Below the pieces are notes generated by a model. That model did no database searches. It worked only from the letters and a program-made list of their open reading frames with translations, and had not been told where the DNA came from. Positions 1 through 64,000 of a DNA stretch of 64,000 bases are shown one piece after another. Each line of letters starts with the position of its first letter. Position 1 is the first letter of the stretch. The DNA lies in assembly GCA_031841125.1 (NCBI GenBank), contig CM063106.1:186001-250000 (forward strand), written 5' to 3'. The stretch is from Acanthococcus lagerstroemiae (taxonomy: Eukaryota > Arthropoda > Insecta > Hemiptera > Eriococcidae). Made by a program: the position numbers and the translations under genes.

Positions 1-367
1 TACTTATTACCCGGCAGGTTAATAAGATAAAATAATTGTACGAAGTCCATTTGTTCCTTTAATGAAAATGATTATACGGCTTGCAGAAAGATTGTTGCGT
101 ATTTAATTACAAGTGAGTGTTGTGTGTGTTATGGTTTGCAGAGGTGTCGAATAAATGGAAAATAATGCCTGTATTCATTCAGTCATTCTCTTCTAATTGC
201 GAATAAAAAATTCAAGAATGGTCCAATTCTGAATAAGAATGAATGTGATTCTTTCGATGGTGAATGTATCAACCCATAGTTACTGGAGGAGAGTAGCCGA
301 ATTTTAGTATTTCAAATCAGGACGATCGGGTATACAACTTTACCAACTTTGCTGTTTCGAGATATTT
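1..367. other. Unassigned upstream sequence
   Basis: AT-rich, non-coding in appearance. I see no conserved coding segment, RNA gene or clear repeat here. Confidence 0.5.
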
Positions 368-375
368 TCCTACAG

Positions 376-572
376 CAGCCTTACTCAAAGTATGCTCCGC
401 GGGGCTCCGCAAAGGCTCTGCTGTCCGCCGCACCAGGGCATCCAAAATTCTGGCCGTGTGTTGTATAGCAAGTAAGAAGTAAAAGGTTTTTTATTAATTC
501 AGTAAAGGGTTCCATAACATACATTGTGCTGTTGAGAAGGGGTCCGTCACCAAAAAAGTTTGAGAATCGCTG
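376..572. mobile_element. hAT-type MITE (197 bp)
   Basis: A short non-autonomous DNA transposon. The left end reads CAGCCTTACTCAAAG; the right end, read inward on the other strand, is CAGCGATTCTCAAAC. These form imperfect terminal inverted repeats of the hAT kind. A perfect 8-bp target duplication, TCCTACAG, lies at 368-375 and 573-580, which is the hAT hallmark. The interior has no transposase. A short open frame on the minus strand across it is incidental. Confidence 0.85.
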
Positions 573-580
573 TCCTACAG

Positions 581-924
581 TATTTAAATACAAAATGTAA
601 AAATACCTACCCATGACACTGCGAATTTCGTTTGCCAAACATAAGTGGAAATGTCACCAAAAAAAAAGTGATTTGGAGGACTAGATCGGCGGAGTTGTAA
701 CTGTAGGTAAGTTGGATTTTCAGTTTTCTCCTGTTTCATGCCATTTGGACAGGATTATAACTTACTGCTATAATTTAATATAGTATGATTATGATAAAAG
801 CTTTGATGGGTTCATCTGTTTGATAATGATCATACAAGGCTGGTTAATTTAGCTTCATCTTGGTTCTTAAATTCGTCTCCAACGAAAACGTCATACGTTC
901 GCATCAGTTATCTGTCCATTCATT
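581..924. other. Unassigned AT-rich spacer
   Basis: No coding or repeat signal that I can support. A splice-donor-like GTAAGT occurs near 705, with no exon around it that I recognise. Confidence 0.4.
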
Positions 925-2660
925 CGATTGTACATTTTTTTTTGTCACATACATGAAGTATACAACAACCCTGATGAAGAAATAGAAATAGAAGAAATAA
1001 ACATTGGAACAAGGGAAACAAAAGTGGAGCCTGAGATGTTGATGTCAGAACTGGAAAACATTATAAAAAACATTATAAAGAATTTAAAACAGAATAAAAG
1101 TCCAGGCCATGACAAAATTACTAATGAACATATAAAATTGAGTGATAGGGATGTACGAAAAATTATGAAAAACCTATTTAACAAAATTCTAAAAACCAAA
1201 AGTAAGTATCCCAAAAGACTGGAAATTATCAAACATAATTTTACTTTTCAAAAAAGGCGACCGTCATAAAATTGAAAATTATCGTCCTATAACACTAAGT
1301 TCGACAATCGCAAAAATATTTTCAAAGTTCATAGAAAGTAGAATAAGACCAATTATTAATAGCCAACAACCTATTGAACAAGCGGGCTTCAGACGAACAT
1401 TCTCCACAGTTGATTATTTACAAACAATGAACTTGCTCATAGAAAAAAGCAAAGAATACCAAATTGATGTATACACATACATCGCCCTAATAGATTACAA
1501 CAAAGCCTTTGATTCGTTACAACACCAATATCTCTTCCAAGCAATGAAAACACAAGGAGTACCGCAAAATTTGATAAATATAATAAAAGATATGTACGAT
1601 GGGGCAATGGCAAGAATTATAACAGACGTTGAAGGCGACTATTTCCCTATTAAGAAAGGGGTAAAACAAGGCGACCCATTGTCCCCTATCCTCTTCAACT
1701 GTGTTTTAGAAGAAAAAGAAATATTTAAACATGTTAGAATGTCCTGGGAGGAAAAAGGAATAAATATAAATGGTAAATACATCACGAATCTAAGATTCGC
1801 AGATGATATAGCTTTAATAGCAAAATCAAAAGACGAGTTATCCCAAATGATAAAGGACTTGAATTACTTTGGGGGAAAAGCGGGTCTATCGATGAATAAA
1901 AATAAAACGAAAATAATTAGCAATAGGAAAGAAACAAGGGGTACAAAAATAAACGGTATCCCAATAGTTGAGGAAACAACATACTTGGGACAAATAGTAT
2001 CTTTTGACGAGCAAATGACTAAAGAAATTGAATCAATAATTACAAAAACCTGGGCGAAGTACTGGTCATTGAAGGAGAGGTGTTCAAAGGCCCATTCAAA
2101 ATTACCCAAAAAAGTGAAATCTTCAATAAATGTGTCCTCCCGATATGTCAAACATGGTCTTTAAATAAAAAAATCATAAACAAAATAAAAACTACCCAAA
2201 ATGCAATTGAAAGATCAATACTAGGAATAAAAAAGAAAGACCATGTACCAATCATAGAAATCAAAAGTAAAATAAAAAACACAGAAGCAGTATCACATAT
2301 TAGAAGACAAAAATGGGGTTGGGCAGGACACATAGCAAGACTTCGCGACGACCGATGGACCTACTGCACAGCTTTTTGGTTTACTCAATATTATATAAGG
2401 AAACAGGGAAAACAAAAGACCAGATGGGCAGATGAAATAACGACATTTTTAACAAATAAAAATTGGGGGGAAATAGCCAGAAATCGAGAAGAATGGAATC
2501 GCCTACAGGAAACCTTTGCTCTTTATGGGCCAAGGAGAATACCTTTTGCGCGGGCCTTCACATTTTGAGATGTTTGTGTTTACGAATTTACATGTACATT
2601 TTTAAGGCCTGTATAACAGCATAAGTCTGTATTCTCTAATAAAGGTAACTGTAACATGAA
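925..2660 (+). pseudogene. RTE-like LINE, reverse transcriptase remnant
   Basis: Remains of a non-LTR retrotransposon that once copied itself through target-primed reverse transcription. Three blocks in two frames align end to end with one RT. The N-terminal fingers include an SPGHDK motif near 1100 (frame 1). The palm has YNKAFDS, KQGDPLSP and the catalytic FADD at 1796-1807 (frame 2). The C-terminal region has GWAGHIAR near 2320 (frame 1). Frameshifts lie near 1205 and 2085-2110. The endonuclease domain is missing, so the copy is 5' truncated, as is usual for LINEs. The tail near 2636 has AATAAAGGTAACTGTAA. The clade is judged from motif style only: RTE-like is most likely, and a related endonuclease-RT clade is possible. 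It sits upstream of the rhotekin exons. Confidence 0.85.
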
Positions 2661-3589
2661 GAGCTATCTATTTATGGACTAAAAAAATTGTTGAAGAGTC
2701 ACAGTTAAGACTTCACATTCCATTTATAGGAGTAATGCTACCAGATACGCTAAAATGCAGTCTTATAAATTGTTTGTGTAGCAATGATGATGTAAAAGTA
2801 CGTATACCATCGATGTGTTAGAGGAAATTCGAGATTAGTAGGAAGACGTTACAATGTAACATTATCTAGTAAGATCATTATTAGAAATTGAAAAACTTGG
2901 GTTAATGTTTCTCCCCAAGAAATGGAGTGAAGAGCACGGAAAATTATATTTTGCAAAAACCATAAAATTAATCAGTCTTAAATACCATTAATATACAAAG
3001 TTTTCGCGACGTAAGTAGCATGAGTGATTGCTTTGATTTTATTAGTCCATTAATTAGCAAGTTCAAATCCTACTGGGCTTGTACAGTAAATCATTCTGGA
3101 AGAACTTTCTTGTGGGCCGTCGAGTCTTTTGATTATCGTTTTCTTCCAAGTGCAGTCATTACTTGAATTTTGTTTGAAATTCTGTTGAAAATGGAATTTG
3201 TAATAAGTAATTATGAAAGAGTATCTATGGCGACTTTCGTCTTTGATTTATAACTGCCGTTTTTTACTTGAAATTTTCGATGTAAACTGCACCTTTTGTA
3301 ATATATTCATAAACACCATCAAATGTATTTCATGCGAAGAAATAAAAAATGACTGCTCAACTATTATTACTTTCTTCACAAAAATACCGCTGCAGCATTT
3401 AATTAGTTTTATAAGTAACATCAAACACTAGAGAATAGAAGAAAAAAATAAACATTTTGTCCAGTACGGTCTTCAATTATTCAAGTGCTAAATAGAATAA
3501 GAAATTACAAATTTTACAATTTACAAATTCTATAATTTCAAACGAGAATCGAGCATCCATCTTCCAAGTTCCAACCGCTTCAAATTCTC
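2661..3589. other. Unassigned AT-rich spacer
   Basis: No gene, RNA or mobile-element signature recognised. A 72-residue open frame at 3213-3431 has no recognisable domain and is probably chance. Confidence 0.4.
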
Positions 3590-3795
3590 CCGAGAATTCG
3601 AATTCCAAAGCATCAAGAATTCGAATTCGCAATCGAATTCGGGTGAATCGGATTCAAAAAGAATCGAATTCGAAAAGAATTCGGAAGAATCGGATTCGAA
3701 AGAATCGAATTCGGAAAGAATCGGATTCGAAAGAATCGAATTCGGAAAGAATCGTTGAGAATCGAATTTTTTAATCGAATTCGAATTCGAATCTA
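3590..3795. repeat. GAATTC/GAATCG tandem satellite
   Basis: Short palindromic words (GAATTC, GAATCGGATTCG) recur. The clearest part, near 3683-3760, repeats with a period of about 31 bases. It is a small local satellite of simple composition with no coding content. Confidence 0.8.
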
Positions 3796-4093
3796 AATCC
3801 CTGGCCTTGTTGGCAAAACAACACTTGCGTCATCGTTGTCCTGCCTGTAGTCACTTTTCAAAAAAAAAAGATGAGAAAAATGTACTCATGGGATTGAAAG
3901 TTTATACAGGGTGTACCACGAAAGTCCCCCCCCCTGTTTTTTCACGAACCGATGGGCAGATCTTCCCGGGACGAAAATGATTTCCCAGTCGTAAGGTCTA
4001 GTTTCTCTTGAGCTTAAAAAATTTTCTCCCCCTTTCACGGGGGGCTGGAACCTACCACCAACTTCGGAATCTTAAATAGGAAGGTATGCCTTT

Positions 4094-5390
4094 ATGCACC
4101 TTGTTGGAAAGGCCATTTACTCCAAAATACGAATCCGTGGGAAAAAATTAAAATTTATCAATTTTGGGGGGGTAAGGGACCTAGAGATGACTAAAATCCA
4201 CCCAGAATCAAAGTGTGGTGACCTATCAAACGAACTACCGAACATGGGGTTTTCCAGGTCGCTGATTTCGAAAATTGCCTTATTTTTTTGATTTGACTAA
4301 CTCAGGGGGCAGAACATTCAAAAATTTGGGGCAGAAGGGGTTATTTTAATGTTTCTCATTTTCGCTGATACAATGTCTTCATGCACCTTGTTGGAAAGGC
4401 CTCTTTCTCCCAAAAGTAGAATCCGTGAAAATTTTTTGAAATTCGTCAATTTTGGGGGGCGAGGTGGCCTAGAGGTGACCAAAATCCGCCCAGAATCAAA
4501 GTGTGATGACCTATCAAACGAACTATCGAATATGGGGTTTTTCAGGTCACTGATTTCGAATATTGCCTTATTTTTTCGATTTGACTAACCCAGGGGACAG
4601 AACATTCAAAAATTTGGGGCAGAAGGGGTTATTTTACATGTTTTTTATTTTCGCTGATACAATGTCTTCATGCACCTTGTTGGAAAGGCCTCTTTCTCCC
4701 AAAAGTAGAATCCGTGAAAATTTTTTGAAATTCGTCAATTTTGGGGGGCGAGGTGGCCTAGAGGTGACCAAAATCCGCCCAGAATCAAAGTGTGATGACC
4801 TATCAAACGAACTACCAAAAAGGGGGTTTTCTAGGTCGCTGATTTCAAATATTGCCTCATTTTTCCAATTTAACCCGTTTTAGAGTTTTAAAATCCAAAT
4901 TTTCAACCTAAAATTGGTTCCATTATTCACAAATTTTTGACTTTCTGAATGCAGATTATTAAAGTCGTTTTATGCACATCGTTGAATAGAAAACTTCCTC
5001 CAGAGTATGAATTCGTGAAAAAAATTTCAAAATTTATCAATTTTCGGGGTAAGGGGTCCAGAGATGACCAAAATCCGTCCAAAATTGAAGTATTATGACC
5101 TAGCAAAAAGACTATCGAAAAGGCGATTTTCGAGGTCGCTGATTCCGGATATCACATTTTTCCCCTGATTCAACGCGTTTCAGAGCCTTACAAAATTTTA
5201 GACCCAAAAGTGGTTCTAATTGACAAATTTTTGAGTTTCTTAGCTCAAGTTATCAAAGTGGCATCATGCACATCGCTGGATCAGACAGTTCCTCCAAAAT
5301 ATGAATTCGTGAAGAAAAATTGCAAATTCATCAACTTCGGGGAACGGGGTGTAACGCCAGCCAAAACCTATCCAAAATCAAAAACCTAAA
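4094..5390. repeat. Left-arm tandem units of FB1 (about 290 bp each)
   Basis: Each unit begins near TGCACCTTGTTGGAAAGG and contains CCCAGAATCAAAGTGTG and a later TTCAAAAATTTGGGGCAG. The first three units are close copies; the fourth and fifth are more diverged. Similar short peptides in successive units reflect the repeat, not a gene. Confidence 0.85.
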
Positions 5391-5729
5391 AGAGGTGCAG
5401 GGTGAGTTTTGAGAATGACTCTCCCCCCCTGTTTTTTTCTCGAATAATTGTCGGATTGCTCCCAAACAAAATGCGATCTTCGTGTACCGTGGTCTAGTTT
5501 CCTGCGGGCACAAGAAATTTTCTCCCCCATATTTGGGGGGCTGGAACGTACCACTAACTTTGGAATCTTAAATGGGAAGGTATGTTCTTATGCACCTTGT
5601 TGCAAAGATCTCTCCGCTCCAAAATTGAATCGGCGGAAAAAATTCAAAATTTATCAATTTTAGGGGGCCAAGGGGCCTATAATTGGGGGAAATCCATCCA
5701 GAATCAAAGTGTGATGACCTAGGAATTTC

Positions 5730-6790
5730 TAATTGTTCTGAGAAAATTCAAAGAAAAACTTACGTTAGAATGGTCAAAAATCGATACCACAAATGTCACT
5801 CCAGTTTTTGTAACCTTACTTTTGGAAATTTGGGAATTTCATCGAAGATCTTTGGGAAAATTTTCCAATGATTTTCATTAAAAATTTTGGAGGAAAAATC
5901 TCATAGGAAATAAGTTGATGGAAAACTACAATGGTTTTGGAGAATTTTGTCAATGATTTTCAGGGAAAATGTTGCATGATCTCTGAGGAATTCCATCAAA
6001 AATTTCTTGAGGAATTTTGTCAGAAATTTTTGGGGAGAAATTGCAATAATTCTAATCTTTAGGAAAATCATTCGATAATTTCTGAAGAATTTCATTAGGA
6101 AACATTTGGGAAAAGGCTCCGATCGTTTTTGAAGATTTTCATCAAAAATCTTCAGGAAAAATGTTCGAGGATTTTAGAAAAATTTCATCGAATTTCTTTG
6201 GGAAAATTTTCCGATGCTTTTGATGGAACTACATCAAAAATTTTTGAGAAAAAAATCCTTGGGTTTTTTCAATTTTTTTTATTATTAACAAGCTTAATGC
6301 TGAACTGAAGAATCTTATCGGACATTTCTGGAAAAAATTTCCAATGTTTCCCAGAGAATTTCTTTAAAATTCTTAGGGAAAATATTCTGATAATTTTTGT
6401 AGAATTTCATTAAGAGAAAAACTCCGACGATTTTTGAAGTATTAACAATGTTCAGAAAAAATGTTCTCCGAAGAAATTCATCGAAGATTTTTGGTGAAAA
6501 TCTCCGAGAATTTTCAAGAAATTTCACTGGAAATTTTCGGAAGCAAATTCCGGTAATTTTTGATACAACTAACCTCCAGGAAAAATGTTTTCCGAAGAAA
6601 TTCATCGAAAATCTGCAAGAATAATCTTCGATAATCTTTAAGGAATTTCATGAGAAATTCTTGGGAAAAAATTGCAATAATGTCCAAAGGTAGAAAAATA
6701 CAGGAAAAATCCCGGATAATTTTCAAAGGAAGTTCATCGCAGAAACGGAAAGAAAAATAATTGCAGATTTTCTCCAATAGTTTGCAAACA
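5730..6790. repeat. Central degenerate short tandem repeats of FB1
   Basis: A motif like GGAATTTCATCGAAAATTTT followed by GGGAAAA and CCGATGATTTT recurs about every 45-60 bases with many changes. It forms the spacer between the two foldback arms. The long minus-strand frames in it are repeat-driven. Confidence 0.7.
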
Positions 6791-6829
6791 AAAAAAGCGA
6801 ACGAATCACTTTCTGAACAAAAAATCCTA

Positions 6830-7560
6830 GGTCATCACACTACAATATTCTCGGTGGATTTTCTCCAATTGTAGGCCCACTGGCCCCCTAAAATTGATCA
6901 AATCAGAATTTTTTTCACGGATTCTAATTTTGGGGGAAGAGATTTTTTCAACAAGGTGCATGAAGTCATGGTGTCAGTGAACATAAAAAACGTAAAAAAA
7001 TGAATCCCTGCTCCCCCAAATTTTTGAATTTTCTGCCCCTGAATGGGTCAAATTGGAAAAATAACGCAATATTCGATATCCACGACCTGAAAACCCCCTT
7101 TTTTGATATTTCGTTCGATAGGTCATCACACTTTGATTCTGGGTGGATTTCCCCCAATTTTAGGCCCCCTGGCCTCCTAAAATTGATGAATTTTGAATCT
7201 TTTCCGCGAATTCAATTTTGGGGGGAAGAGGCCTTTCCAACAAGGTGCATAAAGACATTGTATCAGCGAAAATAAAAAACATTTAAAATAACCCCTTCTG
7301 CCCCAAATTTTTGAATGTTCTGTCCCCTGGGTTAGTCAAATCGAAAAAATAAGGCAGTATTCGAAATCAGCGACCTGGAAAACCCCATTTTCGATAGTTC
7401 GTTTGATAGGTCACCGCACTTTGATTCTGGGTGAATTTTGGTCATCTCTAGGCCCCTTGCCCCCCAAAATTGATAAATTTTGATTTTTTTCTACGGATTC
7501 GTATTTTGGAGTAAATGACCTTTCCAACGAGGTGCATAAAGGCATACCTTCCTATTTAAG
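6830..7560. repeat. Right-arm inverted units of FB1
   Basis: Reverse-complement copies of the left-arm 290-bp units, ending in GGTGCAT words at about 6955, 7243 and 7530. With the left arm they could form a very long stem in RNA or single-stranded DNA. Confidence 0.85.
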
Positions 7561-7726
7561 ATTACGAAGTTGGTGGTAGGTTCCAGCCCCCCGTGAAAGG
7601 GGGAGAAAATTTTTTAAGCTCAGGAGAAACTAGATGTTACGACTGGAAAATCATTTTCGTCCCGGGAAGATCTGCCCATCGGTTCGTGAAAAAACAGGGG
7701 GGGGGACTTTCGTGGAACACCCTGTA

Positions 7727-8002
7727 TGATTATTTTCTAATATATATGTGCTAAAATTCAGAATTTTTCACGCATTCTAAATTCTGTCATCTTTCATGAG
7801 AATCACTCAAAATAAATTATATGCGACCTTAAAGCAAGGATGGCAAACGAAACGAAACGAAATAACAATTGATTTTTGTCTAAAATAATATTATTGAAAC
7901 GAAATAACGGAACAAAAAAAACGTTTCGTTTGCCATCCCTAAAAAGCGCTAGTATAGAATAGGTATTTTCTGATAAGCGAATGATGCTAAAAGAATCTGA
8001 TG
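7727..8002. other. Spacer with AAACG words
   Basis: Between FB1 and the hairpin at 8003. It contains repeated CGAAACGAAAC-like words near 7850 and their complement near 7920. No gene seen. Confidence 0.4.
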
Positions 8003-8097
8003 GTGGATTTACATTCGAGTCGACAACATGTCGCGGACACACTTTTAGCATTGACAAGCTTGTCCGCGATGTGTCGCCGACTCGAATGTAAATCCAT
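8003..8097. repeat. Hairpin (about 37-bp imperfect arms)
   Basis: TGGATTTACATTCGAGTCG on the left pairs with CGACTCGAATGTAAATCCA on the right, and an inner TCGCGGACA pairs with TGTCCGCGA. The loop is about 20 bases. It is probably a small inverted-repeat element; no target duplication found. Confidence 0.8.
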
Positions 8098-8167
8098 AAT
8101 CCACCTTGAAGTAGGTCTTCTTTTCGTTCCCCCCCCCCCCCACCGGACTCGGGAACATAAAAGCTCA

Positions 8168-8361
8168 GGAGTGGTATTCTCGAAAAGTTGTTATGGTAAC
8201 CACTCATAACAACTAGTCCCAAGGTAGTGTTATGAGTGGTTATGAGATGTTATTCAACATTGCGGTAAATGGGTAACAACCGGTAACAACTCATAACAAC
8301 TTTTTTTATAACAACAGTGTTATCATAACATCGCATAACAACTTTTCGTGAATAGTGGTCC
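8168..8361. mobile_element. GTTGTTAT-type MITE, short copy
   Basis: The left end GGAGTGGTATTCTCGAAAAG continues into GTTGTTATGG. The right end is an inverted copy ending CTTTTCGTGAATAGTGGTCC. Many GTTGTTAT/ATAACAAC words lie inside. A longer relative is at 10995-11800. Target duplication unclear. Confidence 0.75.
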
Positions 8362-8618
8362 AGGTCGCTACAGGCACATCATGGAAGTTCAAGGCTTCGA
8401 ACTCTGAAGCTGCAAACTGCAATCACCCGGCAGACTTTGATAAACACAGAACAAATACTAGAAAACTAGAATACATTTCCATTTTCCGTTTCATTCCAAG
8501 TAGCAAGCAGAAATCAAACTCTACCTTTACAAGCCAAAAATAAATTCAAAGGACATAAATCCAAGGAATTTAAAAAGTCAGGAGTTTCAACGAATATAAA
8601 GTATGAACCAAAGTCATA

Positions 8619-9042
8619 AGGTGTTTTCGGGCGACTGAACTGCAACTTTTAAGTTACGGAAAACTGTAACAAGAATACTGTAGGTTGTAGGAAACTGCAG
8701 ACAGCGTGCCGGAACGGTATTTGTTAACTGGTGTCATCTTTGCCTAACCTGTTGTTTGTTATCACAAAAATTCGAATACTTGAATTTCAAATTTGAATTT
8801 TGTATGTACACTTGAGTGATAACGCAAAAACGTGATAACACGCATGACTTCTCGCTGTAATTTTTACCTGCAGCAAAAAAAAAATACTGCAGCGAAACCT
8901 ACAGAATTCTGTAAGCAGTAACTTGTAGGTTTCGCCGGAACGTTTTTCTGTAGGTTACGAAGTGTCGCCCGAACGCAATTCTGTAGCGAAACCTACAGTA
9001 AGTTACAGAATCTGTAACTTTGGTGGTCGCCCGAAAACACCT
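8619..9042. mobile_element. Inverted-repeat element with AGGTGTTTTCGGGCGAC ends (424 bp)
   Basis: AGGTGTTTTCGGGCGAC at the left is matched by its exact complement at the right end. Inside are recurrent words such as CTGTAGGTT and GAAACCTACAG in both orientations. No coding capacity and no certain target duplication. It is a non-autonomous DNA element of unknown superfamily. Confidence 0.75.
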
Positions 9043-9530
9043 CAGATACACCAAGTTAGAGGACTAACGCGTTTCCGCGTTCTGCCGTCATGCCAGCGCG
9101 CTGCTATCGCTGAACTCCTTTGTTTGCATTGCGCTTATATGGACATTTTTACGTTTTTGCGGATTAGCTCAAAAAAGATCAATTTTGATGAAAAATTGGA
9201 AAGAGCTAAATTTGTTCACCTTGGAATTTCCCATCAAATGCGAGTAAATTCGAAATTTTTATGGGTAAAATTTTGAAACTGATCTTACCTGATAGAAAGT
9301 AACAGGTAGAATGGTAGAATAAATTTTGTTCTTTTCACTTTTTCATAAAACTCGACCGTTATTGAGATAAACGCAAAACCTTGTTAGGGCCTTAGGGCTC
9401 CCAATGTTTACATTGATTTCACGGCAGTCGAACGCTGCCAGCGCTGCTATCGGGATAAATTATCGTAACATACGAAGTTTAACATTGGTTAAATGGAGAG
9501 TCGAACGAATTGGTGTATCCATATGACTTT
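9043..9530. other. Unassigned spacer
   Basis: No recognised gene. Two loosely similar GC-richer patches (about 9070-9110 and 9420-9455) share words such as CCAGCGC and GCTGCTATCG, perhaps an old duplication. Confidence 0.35.
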
Positions 9531-9695
9531 GCTCTATAGTTTCACCTGGGTATACTAAGCCACCATTTTAGTTCATACTGCGCCCGTCGATGCCGGATTG
9601 ACTACGCGTTACGCTCTGCATAGTCGGATTCGGCATCTACGGGCGCAGTATGAACCAAAATGGCAGCTTAGTATACCCAGGTGAAACTATAGAGC
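9531..9695. mobile_element. Near-perfect palindromic element, copy A
   Basis: The 165-bp stretch is a palindrome centred near 9613. The outer arm GCTCTATAGTTTCACC recurs as its complement at the right end. The core contains GCGCCCGTCGATGCCG and its near complement. The same core occurs in copy B (11519-11686), whose outer arms are much more diverged. No clear target duplication here. Confidence 0.8.
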
Positions 9696-9711
9696 CCTAC
9701 TATAGTACTAT

Positions 9712-9735
9712 CCACTGAACTGTATAGTTCAGTGG
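9712..9735. other. Perfect 10-bp stem-loop
   Basis: CCACTGAACT, loop GTAT, then AGTTCAGTGG. It lies 16 bases after palindrome A. It may be a remnant of another small palindrome. No known regulatory role. Confidence 0.6.
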
Positions 9736-9896
9736 CCACCTCCAGCTGTCAGTTTGTAACGGATAAAACTGAATTTATTTTCAGGTTTTAGATTTAACTG
9801 TTTAAACGTAATCTGGCTTTGAATTTCTTTGAATTGTCAAGTCAGGGTTCACAGATTACTAATTGTGTCCCATCTTCATTTGTTATCAACTTACGT

Positions 9897-9973
9897 CTCG
9901 GAAGAGTTCAGCTTCAGTTTCCAGGACTTGGTGGAGAATTTGAAGAAGTAGCCGGTTTTTAAATGTGAACTGT
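9897..9973 (+). other. Possible 5' untranslated exon of rhotekin
   Basis: The segment ends with GAACTGTAG followed by GTAAGTTC, a good splice donor, 75 bases before the acceptor of the next exon. It carries in-frame stops, so it would be untranslated. The intron implied (9974-10048) is short but ends in TTTTCAG. I see no promoter motif that settles it. Confidence 0.3.
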
Positions 9974-10107
9974 AGGTAAGTTCTTTCTATCCTCCCATTT
10001 ATTTACATTCTTTACAAGTACATTTGAGGTTAATAATCCAGTTTTCAGTCTGTTATGAAGACGAAATTGATGTGGTGAGATACCATCCGAATTTTCTGAA
10101 TTGCGAT

Positions 10108-10230
10108 ATGGGACCAAAAAAAAAGTTGAAAATAGTGGATCATCTCAAAGAAAATACGTTTCTTCACGGAGTGAATGATTTCCAGTCCAAAATACGAAGA
10201 CGGGAATCCATCCGGATTAAACACCAAAAA
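10108..10230 (+). CDS. Rhotekin, N-terminal exon
   Basis: First recognised coding exon of a rhotekin orthologue, a Rho-GTPase-binding scaffold protein of the cytoskeleton. The exon opens after TTTTCAG at 10049 and ends at AAA before GTAAGC (donor at 10231), leaving phase 0. I place the start at ATG 10108 (MGPKKKLKIVDH) because it is the first in-frame ATG in the exon; an upstream start is not excluded. It gives 41 residues, strongly basic (KIRRRES, RIKHQK). The sequence itself is not diagnostic. The assignment comes from the exact phase match to the exon at 19000-19190. The exon is closely surrounded by MITEs. Confidence 0.7.
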
Positions 10231-10994
10231 GTAAGCTTCTGGTGTTCAATTTTACTATTGCTAACGCAGAATAATGTCCCAGTGTTCTCGACTAGCCTTT
10301 TGAAATCGGAAAGAGGTAGTCGTAATATTGTGTGTGGGCATGTGAAGGTAGTTAACTTTGTGATCAGTTCCCTGCAGTCATCGGAAATTTAACGCGGATC
10401 TCGTGACCGCATAGATTTTTTCTTCCGTATCGTTTGTCACGATGTATCGTGTAATTTCCTTCAAGAATTGTACATAGTTCGTACGCCACTGTACATACTA
10501 TGTCATACATCCTACACGACACAGACATAGAAGGTATCGGTCGCTTCAAAATTATGGAGTGGTTACGTATTATCAAGCTGCCGTGTCGACACATTTGTAA
10601 ACAAAATGAGGTATTAGTATCGTTGGAAAGAGCATAAGAAGTAGAATTTTTCAAAATTGGGCCCCGATTCAACAAAAATGTGTACTCACGTTTAAAAAAG
10701 CTTATCAGTAAACGCTATGTCATATAGTTTCCACATGGCTCTTGAACTTCGAATCGCGTGTTCTCAAAAAACAGATTTTGCTGGTTGGTTCCCTTATGCT
10801 TAACAGCGTCCAATATGATTACCTTTAATATAAAAATAGTCCGTTGAATTATCCCGAATGTACCCATTGCTTGTTACCTAAACGGTCATAGAGTGCAAGC
10901 TTTTCAATGAAGCTAAAACTTCTTACTAAAATTTAAATGCTCGAAAAATGAAGCCTTTCCGCGTATAAAAATGTTGATAAAGCATATGACTTCA

Positions 10995-11800
10995 GGACAT
11001 GTATTCTTGAAAAGTTGTTACACGATGTTATGATAACAACCGTTGTTATGAGTTGTTATCAACGTGGTAAAGTTTGAGGTTGTTATTGGTTGTTACGAGA
11101 TGTTAAGTCAATGCGTATTCTTGAAAACTTTTTTTAACATCAAGTTATCACACTTGTTATTTATTATTATTTTATTTATACTAAGAATTTCCTACGCCGG
11201 CCAGTAACATTCTAATAAACTGTGTGAAAGTAGAAGTGAAACAGCGAATTTCAAGTTGTTTAATTTTGAGTAAAATGTCGGCATCATTTAAAATATTAAT
11301 ATTATAAGCAGCAATAGGTGGAAACGCCATCCCTTTTACATTTAAATATGAGCCAAGAAATATTTTCCAACTTAAGTACAAGCTGATAAAGTGATAACTT
11401 ATATTTATGATGCCGTCAAATTTGATAAGGAAAGTATTAACATCTCATAACCACCGTTTACACCTAGTCCCGAGGAGGTGTTATATAACACTCAATAACT
11501 CGAGTTAACAAGCCATAGTAGAGCCACTATAAAGCCCAAGTACGCGCATACATCATTTTATATCCAACCGCGCCCGTCGATGCCGAATTGACTACGCGGT
11601 ACGTTCCGCATAGTCGGATTCTGCATCGACGGGCGTGGTTGGATAGAACATGGCGTATGCGCGTACTCGGGTTATATAGTGGCTTTAGCCATAGCAACTC
11701 GTAACAACGATTCAAGAATATCCCTCTCATTTTCCATAACAACTCATAACAACGGTTGTTATCATGACATCGCATAACAACTTTTCAAGAATACATGTCC
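10995..11800. mobile_element. GTTGTTAT-type inverted-repeat element, long copy
   Basis: The ends are GGACATGTATTCTTGAAAAG and its exact complement. The inverted repeat runs on for some 60 bases with few differences (GTTGTTAT, GATGTTATGATAACAAC). The interior has further GTTGTTAT words and a CCTAGTCCCGAGG segment shared with the short copy at 8168-8361. It is interrupted by palindromic MITE B at 11519-11686. No transposase seen. Confidence 0.8.
11519..11686. mobile_element. Palindromic hAT-like MITE, copy B
   Basis: A 168-bp near-palindrome flanked by a perfect 8-bp duplication AGCCATAG (11511-11518 and 11687-11694). The ends are TAGAGCCACTATA and, inverted, AAAGCCACTATA; TAGAG fits the hAT consensus end. 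The core GCGCCCGTCGATGCCGAATT and its complement are shared with palindrome A. It sits inside the GTTGTTAT element, so it is the younger insertion. Confidence 0.85.
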
Positions 11801-13429
11801 AGTTTTCAGCTTGTAAGTTAGTTTCAACTTCACCTTTCAGATAGACTTGAAATGTTTGAAAATTCGATAATTTGCAACTAAAATAGGCTTTCTATTACAC
11901 AGTTTTTGCGGCACGTTTTCAACTTGGGCGACGAAATCGCATTTGGTAATCGGGATTTTGTACGATATCGTGATTAATGAGTTCATGAGATCTGCTAATC
12001 ACAGTGGATCTTCAGAACTTTGCTAGAAAAGAAAAACAGAAGGGGAAATGATTGATTTTTGTTTCCAAAGCTTATGCTTTCAGCTTACAAACATCATGAT
12101 TTCTGGACGTGAGACCTTGGAGTGCTTCGGAAAGGCAAGATAGAGACTTCTTCTTTGCTATTTTGGATGTGAAATTGTATGTCTTCGTAGTGGCCGCACT
12201 GGGAATGGGGTTACAGTTGTACGGACATGGATTTGCCATATCTGAAAATGAACTACACGTATCTCTCGACCTCTCATGGCAGATTCTAAAAATTAATCAT
12301 CCATCATAAATGGATGGTTGCGCGTGTATCCGGTCATAATTTATTAAGCGATTTATTTCGTGAAAAACATGGAAAACAAACATTCACGTCTAATATACTA
12401 TCGCATGAAGACATGTTTTTGGTTTTTTCCATGCCCGTTTACTATTTGCAGTAAATACCGCCACTGACTCGTTTATCATCAATACCGGTTGAAGTTCTCG
12501 ACTAATTACATTTCGGTTGTGCTGAGTTGGAAAGCGCGAACAGGTGCGATTAAATTCTTGGGATGCAAAACGTAAGGGGCCCAGTCAACAAATTGAAATT
12601 TTTTTTCAGTGATGTGGATTGCGACAAAAAGGGTCCATAAGGCCACAATAGGTCGGAAGGCCCGGGATACATTTGCATCTCCACATCCCCAGCCGGCTCG
12701 TGCGTGTCTTTCATCTTTTCATGTTTCGCAAGTCCAAGTTTTCTTGATCGGATGTTCGCAGCTTCGCAGACAATAGTTTTGCCTGGGCGCGAAACTCGTC
12801 GGAGTGAGCTAGCGCAGCTGCTTCCAGTACAACGTGCTACAAACGATCGGTAAACTTTTTTGAGGCAGCTTCCAAAAATTTGTTTATCAACTGCTTCGTA
12901 CTGTTCCAAAGAACATAACATTTTACGCTGAATTCTTTTCCGCAACTGGCGTAAGAGATCACGTAGAAATGCAGTTATATCACCATAAAAATACTGACTA
13001 ATCCGTTTAAATTCCTCGCATGTGTGTAGACGGCTCTGGGCATGCGAAATTATATTTCACGTGGAAGGATCCATCAAGGAAGATAACTATCAAGAAGTTC
13101 TGAAAATTTGCTGTAGTGCCACTGTTGCCATCGGTCACAAAATTTCGTAAGATCTCATAAGTTTTTGAAAAATCACAGAATTCTCCACGAACCCACGAAT
13201 TTTTTCTATACATACCCACCGTAGGTAGGTAATTCTGTTCAAATAATCTCGGAAAACCTTAGTTTTTTCATACATTTATTGTATGTAAATGGCAGATTTT
13301 TAATTTTTTTAAATTTTTAATTAATGGTCGTGTTATAGCGTATAAAGAAGTGTAAGTAATACAGTATTTATTCCTGTGACACAAACACATGTCATTGTAC
13401 TTTTCATCCCATAATGAAAAAAAAAAAAG

Positions 13430-13745
13430 TTGTAAATTTCGTAAGAATCCACGAAACATGCGTGACATGCCAGGAAGAAAGAGACCTGTGAGCAGAAATG
13501 TAAAGTTTACAGGAGAGCGGAGAAGCAAAATTGATAACATTTTCACATTATGAGACATTCAACTTTGAAGACTTACAGCAGTTTGGGAATTTTTTTTTGA
13601 TTTTTTTCGATAATACTACACGAAAGAGCGACCGAAGATCAGTTAAAAACCGTTGTTATCGCAAAAATGTTTTTTTTTGCGTACAGGTCCCTTTCCTCCT
13701 GGCATGTCACATGTCTGTGATCTCACGAATTTTTTTCATTGAATC
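13430..13745. repeat. Diverged inverted repeat
   Basis: GTGACATGCCAGGAAGAAAG near 13462 pairs with CTTTCCTCCTGGCATGTCAC near 13690. Weaker pairing continues outward (AAATTTCGTAAGA against TCACGAATTT). It is probably an old inverted-repeat element; ends not defined. Confidence 0.55.
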
Positions 13746-14174
13746 TCAAGAATTTTCATATTTTCATGATCTGGCAACACTGAGTATGGCTCTTTCGACT
13801 GCTGTTGTAAGGTACATAATAGGTACCCTACGTGTTGGTAAAATTTAAAAGTTGCACGCTGGCAAACATTTTCTTTTTACAACAGAAAAGGGTCTGGGGC
13901 AGAAGTTATCCTTAGTTTCGGTTTCGGAAGCACCCCTTATAACCCCTTATAATGATTTCTAGAGTACGATGCCAGCATGAATGGTACATGCACGCTAAGT
14001 AAAAAAAAAAAAAACTTTTGCAGTAGCGAAAGCAGAACCGACTTTTCCGAACAACGTATTATTGAGCAAACATTACTGAGGAATAAATAAAATCATGTAC
14101 TCAGTAATCAAATTAAATACAAATAGAACCAAAAAAAAAAAATACAACAGTAGAGCGCAATTTTTATCAATAAC

Positions 14175-14790
14175 TTGCATCAGTGCTCATGTCCACCCAA
14201 ATAATCATCCATGTAAAACGACTTGGATATGGATTTAGCAGCTTCTGGGGACTCTTTTTCAACTCCTTTGGCTAAAACATCTGAACACTTCGTCACCAAA
14301 AAAGACGCGGGAACCGTTCCGTATGTCACTGTGTTTAAATGGTATTCGCGTATAGGTTGATTAGGACTCTCTCTCCAGTAAATGCGCTGAAGATCCCTAT
14401 CCGTTTCATTGATCAACACCTGACGGTACATTTTTTCGATATCCGCACAGTATACTGCTACTTTAAACATTTGAAATCAGATCAGCATGTCGAACAACTC
14501 GGGCTGAACATTAGGTCCGGTTAAACAAGCTTCATTTAGTGATAAGCCCTTTCCATCATTACTGGACGTGTTACAGACAACTCTTAATTTGGTGGTTATG
14601 CTATCCGGGCGAATCACGGCTCTATGAGGAATGTGGTAGGAAGGTAAGTTTAGATCACTTTCCGGACTAGCTGCTTGTATTCCCTCATAAATTCAACATA
14701 CATGACCTTAGTGCCAGCATCTAGAGTTCGTTCCAAACTGAGTAAACTAGAGAGCGCCCGTCGCCGATTTTCTGTGTTCGGTTTCTCTTT
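14175..14790 (-). pseudogene. BEL/Pao retrotransposon, RT fragment
   Basis: Remnant of a BEL/Pao Pol on the minus strand. Reading from 14790 down: an upstream segment with YVEFMREY, then HRAVIRPDS, KLRVVCNTSSNDGKG, SLNEACLTGPNVQ, then VAVYCADIEKMYRQV, RIYWRESP, LNTVTYGT and the catalytic segment SFYMDDYLGG near 14190. These are the usual BEL RT landmarks in order. Frame changes occur near 14470 and 14640. The piece lacks protease, RNase H and integrase, and I found no LTRs near it. It is dead. Confidence 0.88.
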
Positions 14791-15112
14791 GGTGATGCTC
14801 TAGAAAGTGATACTGATATTTTTGTAAATTTATTACTCTTTAATCGTTGTGGTGCCATATTTGCAAAAATTCAGTGACATATATTACATTCCGCCATCCC
14901 TTTGTTTTACTCCCTTCATTTACACTTATTGGGGTACAGTTCAATTCAGTATAAATAGAAGTTTTTCGACCTGCTTTAATCATTCTAATACAGTACTTCA
15001 ATACTTTAAACAACTTATTTGAGAAACTTATTTTCCTAAACCATCTGAGATCTGATGATTATCTTATTTACCTACTATCTTCATTTCTTTGAATATTTAA
15101 TTTTTTTGACTA

Positions 15113-15404
15113 CAATAAAATGCCGATTAACCGGACGCCAACCATCCGGAACGCCGAAGGGGGGGAAAAAAAGATGATTAGGGCTCCGATTTCTAGGCAA
15201 AACCTCATCTTTTATTTCTTTCTAGTCTAGCTTATTCAGTCTATTAAGGTTTCCTCGATAAATCAGGAAATTCTGAAACCAATGAGCTCGTAATGTTTAG
15301 GCTATTTTCCTTCAAAATGTGTTTTCCTCTATATAATAAGCACATGTTTCAGTTATCCGGAAAGCCTCTGGTCCCGGTTAGTCCGGATAATCGACGTTTT
15401 ACTC
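15113..15404. mobile_element. pogo-like MITE (292 bp)
   Basis: Inverted ends CAATAAAATGCCGATTA and GAGTAAAACGTCGATTA continue to CCGGAC on each side and are flanked by TA. This terminal pattern is known from pogo/Tigger-type elements. No transposase is present. Confidence 0.75.
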
Positions 15405-15529
15405 TATTCTTTACATTCTGTGCAATTCTTTACATTTCTTTACATTCTTTACTGTAAATAATTAAAATCATGTAAAGTTGACAACCCTGCCCATAACGCG
15501 CTGTCTGTGTAGCATTACTTAACCGCTGG

Positions 15530-15805
15530 AGGCGCTCAAGTGCTCGGATACGCATCGTACTCACCCGATTTAGCACCTTGTGACTTTTTCCTTTTTTTCG
15601 AAGATCTAGTCTGCCTTGAAAGAACCCGTTTTGAATCGATGAAAGAGGTGAAATGAAAAACGGCGAAGCTCCTAAACGCTCTTACGAAAGAAGACTTCCA
15701 GCTCTGCTTCAAAAAATGTACAAAACGAATGGAACGGTGTGTGGAGAGAGAAGGGGTGTATATTGAAGGGGAACACTTGTTTGTTGAATTCTTTTTATAA
15801 TAAGA
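15530..15805 (+). pseudogene. mariner transposase C-terminal fragment
   Basis: The fragment encodes the third catalytic aspartate region of a mariner (DD34D) transposase: YSPDLAPCDFFLF, then RTRFESMKEV, a stop, KTAKLLNALTKEDFQLCFKK and, after a frameshift, ERCVEREGVYIEGEH. Upstream catalytic aspartates and the DNA-binding domain are missing. The inverted repeat was not located. Confidence 0.88.
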
Positions 15806-17214
15806 CTCTTTTTGATAAGTAGTTTCGTTATTTAACCCTGCAATGGTACACTTAGTGAAAATCACCAAAATTCCTGTACGCGGTTCTCGTAGCGCGGTAT
15901 GAATTAAGGTACGTCAACGACTGATGGAGCGTTCAACCTTGTGATAGCCGACCACCAACCACGCCACTACGCGACGGTATGAATCGAAGCATCCCAGCCC
16001 GCAGACTGCCGCAGGCATTTAATTCATTAACAAAATAAAGGACCATGAAACTGGATTATGCAGACTATTGAAGGGACTTTTTCACAAAACATATGACGAC
16101 GTAACAAAATTGGGTATTCGAGCCGGGCAGCGCTAGTATCGACTACTCTTATCAGCGACCAAAAAGTAAAGTTTTTGAAACATGCAGCAAAATTTTGGAA
16201 TCTAGCTATAAAAATAGTTTTAATCGAAAGAAAATTCTTTGTTCAAAAAATTCTTTTGTTCATTAATGGGGGAAATGCATAGATTCACCGTTTACTACTT
16301 ATCACTTCGACACGATAGCGACGCGCTCGGACGAATGCACGGCCCGATGTACATTTTCGCGGCCACATATTACTTATTTTATTCAGGAAAGTGGGGTAGA
16401 AAGTTTATTTTTTAATACTGAATAATTTACTGGTACTGTTCTGTAGCATGGCACTTTTTACAGCAATAACTAATAACATGGATTTTTTTAGAACAGATTT
16501 TTGTTTATTCATTATTTCAGGAAAAATTATTTTGTACTTATTCCCTCCACCTCGTCCTAAATTCCGAAATGGGTTAAATGTGCTGCAGGTGATGTAGACA
16601 AGTTATCTCCCAAATTTCAAAATTTTTCTCCTTTCTCCAGAGTGGTGGCAAGTGCCGGGGTGCAGTTTAAAATGTTTTAATCAATCTGAAACTATTCTGT
16701 GATTTTAAAAAAATGGAAGAACTTGCGCGGAGGGGGGGGGGGTACATTGGAGTGGAGCAAGCAAGATGAAGTTCAGATTTAAATCCTGAAGAAGATGGAC
16801 ATTGTTAACCAAGTTGTATACATAAAAAATAGTAAGATTTTCTACAAAAATTAGTAGGTAGTCATCAGAAAGCCTGGAAGGTGAGCAAATTACTGAGATT
16901 TGTTGAGCTTCAGTGGGGCAAGTTAAGCCAAGCATGAGCCAAACCATTTTCAAAGTCTACAAGTAATTTAGGATAAAAGTAAAACTAAGTTGTTGGAATA
17001 TGCTAAAATTAATTTTATGTCGAGTTTTCAAAAACTCCGGTGCAGTTTATTTTTTTCTACTTCCCCCTTCTTTGAGATACACTTAAGACTTCACAGTATC
17101 ATTGTCCAGGTTCTTCTTGCAAAGATAAGCAGTGCCCAACCTATAAGTCAAATTTTTTATACCAACTAATATATTCTCAATGTGCTACCTATTTACTAAT
17201 AACAGTTACCACCA

Positions 17215-17375
17215 TAATATTGCAGACACTTAGTTTCGAGTTGGCGCGAAGAGCGAAAGCATTTGCGAGCAAAGCGAGTGAATGCTCCATAAAAGATAGC
17301 GAGCCGGACGGCGCGCGCTGCAAGCGCCTAGCCTCCAGGGGCGCTATAAGCGTCCCGAGAGAGGCTAGTAAATCT
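17215..17375. other. GC-rich patch in an AT-rich intron
   Basis: GC-rich for about 160 bases (for example GCCGGACGGCGCGCGC) with a small imperfect inversion around AAGCGCCTAGCCTCCAGGGG. The composition contrast suggests an inserted element, but I cannot assign it. Confidence 0.35.
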
Positions 17376-17519
17376 AATAAAAATAATGTGTGTATATGTG
17401 ATTCAAAATTACTAGCCGTACAATTCAATTTTACATTTACGCTATTAATTATGTCTAATCGACGTCAAAATCCAGTCAGCAAAATGCGCGCACTGAGTTA
17501 GATGAACTTTGGACATTCA

Positions 17520-18050
17520 GTTGATGTCAAAATGGCGTGAAGTACACAGGTTGACACGAAATTGACATCAAAATTACATCATATATTTCAGAAAGGAAGT
17601 AAAAAAATTTATTGACATAAATTTGACATCACAATTACATCAAATTTGTGTCAATTTCACAACTGACACAAAATTGACATTAAACTGCATATCAATCTGG
17701 TTGATGGGGGAGTTTTGATGTCAAATTGACGTCAACATTGCATCAAGTGTATTGGAAGAAAAGAAAATATTTGATTGATACAAAATTGATATCAATATGA
17801 TGTCTAAATACGCTCAGCAAAATGCACATTGAATTGGACTATAACTTTGAACGTCATATTGACATCAAATATACTGGAAGAAAAAGTAAAACATTTCTTC
17901 ACGCAAGTTTGATGTTAGTTTGGCATCAAATTTGTGTCAAATTCATCATTGACACAAATTTGACATCACAATTACATCAAATTTGTGTCAATTCCACAAT
18001 TAACACAAAATTGACGTTAAACTGCACGTCAATCTGGTTGATGGGGTTAT
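17520..18050. repeat. TTGACATCAA-type repeat cluster
   Basis: Words TTGACATCAA, TTGATGTCAA and TTTGTGTCAA alternate in both orientations. A segment with ACATCAAATTTGTGTCAATT and ATCAATCTGGTTGATGGG occurs twice, at about 17620-17708 and 17950-18047, about 330 bases apart. Confidence 0.75.
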
Positions 18051-18999
18051 TGAATCTGACATTTTGGCCTCAGGGTACGTCAGTGTTTAGCTTTAATTTG
18101 AGACCACATCATGAGTTTCAATATCTTTCTTAGGTTCCGCCCTGCAAGGTTGAGGTATATTATGTGCCTGTGTTGATAGACGAATCGCCCTGTAGTGGCT
18201 AGCGAGTGCAAAAGCGGTACTGAAATCTCCAACTCCAAATAGCTTCAACTCTCATTGCCTTCAGTTGGAGGGCTCTGATCTATTTACAGTTTACTGCATC
18301 ATATTTGTGTTATTCAGAAGAAAATGTTCCTGTTTTCAAAGATTCAATCGGATAATTAGAAGAGATGCTGAACATAGTTTTTACAAACTGACATTTTAGA
18401 GCTTTTGGAGGTGATACGTGTTGAAAATGGGCCGTGTGGTACATACATGAGTACGAAACAATATCCGAATGCATTATGGTCGCATTAAATCAGATGTACA
18501 TGTAATAATGAGGCATTTTGAGCTCGTTTTGGAAATTTCAGATTATCAACCCCCTAATAATTTCTCAAGGGAGGCAGTTATTTCAGCCAGCAAATTTTAA
18601 CATAATGTGAAGAAGTTCACTGTAAAACAATTCCGAAAAGTTCAAGTTGAAAAAAAATTAGGGGGCCCGAAGGGGACAAAATTTTGTGGCCCCCTCCTAA
18701 TTAGGGTACCAAAATTTTTTATAGCCTAAAACCTTTCCGTGTTCATACGAACACATCTAGAAAGTTTCAACCCTTCAGCTCTTATGGTTCACCCGTCAAC
18801 CTCGAACAAACAAACATTCATTTTTATATAGAAGATTTTAATTTAGAATTTTGGATCGATTTCTTTAGGCAATTCTTACGTTAGAATACTCGATGTTTGA
18901 CTGTACTTTTGTTGTCTACTATTAAATCTGAGATGTTTTCCTTTCATTCTATTCTCAGTCCATGTATCATTACTGAACTATATGTTGGCTTATTTGTAG

Positions 19000-19190
19000 G
19001 AATATGACTTGGAAAAGAAGATAGAACTGGAAATCAAAATGCGAGAAGGTACAACCAAATTGTTGGCTGCTTGTAAACACCAAACGCAAGCATTAGAAGC
19101 TGCGAAAAGTTTACTAATTTCAAACGAACGAATAAATGCCTACATAACCGAATTGCAGAAACGAAAACGAGACACTGCCGGAGTCGTTCG
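19000..19190 (+). CDS. Rhotekin, HR1 (Rho-binding) exon
   Basis: Second coding exon. It opens after TATTTGTAG (AG at 18998-18999) in phase 0 and ends before GTAAGTAC (donor 19191) in phase 2. It encodes about 63 residues with KKIELEIKMREGTTKLLAAC, then QALEAAKSLLISNERI, YITELQKRK and a basic end. This is the signature of the rhotekin HR1 region, an antiparallel helical pair that binds GTP-loaded Rho. The KMREG...KLLAAC and ALEA.KSLL motifs are the basis of the identification. No stops or indels are seen, so the gene looks functional. Confidence 0.93.
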
Positions 19191-19617
19191 GTAAGTACAT
19201 AGAACCAGGGTGGGGCATTCTTATGTCCTACATAGCCTACACGATTCATAATTTGATAATTTGGAGATCAGTTTCTTTGTTTTCATAAGTAGCGGGCCCC
19301 TATTTTTTCTGCATGTTATCGTTTTTTATCTTTTTAAAATCGAGGGGTAGGGGGATCCGCAGTGTTTGTGTAGGGGTAAACATACACGACCTTGCGGTAG
19401 AAGGGTAGAACTGTCACATATCTCTGCTGACGAGTGTTACGGATGAAGAGCGTTAGTCAACTTTAATAGATCTTAATTGATTGACTTGAAGGGGGGGGGG
19501 AGGTACAAACCCATTTTTGATAGGTACCATCAAATATTTTTTACTATGTAATAATTAGGTACCTATGTACCTGAACTGCGATCCGAATACCAAAACTGGT
19601 TCAGTAAAGATTATGAC

Positions 19618-20297
19618 TAGAGCTAGGAATTTTCGGCAATAAACATTGGAAATTCGGCATTAAAATTACAATTTTCGGCGTTATTCGGCAATAACGAAAA
19701 GTAAGCTTACAATATTAGAAGTAAGCCAAATCTTGATGAAAAATGGATGTTTACAAGTAATATCACAAAAATCTTTTATTGAACATCACCACTAAATGTT
19801 TCTCTATGTTACCCTGTGCGAAACATGTAGTACCATGAACGAGTGAATTATTTAGATTTTTTAAGGTTTTGAGACTTGTCTTTTTCGTAAAAACTTGTTC
19901 CGCCTTCGTCTGCAGGTTATTTCACGTGCACTCGGGATTTGATATAGTTTTGATAAAACATGGATAGTCAGCAGTTGCTCGTGTAGGGAATGGCCTCTTG
20001 TTTCCAGTTTTCGAATTGTGTTCGATAGGAAGGACAAGTATGTTGAGATGAACGCGAGATCTGAGGCTAAATTTCTCTTGGTGGCAATCAGTGAATTCAG
20101 GGTTTGTGTCTGTTTGCAATACCAAATTTATTGTTATGCGCAGATCATCGTTTCGGCGTTATTCGGCACTCTAATTTCGGCATTTACGCCCTTTTCGGCA
20201 TTATCTTGTATTACACTGATTCGTGTTCATCTTTGACTACATCCCATCTGTCCTTAAAACAAACTTATTCGGAAAATGCCAGCAAATCCTAGCTCTG
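19618..20297. mobile_element. Non-autonomous hAT element (680 bp)
   Basis: Ends TAGAGCTAGGAATTTTCGGC and, inverted, CAGAGCTAGGATTTGCTGGC, flanked by a perfect 8-bp duplication ATTATGAC (19610-19617 and 20298-20305). TTCGGC words are clustered just inside both ends (about 19633-19692 and 20151-20198), as expected for subterminal transposase-binding sites. The middle has no transposase. Confidence 0.9.
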
Positions 20298-21223
20298 ATT
20301 ATGACCCATATTTCTCCGTTAATCCCCTCAATCTATCACATTTAATGAGGGTTAGCCAAATCCAGATCATCTTGAGATCAAAACATTTGTAATTTGATTC
20401 GCTATGAGAATAATTTTTCCTTCACTATCCGTTGTCTAGAATCCAGAGTCTTCTAATGGTTAGTTGTAATAATTGATTTCATTAATTTTTGGAATTATAT
20501 TATGGAATTCTGTGGAAATTGATTAGAATTTTCGGAGGTGAGGGGATGAAAACAATCCAAAACTTTTTTTAAAATTCGATTCGCTATCCGCAGTCGAAAA
20601 CTTTTTTTTTTAGCCGTTATTCAGTATTAAAATATATATATATATTTTTTTTTTTTACTGACAATCCGTTATCCGAATAACTTTCCCCAGTGATTCGCTG
20701 AACTCGGTCTGTCCATATAATATTCTGTATGTACATGTATAGTGTGCCAATTCACAATTTCTGCTTCTGTTGTCGAGATTGCGAGCATTCATTTTAGTAA
20801 TGAATTGATTGTAATGCATAATGTGTATCTGTACCAACATTAATTCCGAAGCGAAGTGGTTTGAAATACCTCTTTATATTGCTGTGCGTTATCACAGCTT
20901 CATGGGCAGAATGTATATTTCTGGATCCTGTTCTTCTGCTGGTTTCTATGAACTGAAAAGATTCCAAAGACCTTTAGAATACATTCCCTATTTTCGTATC
21001 TTCTTGTCGGCGGAGATCATTTCCGTCGCGACTCTGCTCCTGGAAAGCCATTCATCTACTATTGTTATTTGTTTTAAATTGAGTCGTGTCGGAACTTTTG
21101 GTGACGGAATTTCTTGAGCTTTCATTAATTTAAAGAAATGAAATAGAAATAAACGCTGCACTGTAGGATTTTGGAGGTCACTGAATTTTATTAATTTGGC
21201 CTAAGTTGATGTTTTATAGATTA

Positions 21224-24200
21224 CAAATAGGGTCCCGGACAAAATTTTAGAATCGCATTATATTGTGTAGACGCTTAGTACGAAGCATAAAGAAAACTAC
21301 TTCCGAAGTAGAATTTTAAAAAAATTCCATAGAAAAGAAGAAATAACGCATGTAAGTTGCGCTGCACGAAAAACGGTAACTCGATGTGCACCCTGTAGTG
21401 ATGACGTCACGTCATGCCAACTGAACGCTACGAGATCCGAGTTTCAGTGTAAGTTAATCCAGAAACAGCGTGAATGTCATTTACTTGTCCTTCTCGGGCG
21501 AAGTGAGATTTTGATTTCGAATTTCTTGATTATTCTCAGGGACGTACTGATGGGGAGGGGGGCAACCTACCCCCGTTGGAATATTTCATTCAGAAGTATT
21601 GGGAAGATTTACCATTTCAGTCAGACGGAGTTGGAAATATCGAACAAGTCAAAAGTTTAATTTTTCTTCTTTTTTCTTTTGACTTTGATTTTTGAGAATT
21701 GCGTTGAGAAATCGGGAAAATCCAACAAGTTAAAAGGTTTTTTTTTTTTGCTTTGATAATTGAAAATTTTGAGTTGAGTCAGCTAGGAAAATCTACCAAA
21801 CCTAAAAAAGTGTTTTTTAAAATTTTTTTTATTTTAACTTCGATGCTTAGAAATTTTGAGTTGAGTCCAGTCCTGTAGAAAGAAAAATAGGGTCTGGCGG
21901 AATTTCCACGCCCCCTCTCCTTCGAGTTCAATTTTTTCTTTTGTTACATGAGAAAAAATTATAAGTTATGGGATAAGAGGTTTCTTTCATGGTGTAAGGA
22001 GTGATATCGCTCGTCCAATACAACAACGTCATAACTCAAAAAACGCAATTTTTCAGGAGAGCAATTTGAAAGTTTAAAGTGCTATTAAGACGTGAACAAT
22101 TAATGAATAACATTAACGCATTCTGGCAGATGGAATTGAAACATTATAAATGTCATTCTTGCATTGACATGGTTTGACTCATACCATTACTCCTATGTGC
22201 TTAACTCAAAAATGCAATTTTTTAAGTTATGACGTTGTTGTATTGGACGAGCGATATGCTGATTTGATATGTACAGTGTATGATAGAAGCTCAGGCCTTT
22301 TAAAAATATCGGGTCCTCTTGAAAGTCCTGGTCCGGGGTATTTATTCTCCCTTTCTTCCCCCTCTCTCGACAGGGTTGGTTGAGTCAACTGAGCCTTTCA
22401 CTACTTTTGCTCCTCTCCCAGAATAAACTCTACGCCTGATTATTTTTCCATTTCACAGTGGTCATGAGTGAAGAAAGTTAGGAAATTAGGTACAGATGAG
22501 GGTGCATTAAGGACAAGTTGCTGCAAAATGTGCGGGGTACATACGTCCTATGTAGTATGTACCTGCTGTGACATAAAATAATGATCCGAACACTTCTTTT
22601 TTTTCGTGGTTTTTTCGTAATATTCAAAGAGGAAATGGGCGGGAAAAAATTGAAAAAATTGTATGTGAAGGAGACAGAGTAAGGAGTCATAGAGCACCAA
22701 TTATTCGGAGACAGACGGTAACATATGTGTAAGCGCAGACAAAAGAAAAGTACGAAACATGTACGTCACATTAATATTTGGACTACATGTATTTTGCCAT
22801 AAGAAATCCGACTTGATCTCACATTATTTTAACAGAAATCGGGAAAATGTAGTTTTAACGATCATAAGTTGATTTTTGTAAACTAGAAACATTATAGACG
22901 AAATTTTCACCCACATCATCATCATAGCTCCATGTACTGATAAATTAGAAACAGATCGGATGGTCGCAACTACTGTCTTTCTTTTTTGGTACTCGCAGAT
23001 GCCTATTATTTGCAATAGACGCTGGAGTTTTTATGTTTCAAATTTTTTCAACACATGACTAACTCCACATTCAATCATGCTACGATGTCGCAATATGACT
23101 CATTCTAATTCTGTAATTATTCAATTATTCAGGTATCAACTTTTGATCATCAAAGGAACATTTGAGCAAATCCTATTCAGAAAAATGTAATCAAATCCGA
23201 TTCCTTATGGAAAATTCGACTACTCTTATAACGAGCCTCACCATCTTCATGAAATTTGTGAAAGTCATAAGCTAATTTGATAACCTATTCCGTCAGAAAT
23301 TTAATCTTTCTCTTCACCGCATGTTCCGCTAGGAGGATCCTTGGTCTTAAGCCAGACACACAGACACATGGGAAAATAAATATCTTGATAGACCGGTAAC
23401 CGGATATCAGATAGATAGCTGGGTACAGGGGCGCAACCAGAACTTTGTTTTTGGCGGGGGATAGAATTTATAAAATGCATTAGCGTAGCTCGCCTAGTGT
23501 TCAGGGGTCTGGTTTTGACGAAGGGGGGGGGGTTAGAGAGGATGCCAAACTTCTAAATTAATCTTCCGTCTGTAAACCCAAAAACGGGTTTCTGTGGCAA
23601 ACGTGACAGAATGCAAAAAGCTCTTCAGATTGCAGCAACTTCAGAAGAACAATTAAAATTCCGAGAGTACCAAAAAGAGGGTCGCTCTAAAATGGCAAAC
23701 GAGAACATTAGGGTAGTCTTTATTTGAAATTATTATAAAAATGTCCATGGAAATTTCATTCTATTCCAACCATCTTCAGTATTAAAATTTTCCATGGAAA
23801 TTTACATATTCATCATGAGTAAATTGATGACGAGTATCTATACTGCATGTCCAGATACATTGGTACATGGATGTGTCTTATATTTAATGAATTTCCATGG
23901 AAATCCGTCGGGATTCTTAGTGTTGGTCGGAAAAACGTGATATCAATTTTAGGATGAGGGCCAACCAATAGACATTATATACATGTCAAAATACCCAGTA
24001 TCCGAATCTTTTTGTCCCGTCTAAATATTTTAGTTGCGTATGTTTCTGTGAAATTCTTTGTGTTTGTGCTTGCGGCTGGGCCATTTCTTCAGGGACCTGT
24101 TTGAGGTTAACCTGTTCTACCCTCCTCTGATTTTTTCAATTTTTCTCCTTTTCTAATCCTTTTTTCTGGCTCCCACATCTTTTTTTCACAGGTGTCCGCA

Positions 24201-24268
24201 TGTTTCTGTCCCTCACTATACCTAATTGTCTAAAGTACAAATTGTATTTTATTTTTGGATGAAAGTCT
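21224..24268. repeat. 3-kb dispersed repeat, complete copy (copy 1)
   Basis: Defined by alignment to the split copy at 36291-37895 plus 58621-59745. It starts CAAATAGGGTCCCGG and ends near TTGGATGAAAGTCT. It contains about three poly-T-rich units near 21600-21870 and a MITE at 22008-22253 that the other copy lacks. No terminal inverted repeats, LTRs or recognised protein. It may be a non-coding derivative of a LINE or another class. Confidence 0.8.
22008..22253. mobile_element. MITE (246 bp) proven by an empty site
   Basis: Inverted ends CGCTCGTCCAATACAACAAC and the complement extend about 50 bases (CGTCATAACTCAAAAA). The repeat copy near 37060 reads straight through GAGTGATATGCTG without it. 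The insertion duplicated ATAT (or TA, if the ends are taken as TCGCTCG). A TA duplication would suit a Tc1/mariner-type origin. Confidence 0.92.
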
Positions 24269-25441
24269 GTTAATTCTTTCCTTCATTAGGTCCCGTGATT
24301 TTAAATAAAACGTGTCTGTGTATCAGTTTATTTTCTATTTTTAACTTAGCTAGACACATTTGTCTTGTAAGTAATAAGATTTTGGTCATTTGTAACATCT
24401 TTCTCCTCCTTCTCCCCTTAGAGAACATCTCGAGAAGAATGCGTGTCATGTTTCATGTGACAAGTTACGTAGGTATATTATAGTAAGCGCCATGAGAACG
24501 CCTTTATTATGAAATGTGTATGTAAGTCAGGGTATCAAGTTAAAACTTATCGATGGATTGCTACAAATATCGCGCCGTAAATTGAATTTATTCATTTCAT
24601 TATACACAAGTAATTTTAAATTCTTTATCGTGCACTATCAGTGCTAGAGTTACAAATTTTATCCGTCCTTATAACCTTCCTTCGTGTGATCAAGTCTGAA
24701 GCTGAGAAATCAGTACTCTATGTTCAGGAATATAAAAAAAAATTACCATTTCTTCTTCAAACAATCGCATACGCGTATTAAAAACCCTTGCAGAAAGAAA
24801 GTACAATAGAACAAAAGATAGCCATAAAAAGAGGGTTGAGAAATCGGACAAAAAAGAGAGCACAATAACAGAATAGACACGTAATGACCCTGAAATGATG
24901 CTGAATAAACCATTTTAAAACCTGAATAAGTCCTGAAAGTTGCAATATATTGTGGAATGAACCTTTGCTAACTCTGAATGATCATGATCAATAGTCAGTA
25001 CGAGTCTTACGTAAGTCTGACTGAGTGGGTGAAAACAAAACAAAAAAAAAAACTAAACTAAAACTAAAAGACAAGAAGCGGCCGAAAAAATCCGAAAACA
25101 GGAATAAAATCAGGAAAAGACAGAAAGAAAAAAGAAGTGTAAAAAAACGAGTATTCAATTAAGCGGAAGCCACACGGTGTGTAAAACATCCTTAGACTCC
25201 CAGGACCCCTCATAGTATGGTTCCAAGATCGGGAGGGAGGTGAAAATAGTATAATTCGATTTGTCTCGCTTTCAGTCTCAGTATACTCTATATTCTTATC
25301 ATAATCAACTACTCGTCGTAATACACAATGAAGTATTTTACTAATAAATGATATGAAAGAAGTAGGTGAAGTGCAAGTATTTATAGAAGGGGGAGTGGAT
25401 CAAAGTGTTGGAGAATTAAAAGAATGTACATAAGTATACAT

Positions 25442-26471
25442 GTTAGGCTCAATTGCCGAAGTCGCTCATTGGGCGAAAAAATTGACCACAACGCGTTTTG
25501 GTGATAGCAAAACAACCACCAGTGCGCGAAATGAGCAATTTTAGTACAACCAGAACGCGTTTGAAATGTTGAATTACCAGATCGCGTTTTGGCCTATGTT
25601 AATCGTTTAAAAACAGAGCCACTACGCGTTCTGAAACCCTGGTTTACCAGAGCGCGTCCTGTTCTTTCAATTTTTAAAGTGAACTCGGGTAAAGTAGGAA
25701 GAAAGGAGGAACAGTTGAAAATAATTTTGGAATTTTCTATGGTTATAAAAATACGTCGTATTTTTTTTTTTTTTTTAACATAATTATAGGCTACTTATTC
25801 TTACACGATGAATTCGAGTGACATTTTGAGTTACATTTCATATTGTTCGCGAGGCATTTACATTTTCTATCGGTGCAATAGCGTTTGCAATTACAGTGAA
25901 CAAAGTCTTGCTCGCTGCCTGAAATTGCAGCGGATGCTGATCTTAAGGTCATTGGTGCCGTTGGAAGCACATCTGCGAGGGTAACGAACGTACTATCGGC
26001 GATAGTAAACTCATTTCGAGCGTACAAATTTTTAAGAATTCCCTCCTTTGTACCGACTTTGTACAATCCGGAAAAATTAATTTCAATGACCACGGCTAGG
26101 ACACTTCGGGGAGCTGCACGTCCGTGATCGACATCAGGTACACGTAATAAAATGTTTGTACCAACTGGAACCGGTGGAAATCTGGCATTTGAGCGCGATA
26201 GCATTTTTTCCGCTTGTCTTTTCAACCCATTCCTTGCACCCTCGCGTTGACATTCAACAGCCTTGGTCCTCGAACAACGCGTTGTGGTTCTTTTTATGCA
26301 AATTATAACAGACCAGAACGTGAACTGATCGTTTTGCATTTTACAACGCGTTCTGGTTGTTTCCTGAAATGCACAAACGCCGAATTTCGTGTACTGGTTG
26401 TTTCGCAATCACCAAAACGCGTTGTGGTCAATTCTTTCGTTCAATGAGCGTTTTCGGCAATTGAGCCTAAC
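25442..26471. mobile_element. Ginger-like DNA transposon, deletion derivative 1
   Basis: Inverted repeats start GTTAGGCTCAATTGCCG and continue about 60 bases (ACCACAACGCGTTTTGGTGA on both sides). A 4-bp duplication ACAT flanks it (25438-25441 and 26472-26475); with TGTTAGG as the end the duplication would not match. It carries the C-terminal end of a KRBA2-like integrase on the minus strand. At 1 kb it is too short for a complete integrase, so it is an internal-deletion derivative. Confidence 0.8.
25791..26240 (-). CDS. KRBA2/SCAND3-like integrase, C-terminal fragment with Cys-rich tail
   Basis: The open frame runs from 26408 to the TAG at 25791. The part upstream of about 26240 lies in or near the inverted repeat, so only the downstream 150 residues look ancestral. 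These include KRQAEKMLSRSNARFPPVPV, ILLRVPDVDHGRA and LYKVGTKEGILKNLYARNEF. They end in a Cys-rich tail of CNCKRYC, KCKCLANNMKCN and SKCH form. Family knowledge: KRBA2/SCAND3-type proteins carry a transposon-derived integrase followed by such a region. The catalytic core is absent. The complementary N-terminal domain occurs in the element at 27542-35477. The fragment has no stops but is unlikely to act alone. Confidence 0.78.
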   Translation of the reverse strand, partial: GARNGLKRQAEKMLSRSNARFPPVPVGTNILLRVPDVDHGRAAPRSVLAVVIEINFSGLYKVGTKEGILKNLYARNEFTIADSTFVTLADVLPTAPMTLRSASAAISGSEQDFVHCNCKRYCTDRKCKCLANNMKCNSKCHSNSSCKNK

Positions 26472-27664
26472 ACATACAAAAAGAAAAAAAAAAAAGAAAG
26501 AAGACAAATATGGGCACAATATGAATAGCTATTGTGGAAAAAAACAAGAGAAAAAAGATCGTGCTGCATACTATCACAAGAGATCATAAAGAGAAGAAAT
26601 TTGTAAAAACGGAATGGAAAAAATAGGACAAAAGTTACGAATTCGAGCGAAAGAATTGGTAAAAATGATTGCCTAAGCTAAATCAACTCACTGATAGATA
26701 CGTGAAAACAAGATTAAAATGAAACAGAAATAAAAAAAGTAGAATCGATTTCTGCATGTATTGTAACTAAGAACAGTACCTATACACGGCATATGAAGTA
26801 TACGAGTATGAGTAATACATAGGACGAGAGCATCAAAATTCTATCCAACATTCCTACAACTTGCCTTAATAACTTGGCAGCTATTCAATAGATATTGGTG
26901 CCGTAGTACCATAGAGTGTATACTTCTTAATTGAGTCATTAATAAGTTAAAATACATTTTGGGAAAGGTGAAAACTCCAAACTATTATTATAAAACAAAA
27001 CACAGGATAGGAAATTGTACCTATGAAACTCTTCTTACATTCTTACAGACGGTCCCCTAATGATTATAATTGAACATTTTGACACTCGACTTTCCCTTTC
27101 CCCCCTCCTCCTCTCTAGCAAAGACATTAATCTTCAGTTTGAGTGAAGACTAATATTAAAAGCTTATTAATTGATCCACAAAACGCGAATGATACCGAAG
27201 TATTTGAAATTTTGAATTTCAACACCCTCACCTTATAAGTACCTGAATTTTCAATTTGTGGGTTTATTAATATCAGAAGCGAATTTACCGACCTAGACAA
27301 CTGTACAGTGAATATGGCCGTTTCATATTTTCAATTAATGAAAGCTCGAAAAGTTTTCTTTACGGAAAATCCGTGCAGGACACAATTCAAAACAGAAATA
27401 CTCGCAATAAAAATATGATAATTGCGTGTCTCACTACTGAAGGGCCCGGTATACAATACAAAGGTTAGGAAACCATTCCAATGAAGAAGAAAAAATGTTA
27501 AAATTCGAAATTTCTGCTTGTAAACCCTGTGTCAATGTATCTGTTAAGAGCAAAGTCCGAAATTGTACTTTTCGGATACTGTACGGACAGTTTTGTACAG
27601 TTCGCGAAATAATATTTTTGCGCGAACGAAACTAGAAATGTACGTTAGGTACAGAATGCGATAT

Positions 27665-27887
27665 TGTTCAAATTTCCTCTTTACAGCCACGAAGTAATTG
27701 AACAGTACAGACTTTTTTTTTTCCAATCTCGTTATATTAAATCATTACGAGTATACAGACATGAGATTGTCACGACACAGAAAATCGTACAAACTAGGGC
27801 ATGAAAAACCCGGCTACGAGCCGAAGTCTAAAAGCAAGCGTCGAGTAGAATATTTAGTTTGGAGCGGGGATAGTGCGTATCCCAACA
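27665..27887 (-). repeat. Copia 3' LTR (223 bp)
   Basis: TGTTCAAATTTCC to ATCCCAACA on the + strand. Identical in outline to the 5' LTR except for about 72 extra bases after TTTACAG, ending in another ACAG. Confidence 0.9.
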
Positions 27888-28240
27888 TACTCCAATTTTT
27901 TTTTTTTAAATTAATATGCACAAGTAGACATACAATAACACAAAAAAAAAGTCAAATCAATTAAAATGTCGTGATATTAAAGAGAGATAAAAATGCATTG
28001 GACATGAAACATAAACTTTCTTTTTGGTAACTTGAAGGTTTCTTATCCTAAACAAAACAATTGACAAAAAAATAGTAAAACGAGATCTTTGCATGACGAC
28101 ATATAAATAACAGTGAGGCGAACAAAAACATGATGAAAAATAAATAAGTATGGTGGTGCTATATAAACACCTGTTCGACGAAGCACGAAAAAGTAGAATA
28201 TTTGGCTGACGGTAAAATAAAAAAAATATAAGTAAATCAA

Positions 28241-28504
28241 TTAGTAGACGGATAGGGCGAACCTCATTTCCCTGAAACGTTCAGCACCTACAGCCTTGGT
28301 CAATACGTCAGCGAGCTGAATTTTGGACTCGACTTTGTGAACGCTTATCACTCCCTTGGAAACATAGTCGGCTACAAAATTCAGTGCTGCCTCTATGTGT
28401 TTGGCGCGCTTAGAAAATTTACCTTTTACCGCAAGGGCGACAGCGCTCAAGTTGTCCTCATATATAGGGACAGGTTTGTCGATACTCACATTTAGACTGG
28501 TCAA
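28241..28504 (-). pseudogene. Copia RNase H, distal part
   Basis: C-terminal piece of the Copia RNase H: VPIYEDNLSAVALAVKG, KRAKHIEAALNFVADYV and QLADVLTKAVG, the usual end of Copia Pol. It joins the segment at 33186-33439, from which it is separated by the LINE insertion. The next stop is at 28241. Confidence 0.9.
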
Positions 28505-28975
28505 AATTGAATTGAATTGAATTGAATTATTATTTATTTATACCCTACCACTGAGTCTCTGCTCGTGTTGGTTGGGCTTATAATTTTACAACACGTGTAC
28601 ATTACAATTTTTTATTTACATTTACTTCGTGTATATTATGATATCGGTTAGTTTTTTATTTAGTTCAAGTTCACGTGTGCGTCATTCAGCTCTTTTTTTT
28701 CTATTATAGTTCGTATTACTTTTTTGTGTTTCGTTGTTTTTGCTTCTGTGATTGCTTGTCTATCGTCTGTGCTAAGTTTGTTAAAGTTTTGAATTCCTTT
28801 GTATGTACTTGTCCTTTTCCCAGAATTTGTTTTTATTTTTGGTAGTATTATTGTTCGGTCATTTTTCCTAGTTTTCCGAGTTTTCCCTTGTATGTTCTCG
28901 AGATATCCTTGTTTTTTTACATATTTAATTACACTAATTTCGTGTAACTCCTCTATTGTCGGAACATTAATTTCT

Positions 28976-30180
28976 TTAAATAATTCTTTTGAGCAAAATC
29001 TTTTTGGTTTGTTGTAAAGAATTTTTAAGAATTTTTTTTTGGCTAGGGATTACCGGTTTTAGATTTGTTTTGTATGTAGCCCCCCATGCCGAAATTCCGT
29101 ATTGGATTTTGGATTGAATCATTGCCATATATATTATTCGTTTCGTTCTGTTCGGTATCATATTTTTTACTTGTAAGGCTAGATAGATTGTTTTCAGAAG
29201 TTTTGCTGCTATCATTTTTAAATGTTCTTTCCAGTTTAGGTTTTTATCGATTGTAACTCCTAGATATTTAGTGTTTTGTACTTTTTGTAAGGTTTGACAT
29301 TCTCCCTTTGTACCATGATTCTTATCTTTACATTTTGTCTTGTGAACAAATATGTTTACTTCTTCGTTGTTTTTTCTTTTATTCTTTAGTCCAAACTGTA
29401 TGAAATTTGTTTTTTTAAAATTCAGGATAAAGTTGTTATTGTTTAGCCAGGTTATTATCTTCCCTAGATCTTCCTCAGTTTTTTGTTTCACCTTGTCCCA
29501 GGTTTCTCCCTTTTCTATCATAACTGTATCGTCTGCATATGAGATAATTTTTCCTTCAATGTCTATCATCCCTAGTTCGTTCATATATATCAGAAATAAT
29601 GTGGGTGACAGTGCTGACCCCTGAGGTGTACCTACCCTTGTTTCAAGATAGCTACTTTCGTCTTCTCCTATTCTAACTTTTGGTTTTCTGCATTTTAGGT
29701 ATGATTTGAACCACTCCAGCACCTTTCTTCCACATCCTGCTTCGTCAATTCTTTCTATGAGCTTCTCGTGTTCCATTAGGTCAAACGCTTTTGATAGGTC
29801 TTGGAAAACGGCGATACATTTTTTCCCATTATCAAGATAGCTTATTAATGTATTATGTAATTCATTAATTGCATCTTCAGTTCCCATATTTCTCCTAAAC
29901 CCTAACTGACTTTCCACAAAGTATTTGTTTCCTTCCAGATGTGCTATAAGTTTTCTTTTACTGCTTTTTCTATTATTTTTGATATATTTGATAATAGGGA
30001 GACTGGCCTATAGTTATTAATGTCTTGTACGGTTACCTCCCTTATATATTGGCCTGATAATAGCTTTTTATAGTTTACTGGAAAAGTACCAGTGCTCATA
30101 CTTAGGTTGATCAGGTGTGTTATAGGTTTTGCAAACTTGTCTCTATTATCTTTTATTATTTTTGCGGGGATTCTGTCCAT
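28976..30180 (-). pseudogene. LINE reverse transcriptase
   Basis: RT part of the LINE ORF2. The N-terminal block (29944-30180) has MDRIPAKIIK and INNYRPVSLLSNISKIIEK. The main block (28976-29917) has QLGFRRNMGTEDAI, FQDLSKAFD, GTPQGSALSPTLF and the catalytic YADD, followed by KYLGVTIDKNLNW. A frame change near 29930-29944 separates the two. Upstream frames at 30376-30573 belong to the same ORF2. Confidence 0.92.
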
Positions 30181-30842
30181 ACCTGCGGCTGCGTTTAGTT
30201 TTAGGCTGTTAATTATCTTCTTTGTCCTATGTACAGTTACTGGGTTAAATTTTTCCCATACTTGTTTTGTTACCCTATTGCTTTTGTTTTTCGGTATTGT
30301 GATATTTAAATCCCCTCTGTCCTTCCTTATTTTCTCTATTTCTTTTTTTATTATGTCTATTATGTTAGTATAGTGTTAGTTAAATGCCTCTGTTATATCT
30401 TGCTTATTTGATGTAATAGTTCCTTTAACCATTATACTTGTTGGATCCTTATTGTCCTTTATCCCTTTTCCATCTTTTACGACCTTATTGAGGGTTTTCC
30501 ACATTTCCTTACTATTAAAGGGAGTATTTTTTATTTGGATTGCATAATATTCCATTTTCCTTTTCTTTATCATGGCTGTGACTTCATTTCTGTACGCTTT
30601 ATACTGCCTATTTAATTCCTAGTCTTGGGGTTTTTTCCTCACTTCCAGGTGCAATCTATCTCTATATCTAATCTTCTGTATCAGCATTTTTGTTATCCAT
30701 GGTTTTAGTTTAGTATGTTTTTTCTTTTGTTTATACTTAAATTCGTTTTTCCTAGTATTCTTTTCATTATTGTGGCGAAGTTCTCAGTCGCTTCATTTAC
30801 ATCGGTCTTTTTTTATTACTTCCTTCCATTCTTGTTCGTTTA

Positions 30843-31243
30843 CAGGGTTGCCACTTTCTGGAAAACCGGGAAAAGTCAGGGAATTTGGTCAGTCAGGGAA
30901 AAGTCAGGGAATTTTCATTTAAGTCAGGGAAATTTTCTGAAAATAACAAACGTGTTCGTATTTTATCAGAGTAAACTTTTTTTATCATAACATAAGAATA
31001 ATGATAATCTATTCGCAAATGAAATAGTCTATAATATTGAAAAATATTACATAAATTACATCTGTACCTTCTTCTTCTCGATAGCGATTTTTTTTTAAAT
31101 CTGTATTGTAAAAAATTTCTGTGACTCTCCTCCCTCTGGGCTTTCTCGGAATCCTGTAAAAAAGTCAGGGAAAATTGGAAATGTTGGCCTGGAAAACCGG
31201 AAAAAGTCAGGGAAAACCAATCCTGAAAAAAGTGGTAACCCTG
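30843..31243. mobile_element. CAGGGTTGCCACT-ended MITE inside the LINE
   Basis: Ends CAGGGTTGCCACTTTCTGG and, inverted, CCAGGGTTACCACTTTTTTC. Flanked by GTTTA on both sides (30838-30842 and 31244-31248). The interior repeats GTCAGGGAAAA words. It interrupts LINE ORF2 downstream of the endonuclease end (SKITDHYPTLISI). No transposase; superfamily uncertain. Confidence 0.85.
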
Positions 31244-31299
31244 GTTTATATCTTTCTTTATTCCCACGTGATTGAGCCCTCTTTTGACAAGATTTACTT

Positions 31300-32105
31300 T
31301 CTTTGCTTTTTCTTTCTTGAGATCTTCTTTTTTTATTGAAATTAATGTGGGGTAATGATCTGTTATTTTTGAGAGTAGGACCACTGTAGTTTTGATTTCG
31401 TTTATATTTTTCATAGGGTAGAAAATATATGATATAGACATGTTCTTGTTTTGTTTGCTACTCTCGTGTACTCGTTTATGTAGGGAATTAATCCAATTTC
31501 CGCCATTGTATAGTTAGGTATAGGTTACTGAGGTCATTTAGGGTTCTAATATCTAGGTTGATGTCTCCTGCTATCATTATTCTTTTTTCATTCATTTTTT
31601 TATTACTGTTTATAGTTTCCTTTAGCTCTTTAATAAAGGATTTTGCATTTAAGTTTGGGGGTCTGTAAATAGCATATATTATAATATTCTCCCTTTCTAA
31701 GTCTACTATGAGCCCAATCATTGTTTCCGAGGTTATTTCAGTTATTTTGTATTTCTCAATGTTTCCTTTCAAGTAAACTACTACTCCATCGTTTTTATTT
31801 TTATTTCTTTTTGTGTAGTACATATTATATATTTTTATATTAATAGTTTCCTCGGTACCTACGTTTTCTCTTAGCCAGCATTCTCCTAATATGATTACGC
31901 TGGGGTTTATTTTAGTATATTCTAGTATTATTTGTAGTTCATCTAGATTTTTTGCAATACTTCGGATGTTAGCGGCAAACAATGTGAAGTAGTTAGTTTG
32001 GGTTGCGTTAAAGGCAGTAAATTGTAATGGTGTCATCGTCTTGTTCGTAATGTTTGTGTATTGTTGTAGTTTATTTGGGTTATCTTCACATGAAGTAGTC
32101 ATCAT
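31300..32105 (-). pseudogene. LINE endonuclease
   Basis: N-terminal apurinic-like endonuclease of LINE ORF2: FAANIRSIAKNLDELQIIL, INPSVIILGECWLREN, VVVYLKGN, IYAIYRPPN and IMIAGDINLDI, the usual order of catalytic blocks. A frame change near 31490 precedes the SKITDHYPTLISI block (near 31340), after which the MITE intervenes. Confidence 0.88.
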
Positions 32106-32255
32106 GTATATTAGGTTGGGTTTTTACTTTTATTTTCGATATCATAATCTCTAGTCTAGTTACCTGCATTATACTATTTTATCTAAATCTTCTTCGGTGT
32201 ACACGTTAACAATGGCACTGTGCTCTGTTTTCCTGCATTTGATTCTCCCTTTAAA

Positions 32256-33017
32256 CTACCAGAATTGCTCGTATTTAGCCGCCTTATATCTTGCCTTTGT
32301 CTGTATGTACAGGTCTCGATTGTTTTTCGTGAGATTCGCGTTAATGTAGATTTCCTTCTCTGGGGTACCTGTATTTTTATCGCTTTGCCTCATTCTCAGC
32401 TCCTTCTTCTTCTTATTGTGGATGAATCTGTATGCAATTCTGGAACTGTTGAACGTTACAATTATTATAGGGGGTAGTCTTCCCGCTTCTGTTTTTCCTC
32501 CTAATCGGCGGCTGTTGAGTATTTCTCCGTCTTGTAGAGGAACTCCTATAGCTGCAGCTATATTTTTGACTATTTGATCGGTTGATTCATCATTTGATAT
32601 CGGATAGTTATATATTTTGATATTTTTATTTCTGTCATGCTGTTCCTTTTCATTTATTACTTTACAGAGTCGGGCATTATCTTTCTTGACTGTATCCATC
32701 TCGGATTTGATGTTACCGATCCTCCCTTCATGCTCCTCTACTTTTCTGACAACTTCCGAATACCTTTCCTTCATTTCCTTTACCGCAGCCTCGATTATGT
32801 CCAACTTCTCTAATTTTTTTGTAATGTTTTTGAGCATGGCCAACGTTTTATCTTCTTTATCCATTTTTTCTCTGCAGTCTTTGCTCTTCCAATGTGAATT
32901 ATTTGGGAGTATACCACATATACAGTTATGGTGTATGGTAGACAGGCAGGTAGCACAGATGACAAGCAAAGTATTGTGAGAAACGAATGATCCACACTCG
33001 GCACACCTATTTACCAT
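32256..33017 (-). CDS. LINE ORF1 (PHD-like zinc finger, coiled coil)
   Basis: An uninterrupted frame of 253 residues. Residues 5-35 form a Cys/His finger (CAECGSF, CATCLSTIHHNC). Residues 50-125 are charged and heptad-like, consistent with a coiled coil. Residues 130-245 include KNIKIYNYPI and RLGGKTEAGRLPPIIIVTF, like the RNA-binding part of LINE ORF1 proteins. It likely coats the LINE RNA. The PHD-like finger at the start is known from insect CR1-type ORF1. Confidence 0.85.
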   Translation of the reverse strand: MVNRCAECGSFVSHNTLLVICATCLSTIHHNCICGILPNNSHWKSKDCREKMDKEDKTLAMLKNITKKLEKLDIIEAAVKEMKERYSEVVRKVEEHEGRIGNIKSEMDTVKKDNARLCKVINEKEQHDRNKNIKIYNYPISNDESTDQIVKNIAAAIGVPLQDGEILNSRRLGGKTEAGRLPPIIIVTFNSSRIAYRFIHNKKKKELRMRQSDKNTGTPEKEIYINANLTKNNRDLYIQTKARYKAAKYEQFW

Positions 33018-33185
33018 TTCTTAGAACATGTTTTAGAGTGATATTTTCACGCACAGTCACGAGCACGAATACCTTTTTTCTTGTTTGAATACAATACAAT
33101 GCAATTGCTACAAAGAAAGAAGAACGCACATTATCAGGATTTTAACGCTAGCGAACGCGTCTTTTACCTTCTAATATCGATGATT

Positions 33186-34109
33186 AAAATACCTTTGATA
33201 TTCAGTACTTCGGTCACAGTATCTGCCAGGGCAACGTACTCGGCATATGTGGACGCACACGCCATCGTATTCTGCTTCTTCGATGACCAAATTACTGGAC
33301 TGCCATAAACCCCGATGAGTATGCCACCAGTCAACTTCCTGTCAATGGTATTGGCAGCCCAGTTCGCATTGGCCCATCCTTCCAGTGGCACTTTGGATGC
33401 ATCACTATAGTTCATCTTAAAATGCTTAGTAGCCTGCATGCATATTTATAGTAAGTTTTGGTCATGCAAGTTTGATAACGGCTAAGGTAATTAATGGAAA
33501 AGGATACATCTGGTCTGGTGCAACTTCCCACATAAAGAAGTGCGCCAATCAACTTTCTGTAGTCTTCCACGGGTTCAACACCGTTCTCAAAAGGTAGTTT
33601 CAAATTCTTTTCCATTGGAGTGTTAGCACGTCGCATACCTTCAACAGCGAATCTGTCAAACATGGACCCAATGTACTTGGTTTGGTCCAATTCCATACGC
33701 CCATTGGCTCTGTCATATTTGATGGCTATCCCAAAGTAATTTTGGATGACTCCGAGATCTTTCATGTTGAAACTGGCTTTGAGTTTCCTTTTCATCTCAA
33801 TTACCAGTGATTCTAGAAAGAGCGTCTTCCTCTGATAAACAGAGTCGAGTATATTCAGCATTCCTCTCGCCGTTGTTTCGTGGCCAATCTCGTCCAAAAT
33901 TTTATTGGTAACTGCGTCGATTAGGGTACTACGGATTTTTACGTCCATTTTCTCCCAATTTGCGGCCTTGGTCGTGTCCGTATAGGTTTCTCTTTGTCAA
34001 GAGCAATATTCCACACTTTACAACTTACAAAGAGTATAAACCGAAGCCTGAACTTCTAATAATTAGTTCCATCGAAGCGCTTCATATTCCAATTTTCGTT
34101 GGAAGACAT
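33186..34109 (-). pseudogene. Copia Gag start fused to late RT and RNase H
   Basis: Gag starts at ATG 34109 (MSSNENWNMKRFDG) but has a stop shortly after and a frame change near 33950. The frame at 33412-33948 then reads Gag (DVKIRSTLIDAV, LNILDSVYQRKTLFL) directly into the end of RT (FNMKDLGVIQNYFGI, YRKLIGALLYV). The join falls within a similar MKRKLKASF context, so a recombination deletion removed the rest of Gag, protease, integrase and most of RT. RNase H begins at 33439 (EGWANANWAAN, WSSKKQNTMACASTYAEY) and is cut at 33186 by the LINE. Confidence 0.9.
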
Positions 34110-34359
34110 GGTACCAGACACGAACAAGTAGAGATAACGATGAGGAAAATGGCTCATAAAAAGCTTACCACTTTGTTAACGCAGGTCGAAGTTTGCAGGA
34201 CGAGTCCGAGAGTGCTCGAATATATGTATGCCAGAACAATGGCGAGACGATGAAAGGAACTCACGAAAAATTTTCCATTTAAACGCACAAATTTCCGGTC
34301 ATTTAAACGTAACAGGTGAAAAAGAATTTACAGAAAAACGAAACTACGTTCTGCTACCA

Positions 34360-34510
34360 TGTTCAAATTTCCTCTTTACAGATATGAGATTGTCACGACA
34401 CAGAAAATCGTACAAACTAGGGCATGAAAAACCCGGCTACGAGCCGAAGTCTAAAAGCAAGCGTCGAGTAGAATATTTAGTTTGGAGCGGGGATAGTGCG
34501 TATCCCAACA
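34360..34510 (-). repeat. Copia 5' LTR (151 bp)
   Basis: Same ends as the 3' LTR but lacks about 72 internal bases. The junction is at a shared ACAG, consistent with a microhomology deletion. The primer-binding site follows directly on the minus strand. Confidence 0.9.
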
Positions 34511-34717
34511 GATATGCACACCATATTTGTACTGAGTTGAACCCGTCAACAGCTGGGTACAGATTCCTGTACAAAGTTCGCAAAAATTGATTTTCATTAT
34601 GTTTATAGGAGATGTTGCGAAGCAATATGTTGAAGAAATCGAGTGAAATAATGAACTAGGCCTATAGGTACAAGTAATTTAATGCGAAAAAGGAGAACAT
34701 ATTATACATAAATTATG

Positions 34718-35164
34718 CTATAATATAATACTAACACATATTTCACAATGACGTAGAAAAAGGTGTATAATCGGTCTACCAATATTGGCGTACCTGTCGT
34801 GGACAGCATGTTCCATTTTGTGAATTCCTCCATGCCCTGTTTGAATGTGAATCGAATGTAGAATGTCAAAAACTTCACCATAATGCACAAAAGATTTAAT
34901 CGAACTCAATTCTGAGTTCTCGTTCGATTTCACCGGCCTAATTAATTTTGTACTACTTGGTCCAGTCACCATGATGTCGTATTTCTTCAATCGCCGATAA
35001 TCTTTAGCTGTCTTCTTCGATGTACTCTTTGCATGCAGTACTTCGCACAGTAACTTACTAAAATGTTCTTCACTAATTATCGCGAACGAATTTTCAGCTC
35101 GAGGCAAATCATATAAACTTTTTTCAAATTTTTCTCTAAGTACCGCGACACTTTGGACATTCAT
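34718..35164 (-). CDS. KRBA2-like integrase, N-terminal zinc-binding fragment
   Basis: 148 residues on the minus strand. AKDYRRLKKYDIMV and KLIRPVKSNE precede the HHCC zinc-binding region (HIQTGHGGIHKMEHA, then RHCEIC), after which homology stops. The integrase core is deleted. The family is the KRBA2/SCAND3-type integrase. The two Ginger-like elements of this intron thus carry opposite ends of similar proteins. The fragment could at most bind DNA. Confidence 0.8.
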   Translation of the reverse strand: MNVQSVAVLREKFEKSLYDLPRAENSFAIISEEHFSKLLCEVLHAKSTSKKTAKDYRRLKKYDIMVTGPSSTKLIRPVKSNENSELSSIKSFVHYGEVFDILHSIHIQTGHGGIHKMEHAVHDRYANIGRPIIHLFLRHCEICVSIIL

Positions 35165-35834
35165 TTTTGATCACAGGTAGAACTCGTTTGCATGAAGCGG
35201 TCGTGAAAATGACTAAAAATATTACTTGTACAGATGTCATCTTCTCGTTATTGTAAATGACAGATAACATTACTTTTCTTCGCTCGGTTGGTACAGGTAC
35301 GCTTGTACAGAGTTGTTAAAATGTTAAACTGTGTACGAATACAGTATGCATAACGCATTCTGTACATTACTGCTGTGCATTTCTAACCTCGCTCATAAAG
35401 TGAAGTTCATTTCGCATATTGTACAATACTGATTGGGCAGTATCCGAAAAGTACAATTTCGGACTTTGCTCTTAACATATCCATTATTAAGAAAGTATTT
35501 GAACTCCGCGACTCGCCCATCCTCGTCCGCTGTTTCAGAATGCAAGTACGTATGTTAATCTAATAAGTACTAAGTTAAATCCTTGTTGTGGCTACAAGAG
35601 AAATTAGAGAGGAGCGTGAAAAACTAACACTGTGGACGTATTTTCCCTCTCTTATAGGAATAGTCGAAGGGTTAGGTAGGTGTTTTTTGGTTAATCCGGA
35701 AATTATTCAGTGATAATCGGTTGCAAAACCTTCCGTTGCATTTTCAAGCAGCTAACGCCTTTGATGTTATTTGTCCTGTGATAACATGCATTGATATTGA
35801 AATTGTGTAATGATTTTCTGTTTATTGTTAACAG

Positions 35835-36047
35835 AACTCGATGTGGCGGCGAAGGAAGGCTTTCTCTATCCGATTTGCGTATTCCCCTGATTTGGAGAGA
35901 TACCGATCATTTTAAAAACAAAGGCGATTATAGACGGTTCGCAGTATTTTGTTTGGTTAAAGTTGGCACCGAAATGTACGATACGTCTTTGTTGTGTCCG
36001 ATCGATCGATCGTTGACTGATCTAACATTTCCCGATTCGTTAATATT
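35835..36047 (+). CDS. Rhotekin, start of the anillin-homology region
   Basis: Third recognised coding exon. It opens after TTAACAG (AG at 35833-35834), taking one base to complete an Arg codon with the previous exon, and ends before GTGAGT (donor 36048). It encodes GRLSLSDLRIPLIWRDTDHF, KNKGDYRRFAVFCLVKVG, then CPIDRSLTDLTFPDSL. This is the characteristic start of the rhotekin/anillin C2-like homology region that follows HR1. The reading frame is clean. The remaining anillin-homology and PH exons are not within this window. Confidence 0.93.
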
Positions 36048-36290
36048 GTGAGTTTATCAGTTTGAAGTTCTTACTTAACTATCAAGTGAGGGGAGGTATA
36101 ATTGAAGCAATTATACTTGGATTCTTTGTCACGAAGGCCTTTACAGTACTGATGGTTTTACAACCCATCGAAAACGTTGGCAATCCCTTAAATGTGAGTA
36201 ATGAATTACTTACATGTGTTGAGCAAGATACATTCGAATAACGTAGCTACATGTAAAACTCATTAAAACGCTGGTAATATTATTTGGTGC

Positions 36291-37895
36291 CAAATAGGGT
36301 CCCGGACAAAATTTTAGAATCGCATTATATTGTGTAAACGCTCAGTACGAAGCATAAAAAAAGCTACTGCCGAAGCAGAATTTAAAAAAAAAATCCATAG
36401 AAAAGAAGAAATAACGCATGTAAGTTGCGCTGCACGAAAAACGGTACCTCGATGTGCACCCTGTAGCGCTGACGTCACGTCTTGTCAACCGAACGCTCCG
36501 CGATCCAAGTTTTGGTACAACTTAATCCAGAAACAGCCTGAATGTCGTTTACTTGTCCTTCACAGGCGAAAAGTCTGATTTTGTTTTTGAATTTCTTGAT
36601 TATTTTCAGGGACGTACCGTACCGATGAGGGGGGGGGGGCAATTTACCCCCTGTATGAGTTTTTCATTCAGAAATATTGGGAAGATTTACCATTTCAGTC
36701 GGATAGAAAAATCCAACAAGTCAAACGTTTTTTTTGTTTTTTTTTTTTTACTTTGATTTTCGAGAATTGAGTTGAGAAGTGGGAAAAAATCCAACAAGTC
36801 AGTTTTTTTTTTTGTTTTTTTTGATGGTTGAAAATTTTGAGTTAAGTTAGCTGGGAAAATCTACCAAATCAAAAAAAGTTTTTTTTTTAAAACTTTGATA
36901 CTTGAAAATTGTGAGTTGAGTCCAGTCCCATTGAGAGAAAAATAAGGTCTGGGGGAATTTCCACGGGCCCCCTCTCTTTTCAGTTCAATTTGTTCTTTTG
37001 TTAGATGAGAAAAAATTATAAATTACGGAATAAGAGGTCTCTTTCATGGTGTAAGGAGTGATATGCTGATTTGATATGTACAGTGTATGATTGAAGCTCA
37101 GGCCTTTTAAAAACATCGGGCCCCCTTGAAAGTCCGGGTCCGGGGTATTTATTTCCCCTTTCTTCCCCCTCTCTCGACAGGGTTGGTTAAGTCAACTGGT
37201 CATGAGTGAAGAAAGTAAGGAAATTAGGTAGAGATGAGGGTGCATTAAGGACAAGTTGCTGCAAAATGTGCGGGGTACATACGTCCTATGTAGTATGTAC
37301 CTGCTGTGACATAAAATAATTATTCGAACACTTATTTTTTTTTCGTGTTTTTTCCGCAATATTCAAAGAGGAAATGGGCGGGGAAGAATTGCAAAAATTG
37401 TGCGTGAAGGCGACAGAGTAAGGATTCATAGAGCAACAATTTTTCAGAGACAGAAGGAAACATACTCGTATGTGTAAGCGCAGAAAAATGAAAAGTACGA
37501 AACATGTAAGTACGTCATATTAATATTTGGATTGCATATATTTTTCCATAAGAAATCCGACTTGATCTTACATTATTTTAACAGAAATTGGGAACATGTA
37601 GTTTTAATGATCACAAGTTGATTTTTGTAAACTAGAAGCATTATAGACGAGATTTTCACCCACATCATCATCATAGCTTCATGTACTAGCAAATTAGAAA
37701 CAGATCGGATGGTCGGAACTACTGTGCTTCTTTTTTGGTACTCGCAGATGCCAATTATTTGCAATAGACGCTGGAGGTTTTATGTTTCAAATTTTTCAAA
37801 CACATAACTAACTCCGCATTCAATCATGCTACAATGTTGCAATATGACTCATTATAATTCTGTAATTATTCAATTATTCAGGTATAAACTTTTGA
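36291..37895. repeat. 3-kb dispersed repeat, copy 2, left part
   Basis: Aligns with 21224-23146 of copy 1 but lacks the MITE and about 70 bases near 22396-22461. It stops exactly at CTTTTGA, where the 20.7-kb insertion begins. The alignment resumes at 58621. Confidence 0.88.
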
Positions 37896-38361
37896 AAAAC
37901 GCTAGAACGTATACAAAAACGCTTTTTAAAATACCTGTACTATAGAGATTTTGGTTACTACGATTATTCCATATCATACACAGAACTGATTCTTGGATAC
38001 GAAATAACAACATTGAGAATGAGGAGGGACTTAGCCCTAATGATACTGCTTAGAGATATATTATGTGCGAAGCTTGACTCCCCCTTTCTTCTGAAAAGAA
38101 TAAATTTATACGCTCCAAGTAGAACCTGTCGAAAGCGATCTCTCTTTCGGGTAGAGCAATGCCGTACAGTCCATCGCAGTTTATTGCCGCTGAATAAATC
38201 CATGAAACTCTATAACACACTGACGAGTATAGATTCGGAAATCGACATTTTTTTTGAAAGTAAAGAAAAATACAAAGAAAGAACAGTAAATACGTTAACA
38301 GAAATGTACAGGAAGGACAATAGAGGTTTTTAGTGGTCTCTTGCCAAAACCTAACATTTTT
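37896..38361 (+). pseudogene. jockey-like LINE, RT C-terminal fragment
   Basis: A 5'-truncated LINE. The frame to 38333 encodes MRRDLALMILLRDILCAKL, then RINLYAPSRTCRKRSLF and PLNKSMKLYNTL, the region after RT in jockey-type ORF2 (the weakly conserved RRDLALM, INLYAPSRT and P.NKSMKLYN blocks). It inserted into repeat copy 2. Its 3' end is separated by the foldback element and appears at 58426-58620. Confidence 0.85.
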
Positions 38362-38369
38362 GGCTGTAT

Positions 38370-38810
38370 TTCTACAGCCCCCCCCCAAAATGAGGTAGGG
38401 GGTTGGAATTAGTGGCACAAATTCTATTGTAATTTGTGCTAATTGTGCTCCGAAGTCCGAGAATTTGTGCCGCCTCCAGTGGGTCTACATTTTAATAAAA
38501 AGTTTGGGGGCCAGGGAAATGAAATGTTGCCCCCCCCCTAAATGAAGATAGGGGGTTAGAATTTGCGGCACAAATTTGTATTTTATTTGTGCTAATTGTG
38601 CTCCGAAGTCCCAGAATTTGTGCCGCCTCCCGTGGGTCTACATCTTAATGAAAAGTTTGGAGGGGGTAAAGAAATGTTGCCCCCCCCAAATGAAGATAGG
38701 GGTTGGAATTAGCGATACAAATTTTATCGTAATTTGTGCTAATTGTGCTCCGAGGTCTCAGAACTGTGCCGCATTTTCTGGGCTCACAGTCCAGTGCTCA
38801 ATTTAGGGGG
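38370..38810. repeat. FB2 outer tandem units, left arm (about 150 bp)
   Basis: Three units containing a run of C, AATGAAGATAGGGGGTTGG, TTTGTGCTAATTGTGCTCCG and GTGCCGCCTCC. Inverted copies lie at 58140-58400. Confidence 0.88.
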
Positions 38811-40294
38811 GAGGGGGGCTGGAAAAATTATGATATTTTTAAAAAAACGATCTTCGAAAGGAAAGATTAACTGGTTTCTGCTGTCACCGAATTCATTTTT
38901 CAGGTTTTTTTCACGGTATCTCGTATTCTACCCCATCGAAATACATAACAAACTGGAACCAGCGCTCAGCGGTAGCACAACCCAACGTGTTCGAAAGAGA
39001 GCGAAGATAATTCGTGGTTCGCTATCCTTGTCTTTCTTGTTGTGGCGCTGCCTAAAACATCTTACAGCATTGAATAAAGGCGATCATGGATAATTTTCTT
39101 CTTTTCCGTTAAATAAATTAGTCTTCCATAAGTAGAAATGTCCGTAAAATTCAAATATACCATCAGTTTCCATCATTAATGCAGCCAAATGTCACAATAA
39201 TGGTAATCTCAACAGTTGGCCGAAATTCACTTAGTTTGAGAAATTACTGTATCTACCTTCAAAATGTTGCACAACTGTATTTTATTTGATTTAATTTCTT
39301 GTTATTTCACAAAAACTAAAAAGAAATAGAACATGCAAATAAATAAAGAGAAAGAAAGACAGAAAAAAAAATCAAAATTTCGAGTTAACGACTGTTTTCC
39401 ACTCAATTTTTGACGCCTAATTCAAATTTGTTGTTCAAATTAGGCGGCGACGCTCCGTTTCCGAGATCCGCTCGAAAATGTTGGTGAAATTGGAGACGTA
39501 CCTCAACAAATGAACTGACAAACTATGGAAAGGGAAATAAACAGGGATACAGAACCACCAGGGTATATAAAAAGAAAAAAAAGAAGAAAACGAAGAAGGA
39601 AATTCGATAAATTAATGAAGGGCAGCAGAAAAAATTGATAGAATATCCACAGGGGAATGATAAATAAGATGAACAGATTAATTCCCCTGAATAGTATAGA
39701 GTTTTAGGCTCACAATGTCGGTGCATCATCAATGTCACCTAAAGAATAACAATAAAGAGTTTATAATTAGAAGAAAAAAATAATAATAAAATTCAACAAC
39801 ATGAATATACAAAGATATATCAATACAAGCTGGAAATTAATGATGAACAAGAGACAGAAAATACACATAAAGGATTAAATGTTTAAATTCAAGGTTACTT
39901 TTGTTAATTTTTGTCTTAAACCTACAGGGATTCTTTTCTGGGAGTTATTTTTATTCTGCGAATGAATTCGGATATTACTGTAGACACCTGCAAAGTATTT
40001 AATTATTTTGGTTTCATGAAGATTGGTCGCCAGATTTGTATCTACAACAGGATGGCGTGGAGTAAATCGCGTCAATTCTGATGAGAATTTGTAGACAACT
40101 GCCCGAATAATGTTTTTTTTTTGTAAGGCATTCGTGACCTTGTTTCGCGTAGTGCTGATAAAAATATTCTGTGGCACGGAGGACATTGAAGATAATCTTT
40201 GTAGTATGATAGAGCCCACCACGTGAAATAAATGAAGTAAATTTTGCATAGGACGGTTCACACGTAGCGTAGTAGTTATGGTCATTAAACGTAT

Positions 40295-40375
40295 TGTGGC
40301 GGAGGGTTGTACAGCGCGAGAAAATAAATGAAACGTCACGTTACGTGCCAAACGATAAACTGTTTTCCGCGCGCA
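40295..40375 (-). repeat. Miniature Gypsy 3' LTR
   Basis: Differs from the 5' LTR at only a few positions (for example GGCGGAGG versus GGTGGAGG). Confidence 0.92.
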
Positions 40376-40535
40376 CGTGCGGCCCCCGAAAATGCGAACG
40401 TGGTACAATGCTCACATCAGATCCAGTATCAATTAAAAAATTCAAACGGGTACCTGGATCACGAACGAATAGTCGCGACAAAAATGACTGCAGTGGCTGT
40501 TCCGTCGCGTCAACAGTTGCAGATATCAGTTTCCC
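40376..40535 (-). pseudogene. Gypsy protease start, truncated
   Basis: Read in the -1 frame from the end of Gag. It includes SFLSRLFVRDPGTRLNF and the aspartic protease active site LIDTGSDVSIVP, then enters the 3' LTR. Only about 40 residues around the catalytic aspartate remain, so it cannot be an active protease. Confidence 0.85.
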
Positions 40536-41464
40536 GATTTCATTTCGGATGCTCGTTTAAATCCATCTCGGCATTTGTTAGCTTTATTGCCGAACGTTCT
40601 ATGATACCAGCAAACACCATCGACTAAATCTGGTTCCCAATCACGTGAACTAGAACGGTGACGGCTTTCCTTACGAAACTTATTACAGTCGTCGCGAGGA
40701 CTATCTTTGCCGCGTCCACGCGAACGGCTACGAGAACGACTTGACATCTGCATTTTTATTGCTGCCACCTCATTCGTGAGGGTGGTGATTGCCGTGCATA
40801 AAGTCGCGATCAAATCAGTATTAGGATTACTTGACTGAACGGCACAAACATTATCAGCATGAGTACTCTCCTGATCGTTCTTTACTGCGTAGACTTTGTC
40901 AGCTAATTTGGCTAACTCATCTTGATCTTCAATTCTGCTGCCAATTAAAATCTCGCGCAAACTGGGTGATAATTTTTGCAGCCAGGCGCGTTTGATAAGC
41001 TTGTCGGCACCGGCCATTCCAGCACTGAGGTTTCGAATTTCTTCTAAGATTAGCGAAGGGCGAGTCTGTTTTGTCAACTTGACATTCGTGAGCAAGCGGT
41101 CTAACTTCTGCTCCTCTGTGGTTCTATAGAGATTGATAATGATGGCTCTTGCGCGGGTATAAGGCTCTTCCTCATTAGGTTGGACGATTATGCTCTGGAT
41201 ATTAGCTAATCGTTGTGCATCAAGATACTGCAGGAGGATCGCGAACTTCTTCTTCTCTGCATTCACGTTATTATCGGCAAAAATTACATCAGTAGTTGCA
41301 AACCAGAGCTCTGCATTGTTAGCGTCGAAGTCTAGCAAACAAAATTTCGGCACAGCCATATTCTGAGCTTGGATGATTTGGCCTTGATGAACGGCTACAA
41401 ACTCGGCGTTATGATTCGGCAGCGCGATTTCCTCCAAATCGAGAGCGGACATAGGAGGCAGCAC
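40526..41464 (-). CDS. Gypsy Gag, intact (about 308-312 aa)
   Basis: Gag of the miniature Gypsy. The frame opens at 41464; the first ATG codon is four codons in (MSALDLEE). Residues 30-190 resemble an arthropod Gypsy capsid (FDANNAELWFATTDVIF, NVKLTKQTRPSLIL, LIKRAWLQKLSPSLREIL). An Arg/Ser-rich basic tract follows (SSRSRSRSRGRGK). The C-terminus has CWYHRTFGNKANKC, a Cys/His motif usual in this Gag group. It ends TCG GGA AAC TGA: the heptamer GGGAAAC abuts the stop, and a -1 shift would enter protease. No internal stop. Confidence 0.9.
   Translation of the reverse strand: MLPPMSALDLEEIALPNHNAEFVAVHQGQIIQAQNMAVPKFCLLDFDANNAELWFATTDVIFADNNVNAEKKKFAILLQYLDAQRLANIQSIIVQPNEEEPYTRARAIIINLYRTTEEQKLDRLLTNVKLTKQTRPSLILEEIRNLSAGMAGADKLIKRAWLQKLSPSLREILIGSRIEDQDELAKLADKVYAVKNDQESTHADNVCAVQSSNPNTDLIATLCTAITTLTNEVAAIKMQMSSRSRSRSRGRGKDSPRDDCNKFRKESRHRSSSRDWEPDLVDGVCWYHRTFGNKANKCRDGFKRASEMKSGN
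40529..40535 (-). promoter_or_regulatory. -1 frameshift slippery site GGGAAAC (miniature Gypsy)
   Basis: In Gag phase it reads G GGA AAC immediately before the TGA stop. The protease frame is open from here. Confidence 0.75.
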
Positions 41465-41677
41465 ACTGTGGTCGCGAGAAAATATTTAAAAAAAGAAAAA
41501 AAAGATGACTGGTTTCAGGCCAGAAACAAGCGAAAAATTTTTGAGAACGAACACGAGGTGGCGACAACTCAGGCACGAGAATCTTTGCCGGCGGCAAGGC
41601 GAGCATGCAAAACGCTGCACGGCCCGCAAACTACACGTTAAAACGCAGCGCAAAAGAGATCACGTCGAGGTCACCAA

Positions 41678-41758
41678 TGTGGTGGAGGGTTGTACAGCGC
41701 GAGAAAATAAATGAAACGTCACGTTACGTGCCAAATGATAAACTGTTTTCCGCGCGCA
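41678..41758 (-). repeat. Miniature Gypsy 5' LTR
   Basis: 81 bp, TGTGGTGGAGGG to CCGCGCGCA on the + strand. Abuts the P-element coding sequence through the GTAT duplication. Confidence 0.92.
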
Positions 41759-44700
41759 GTATCACGCAATATAATTTCTCTGCAGTGTATGCACGGAAAT
41801 TTTGAAAATATTTTCTGGCAATAACGCCAGCAATATAGTACAGTATATTCTCTTGGTAGTGAGACATGTCAATATCATCCAACAATTCTACCAGCTTCGC
41901 AGTATCTTCCATTTCATGATTCATTTCTTCTTCACTCTTCTGGTCCCGCAAATTATCTGGATGTTTAAAAATATTAGTTGCATATTCATGTATCGAGACT
42001 TCTTCTCCTTTTAGATCTGGAAAATTTGCTGAGAATTCGAAAATGCCGGTCGCGTACTCATTTATCAAAGGTTAACAATTTCCATTTGGGCTGCTTTCGA
42101 CACTATTCCTAAATAATAATTGCCGAAGCGTATCACGTAAGTGCAAAGCACTTGGGTTATTATTGTGCCCTCCTTTACTTCATATGCAAGAGAAGTACAG
42201 CTCTAAATGATCTTGGCTGCATTTATATGTTAAGAGATAACTTTGCGGGTAATCATGAGCAGTTAACAGGTCGAGAGCCAAATTCCGGAAACTATAGGTA
42301 TTAATTAAGAAGCCTAGTGCGAAAGTTTTACGTTTGTGAAACAGAATACTGAGATCTTGACATTCTAAATTACAGATATCGTTCGCGCTAGTGTTATAGA
42401 TTTCTTCCCAAAGTGACTGGTTGTTCAGGAACATAGGTGATTTGAATCCATGTCCAAACTTCGAACGGCTGTTCATTAAATCAAATAAACGGTCGAAGAC
42501 TCTCAAGAAGTCAATCGTGGCAGCGCACCCTTCAAAATTTATGTCCGACTCACTCAACAGAAACTATAGCGCATTAGCGACTCCGGAACTAATAGTCTGT
42601 GCGGCCAGCTTCACTTTCATTTTCTGATTTCAGTAGTCAATATGAGATTTACTTAAATAATTGGCGAACCGAAAATTTATCTCATTCTGCAATTCGAATA
42701 ATTTTTTAATATACTTCCAGGAAATAATCTTACCATTATACTTCAAGTCAAAATCGGCTAATGTATTGCGGCATAACTTCAGCATATGACAGGGATCCAT
42801 AATGCAATGAATTCGTATGCTTTCATCACAAGGATGAACGAAGTTCGTCTTCATATTTTCAATGTTCAAAATGCAGCCTAATTTGGTGAATGTACTTAAA
42901 TTTGTACTCGTACCATCGCATGTAATAGACCGAACATTTACACCAATTTCATGAAGTTTTCTGATAACACTCAAGATTAACTGGGTTTGGACGTCTGCGT
43001 TTATTTTCTTTATAAGAAAGTAAGCTACAGGGCATTTGAACGGTGTACTTGTAACTCACTATTTGAAAAAATGAAGCTTCTGACGCTAATTCTTCATTAT
43101 CTGGACTTTCGATGCCACCCAAATCGACATAACCAACGTTTCTGTCTCGTTTACTGTCATACGAAATACAGCTTCTAATAGCCATCGCATCGAAAACTAA
43201 ACTCACGTTTTTCAAATAAGAATACTGGACTTTTTTCAAAAATAGTAGGACCTCATCAAATATGCCGGGATAGCAATTTCTTTTGGTTAAATACCTCCTT
43301 AACGTGGCTGGATGTGGCAATGAACTTCGTTTCTGAATAAAACGATAAGCTCTAGGAGAGTAGAAATACAAGGTTAAACAAAAGGTCTTAATGTTCTCTG
43401 AAAATCGACGGCCTGCTTTTCCTCTGTTTGAATTTTTCAATTATTCGTTTTCATATAATTCGAATGGAACACTATTAAAATTATTCTGCAACACGTTTCC
43501 TAACTCACCATTATCTGTAATATTATGCTTCTTCAGCATTTGAAGCATGCTCTGTAAAGTGTTTATCTTTCGATTTTTTCTTCCTACCCTTTGTTGTAGA
43601 ATCTTCTTGTCTCGTCGATATTTTTCCAAAGTTTGTCACAGTACTGACTCTGTCGAGTTGGTTTGGGTTGAAACTGATTTCCGTGAATTATTCCAGGTAT
43701 TCGCACCACTAACTTCAGCTTCTTCGTGTCGAGTGTTCGTATCCATGGACTAATTTAGCAAGACAAAAAAGCAAAAAAAGAAAAGTAATTGTTTCCGCGA
43801 TAATCCAATAACAAACTTAGTTGTACTGAGCAAGTGAATAATGTGATAACTGTTTCTGTAGAAACGCTTGGCTCTGATCTAATGAGAACTCGTCGAGTTT
43901 TTTCTGTTTTCATCAAGTGTGGCGGGTAATCAAAGATACTCGGGACTGCATCTTTCTTCAGTATGAGAGTTTGTACGGCCGTTTCAGTGTAATCAGTCCG
44001 CCGAAAATGATCGCTACAAAGTACTGTATGTTTATTTGGTACGAAGTTTTCTCTTCTAACAGCATGTACCCATTTGCGAAGTCTTTCCGCATCCTTCAAT
44101 GGAAAACTAGAAAGCTTTTCAGAGATCATCAATACATATACTCAAATATTCCTATAGTTCACCGAAATACTTATTACATACTACTGTACTTACGAGTGAA
44201 ATTTTCTAGTACAGCCAGGCTTGGGTTTATTCGAACACTTGTAAGCGCAACACGTTTTAACCATCTTTTCGAGGAATAATTATGTAATTCACATGAATAA
44301 TTTGAAAAAAATATATGATTTGAATGCCATTCGCCACTAAACTTGATGAAATTTGAGCGAAACCGGCGAAATCAAAATATGAAAGATTCTAGTTAACGCT
44401 TATCATATGGGATATACGGCACAGCAACAAGATAAACAAGGAAACCTACCCCCGAAACATCTTCTTTCTCTTTCTATCACGTCGGACCGCTGTTTCATAC
44501 AAGTGCTCGTTCCAGTTTGTTATGTATTTCGATGTTCTACCCCAATTTTGGGAGGTACACCCATTCTATCCAAAGTTTTGTTGTCTTTGTTCATACTTTT
44601 TTTAAACTCATGAGGCGAAAGTGCGATAGTTTCAGGCAACGACACTTCTGTTTTTGCGCATCGGATTTGGCAACAATGATAACGAAGAAACCCGTGGTGA

Positions 44701-44769
44701 AAGTAAAAACAGTGTGGATATGGGCCACGACTCCCCCCCTGCGGAGGGGTGGGGGCTCGGGTGTCATGG

Positions 44770-45170
44770 CATGAATTTTTACCTAATTTGTGCTAAATGT
44801 GCTCGAGGTTCCTAGAATTTGTGCCCCCTTCCTTGTACCTACAGCCCAAAAATAAAATGGGGACGGTGAAATGTTTGCCCCCCCCCCCAAACAAAGGTGG
44901 GGTCTCGAAAATAGTGGTACACACTTGTATTTTATTTGTGCTGATTGTGCTCAAGGGTCCCACATTTTGTGCCCCCTTCTTTGAACCTACAGCTCACAAA
45001 TAAGATTGGGGGCAGGTAAAATGTTAGCCCCCCCCCCAAGCAAACCTGAGGTCTAAAAAATAGTGGCACAAATTTGTATTTTATTTGTGCTAATGGTGCT
45101 CCAAAGTCCCAGAATTTGTGCCGCCTCCCGTGGGTCTACATCTTAATGAAAAGTTTAGGGGGTTCCATAC
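44770..45170. repeat. FB2 inner 150-bp units, left arm
   Basis: Units with TTTGTGCTAATGGTGCTC, GTGCCCCCTTC and runs of C. Inverted copies lie at 47540-47960. Confidence 0.85.
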
Positions 45171-45174
45171 CATA

Positions 45175-47535
45175 AATATACATCAGGAATTATTTTGGGC
45201 GAAAATATTTTCCGAGAGCTTCGGGCGCGTACTCGGTGAAATAGATTTGAAATGCCGAGACGAATTCAGAACCGTCGTCAAAATTGATTCACAGGCTGTT
45301 TCTGACCCCGTATAGCCCCGGCCCCCAGTTTAACCACATTTTTGACTGTATCTCGGCAATCGAGGGTCAGCGTCTGATTTAGTCGACGAATCCGAACTCA
45401 GCGCGAAAAATTGAGTAGGAGTTTGTGGTTATCTCATCTTTTTTGAATTTAGAAAATTTAGAAAATTTCTCCATACTTATACATCAGGCATTTTTTTGGG
45501 CGAAAATATTTTCCGAGAGCTTCGGGCCCGTACCCGGTGAAATAGATTCAAAATGCCGAGACGAATTCAGAAGCGTCGTCAAAAGTGATTCACAGGCTAT
45601 TTCTGACCCAGTATAGACCCCGCCCCCAGTGTAACCAAATTTTTGACTGTATTTCGGCCACGGAGGACCAGCGTCTGATTTGGTCGACGAATTCGAACTC
45701 AGCGCCAGAAATTGAGTCAAAAACTGTCTTTAATTCAAAATTTTTAATTTTTTCGGATTTTGAAAATTTCTCAAAATTACATCATGTCTTTTTTCGAGCA
45801 AAAATATTTTCGGAGAGATTCGGCGTCGGCGCAGGTGCTATAGTTACTCAGTTTTTCGAGACGAATTTGAATCTGTCGTCAAAATTGAGCTGCAGTCATT
45901 TTTTCTCGCAAATTGACCAATACTTCCAACTATTACGAGTGTATCCCGAGAACGGAGCGTCCCTGCCGAATTTGAACACCCAATTCAAACTCAGCGTGAA
46001 AAATTGGTTCAAAAACAGTCTTTATTTCAAGATTTTTGGTTTTTTCGAATTTTGAAAATTTCTCCATACTATCCTTTTTGGGGCCACAAAATCTTGGTGA
46101 GCTTCGGCGCTGGGGCGTGTGCTACTTACTCAATTTTTCGAGGCGAATTCAAATCCGTTGTCAAAATTGAGCTACACTCATTTTTTCACCCAAATTGACC
46201 AATTTTTCCCACGTTTTCGAGGGTATCTTGAGAACGGAGCGTCGCCGCGAAATTTGAACGCCGAATTCGAACTGATCGTAAACAATTGAGTCGAAGATCT
46301 CGGATAATTTTTTCGCCCAAAATAATGCCTGACGTATAGTATGGACGAATTTTAAGAATTTTCGAATTTCTAAAATACTGAGATAGCCACCTTATCCTAC
46401 TAAATAATTCGCGCCGAGTTTGAATTCGTCGACCAAATCAGGCGCTGACCCTCCGTTGCCGAGATACAGTCAAAGATGTGGTTTCACTGGGGGCTAGTGC
46501 TACACTGGGTCAGTAATGGCCTGTGAATCGATTTTAACGACGGTTCTGAATTCGTCTCGGCATTTAGATTCTATTTCGCCGGGTCCGGGCCTCGAAGCTC
46601 TCGGAAAATTTTTTCTCCCAAAAAAATTCCTGATGTGTACCTAGCAATTTTCAAAATTTTCGAAATTCCAAAAACTTTAGATAACAAGAAATTCCTACTC
46701 AATTTTTCGCGCTGAGTTCGAATTCGTTGACCAAATCCGGCGCTGACTCTACGTTTCCAAAATACAGTCAAACTTGTGGTTATACTGGGGACAAGGGCTA
46801 TACTGGGTCAGAAATAGCCTGTGAATCAATTTTGACGACGGTTCTGAATTCGTTTCGGCATTTCGAATCTATTCTGCCGGGTCCAGGCCCCGAAGGCCTC
46901 GGAAAATTTTTTCGTTCAAATGAAGGTCTGATGTATATGGAGAAATTTTCAAAATTTTCGAAGTTCAAAAATTCTGAGATAACTTCCAATTTCTACTAAA
47001 TTTTTCGCGCGGAGTTCGAATCCGTCGACTAAATCAGGCGCTGACCCTCCGTGGCCGAGACACAGTCAAAATTGTAGTTATACTGGGGGCTGGGCTATAC
47101 TGGGTCAGAAATTGCCTGTGAATCAATTTTGACGACGGTTCTGAATTCGTCTCGGCATTTCGATTCTATTTCGCCGGATCCGCGCCCCGAAACATTCGGA
47201 AAATTTTTCGACCAAAAAAATGTCTGATGTACGTATGGAGAAATTTTCAAAATTATCGAAATTCCAAATAGGTGAGATAACAAGAAATTCCTACTCAATT
47301 CTTCGCGCTGAGTTCGAATTCGTCGACCAAATCAGACACTGACCCTGCGTTGCCGAGATAGAGTCAAAAATGTGGTTAAACTGGGGGCCGGGGCTATACG
47401 GGGTCAGAAATAGCCTGTGAATCAATTTTGACGACGGTTCTGAATTCGCCTCGGCATTTCGAATCTATTTAACCGGGTATGGGCCCAAAGCTCTCGGAAA
47501 ATATATTCGCCCAAAAAAATGCCTGATGTATATTT
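45175..47535. repeat. FB2 central 300-bp units, inverted about 46300
   Basis: Left-half units, each with TTTTCCGAGAGCTTCGGG, GCCGAGACGAATTCAGA and CTGACCC, start near 45182, 45482, 45783 and 46070. Right-half inverted units end near 46327, 46631, 46928, 47222 and 47521. Outer units are the best conserved. Confidence 0.85.
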
Positions 47536-47539
47536 ATGG

Positions 47540-47960
47540 TATGGAACCTCCAATCTTCATTTGGGGGGCCAACATGTCTGTGGCCACCCAAACTTTTCAT
47601 TAAGATGTAGACCCACGGGAGGCGACACAAATTCTGGGACTTTGGAGCACCATTAGCACAAATAAAATACAAATTTGTGCCACTATTTTTTAGACCTCAC
47701 GTTTGCTTGGGGGGGGGGGCTAACATTTTACCGGCCCCCCAATCTTATTCGTGAGCTGTAGGTTCAAAGAAGGGGGCACAAAATATCAGCACAAATAAAA
47801 TACAAGTGTGTACCACTATTTTCGAGACCCCACCTTTGTTTGGGGGGCGGGGCTAACATTTCACCGCCCCCATTTTATTTTTGGGATGTAGGTCCAAGGA
47901 AGGGGGCACAAATTCTGGGAACCTCGAGCACATTTAGCACAAATATAGGTAAAAATTCGT
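47540..47960. repeat. FB2 inner 150-bp units, right arm
   Basis: Inverted copies of 44770-45170, followed to 48133 by the inverted copy of 44587-44770. Confidence 0.85.
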
Positions 47961-48133
47961 GGCATCACACCCGAGCCCCCACCCCTTCCTGGGGGGGGTC
48001 GTGGCTCATATCCACACTGTTTTTACTTTCACCACAGGTTTCTTCGTTATCATTGTTGCCCAATCCGATGCGCAAAAACAGAAGTGTCGTTGCCTGAAAC
48101 TATCGCACTTTCGCCTCATGAGTTTAAAAAAAG

Positions 48134-49445
48134 TGATGCATGGGAATTGGAAAACAATCCCGAGCTCATATTTGTGGTGAGTGAAGAAACGTCTTCAGAG
48201 CGAAACAAGAAAACCAGGGATGCCAATAGTTTAATAGATAATTGCATAAAACAAAAACATGGAAAATAATTAATCACAGATAAATACGAAAAAGGACCGA
48301 TTGAAATTTGGGGAATCAAGCCCTTGCCCGTTGGTACAAAACCTTATAAAAGAGCAATAAATATGAAAAGGACTGATTGAAATTAAAAGGAATCGAGCCG
48401 TTGCCAGTTGGTACAAAACCTTATAAAAGAGCTAACGGTACAATAACCTTATTAAGGGCAGATGGAGGCGACAGCCTTATAAACAAAATAAATTAACAAA
48501 TAAACATTAAAAAGGTGTGATTTTGAATTTTGATATGAGAACAAGCCAAAAGGTGGATACCATATTTCTATCGCCCCTGGATCCTCCGAAAGGGGCCCTC
48601 CGAACGTTCGGAGGGAATCGTCACTAACAAATAGAGTTCATATATAAAGTATAGGTACGAATTCCAACAAAAAATCAATTTAAGGTACCTGTTGGTATTG
48701 CGAGCCAGGTGCAGAAAGAGCTCTCTCGGCTGCCTGAAACAATTACATTATGCAACAAAAACATATTAATACAATCGAAATTCCTCATCTATGTTAATCC
48801 CACGGGTCTGCTTGTTCTGGATAGTAATATGCTCCTCATGATCTACGTTGTCCATCTGCTACTGCCTGCCCCAAAATCCTAGTATGAGCTTAGCTCGACA
48901 TTCCGGGAATCGTCTGGATCATCCTACTAGATCTCCGTCTCGGTGAAGCGACAACAAACTATATGGATGTTCGCTCGAATCTTTTTAGATCCAACCGCTC
49001 ATTGAAAAAATACGAGCATCCAGCTCACGTTTAGCTCACGTTTTACACGAGGTTGAAAAAACTGAAAGCACCGAAGATCTTACTTTGTATTAAAGTTACA
49101 CTGACACCGGTAATGGACGCGATAGCCAGTTTCCAAAAACCAAATTCGACGATTTCACAAAACGAGTATGATTTCCATCATATGACCACGTTTACAGACC
49201 GCTCATTGAAACGACGAGGCAGCTTCCAAAACTTCGCACGAACGTGCTTGCAACAATCAAGCGAATACGACCAAACGGTAATACGATACAAAGAGACGAT
49301 GGTTAGCCGGCCGAATGCAAGAGAGAGAAAAAACCACCGATAAGGCGATACGCTTCAAGCTTCAACTAGTTGCCTTACCGATACCAGTTTAGCCCGGCGG
49401 AGCAACGTAATTTCTCTACCTAGTCGATATATTTCCCATGCTACA
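48134..49445 (-). repeat. 3' LTR of the SGNH-Gypsy (1312 bp)
   Basis: Ends TG...CA. It carries two tandem copies of a segment of about 70 bases (about 48290-48435), each with GTTGGTACAAAACCTTATAA followed by AAGAGC. The minus strand just upstream has a purine-leaning stretch (AAGGGGCATC), a possible polypurine tract. Confidence 0.95.
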
Positions 49446-49525
49446 GATGCCCCTTGGGGATGGATCAGGATCCTGGGCCATGCCCAAAGATGCATGGGAG
49501 CAAGTCCTATCAGTTCTTGGATACA

Positions 49526-52500
49526 TCATGGGCGGCGGATTAAGCGCAGCTGACGGATATTCACAACAAATGGGACTGCATCAGGGTCAACCTTGGCTAC
49601 CAAATATGCATTGGGACACCAGCGTTGTAAGATGATGTACTCGCCTTCGAACCTTTTAAAGAATTTTTTGCTTAGCCCATAATATGCTTGGGAAAGAGCA
49701 TGCGTCTTAAGTGCGACAATATCACCTTCTCGAAATTGGTTGGATTTTGGTGGAGATTGAATAGAGGCAAGATGACTTGATAATGATTGTCTATTATTTA
49801 TCTTCATTGAAACATATTGTCTGATACATTGAGTTATGTTGTTATCCCGATTCGAGCAAAAGTTTAGACAATTTTGTGCCGATAAATAAGATTGGAATGT
49901 CCTCCCTACATAGAAATCTGCCTCTAGGTTGCCAAAGTCTACAGCATGACCATTCGTGTGCAGGATTTGAACACAATCTCTATCCAATATGGACACACGC
50001 TCGAGTAGAAGCTTCAATAAATCAAAATTTGCGTAGCTACAAAATCTACTACTATGGAGCGAGAAATTCTCAGAATTGAACAAATCTACAAGATAACAGG
50101 AATCTGAATGAATGACTACCTTCTTAGCACCATTTCGAATTGCAATATCTAATGCTCTGATACTGGCAATAATTTCGGCCCGATTATTAGTGACCTTTGG
50201 AATAATTATCCTGGATTCATTATATCGATTCTCTTCTCCAAACCATACGGAATATGCTGATAGTGACTCTTCCTGCCCATTTAAAAGAGCACCACCATCA
50301 GTCCAGATATGAACAGCACCATTTCTATCAAAAATGAACTTTCCGTGTTTCTCAAACGAGGGTATTACAGAGAGTACACTGGCTTGCATCTCCATGCTGG
50401 CAATCATCCTGATCAAATGTTCCTTGGGGTGAGGTATCTGATAACGAATATTAAGGTCATTCAAAGGGGAGAGTTCTAGAGATTTTCCAATAATTTCTAA
50501 AGGACTATAGCCATGCCATTTGGGTGCAGTATTGAGAGAGGATTGCACGCGATCAGTCTCTCGGTACCACGCAGAGTGATCATATTGTGGTTTGTTTGGA
50601 TCATTTATAAACAGACGGAGTTTTTCACCAATGCTTCGCATAACGCGCTCAACCGGATTTGCATTTGGGTTGTAGGGAGTAGTGTACCTCTGTCGAATGG
50701 ACTTTGATAGAAGAAAGCTTTTCCACTGATTGCTGCGAAACTGTCGAGCATTATCTGATAATATATTTTTGATCATGATATCCTGTGTTGCATATTCATG
50801 GAGTATTTTCTCAAGGGCATAAATAAAACTTGTGGTGTTCATTGACTTCATGCGTCTAATTGAAACATAACCGGAGAAAACATCCATGGCGACAAAGAGA
50901 GCAATAACGCCATTGGGACTAAGGGGAAGAGGTCCATAAACATCAACTGAGAGTAGTTCACCAGGCTCAAACGCCAAGACTGGTTGTGGTTTAGGCTCGG
51001 CTCGGCAATTTGGGGACTTATTTTCTTTACACGGTAGACATTGCGATACAATTCTTCTTACCTGAGTATCAAGATTTGGGAAGTAAAATGAGCGATTGAT
51101 TAGGGTTGTTGTCTTGTTAACGCCCGGGTGACAATAGAACGTGTGATAGAAATTGATAATATGAGTGATGATCACTGCTGGAACAACAATCAGCTTAGAT
51201 CCATCTGATGCGTAATAAAGAACATCGTCTGCAAGTAGGAAGGTTTTGCGGAAATTCCCAAGAACGTGGGCATCACTCTTCAACCTATTGGTCATCTTTA
51301 GACAAAAAGGGTCACTTTTCTGAAGCTCGACAATCTCCAACAGTGATTCCCTGAGGATGGCTGCAGCGGCCTCTTCTGGAGTTCCAGATTTTTTGCCTCC
51401 AGCTGCACAAATTGCACAGCAATTCGTTTTAGGGTTCATGATATTAGGCTCATCGTTATCGGGAGAGGAACTAAAGAGAGATACTTCTGGGGTTACCTGA
51501 TTCTGAATTGGACAATGTATCTCTAACTGTTCCACTAAATAGAGCGCAGCAGAGATGTGGCTACCATGGAGATATTTCATCAGCCTATCGAACTGGGGAT
51601 CTTTTTGAATACAGAAACTAAGATCAAAGGAACGAATAAAGACATACCACTTCGCCACTAGGCGATTGATACTTGCCAACTCGGAAAATTGGTCGATGAG
51701 TTTTACGAATTGATTTTCTATATGGATATTTCTGTCCACTAGTAACACCTTATATCGCCGGAGTGTAATATAGAGAGCATATAGAAGCTTTAGATCCTGG
51801 GATTTATTTATAATGGAGCTTCCTATTTTGTGGTTAACCATCGTAATGATCTTTGGTTCATGCAACGCCTTGTCTATTTGGAAAATACAGCCTATAACAA
51901 AGTTGGAAGAGACTTCTAATTTAATGAGGAAAGGCTTGTCTGGGGAAGGATACCACAGAGGTTGATCATTTTTAAATGCCTTTTTAATCTGATCAAAGGA
52001 TAGTTTCAAACCTTCTGTAATCAGGAAAGGAGGGTTCTTTGACAACAGATCTAGGAAAGGCTGAACAATATTCTGATAATTAAAGATAAATCTGCTGAAC
52101 CAATTTGTAAAGCCTAATAGCTCTTGTATGGGCTTTTTTGATATTAATCGACTCTGGTTACAAAGATATTTGTTTTCAAATACATCAAAGAAAGTTAGTT
52201 TGCTAATGTCTCTTGTAAAGAACTCTGGATGCATTATGTGACCAAGAAACTTAATAAATGGTTGGAAAAGGATCGTTTTGCTGAGAGACAGTGTCATCCC
52301 TGAATTGAGGACATTTGAGAAAACAGTAACCATCTGGTCTAACAGAGTGTCAAAATCGGTACCTTGGAATTTGATGTCATCTATATACAGCTTAACATTC
52401 TGGATATTTACTCTAGGGGAATATATTACCGATCGAACTATTGAATTGAACGTTGAGGACGATACTGAGGTCCCAAACGGTAATCGATTGTAGCGGTAGA

Positions 52501-54313
52501 TTGTTCCTTCAAACTCCATTCCAAGAAACTCAGCTGAGCGATTGTCTAAAGGAATCTGTAGAAATCCGTTTGAAAAATCTGAGCAACAATACAGGGCTGC
52601 TGGTTGCTGGTCAAACAACAAATCTTCCAATTTTGGGGGATTATGATGTTGAGGCCTTAGAATACGGTTCAAGGAAGTGGCATCAACACAGAGTCTGATA
52701 GAACCATCTTTTTTCTCGACTACTACTAATGAATTTACAAAGCGGGTGTTACTTCGTTGAATTATGCCCAACTTCTCTAATTTACCGATCTCATTTCGAA
52801 CCTGTTCCCTATGAGCAAGTGGGAGTGGGTAAAGTTTAGGGGTCCACCGCTCAGTAGGAGATATATCAAACGAGGCCACACCGTTACGGTAAAGGCCTAG
52901 CTCACTTCGGAATACCGAGACTATAGGACTGAGACGACGATAAGCTAAAGCCCCTTGTTCTTTACTAATATAAGATTTTTGTACGGAATATTCAATTTTC
53001 TCTTTGAGAGTTTTCAGCAAAGTGACATATTCTCCGTTGAACATCTTTGGGAGAAAACCAGAGTTTGAAGTAGCGGCTGATTGATGACTAGGAGTAATGG
53101 GCAATAGCTTAGGATAGAAACTCTGGATACTAACAGGTCTCAAACATTCTCGGATTACCTTCAGCTCATCAGCAGCCGGATGGGAAAGGCGATATAAAAT
53201 GAAGTTCAGGGAAAAGGGTCCATGCTTCTGACTTATACCTGTTATAGTTTGCCATTCGTAGGAAAGGTGCATGGAGAAACGTGTGAAGATATCTGACCCG
53301 AAAATATAGTTTCCATTCATGTTTGGTATGATGATGAAAGGATGAAGTTCTTGGGACTGCGGCCAAAACGGTATTGGAAGAATGGTATAATAATTTACAT
53401 TAGTATGGCCTGTGACCAATGCAATGTTCATTGGGCGTGTGAGTTCGTATTTTTTCAATTCCGGATTAGCCTCAGAGATCTGCTTCCAGGAGTCTTCGGA
53501 CATGCAGGAAATTGATGCCCCTGTGTCCAGCAGGGCTTGCACATGTACACCTGCAATGTTATATGATAATTGAGGTACGGTCGAGAAAACACTATTCGGC
53601 TCTCTTCGAGCAGGGGCTTCTACTTGAAAGTTGACGAGGAAATTGTCAATCTCTATTTCGGGGCTATGGTTCGCATTGGTAGTAGTATTTGCTGGTTCAA
53701 TGTTTGGAGCTAGAACATGGCTCTTCAATTCTCTTAGTATATGGCGGATGAGATCATTAGAAAGAACGGCTTGATTTTTAAAACCTATTCGAAATGCATT
53801 AGAAAATATATTCAAGTTCAGTTTGGGAGCGCCCTTTATTTGTACAAATACTTCATCAGTTTCACTCCTCTTAGAATAAACAAACTGACTGATATCAATC
53901 AACTCTATCTTTGGCGAGAAATCCTGAGCTAACCTGGATATCGCTTCTAGAATTTCCTCATAAAATTTCCACCGGACAATGTCCTTTTCACTGATGGAAG
54001 GGTAAGGTAGTGTCTTAAAAAGAAATATCTTACTCACACCGCGTTGTAACAATAATAGAATTAAATTCTGGAAAGTTTCCTCAAAATTGAGACCAGTGTC
54101 ATAGGCCGAAGGACCAAGGAGAGTATCAATATATCCAATTGAAAGAAACACATAGGGATGGAATCTGTCACATCTTTCGAGATTATTCAACAAAAATTTG
54201 AGGGTTACAAACTCCCGCGCTAGGTGATAGCGGGCAAAAGACGTTGGACTTTTCCGGAAATATCTGAAGTTGCAATATTTAGCCAACTGGAAAGCTACTG
54301 TATCTCCTATCAA
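49526..54313 (-). CDS. Pol: SGNH-like, protease, RT, degenerate RNase H, integrase, second RNase H, integrase C-terminal domain
   Basis: 1595 residues from the first internal Met; as a Gag-Pol fusion it adds about 47 residues from the frameshift. Residues 1-200: SGNH/GDSL-like (LIGDTVAFQLAKY, VFLSIGYIDTLL). Protease DTG 263-265. RT 490-700 with LPFGTS and YIDD 643-646. RNase H at 790-900 lacks catalytic residues (LEVS, SQDLK, IEN). Integrase zinc finger H1057, H1062, C1092, C1095; core D1124, D1187, E1222 (DD35E). Second RNase H 1333-1475 with D1339, E1380, D1404, H1456, D1466. C-terminal GPY/F-like domain from 1527 (GDIVALKTHALS, FKRFEGEYIIL). No stops. SGNH is the least certain call. Confidence 0.93.
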   Translation of the reverse strand: MIGDTVAFQLAKYCNFRYFRKSPTSFARYHLAREFVTLKFLLNNLERCDRFHPYVFLSIGYIDTLLGPSAYDTGLNFEETFQNLILLLLQRGVSKIFLFKTLPYPSISEKDIVRWKFYEEILEAISRLAQDFSPKIELIDISQFVYSKRSETDEVFVQIKGAPKLNLNIFSNAFRIGFKNQAVLSNDLIRHILRELKSHVLAPNIEPANTTTNANHSPEIEIDNFLVNFQVEAPARREPNSVFSTVPQLSYNIAGVHVQALLDTGASISCMSEDSWKQISEANPELKKYELTRPMNIALVTGHTNVNYYTILPIPFWPQSQELHPFIIIPNMNGNYIFGSDIFTRFSMHLSYEWQTITGISQKHGPFSLNFILYRLSHPAADELKVIRECLRPVSIQSFYPKLLPITPSHQSAATSNSGFLPKMFNGEYVTLLKTLKEKIEYSVQKSYISKEQGALAYRRLSPIVSVFRSELGLYRNGVASFDISPTERWTPKLYPLPLAHREQVRNEIGKLEKLGIIQRSNTRFVNSLVVVEKKDGSIRLCVDATSLNRILRPQHHNPPKLEDLLFDQQPAALYCCSDFSNGFLQIPLDNRSAEFLGMEFEGTIYRYNRLPFGTSVSSSTFNSIVRSVIYSPRVNIQNVKLYIDDIKFQGTDFDTLLDQMVTVFSNVLNSGMTLSLSKTILFQPFIKFLGHIMHPEFFTRDISKLTFFDVFENKYLCNQSRLISKKPIQELLGFTNWFSRFIFNYQNIVQPFLDLLSKNPPFLITEGLKLSFDQIKKAFKNDQPLWYPSPDKPFLIKLEVSSNFVIGCIFQIDKALHEPKIITMVNHKIGSSIINKSQDLKLLYALYITLRRYKVLLVDRNIHIENQFVKLIDQFSELASINRLVAKWYVFIRSFDLSFCIQKDPQFDRLMKYLHGSHISAALYLVEQLEIHCPIQNQVTPEVSLFSSSPDNDEPNIMNPKTNCCAICAAGGKKSGTPEEAAAAILRESLLEIVELQKSDPFCLKMTNRLKSDAHVLGNFRKTFLLADDVLYYASDGSKLIVVPAVIITHIINFYHTFYCHPGVNKTTTLINRSFYFPNLDTQVRRIVSQCLPCKENKSPNCRAEPKPQPVLAFEPGELLSVDVYGPLPLSPNGVIALFVAMDVFSGYVSIRRMKSMNTTSFIYALEKILHEYATQDIMIKNILSDNARQFRSNQWKSFLLSKSIRQRYTTPYNPNANPVERVMRSIGEKLRLFINDPNKPQYDHSAWYRETDRVQSSLNTAPKWHGYSPLEIIGKSLELSPLNDLNIRYQIPHPKEHLIRMIASMEMQASVLSVIPSFEKHGKFIFDRNGAVHIWTDGGALLNGQEESLSAYSVWFGEENRYNESRIIIPKVTNNRAEIIASIRALDIAIRNGAKKVVIHSDSCYLVDLFNSENFSLHSSRFCSYANFDLLKLLLERVSILDRDCVQILHTNGHAVDFGNLEADFYVGRTFQSYLSAQNCLNFCSNRDNNITQCIRQYVSMKINNRQSLSSHLASIQSPPKSNQFREGDIVALKTHALSQAYYGLSKKFFKRFEGEYIILQRWCPNAYLVAKVDPDAVPFVVNIRQLRLIRRP

Positions 54314-54435
54314 CTGGAATGTCTTATGGACCAGCTTTATTTTACCAATATCAAATTTGGCTGATAACTCTTGTTTTGTTGATGGAATATTTTGAGATAC
54401 TGGATTGAGGCAAGGGTCACCAACTGACTGGTCCT

Positions 54436-55944
54436 TCAGGGTGACCTCCTCTCGTTTCCCTGATGGGAACTATGGTTAATATTAGGATGAGACTGATGGA
54501 TGGGACCTTCATTGAACCGGTTCGTTTGTGGATTGTGCCAGGATTGATGATCCGATGAATAATTGTTATTTTGATTATGAGGACCCCTGTTTCCTACATG
54601 AAACTCAGAGAAATGATTCGCTCCCTGATTGCAGTTAGTCCTTGGACCATTATTATTTGAACGGAAGTTGTTTCCACCATTTGTACCTTGATTAGGTCGG
54701 GAGTTCCAATTGTTGTTTTGGTTACAAGAATAATCATGATTGAACCTATTATCTCTTCTATACTGATGAGAGCCCGAAGCTTCAGGCTTATCATTGGGAT
54801 CGGATCTTTCATAATTCGTACCGTGGTTATGATAGGGCTTCGCATGGCCTGACGGAAAGTGTGACCGATTTCGATCATTAAAATTAAAGTTGGAATTCTG
54901 GGACTTCTTATAGTTATGTTTATCTGAATTTTCAATTCTCAACTGAATACCCAGCTCGGAATAATTTCGGACAACAGTTGTTAATGTCTGTAAGAATGTA
55001 TTAATGTCATTCATACTGAAAGGAGCAAGGGCACGCTTAACTTCATATGGTAGCTTATTCTTTATTTTATTGATTGCTTCATGAGGTGGAATGGGACTTT
55101 CTGTTAACGAAATTAATCTTGAATACCAACTTAAAATATCTACCCTTAGCTGAGACAGATTATTGAAGTTGAATTTGAATCTTTCAAACTCGTCCCTAAT
55201 TGCTAGCTGCGAGTGTAAATTCCAGAATGTATGAATGAAAGCATTCTTAAACTCTTCATATGAATTACATCTCGTTGACAGATGGTCATCCCAATTCGAA
55301 TTGGGCACTTGCACTCGTTGCCTAAGCCACATTATCTGGTGCAACTCAGGGGGGTTATAAATTTCAAACCATCCTTCCATTTCGTCAATAAATTTGATTG
55401 GTGCGATTTTTCCATCATCTTTGAAGGTGGGAAGACACTCTGGGATTGTGAACACTTGCTGATAAGCAGGGCCTAAAGGACGATTGTCTAATTGAGGGGG
55501 CATATACTGGGGGTTAGTCTGCAGGCGACTCATCAGCTGGCTACCGAACGCCCGTAAATGAGAGGCCACCTGTTCAGCTGTATACAGGCCTTGCTGATTT
55601 CCAACCAGACCTGCCGGGTTTATGGGTTGTTCCGAGTTAGTATTTTGTCCTGAAGGCAGACCAATGTGGTTATTTTGACTATTCAGAGCACCCAGTAGGT
55701 CACCATCTTCTTGTACTGTACTGCCACCATTATGTCCAACAACTGGATGGGTGGGAGTTACCCCATTATTATCTGCCGTGCGAGGGCTTGTTGCTCTATT
55801 ATTGGGATGTCTAGCTATTGGTGATACGGAAAATCGCATGAAGCTCTGAGTGACCTCCTCCAATAAGTCCTCTTGCTCATAATTTTGGAGCCTACGGGGT
55901 CGCAGATCATAACCGCAGGAACGATGATCGTCCCCTCTACTCAT
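54436..55944 (-). CDS. Gypsy Gag, 502 aa, Asn-rich tail
   Basis: Structural protein of the element. Start at ATG 55944 (MSRGDDHRSCGYDLRPRR). Residues about 150-330 look like a Gypsy capsid (FTIPECLPTFKDDGKIAPIK, FIDEMEGWFEIY, QLAIRDEFERFKFNF, INKIKNKLPYEVKRAL). From about 345 the chain is low-complexity, rich in Asn, Gly, His and Arg (NNNWNSRPNQGTNGGNNFRS). There is no CCHC zinc knuckle, so RNA binding would rest on this tail. It ends after GGGAAAC with ERRSP and TGA. Confidence 0.92.
   Translation of the reverse strand: MSRGDDHRSCGYDLRPRRLQNYEQEDLLEEVTQSFMRFSVSPIARHPNNRATSPRTADNNGVTPTHPVVGHNGGSTVQEDGDLLGALNSQNNHIGLPSGQNTNSEQPINPAGLVGNQQGLYTAEQVASHLRAFGSQLMSRLQTNPQYMPPQLDNRPLGPAYQQVFTIPECLPTFKDDGKIAPIKFIDEMEGWFEIYNPPELHQIMWLRQRVQVPNSNWDDHLSTRCNSYEEFKNAFIHTFWNLHSQLAIRDEFERFKFNFNNLSQLRVDILSWYSRLISLTESPIPPHEAINKIKNKLPYEVKRALAPFSMNDINTFLQTLTTVVRNYSELGIQLRIENSDKHNYKKSQNSNFNFNDRNRSHFPSGHAKPYHNHGTNYERSDPNDKPEASGSHQYRRDNRFNHDYSCNQNNNWNSRPNQGTNGGNNFRSNNNGPRTNCNQGANHFSEFHVGNRGPHNQNNNYSSDHQSWHNPQTNRFNEGPIHQSHPNINHSSHQGNERRSP
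54454..54460 (-). promoter_or_regulatory. -1 frameshift slippery site GGGAAAC (SGNH-Gypsy)
   Basis: In Gag phase it reads CAG GGA AAC GAG, that is G GGA AAC. The -1 frame is open from here (REEVTLKDQSVGD) into pol. The Gag stop lies 15 bases downstream. The heptamer is a canonical retroviral slippery site. Confidence 0.85.
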
Positions 55945-56744
55945 TTTACACAGAAGCTAATGGACAATATTTGGGGAGTAATAAAGACAATTGGAAATAT
56001 TAAAACTAACAAAATGCAATAACAATAGAAAAATAGTAACAACAATAGAAAAATCAAAATTAAACACCAATATAACGGATAGGGGCAGACAACACATAGG
56101 ACCAACTGATACTTTTCTAGGAAAAGATCTACAGTAAAAAACACTTTAAACGGAAAAATTTTGCATGGAATTTTCGTTCTCTCTTTTGGAAAGCTCATTT
56201 GGCCACTGGGTTTGAAACGATATCAAAGTACCAGCAGACAAATCCAAATTACCAATCTAGCAGGGAATAGCTAGGTCCTGGCCAGGTTTCCCTCGCCCTC
56301 CGGAGATGGTAACACGCAAAGGGTCCGATCTCCTGGCCGGCTCAAACGGCACACAGACATGCAGAAGGTAGCGGGGACAACTAATCTTCCACAGAGGTGT
56401 CAGAACCTAACCGCGCCAGTGGAGTAGAAAGGTAATTACTCCGGGAAAAAAAAATCAAAAGATTGATAGGGGAATATAATGAAATTTAGCATCAATAGAT
56501 GTTAGAAAAATAGTGGAGATTTTGTGACTAGTTCGGGACCAACTAGCTACTGGGAGTCTTATCGACTGAGCTTTATATGACAAGAGAGAGAACGGCCCCA
56601 ATAGCCCAAAGCTAAATTCTCCAGGGACAGTAAGAGCCAACCGCATCCAGTTGGTTATAATGTTTCAAACTGCCCCAGAGAATTAGCGCTAGAGGGATTC
56701 CAAGTAGTGGAGTACAGTCCCTACCAGCGGGATGACAAAAGATA
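55945..56744 (-). other. 5' leader of the SGNH-Gypsy
   Basis: About 800 bases between the 5' LTR and gag with no long frame. I could not match a tRNA 3' end directly after the LTR (TATCTTTTGTCATCCCGC), so the primer is unknown. Confidence 0.7.
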
Positions 56745-58056
56745 TGATGCATGGGAATTGGAAAACAATCCCGAGCTCATATTTGTGGTGAGTGAAGAAA
56801 CGTCTTCAGAGCGAAACAAGAAAACCAGGGATGCCAATAGTTTAATAGATAATTGCATAAAACAAAAACATGGAAAATAATTAATCACAGATAAATACGA
56901 AAAAGGACCGATTGAAATTTGGGGAATCAAGCCCTTGCCCGTTGGTACAAAACCTTATAAAAGAGCAATAAATATGAAAAGGACTGATTGAAATTAAAAG
57001 GAATCGAGCCGTTGCCAGTTGGTACAAAACCTTATAAAAGAGCTAACGGTACAATAACCTTATTAAGGGCAGATGGAGGCGACAGCCTTATAAACAAAAT
57101 AAATTAACAAATAAACATTAAAAAGGTGTGATTTTGAATTTTGATATGAGAACAAGCCAAAAGGTGGATACCATATTTCTATCGCCCCTGGATCCTCCGA
57201 AAGGGGCCCTCCGAACGTTCGGAGGGAATCGTCACTAACAAATAGAGTTCATATATAAAGTATAGGTACGAATTCCAACAAAAAATCAATTTAAGGTACC
57301 TGTTGGTATTGCGAGCCAGGTGCAGAAAGAGCTCTCTCGGCTGCCTGAAACAATTACATTATGCAACAAAAACATATTAATACAATCGAAATTCCTCATC
57401 TATGTTAATCCCACGGGTCTGCTTGTTCTGGATAGTAATATGCTCCTCATGATCTACGTTGTCCATCTGCTACTGCCTGCCCCAAAATCCTAGTATGAGC
57501 TTAGCTCGACATTCCGGGAATCGTCTGGATCATCCTACTAGATCTCCGTCTCGGTGAAGCGACAACAAACTATATGGATGTTCGCTCGAATCTTTTTAGA
57601 TCCAACCGCTCATTGAAAAAATACGAGCATCCAGCTCACGTTTAGCTCACGTTTTACACGAGGTTGAAAAAACCGAAAGCACCGAAGATCTTACTTTGTA
57701 TTAAAGTTACACTGACACCGGTAATGGACGCGATAGCCAGTTTCCAAAAACCAAATTCGACGATTTCACAAAACGAGTATGATTTCCATCATATGACCAC
57801 GTTTACAGACCGCTCATTGAAACGACGAGGCAGCTTCCAAAACTTCGCACGAATGTGCTTGCAACAATCAAGCGAATACGACCAAACGGTAATACGATAC
57901 AAAGAGACGATGGTTAGCCGGCCGAATGCAAGAGAGAGAAAAAACCACCGATAAGGCGATACGCTTCAAGCTTCAACTAGTTGCCTTACCGATACCAGTT
58001 TAGCCCGGCGGAGCAACGTAATTTCTCTACCTAGTCGATATATTTCCCATGCTACA
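56745..58056 (-). repeat. 5' LTR of the SGNH-Gypsy (1312 bp)
   Basis: Same length as the 3' LTR. Differences seen: CTGAAAGC versus CCGAAAGC and CGAACGTG versus CGAATGTG. Confidence 0.95.
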
Positions 58057-58139
58057 AAAGTATGAACAAAGACAACAAAACTGTGGATAGAATGGGTGTA
58101 TCTCTCAAAATATGGGTAGGATATGAGATACCGTGAAAA

Positions 58140-58400
58140 GAACCTGAAAAATGAATTGGGAGGCGGCACAAATTCTGGGACTTCAGAGCACAATTAGCAC
58201 AAATAAAATACAAATTTGTGCCGCTAATTCCAACTCCTATCTTCATTTTGGGGGGCCAACATTTCCCTGGCCCCAAACTTTTTATTACAATGTAGACCCA
58301 CGGGAGGCGGCACAAATTCTGGGACTTTGGAGCACAATTAGCACAAATTACAATAGAATTTGTGCCGCTAATTCCAACCCCCTACCTCATTTTGGGGGAA
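58140..58400. repeat. FB2 outer 150-bp units, right arm
   Basis: Inverted copies of the left-arm units at 38370-38810, about two units here against three on the left. Confidence 0.88.
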
Positions 58401-58425
58401 CCGTAGAAATACAGCCAACATTTTT

Positions 58426-58514
58426 TGCATTGGCGGGGGGCAGTGCGGTGTAGATCTGTGGAGGCGGGGGTGTGGTCACTCACGGCTGGATATAAAATTT
58501 TATTATTGTTGTAA

Positions 58515-58549
<35 letters not shown>

Positions 58550-58620
58550 AAAGTGTCGTCCCCTAATTGGCCGGTAGGCTGTTGGGCGGCACTATAAATA
58601 CCATCTTTAAAATAAATAAA
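58426..58620 (+). mobile_element. 3' end of the jockey-like LINE split by FB2
   Basis: Contains a TTA/ATT microsatellite (about 58511-58548), GGGCGGCACTATAAATACC and the tail AAAATAAATAAA, ending exactly where repeat copy 2 resumes. Its link to 37896-38361 is by position. Confidence 0.65.
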
Positions 58621-59745
58621 TCATCAGAGGAACATTTGAGCAAATCCCATTGTGAAAAATGTAATCAAATCCGATTCCTTATGGAAAATTCGACTAGTCT
58701 TATAACGAGCCTCACCAGTTTTCATGAGTTGTGAAAGTCATAAGCTAATTTGATAACAATCTTTCTCTTCACCGCATGTTCCGCTAGGAGGATCTTTGGT
58801 CTTAAGACAGACACACAGACACATGGAAAAATAAATATTATCTTGATTGACAGGCAGCCAGATATCATATAGATAGCTAGGTACAGGTGCGTAACCAGAA
58901 CTTTGTGGTTTTCTTTTTCTTTTTTTTTTTGGGGGGGGGGGGCTAGAATTTATAAAATGCAGTAGCGTAGCCAGCCCAGTGTTTAGGGGTCAGGTTTTGA
59001 CCAAAGGGAGAGGCGGTTAGAGAGGATGCCAAACTTAGAAATTAATCTTTCGTCTGTAAAGCAAAAAACGGGTTCCCGTGGCAAACGTGACAGAATTCAA
59101 AAAGCTCTTCAGATTGCAGCAATTTCAGAAGAACAATTAAAATTCCGAGAGTACCAAAAAGAGGGCTGCCCTAAAATGGCAAACGAGAACACTAGGGTAG
59201 TCTTTATTTGAAATTATTATAAAAATGTCCATGGAAATATCATTTTCTTCCAACCATCTTCAGTATTGAAAATTTCCATGGAAATTTAAAAATTCATCAT
59301 GAGTAAATTGATGAGTATTTACACTGCATGCCCAGATACACTGGTACATGGATATGTTTTATATTTAATGAATTTTCATGGAAATCCGTCGGGATTCTTA
59401 GTGTCGGTAGGAAAAACGTGACATCGATTTTAGGATGAGGGCCAACCAACATTATCCGTGTCAAAATACCCAGTGTCCGAATCTTTTAATCCTGTCTAAA
59501 CATTTTAGTTGCGTATTTTCCCGGGAAATTCTTTGTGTCCGTGCTTGCGGCTGGGCCATTTCTACAGGGACCTATTAGAGGTGTCCTGTTCTAACCCTTC
59601 TCTGATTTTTTCAATTTTTTTCTCCTTTTCTAGTCCTTTTTTCTGGCTCGCACATCTTTTTTTCACAGGTGTCCGCATGTTTCTGTCCCTTACTCTACCT
59701 AACTGTCTAAAGTCTAAATCGTATTTTATTTTTGAATGAAAGTCT
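58621..59745. repeat. 3-kb dispersed repeat, copy 2, right part
   Basis: Aligns with copy 1 from TCATCAAAGG at 23147 to its end. Includes a small frame (59026-59211) that is mostly conserved in copy 1 but has a stop there. Confidence 0.88.
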
Positions 59746-59840
59746 TGATACAACTTCATCACCACTTTATGAATTATGTAGTCGTAAATGTACCGAAAAG
59801 TCGACCGTCGGAGTCAGAGAATGATGACAGAGGTTAGGAG

Positions 59841-59999
59841 ATGGAAAGTAATAAGGGACCGTTGGTCATAGAAGAAGATCAGGGAACATCAGAGACGGAA
59901 ACTGATCAAGAAGTGTCAGAATCAGAAAATGAGGTGTCAATGTACAGTCCTAGTGATTCATTTAATACTTCCTTCGTGAGTACAGTCAGTGAAGAATAA
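59841..59999 (+). CDS. Small acidic open frame (52 aa), unknown
   Basis: ATG 59841 to TAA 59997. Very acidic and Ser/Thr-rich (MESNKGPLVIEEDQGTSETE). A purine-rich stretch (TTGTGGGAGGGT) follows 40 bases later, so it may be the end of a retroelement protein next to a polypurine tract. I do not recognise it. It may also be chance. Confidence 0.3.
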   Translation: MESNKGPLVIEEDQGTSETETDQEVSESENEVSMYSPSDSFNTSFVSTVSEE

Positions 60000-60354
60000 G
60001 AATGAAAAGAGCTGTGGTACATTAAAAAATTGTGGGAGGGTACAGGACATTGTGAATAATCGCGTTATATATAAACATGTATGAGCGGAGGAGGTATATG
60101 TTAGTTACATAGGTACGAACGTGTCCGATCAGTAATAACGACACGACCTTTCAGTAGAACATGTATTTCATCACTGCTCACATACATATTAAACGAGTAA
60201 GGCGATAACGAAATACCGGCAAATAATACAACATCTCCTCCTGTAAGGAAAGTAAAAAAACAGAAAAACTTTAAATTGGTACGAAACTTGAAATAAAATT
60301 TACAAAACAAATATCCTTAAAATGAAAGAAGACTTAAGATATAATTTACATCTT

Positions 60355-60880
60355 TCAGATAACTTTAGACTGAAAAAGAACTTGAATTAAGGTTACAAAA
60401 GAAATAATTTTATTGAAAGAAAACTTAAGATAATTTGCATCTTTCCCTCCTGAATGTCGAGAACGGATAAGTAGCCGTTTGACGTGCGGAGCAACCCACT
60501 GGACATACGTAAGCAGCTCCTTAATTTTTTCGCCGGTCACGGGGGGGGGGGCAGCAGCTTCAAACTGGTCGGGAGGCAAGATTTCACGGCCGGATCTAAT
60601 GGTGTAGGGAGCAGTGACTAAGCCGAAGGGGAGAAGCGGCGATGTTTTAGGTGTTTTGCTCGACACAAGTTTTGGCGGCTGTGTCGGTGTGTTTGGGAAA
60701 TCCCTTAAGCAAGGGTTAGGAGGTGACGCAGACGAGGTTGGTTCGTCGACTTCTGCAACATATGAAGAGTCGGGGCGTCTTAGGTTTCGCCGATTCCGGC
60801 GGATAACACCGCCGTTGCGAAGCAAAATGTCGTACAAACGAGGCTCATGGCGTTTTCGGAGGATAGTGCTTCGTTGGGCG
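60355..60880 (-). pseudogene. Gypsy Pol, integrase C-terminal end
   Basis: Minus-strand fragment with EPRLYDILLRNGGVIRRNRR, then a Pro-rich linker and PYTIRSGREILPPDQF, the usual last part of arthropod Gypsy Pol (integrase C-terminal fold, then RSGR...PP.R/QF). The catalytic core is absent; homology begins at about 60880 and upstream sequence belongs to another element. A further minus frame at 60101-60310 may be part of its 3' region or LTR. Confidence 0.75.
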
Positions 60881-60908
60881 ATGTCATCTATATACATGTA
60901 AAATACGA

Positions 60909-61347
60909 TGTATTTCAAACTCCTACTTTTCTCTTTCTTTGTGACTCATCTCGTTTTTCAAACCTAACGGTTTTACACTCTCGTCTCATACACCTGTACA
61001 CTCTTTAGCCTGCTTTCAATTAGGCTTATCTCGTTCATGTTGATTATGGATCGAGAATCCTTTGCGCGTTTGCACGTCATGTTTTGGTGCCGAATTGTCT
61101 CGCTGTTCATTCGTGTTTACTCTTTCATGCTGTGCACTTCATATGATTTTCGTGATCAAAATACTTGAAATTTTGATATAATTTCTGTGTCAATAAACAC
61201 TTTTTGAAATTCAAATCAAAATCCTGTTCTTATTCGATCGCGAAACTTACATATCAAAATTTCATTTTACTCGAATCGACCTTGGTGTTCCGTTTTGATT
61301 CGTTTTAAATTTCCGCAATTTCAAAGTTTTATTTGTTTTTGTGCAAT
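60909..61347 (+). mobile_element. 5' LTR and leader region of the terminal Gypsy
   Basis: Holds AATAAA near 61192. A candidate LTR runs TGTATTTC (60909) to CTTACA (61251), but I cannot confirm it because the 3' LTR is outside the window. A segment TTTTGGTGCCGAATTG near 61082 resembles a primer-binding site and would give a different boundary. Confidence 0.45.
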
Positions 61348-62532
61348 ATGGATGTCCGTAAATTGCAATTTTACATCGTCGTGGCTGCTGCGGCTGATAA
61401 TAAGACCAACGTCATACAGGTTCGTCGTGTCAAATTTTCCGAGGCCAACACCTGGTTTGGTTTTCCCTCCGACCTTCAACTTGTTTCTGCTCATCCAGAT
61501 TTGATGAAATATCCTGTCATCAAGGCTGCGGTTTCGTCCCTCAAATCTCGAGGCAGTTATCGTAATGTGAATATTACGTTGTCGAAAGAAGTCTATGCGT
61601 TATATGTAGATTCGGGTGACAATTTCATCTTCGGAGATTACGTTCTTGGTGAACTCGACCTATCATCTTCTGCACAAACTTCGACTGTCTCCGCCCTGTC
61701 ATCGTCCATGGACTCAATGGTTGCCTGTCTTGAGAGGCTGGCTGCTCCCAAGGAAGAGTCCATTAAGGAAGTCCTTCACCACATCCTCCTGGAAAAATTC
61801 CACCCAAAAAACAAGAACGTCGAATCGTGGTGTGACTGGTTTGAGAAAGAGCTGGCTCAGTTTCACCTCACCGGTCGTCGTCAAATTGAGGTCCTGAAGT
61901 CGTGCATCGATTCCTCTCTGAATAATTGGTTCATTGTGACCCAAGACAACCTCCCTCCAGATGCTGAATGGCTTTTGTGGCGCCAAGAGCTGGTGTCAAA
62001 TTTTGGTGACTCGTCTTTCCGACCTGTTTGTTCAGCAATTGGTTTCCCCTACATTGGTGGCTCGCTTGTGGACTACGCCATAAACAAGGAAAAATTGCTT
62101 CTCGAAGTCAATCGTGACTTTCCCAGGTCAGTCATTTTAGATCTAATTGTCTATGGTTTACCAGCTCGTATCATTAAAGCGTTGAATAAAAATAACGTAA
62201 CAAATTTGCAAATTTTAAAGGAGAAATTAAAAAAATATGAAGGTGACCAAAATTTTCTAGACGATAAAGTAAAATCGAATAATTTTAAACCAAATTCACC
62301 TTCATCCTTCCGTCGTTTTAATAATGATAAGAAAAATAATTTTAATAGCAATTTTAATTCAGGAAGGAATAATAATTTTAACGTAAAAGCCTGTTCAATT
62401 TGCGCAAAAAAGGGTTTTCCGAATTGTCTCCATCGTGAATCTACGTGTAGATTCAGGGACAATGTTTCTGAACCTAAACTTGTAAATAAATTGGAAATGG
62501 CTTCTTCCTCTTCTTCTGATGAGGACAGTTAA
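61348..62532 (+). CDS. Gypsy Gag (394 aa)
   Basis: Start ATG 61348 (MDVRKLQFYIVVAAAADN). Residues 130-310 are helix-rich with FHPKNKNVESWCDWFEKELA, VLKSCIDSSLNNWF and LIVYGLPARIIKAL, as in Gypsy capsids. The tail is Asn/Phe/Lys-rich (NNDKKNNFNSNFNSGRNNNF) and ends with a variant knuckle CSICAKKGFPNCLH...C and an acidic Ser run. The stop TAA (62530-62532) is directly followed by AAAAAAC, so pol in the -1 frame starts at the stop. No internal stops. Confidence 0.9.
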   Translation: MDVRKLQFYIVVAAAADNKTNVIQVRRVKFSEANTWFGFPSDLQLVSAHPDLMKYPVIKAAVSSLKSRGSYRNVNITLSKEVYALYVDSGDNFIFGDYVLGELDLSSSAQTSTVSALSSSMDSMVACLERLAAPKEESIKEVLHHILLEKFHPKNKNVESWCDWFEKELAQFHLTGRRQIEVLKSCIDSSLNNWFIVTQDNLPPDAEWLLWRQELVSNFGDSSFRPVCSAIGFPYIGGSLVDYAINKEKLLLEVNRDFPRSVILDLIVYGLPARIIKALNKNNVTNLQILKEKLKKYEGDQNFLDDKVKSNNFKPNSPSSFRRFNNDKKNNFNSNFNSGRNNNFNVKACSICAKKGFPNCLHRESTCRFRDNVSEPKLVNKLEMASSSSSDEDS

Positions 62533-64000
62533 AAAAACTAGTCGTGCCACCGCTAATCAAAGTCGATATTAAAGTAAATAATCAATTAAATTGTTCTGGA
62601 ATTTATGATAGTGGTTCCAATATATCAGTTATGAATTATTCGCTTTTAAAAAACTTAAATGTTAAAATTTTACGACTTTCAAACACTAAATTTAAAATGG
62701 TTAGCGGACATGGCAAAATTTTAGGCATTGCCCAAATCCAGGTGAAAATTTTTAATATTTCTAAATCCGTTTATGCTTTTGTTCTGGATATTCCAGATAA
62801 CAATTTCGAGTTTATATTAGGCCTGGATTTAATTAGAGTATTCAAATTAAATTTAACTGATCAACTTAAAGTTTTTCAATCTTCAAATGATCGCAATTTT
62901 CGTAATGCACAATGCAAAACTTTTAATGATATTCGAATTAATTCGATTGAGTTGGTAGCCAATCTAGATCATTTGAGTGCCTCAGACAAAGATAGGGTGT
63001 CTAGAGTGATTAATCGTTTCAATTATGCTTTCGCCAAGGACAAATTTGATGTAGGCCGAGTGAGCTCTCACGAGGCAGCTGTCAAATTAAGTGAGCATAG
63101 GTATGTATATCGTAAGCCGTATAGGTGTAATATTGTTGATCAGAAGGAAATTGAAGATCAGGTATCTGCTCTCTTCAAAGCAGGTCTTATTGAGGAGTCT
63201 ACTTCGCCTTTTGCAGCCCTGGTCACCCTTGCGGTGAAGAGACAGTCTGATGGCACTCAAAAGAAAAATCGTCTGTGCATTGATTATTCCGCTCTTAATA
63301 AACTTGTGGTTCCTGAAAGTCAGCCTTTTCCTCTTATAGGGGACCTGATAGTAAAAGCCAGAGATTGTCAGTGGTTTTCCGTTCTTGACATCAACAGCGC
63401 TTTTTGGTCGGTCCCACTTAGGCAGAAAGACAGGTATAAGACTGCTTTTGTGACTCAAACAGGCCACTACGACTGGAAATGTCTTCCATTCGGATTAAAA
63501 ACATCTCCAGCTATTTTTCAAAGAATTTTATGTAACGTACTAAAAAAAAATGACCTAGATAAATTTTCTGTTAATTATATTGATGATATTTTGGTTTTCT
63601 CAAAATCTTTTAATGAGCACTTGCTGCATTTAGAAAAGATAATGGACGCTGTTTATAAAGAAGGTTTTCGGCTTAGCTTGAGCAAGTGCAATTTTGCAAA
63701 AAATAAAGTCAAGTACCTAGGTCACGAAATTGAAAATAATCTCACTCGTCCGATTTTCAACAACGTACTCCCAGTTCGTGAGTTTCCTATTCCTAGGAAT
63801 CAAAAAAATGTCAGACAGTTTTTAGGGAAGGTTAACTTTTATCACTCCTATATTCCAAATTCTGCTATGGTACTAACCCCTTTACATGAACTCTTGAAGA
63901 AAAATGTACCCTTTCGGTGGAGTGATAAATGTCAAAAAAGTTTCGATTTTGTTAAAGATTTTTTATGTAACGAACCATGCTTGGCCATTTTTAATCCGAA
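62523..64000 (+). CDS. Gypsy Pol: protease and RT, runs off the window
   Basis: Frame -1 to gag, open from 62523 to the end. The protease active site IYDSGSNISVM lies near 62604 (DSG instead of DTG). Then an RT with LSEHRYVYRKPYRC, IEDQVSALFKAGLIEES, LCIDYSALNKLV, FSVLDINSAFWSVPL, CLPFGLKTSPAIFQRIL and the catalytic YIDD at 63576-63587, followed by KVKYLGHEIE and NVRQFLGKVNFYHSYI toward the connection domain. No stop in the visible part. RNase H and integrase would follow beyond 64000. Confidence 0.92.

Follow-up and report, generated by a model that had tools for sequence, protein, structure and literature searches.

An LTR retrotransposon of Acanthococcus lagerstroemiae (Hemiptera, Eriococcidae) encodes a Pol protein with a second, cellular-type RNase H inside its integrase, between the catalytic core and the C-terminal domain (CTD), and with a native RNase H that has lost its catalytic acids. 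The element is of the Ty3/Gypsy type and a variant of the dual-RNase-H theme, in which a degenerate native RNase H is accompanied by a complete second one. We consider it probable that the arrangement goes back to a single, ancient event in which the integrase linker captured a cellular RNase H1, after which the newcomer took over the RNase H role and the native domain decayed to a tether. Positions given here are those of the window, the whole 64,000-nucleotide stretch of DNA that was analysed (GCA_031841125.1, contig CM063106.1, positions 186,001 to 250,000 of the forward strand).

The element occupies 48134-58056 on the minus strand (9923 bp), looks complete and is young. Its parts other than the Pol domains are as follows.

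48130-48133, second copy at 58057-58060, no strand: 4-bp target-site duplication (TSD) AAAG, modest evidence because the flank is A-rich
48134-49445, minus strand: 3' LTR, 1312 bp, TG...CA, 2 mismatches in 1312 positions against the other LTR
49526-54469, minus strand: Pol open frame; the listed ORF, 49526-54313, is stop-free and encodes 1595 aa
54436-55944, minus strand: Gag ORF, 502 aa, with an Asn-rich C-terminus
54454-54460, minus strand: probable -1 frameshift site, heptamer GGGAAAC in the gag frame, with a 7-nt spacer and a 7-bp stem
56745-58056, minus strand: 5' LTR, 1312 bp

Ty3/Gypsy elements have LTRs with TG...CA termini and a 4-6 bp TSD (PMC12440569), and here we found 1312-bp LTRs, TG...CA and the 4-bp AAAG; by Pfam and alignment, Pol has the order protease, reverse transcriptase (RT), RNase H and integrase, with a native RNase H lacking its catalytic acids. 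Troyka elements, which have a 3-bp TSD, CG...CG termini and neither a tether nor a GPF/Y motif (PMC12440569), were rejected as an assignment given the 4-bp TSD, the TG...CA termini and the presence of a degenerate native RNase H. A retrovirus with env was rejected as well, the element having no envelope ORF: the gap between the end of Pol and the 3' LTR is 80 bases and therefore holds no env gene, and among the ORFs of at least 100 aa listed within the element, up to position 58000, only a 113-aa ORF overlapping gag was found beyond Pol and Gag.

Passage from Gag to Pol is probably achieved by a -1 frameshift at GGGAAAC, one slippery heptamer having been found in the stretch scanned around the Gag/Pol overlap. 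A perfect 7-bp stem (GGUCACC/GGUGACC) lies 7 nt downstream of it, and the predicted fold of the frameshift region was not better than that of shuffled sequences (z -0.58, with 53 of 200 shuffles folding equally well). A scan for the CCHC zinc-knuckle pattern had no match in the element's Gag or in the Gag part of P0008, a Pol from the annotation of Parthenolecanium corni, a scale insect (Insecta). We saw no clear tRNA-type primer site directly 3' of the 5' LTR (56685-56744), and only a short purine run ahead of the 3' LTR (49446-49495). Further copies of the element were absent from the rest of the window (BLASTN, 1e-3), and an Rfam scan of the window gave 0 matches. A tandem array of ~298-bp units, 61-82% alike, lies near the element at 46500-47530, and ORFs judged from their translations to resemble a LINE-type reverse transcriptase, endonuclease and ORF1 lie at 28976-33017 and 1427-2164.

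The domains of Pol, from the N-terminus onwards, are listed below; RH1 denotes the RNase H at the native position and RH2 the additional one.

53711-54328, minus strand: SGNH/GDSL-fold domain at the Pol N-terminus, from a structure model; probably non-catalytic
53264-53575, minus strand: aspartic protease, DTGAS; Pfam RVP, residues 247-350
52235-52720, minus strand: reverse transcriptase, YIDD; Pfam RVT_1, residues 532-693
51563-51931, minus strand: RH1, with RNase H-like secondary structure and without the catalytic D-E-D-D
51014-51184, minus strand: integrase zinc-binding domain, H2C2; Pfam PF17921, residues 1044-1100
50519-50968, minus strand: integrase catalytic core, D1124, D1187 and E1222; Pfam rve, residues 1116-1216
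49889-50317, minus strand: RH2, cellular-type RNase H, residues 1333-1475; Pfam RNase_H, residues 1333-1470
49538-49747, minus strand: integrase C-terminal SH3-like domain with a GPY/F-like motif, from a weak Pfam SH3_Tf2-1 (PF24626) match at 1530-1571, model strands and alignment

The sequence-only reading of this DNA had proposed that the RNase H at the normal position lacks its D-E-D residues, and alignment bore this out across all nine RH2-bearing Pols, namely that of the window and eight relatives described below: D1, E and D3 are each kept in 0/9 and D2 in 1/9, the exception being P0008. In the same columns, 11 other Pols found by the same search keep D1 in 10/11, E in 11/11, D2 in 10/10 (one has a gap) and D3 in 10/11. 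RH1 appears to have retained its fold nonetheless, on the evidence of a Pfam RT_RNaseH_2 match (residues 770-865, E=7e-8), a score of 27 bits in the window against a Gypsy RNase H profile (18-37 across the nine Pols), and a strand-strand-strand-helix-strand order in the structure model that resembles RNase H, the structural matches listed for this model lying mainly in model residues 259-738. With all four catalytic acids gone in the window, RH1 is predicted to be catalytically dead.

The same reading had recognized residues 1333-1475 as a second RNase H with D1339, E1380, D1404, H1456 and D1466, and this identification is well supported. The window RH2 scored 78.1 bits against a profile of cellular-type RNase H and the best of 200 shuffled versions (157 reported) scored 4.9, so a chance match is excluded. 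The full active site, including the histidine, is present in 9/9 Pols. Together, the D-E-D-H-D set, the fold and the profile scores identify RH2 as a cellular-type RNase H. Across the nine Pols, RH2 scored 62-78 bits against the cellular-type profile and -0.6 to 8.2 bits against the Gypsy RNase H profile (nine sequences each, from cellular-type RNase H proteins and Gypsy RNase H domains), a gap that favours RH2 because the members of the cellular-type profile were found with the RH2 alignment; the RH1 domains showed the reverse preference. The Pfam and PDB searches are free of this selection bias: Pfam classes RH2 as RNase_H and not RT_RNaseH, and the PDB search matched metazoan RNase H1 (PDB 2qk9/2qkb). 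The order of the PDB hits suggests a metazoan RNase H1 as the donor. RH2 and metazoan RNase H1 share the fold and a matched catalytic set; RNase H1 differs in being a free cellular enzyme, and the handle region of RH2 is different as read from the alignment. This variable handle and a low-confidence stretch near the end of the RH2 model mean that hybrid binding may differ.

The histidine also bears on the type of RNase H that was acquired. According to the available text of PMC5348765, a His in the active site is characteristic of Fungi/Metazoa-like RNase H, the archaeal-like type carries Arg in its place, and the LTR type shows no conserved residue at this position. An archaeal-like RH2 was rejected on finding His, not Arg, in 9/9 Pols. 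An origin of RH2 by duplication of the native Gypsy RNase H would explain why strands and helices follow an RNase H order in both RH1 and RH2, but it would leave unexplained the low Gypsy-profile scores, the Pfam class and the presence of the histidine, unlike LTR-type domains as PMC5348765 describes them in part, and we regard such a duplication as extremely unlikely. A tree of RH2 domains also stands against it, separating the 9 Gypsy RNase H rows from all others at 100/100 and uniting 13 RH2 rows at 95/95, distinct from those 9 and from 17 cellular rows, with the proviso that the tree is unrooted and has three groups, so that it cannot say which two are sisters nor decide descent alone. The 17 cellular rows are so labelled for being stand-alone RNase H proteins; the fragments P0020-P0023 were included in this tree only, and P0029, P0036, P0043 and P0044, of the 25 proteins found with the RH2 alignment, were omitted from it. 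Scans of viral contigs with the window RH2-CTD and with the RH2 alignment gave 10 and 24 pattern matches, of which 0 were confirmed.

Placement of RH2 after the integrase core and before a GPY/F-like end, as first proposed from the window's letters, holds for the whole group. The triad D1124/D1187/E1222, with 34 residues between the last two, lies upstream of RH2, and DDE is intact in 9/9 Pols; downstream, a GEY/GEF/GQF motif occupies the GPY/F place in the alignment and the end of the model is rich in strands. RH2 sits in the linker between core and CTD in 9/9. The distance from the core catalytic Glu to the CTD Gly-Asp is 302-309 residues in 9/9 RH2-bearing Pols and 105-119 in the 8/11 other Pols in which it was measurable (P0011, P0013 and P0017 are without the motif used), which amounts to ~190 extra residues in the linker and suggests that the integrase core-CTD linker tolerates an insertion of this size. 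The CTD match to SH3_Tf2-1 is weak in the window (E 0.04, under the Pfam curated cut-off) and recurs at the matching place in 6/8 relatives (E 0.014-0.11, all under the curated cut-off); it was not listed for P0005 and P0006.

The position of RH2 could be an accident of gene order if the protease freed RH2, with or without the CTD, as a separate protein, leaving the integrase functionally uninterrupted. Cleavage in the two linkers that flank RH2 is conceivable, since these are variable: mean identity there is 0.25 and 0.26, compared with 0.42 in RH2 and 0.45 in the CTD. However, a conserved CTD stays downstream of RH2 in 8/9 Pols (the C-terminus of P0006 is aberrant), and the available parts of PMC8632968 describe a core set of zinc-binding, catalytic and SH3 domains shared by these integrases, so that an integrase core lacking its CTD would be unusual. 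We therefore consider separate release of RH2 quite unlikely.

The sequence-only reading had suggested looking for relatives in arthropod genomes. A protein search with residues 1110-1595 returned 19 proteins, comprising the 11 other Pols and eight top matches with 88-100% query coverage and 35-41% identity; RNase_H follows rve in 8/8 of these by Pfam, and one of them is the P. corni Pol. A 20-row RT tree, whose outgroup is the 11 other Pols from that same search only, placed the window Pol and the eight relatives in one clade at 100/100 on a long stem. RH2 within the integrase thus characterizes a whole clade and is no peculiarity of one element. Pairwise RT and RH2 distances were correlated (r=0.889, 0/5000 permutations as high), as expected if RH2 was acquired once and inherited with RT. 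Correlations were 0.629 for RT and core (6/5000) and 0.791 for core and RH2 (0/5000), and CTD distances tracked less well (RT-CTD 0.548, 64/5000; CTD-RH2 0.502, 81/5000). An assembly chimera or pseudogene fusion limited to one contig would be compatible with the single copy in the window, but near-identical LTRs bracket the whole, the frame is intact and the eight relatives, on other contigs, have the same domain order; the last point refutes a chimera, and the chance of either is practically nil.

A second search for Pol-length proteins, with P0007 as query, listed 6 proteins, of which only P0045 had not appeared before. P0045 and P0021 come from contigs of equal length, appear to be two parts of a single, broken Pol and stand outside the nine. 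One relative, P0004, continues past the integrase end, where it matches DM14 of CC2D1A/B (PF21528, residues 1621-1673, E 5.9e-7), perhaps a further captured host domain. Separately, P0010 (1171 aa), the exception among the 11 other Pols, is a different dual-RNase-H Pol: RNase_H lies at residues 111-252 (E 2.7e-31), downstream of a protease end with a weak match and ahead of RT, a position resembling Tat structure #2, and its native RNase H has lost D1 (Asn) and D3 (Ala).

The N-terminus of Pol gave no informative Pfam match up to E 5 (two unrelated families appeared at 0.19). Its model, built from the window sequence only, has an SGNH fold (pLDDT 73, pTM 0.73, core near 90). Among the chains compared, the highest VIA-align Z (17.1) was to the OSK domain of Drosophila Oskar (5a4a/5cd9; rmsd 3.0-3.1 over 176 residues), with EstL5 next at 15.9; Foldseek ranked PAF-AH first and OSK fourth. 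A five-member profile of this domain had a weak match in the PDB to an SGNH esterase (8gkd, E 0.0024), and Oskar was not one of the three PDB sequences that came up with E no higher than 10, which makes the resemblance to Oskar one of fold only. The SGNH catalytic Ser of the first block and Asn of block III were missing from the members read; in their place are GDT/GDL/GTG and GYID/GFSD/GLCD-type motifs, shared by the 7 Pols that reach far enough (the window Pol, P0002, P0003, P0004, P0007, P0008 and P0045). The domain is probably non-catalytic. The OSK domain binds RNA, and we speculate that its counterpart here does so instead, in an element whose Gag is without the CCHC pattern. GDSL/SGNH ORFs occur as ORF3 in bdelloid LTR elements and in ORF1 of non-LTR elements (PMC5408684); placement at the start of Pol is absent from those descriptions in the available portion of that paper.

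How RH2 might serve the element is suggested by these observations taken with published work. In the history that we propose, an ancestor of this Ty3/Gypsy-type lineage would have gained a cellular RNase H1-type catalytic domain between integrase core and CTD; RH2 would have assumed RNA removal in reverse transcription; and RH1 would then have shed its catalytic acids, persisting as a structural tether or connection domain. LTR elements need their own RNase H, reverse transcription being cytoplasmic (PMC5348765, as far as its available text goes), and with RH1 apparently dead RH2 would be the only candidate that the element carries. A sole competent RNase H inside the integrase implies that reverse transcription should need an uncleaved RT-integrase or a stable complex of the two, in which RH2 would reach the RNA/DNA hybrid behind RT. 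Excerpts on Ty3 offer an analogy: its integrase promotes early reverse transcription, apparently via close association with RT (PMC5371799), and the linker between its catalytic core and CTD is a long helix reaching outward (PMC8632968), so an RNase H in the linker could by analogy act in such a complex or in an uncleaved RT-integrase.

Alternatively, RH2 may be active in integration or post-synthesis steps, such as clearing RNA from cDNA ends or target R-loops, with host RNase H1 or another source serving reverse transcription. Its location in a linker that in Ty3, in the available part of PMC8632968, points the CTD to target factors would suit this role, as would its fully conserved catalytic set. 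The need for an RNase H of the element's own in the cytoplasm speaks against it, however, and the loss of acids from RH1 parallels the dual-RNase-H cases described in sections of PMC10508981 and PMC5348765, a pattern expected under takeover; we judge an integration role unlikely. Returning to takeover of reverse transcription by RH2, we somewhat favour the broader proposal of a lineage, independent of retroviruses and of plant and oomycete elements, in which reverse transcription relies on an RNase H integral to the integrase, RT alone would be unable to finish the cDNA, and Pol starts with an Oskar-like SGNH domain. If true, RNA removal and DNA integration would be carried out by one protein, which would add another principle by which captured RNase H domains are placed.

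RNase H replacement is one of the structural adaptations on the path from retrotransposon to retrovirus, according to part of PMC10508981. The element described here made the same trade, a new cellular-type RNase H for a decayed native one, and the newcomer sits in mid-integrase, at a distance from RT along the chain. This bears on two explanations of why such replacement recurs: if a better enzyme takes over, acquisition is expected at any site, which a geometric need for a tether beside the new domain does not predict. The element also offers a natural fusion for testing whether RT and integrase work as one machine. The sequence-only reading had further held that the new RNase H of retroviruses and plant Tat elements lies upstream of integrase. 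In the text available to us this stands for retroviruses, Odin/Loki, Archon, Chronos and Tat, but it is too simple for Tat, which has five arrangements: in some the domain precedes RT or is encoded by separate ORFs that precede pol or gag, and in none is it inside integrase (PMC10508981). Its proposal of an independent capture at a different site gains support from a cellular-type RH2 in the core-CTD linker of 9/9 Pols; position, active-site type and profile scores favour independence. We found no RNase H within an integrase described in the open PMC texts, passages and search listings consulted; subscription papers, bioRxiv or Repbase may hold one.

Compared with individual systems, the element is closest in theme to other dual-RNase-H elements. 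Tat elements of land plants (Ty3/Gypsy, dual RNase H and variants #1-#5) likewise have a complete extra RNase H and, wherever that domain lies, a decayed native one, but in the available sections of PMC10508981 the extra domain is archaeal-like and is found beside the native RNase H, ahead of RT, or in ORFs that precede pol or gag, whereas here it is His-type and inside integrase. Archon and Chronos, Ty3/Gypsy elements of oomycetes, share an acquired RNase H and a native one without conserved catalytic residues; as PMC5348765 describes in part, they differ in that the acquired domain is archaeal-like and forms a dual RNase H together with the native domain, and Chronos ends in a chromodomain. 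Ty3 itself shares RT, RNase H, zinc domain, DDE core, long linker and SH3 CTD, and differs in having an active RNase H in RT (D358, E401, D426, D469); the available portions of PMC5371799 and PMC8632968 mention no insert in its linker. In retroviruses, lokiretroviruses and Odin, by the accessible accounts (PMC9040795, PMC10508981), the native RNase H likewise became a tether and the new RNase H is Fungi/Metazoa-like, but the latter follows the tether, upstream of integrase. RH2 is not adjacent to the native RNase H in 9/9 Pols and so does not form the adjacent, retrovirus-like structure; it lies ~400 residues further on, past the integrase core. Judged by sequence, this placement of a captured RNase H appears new relative to the partial descriptions of the retroviral, Odin/Loki, Tat, Archon and Chronos arrangements.
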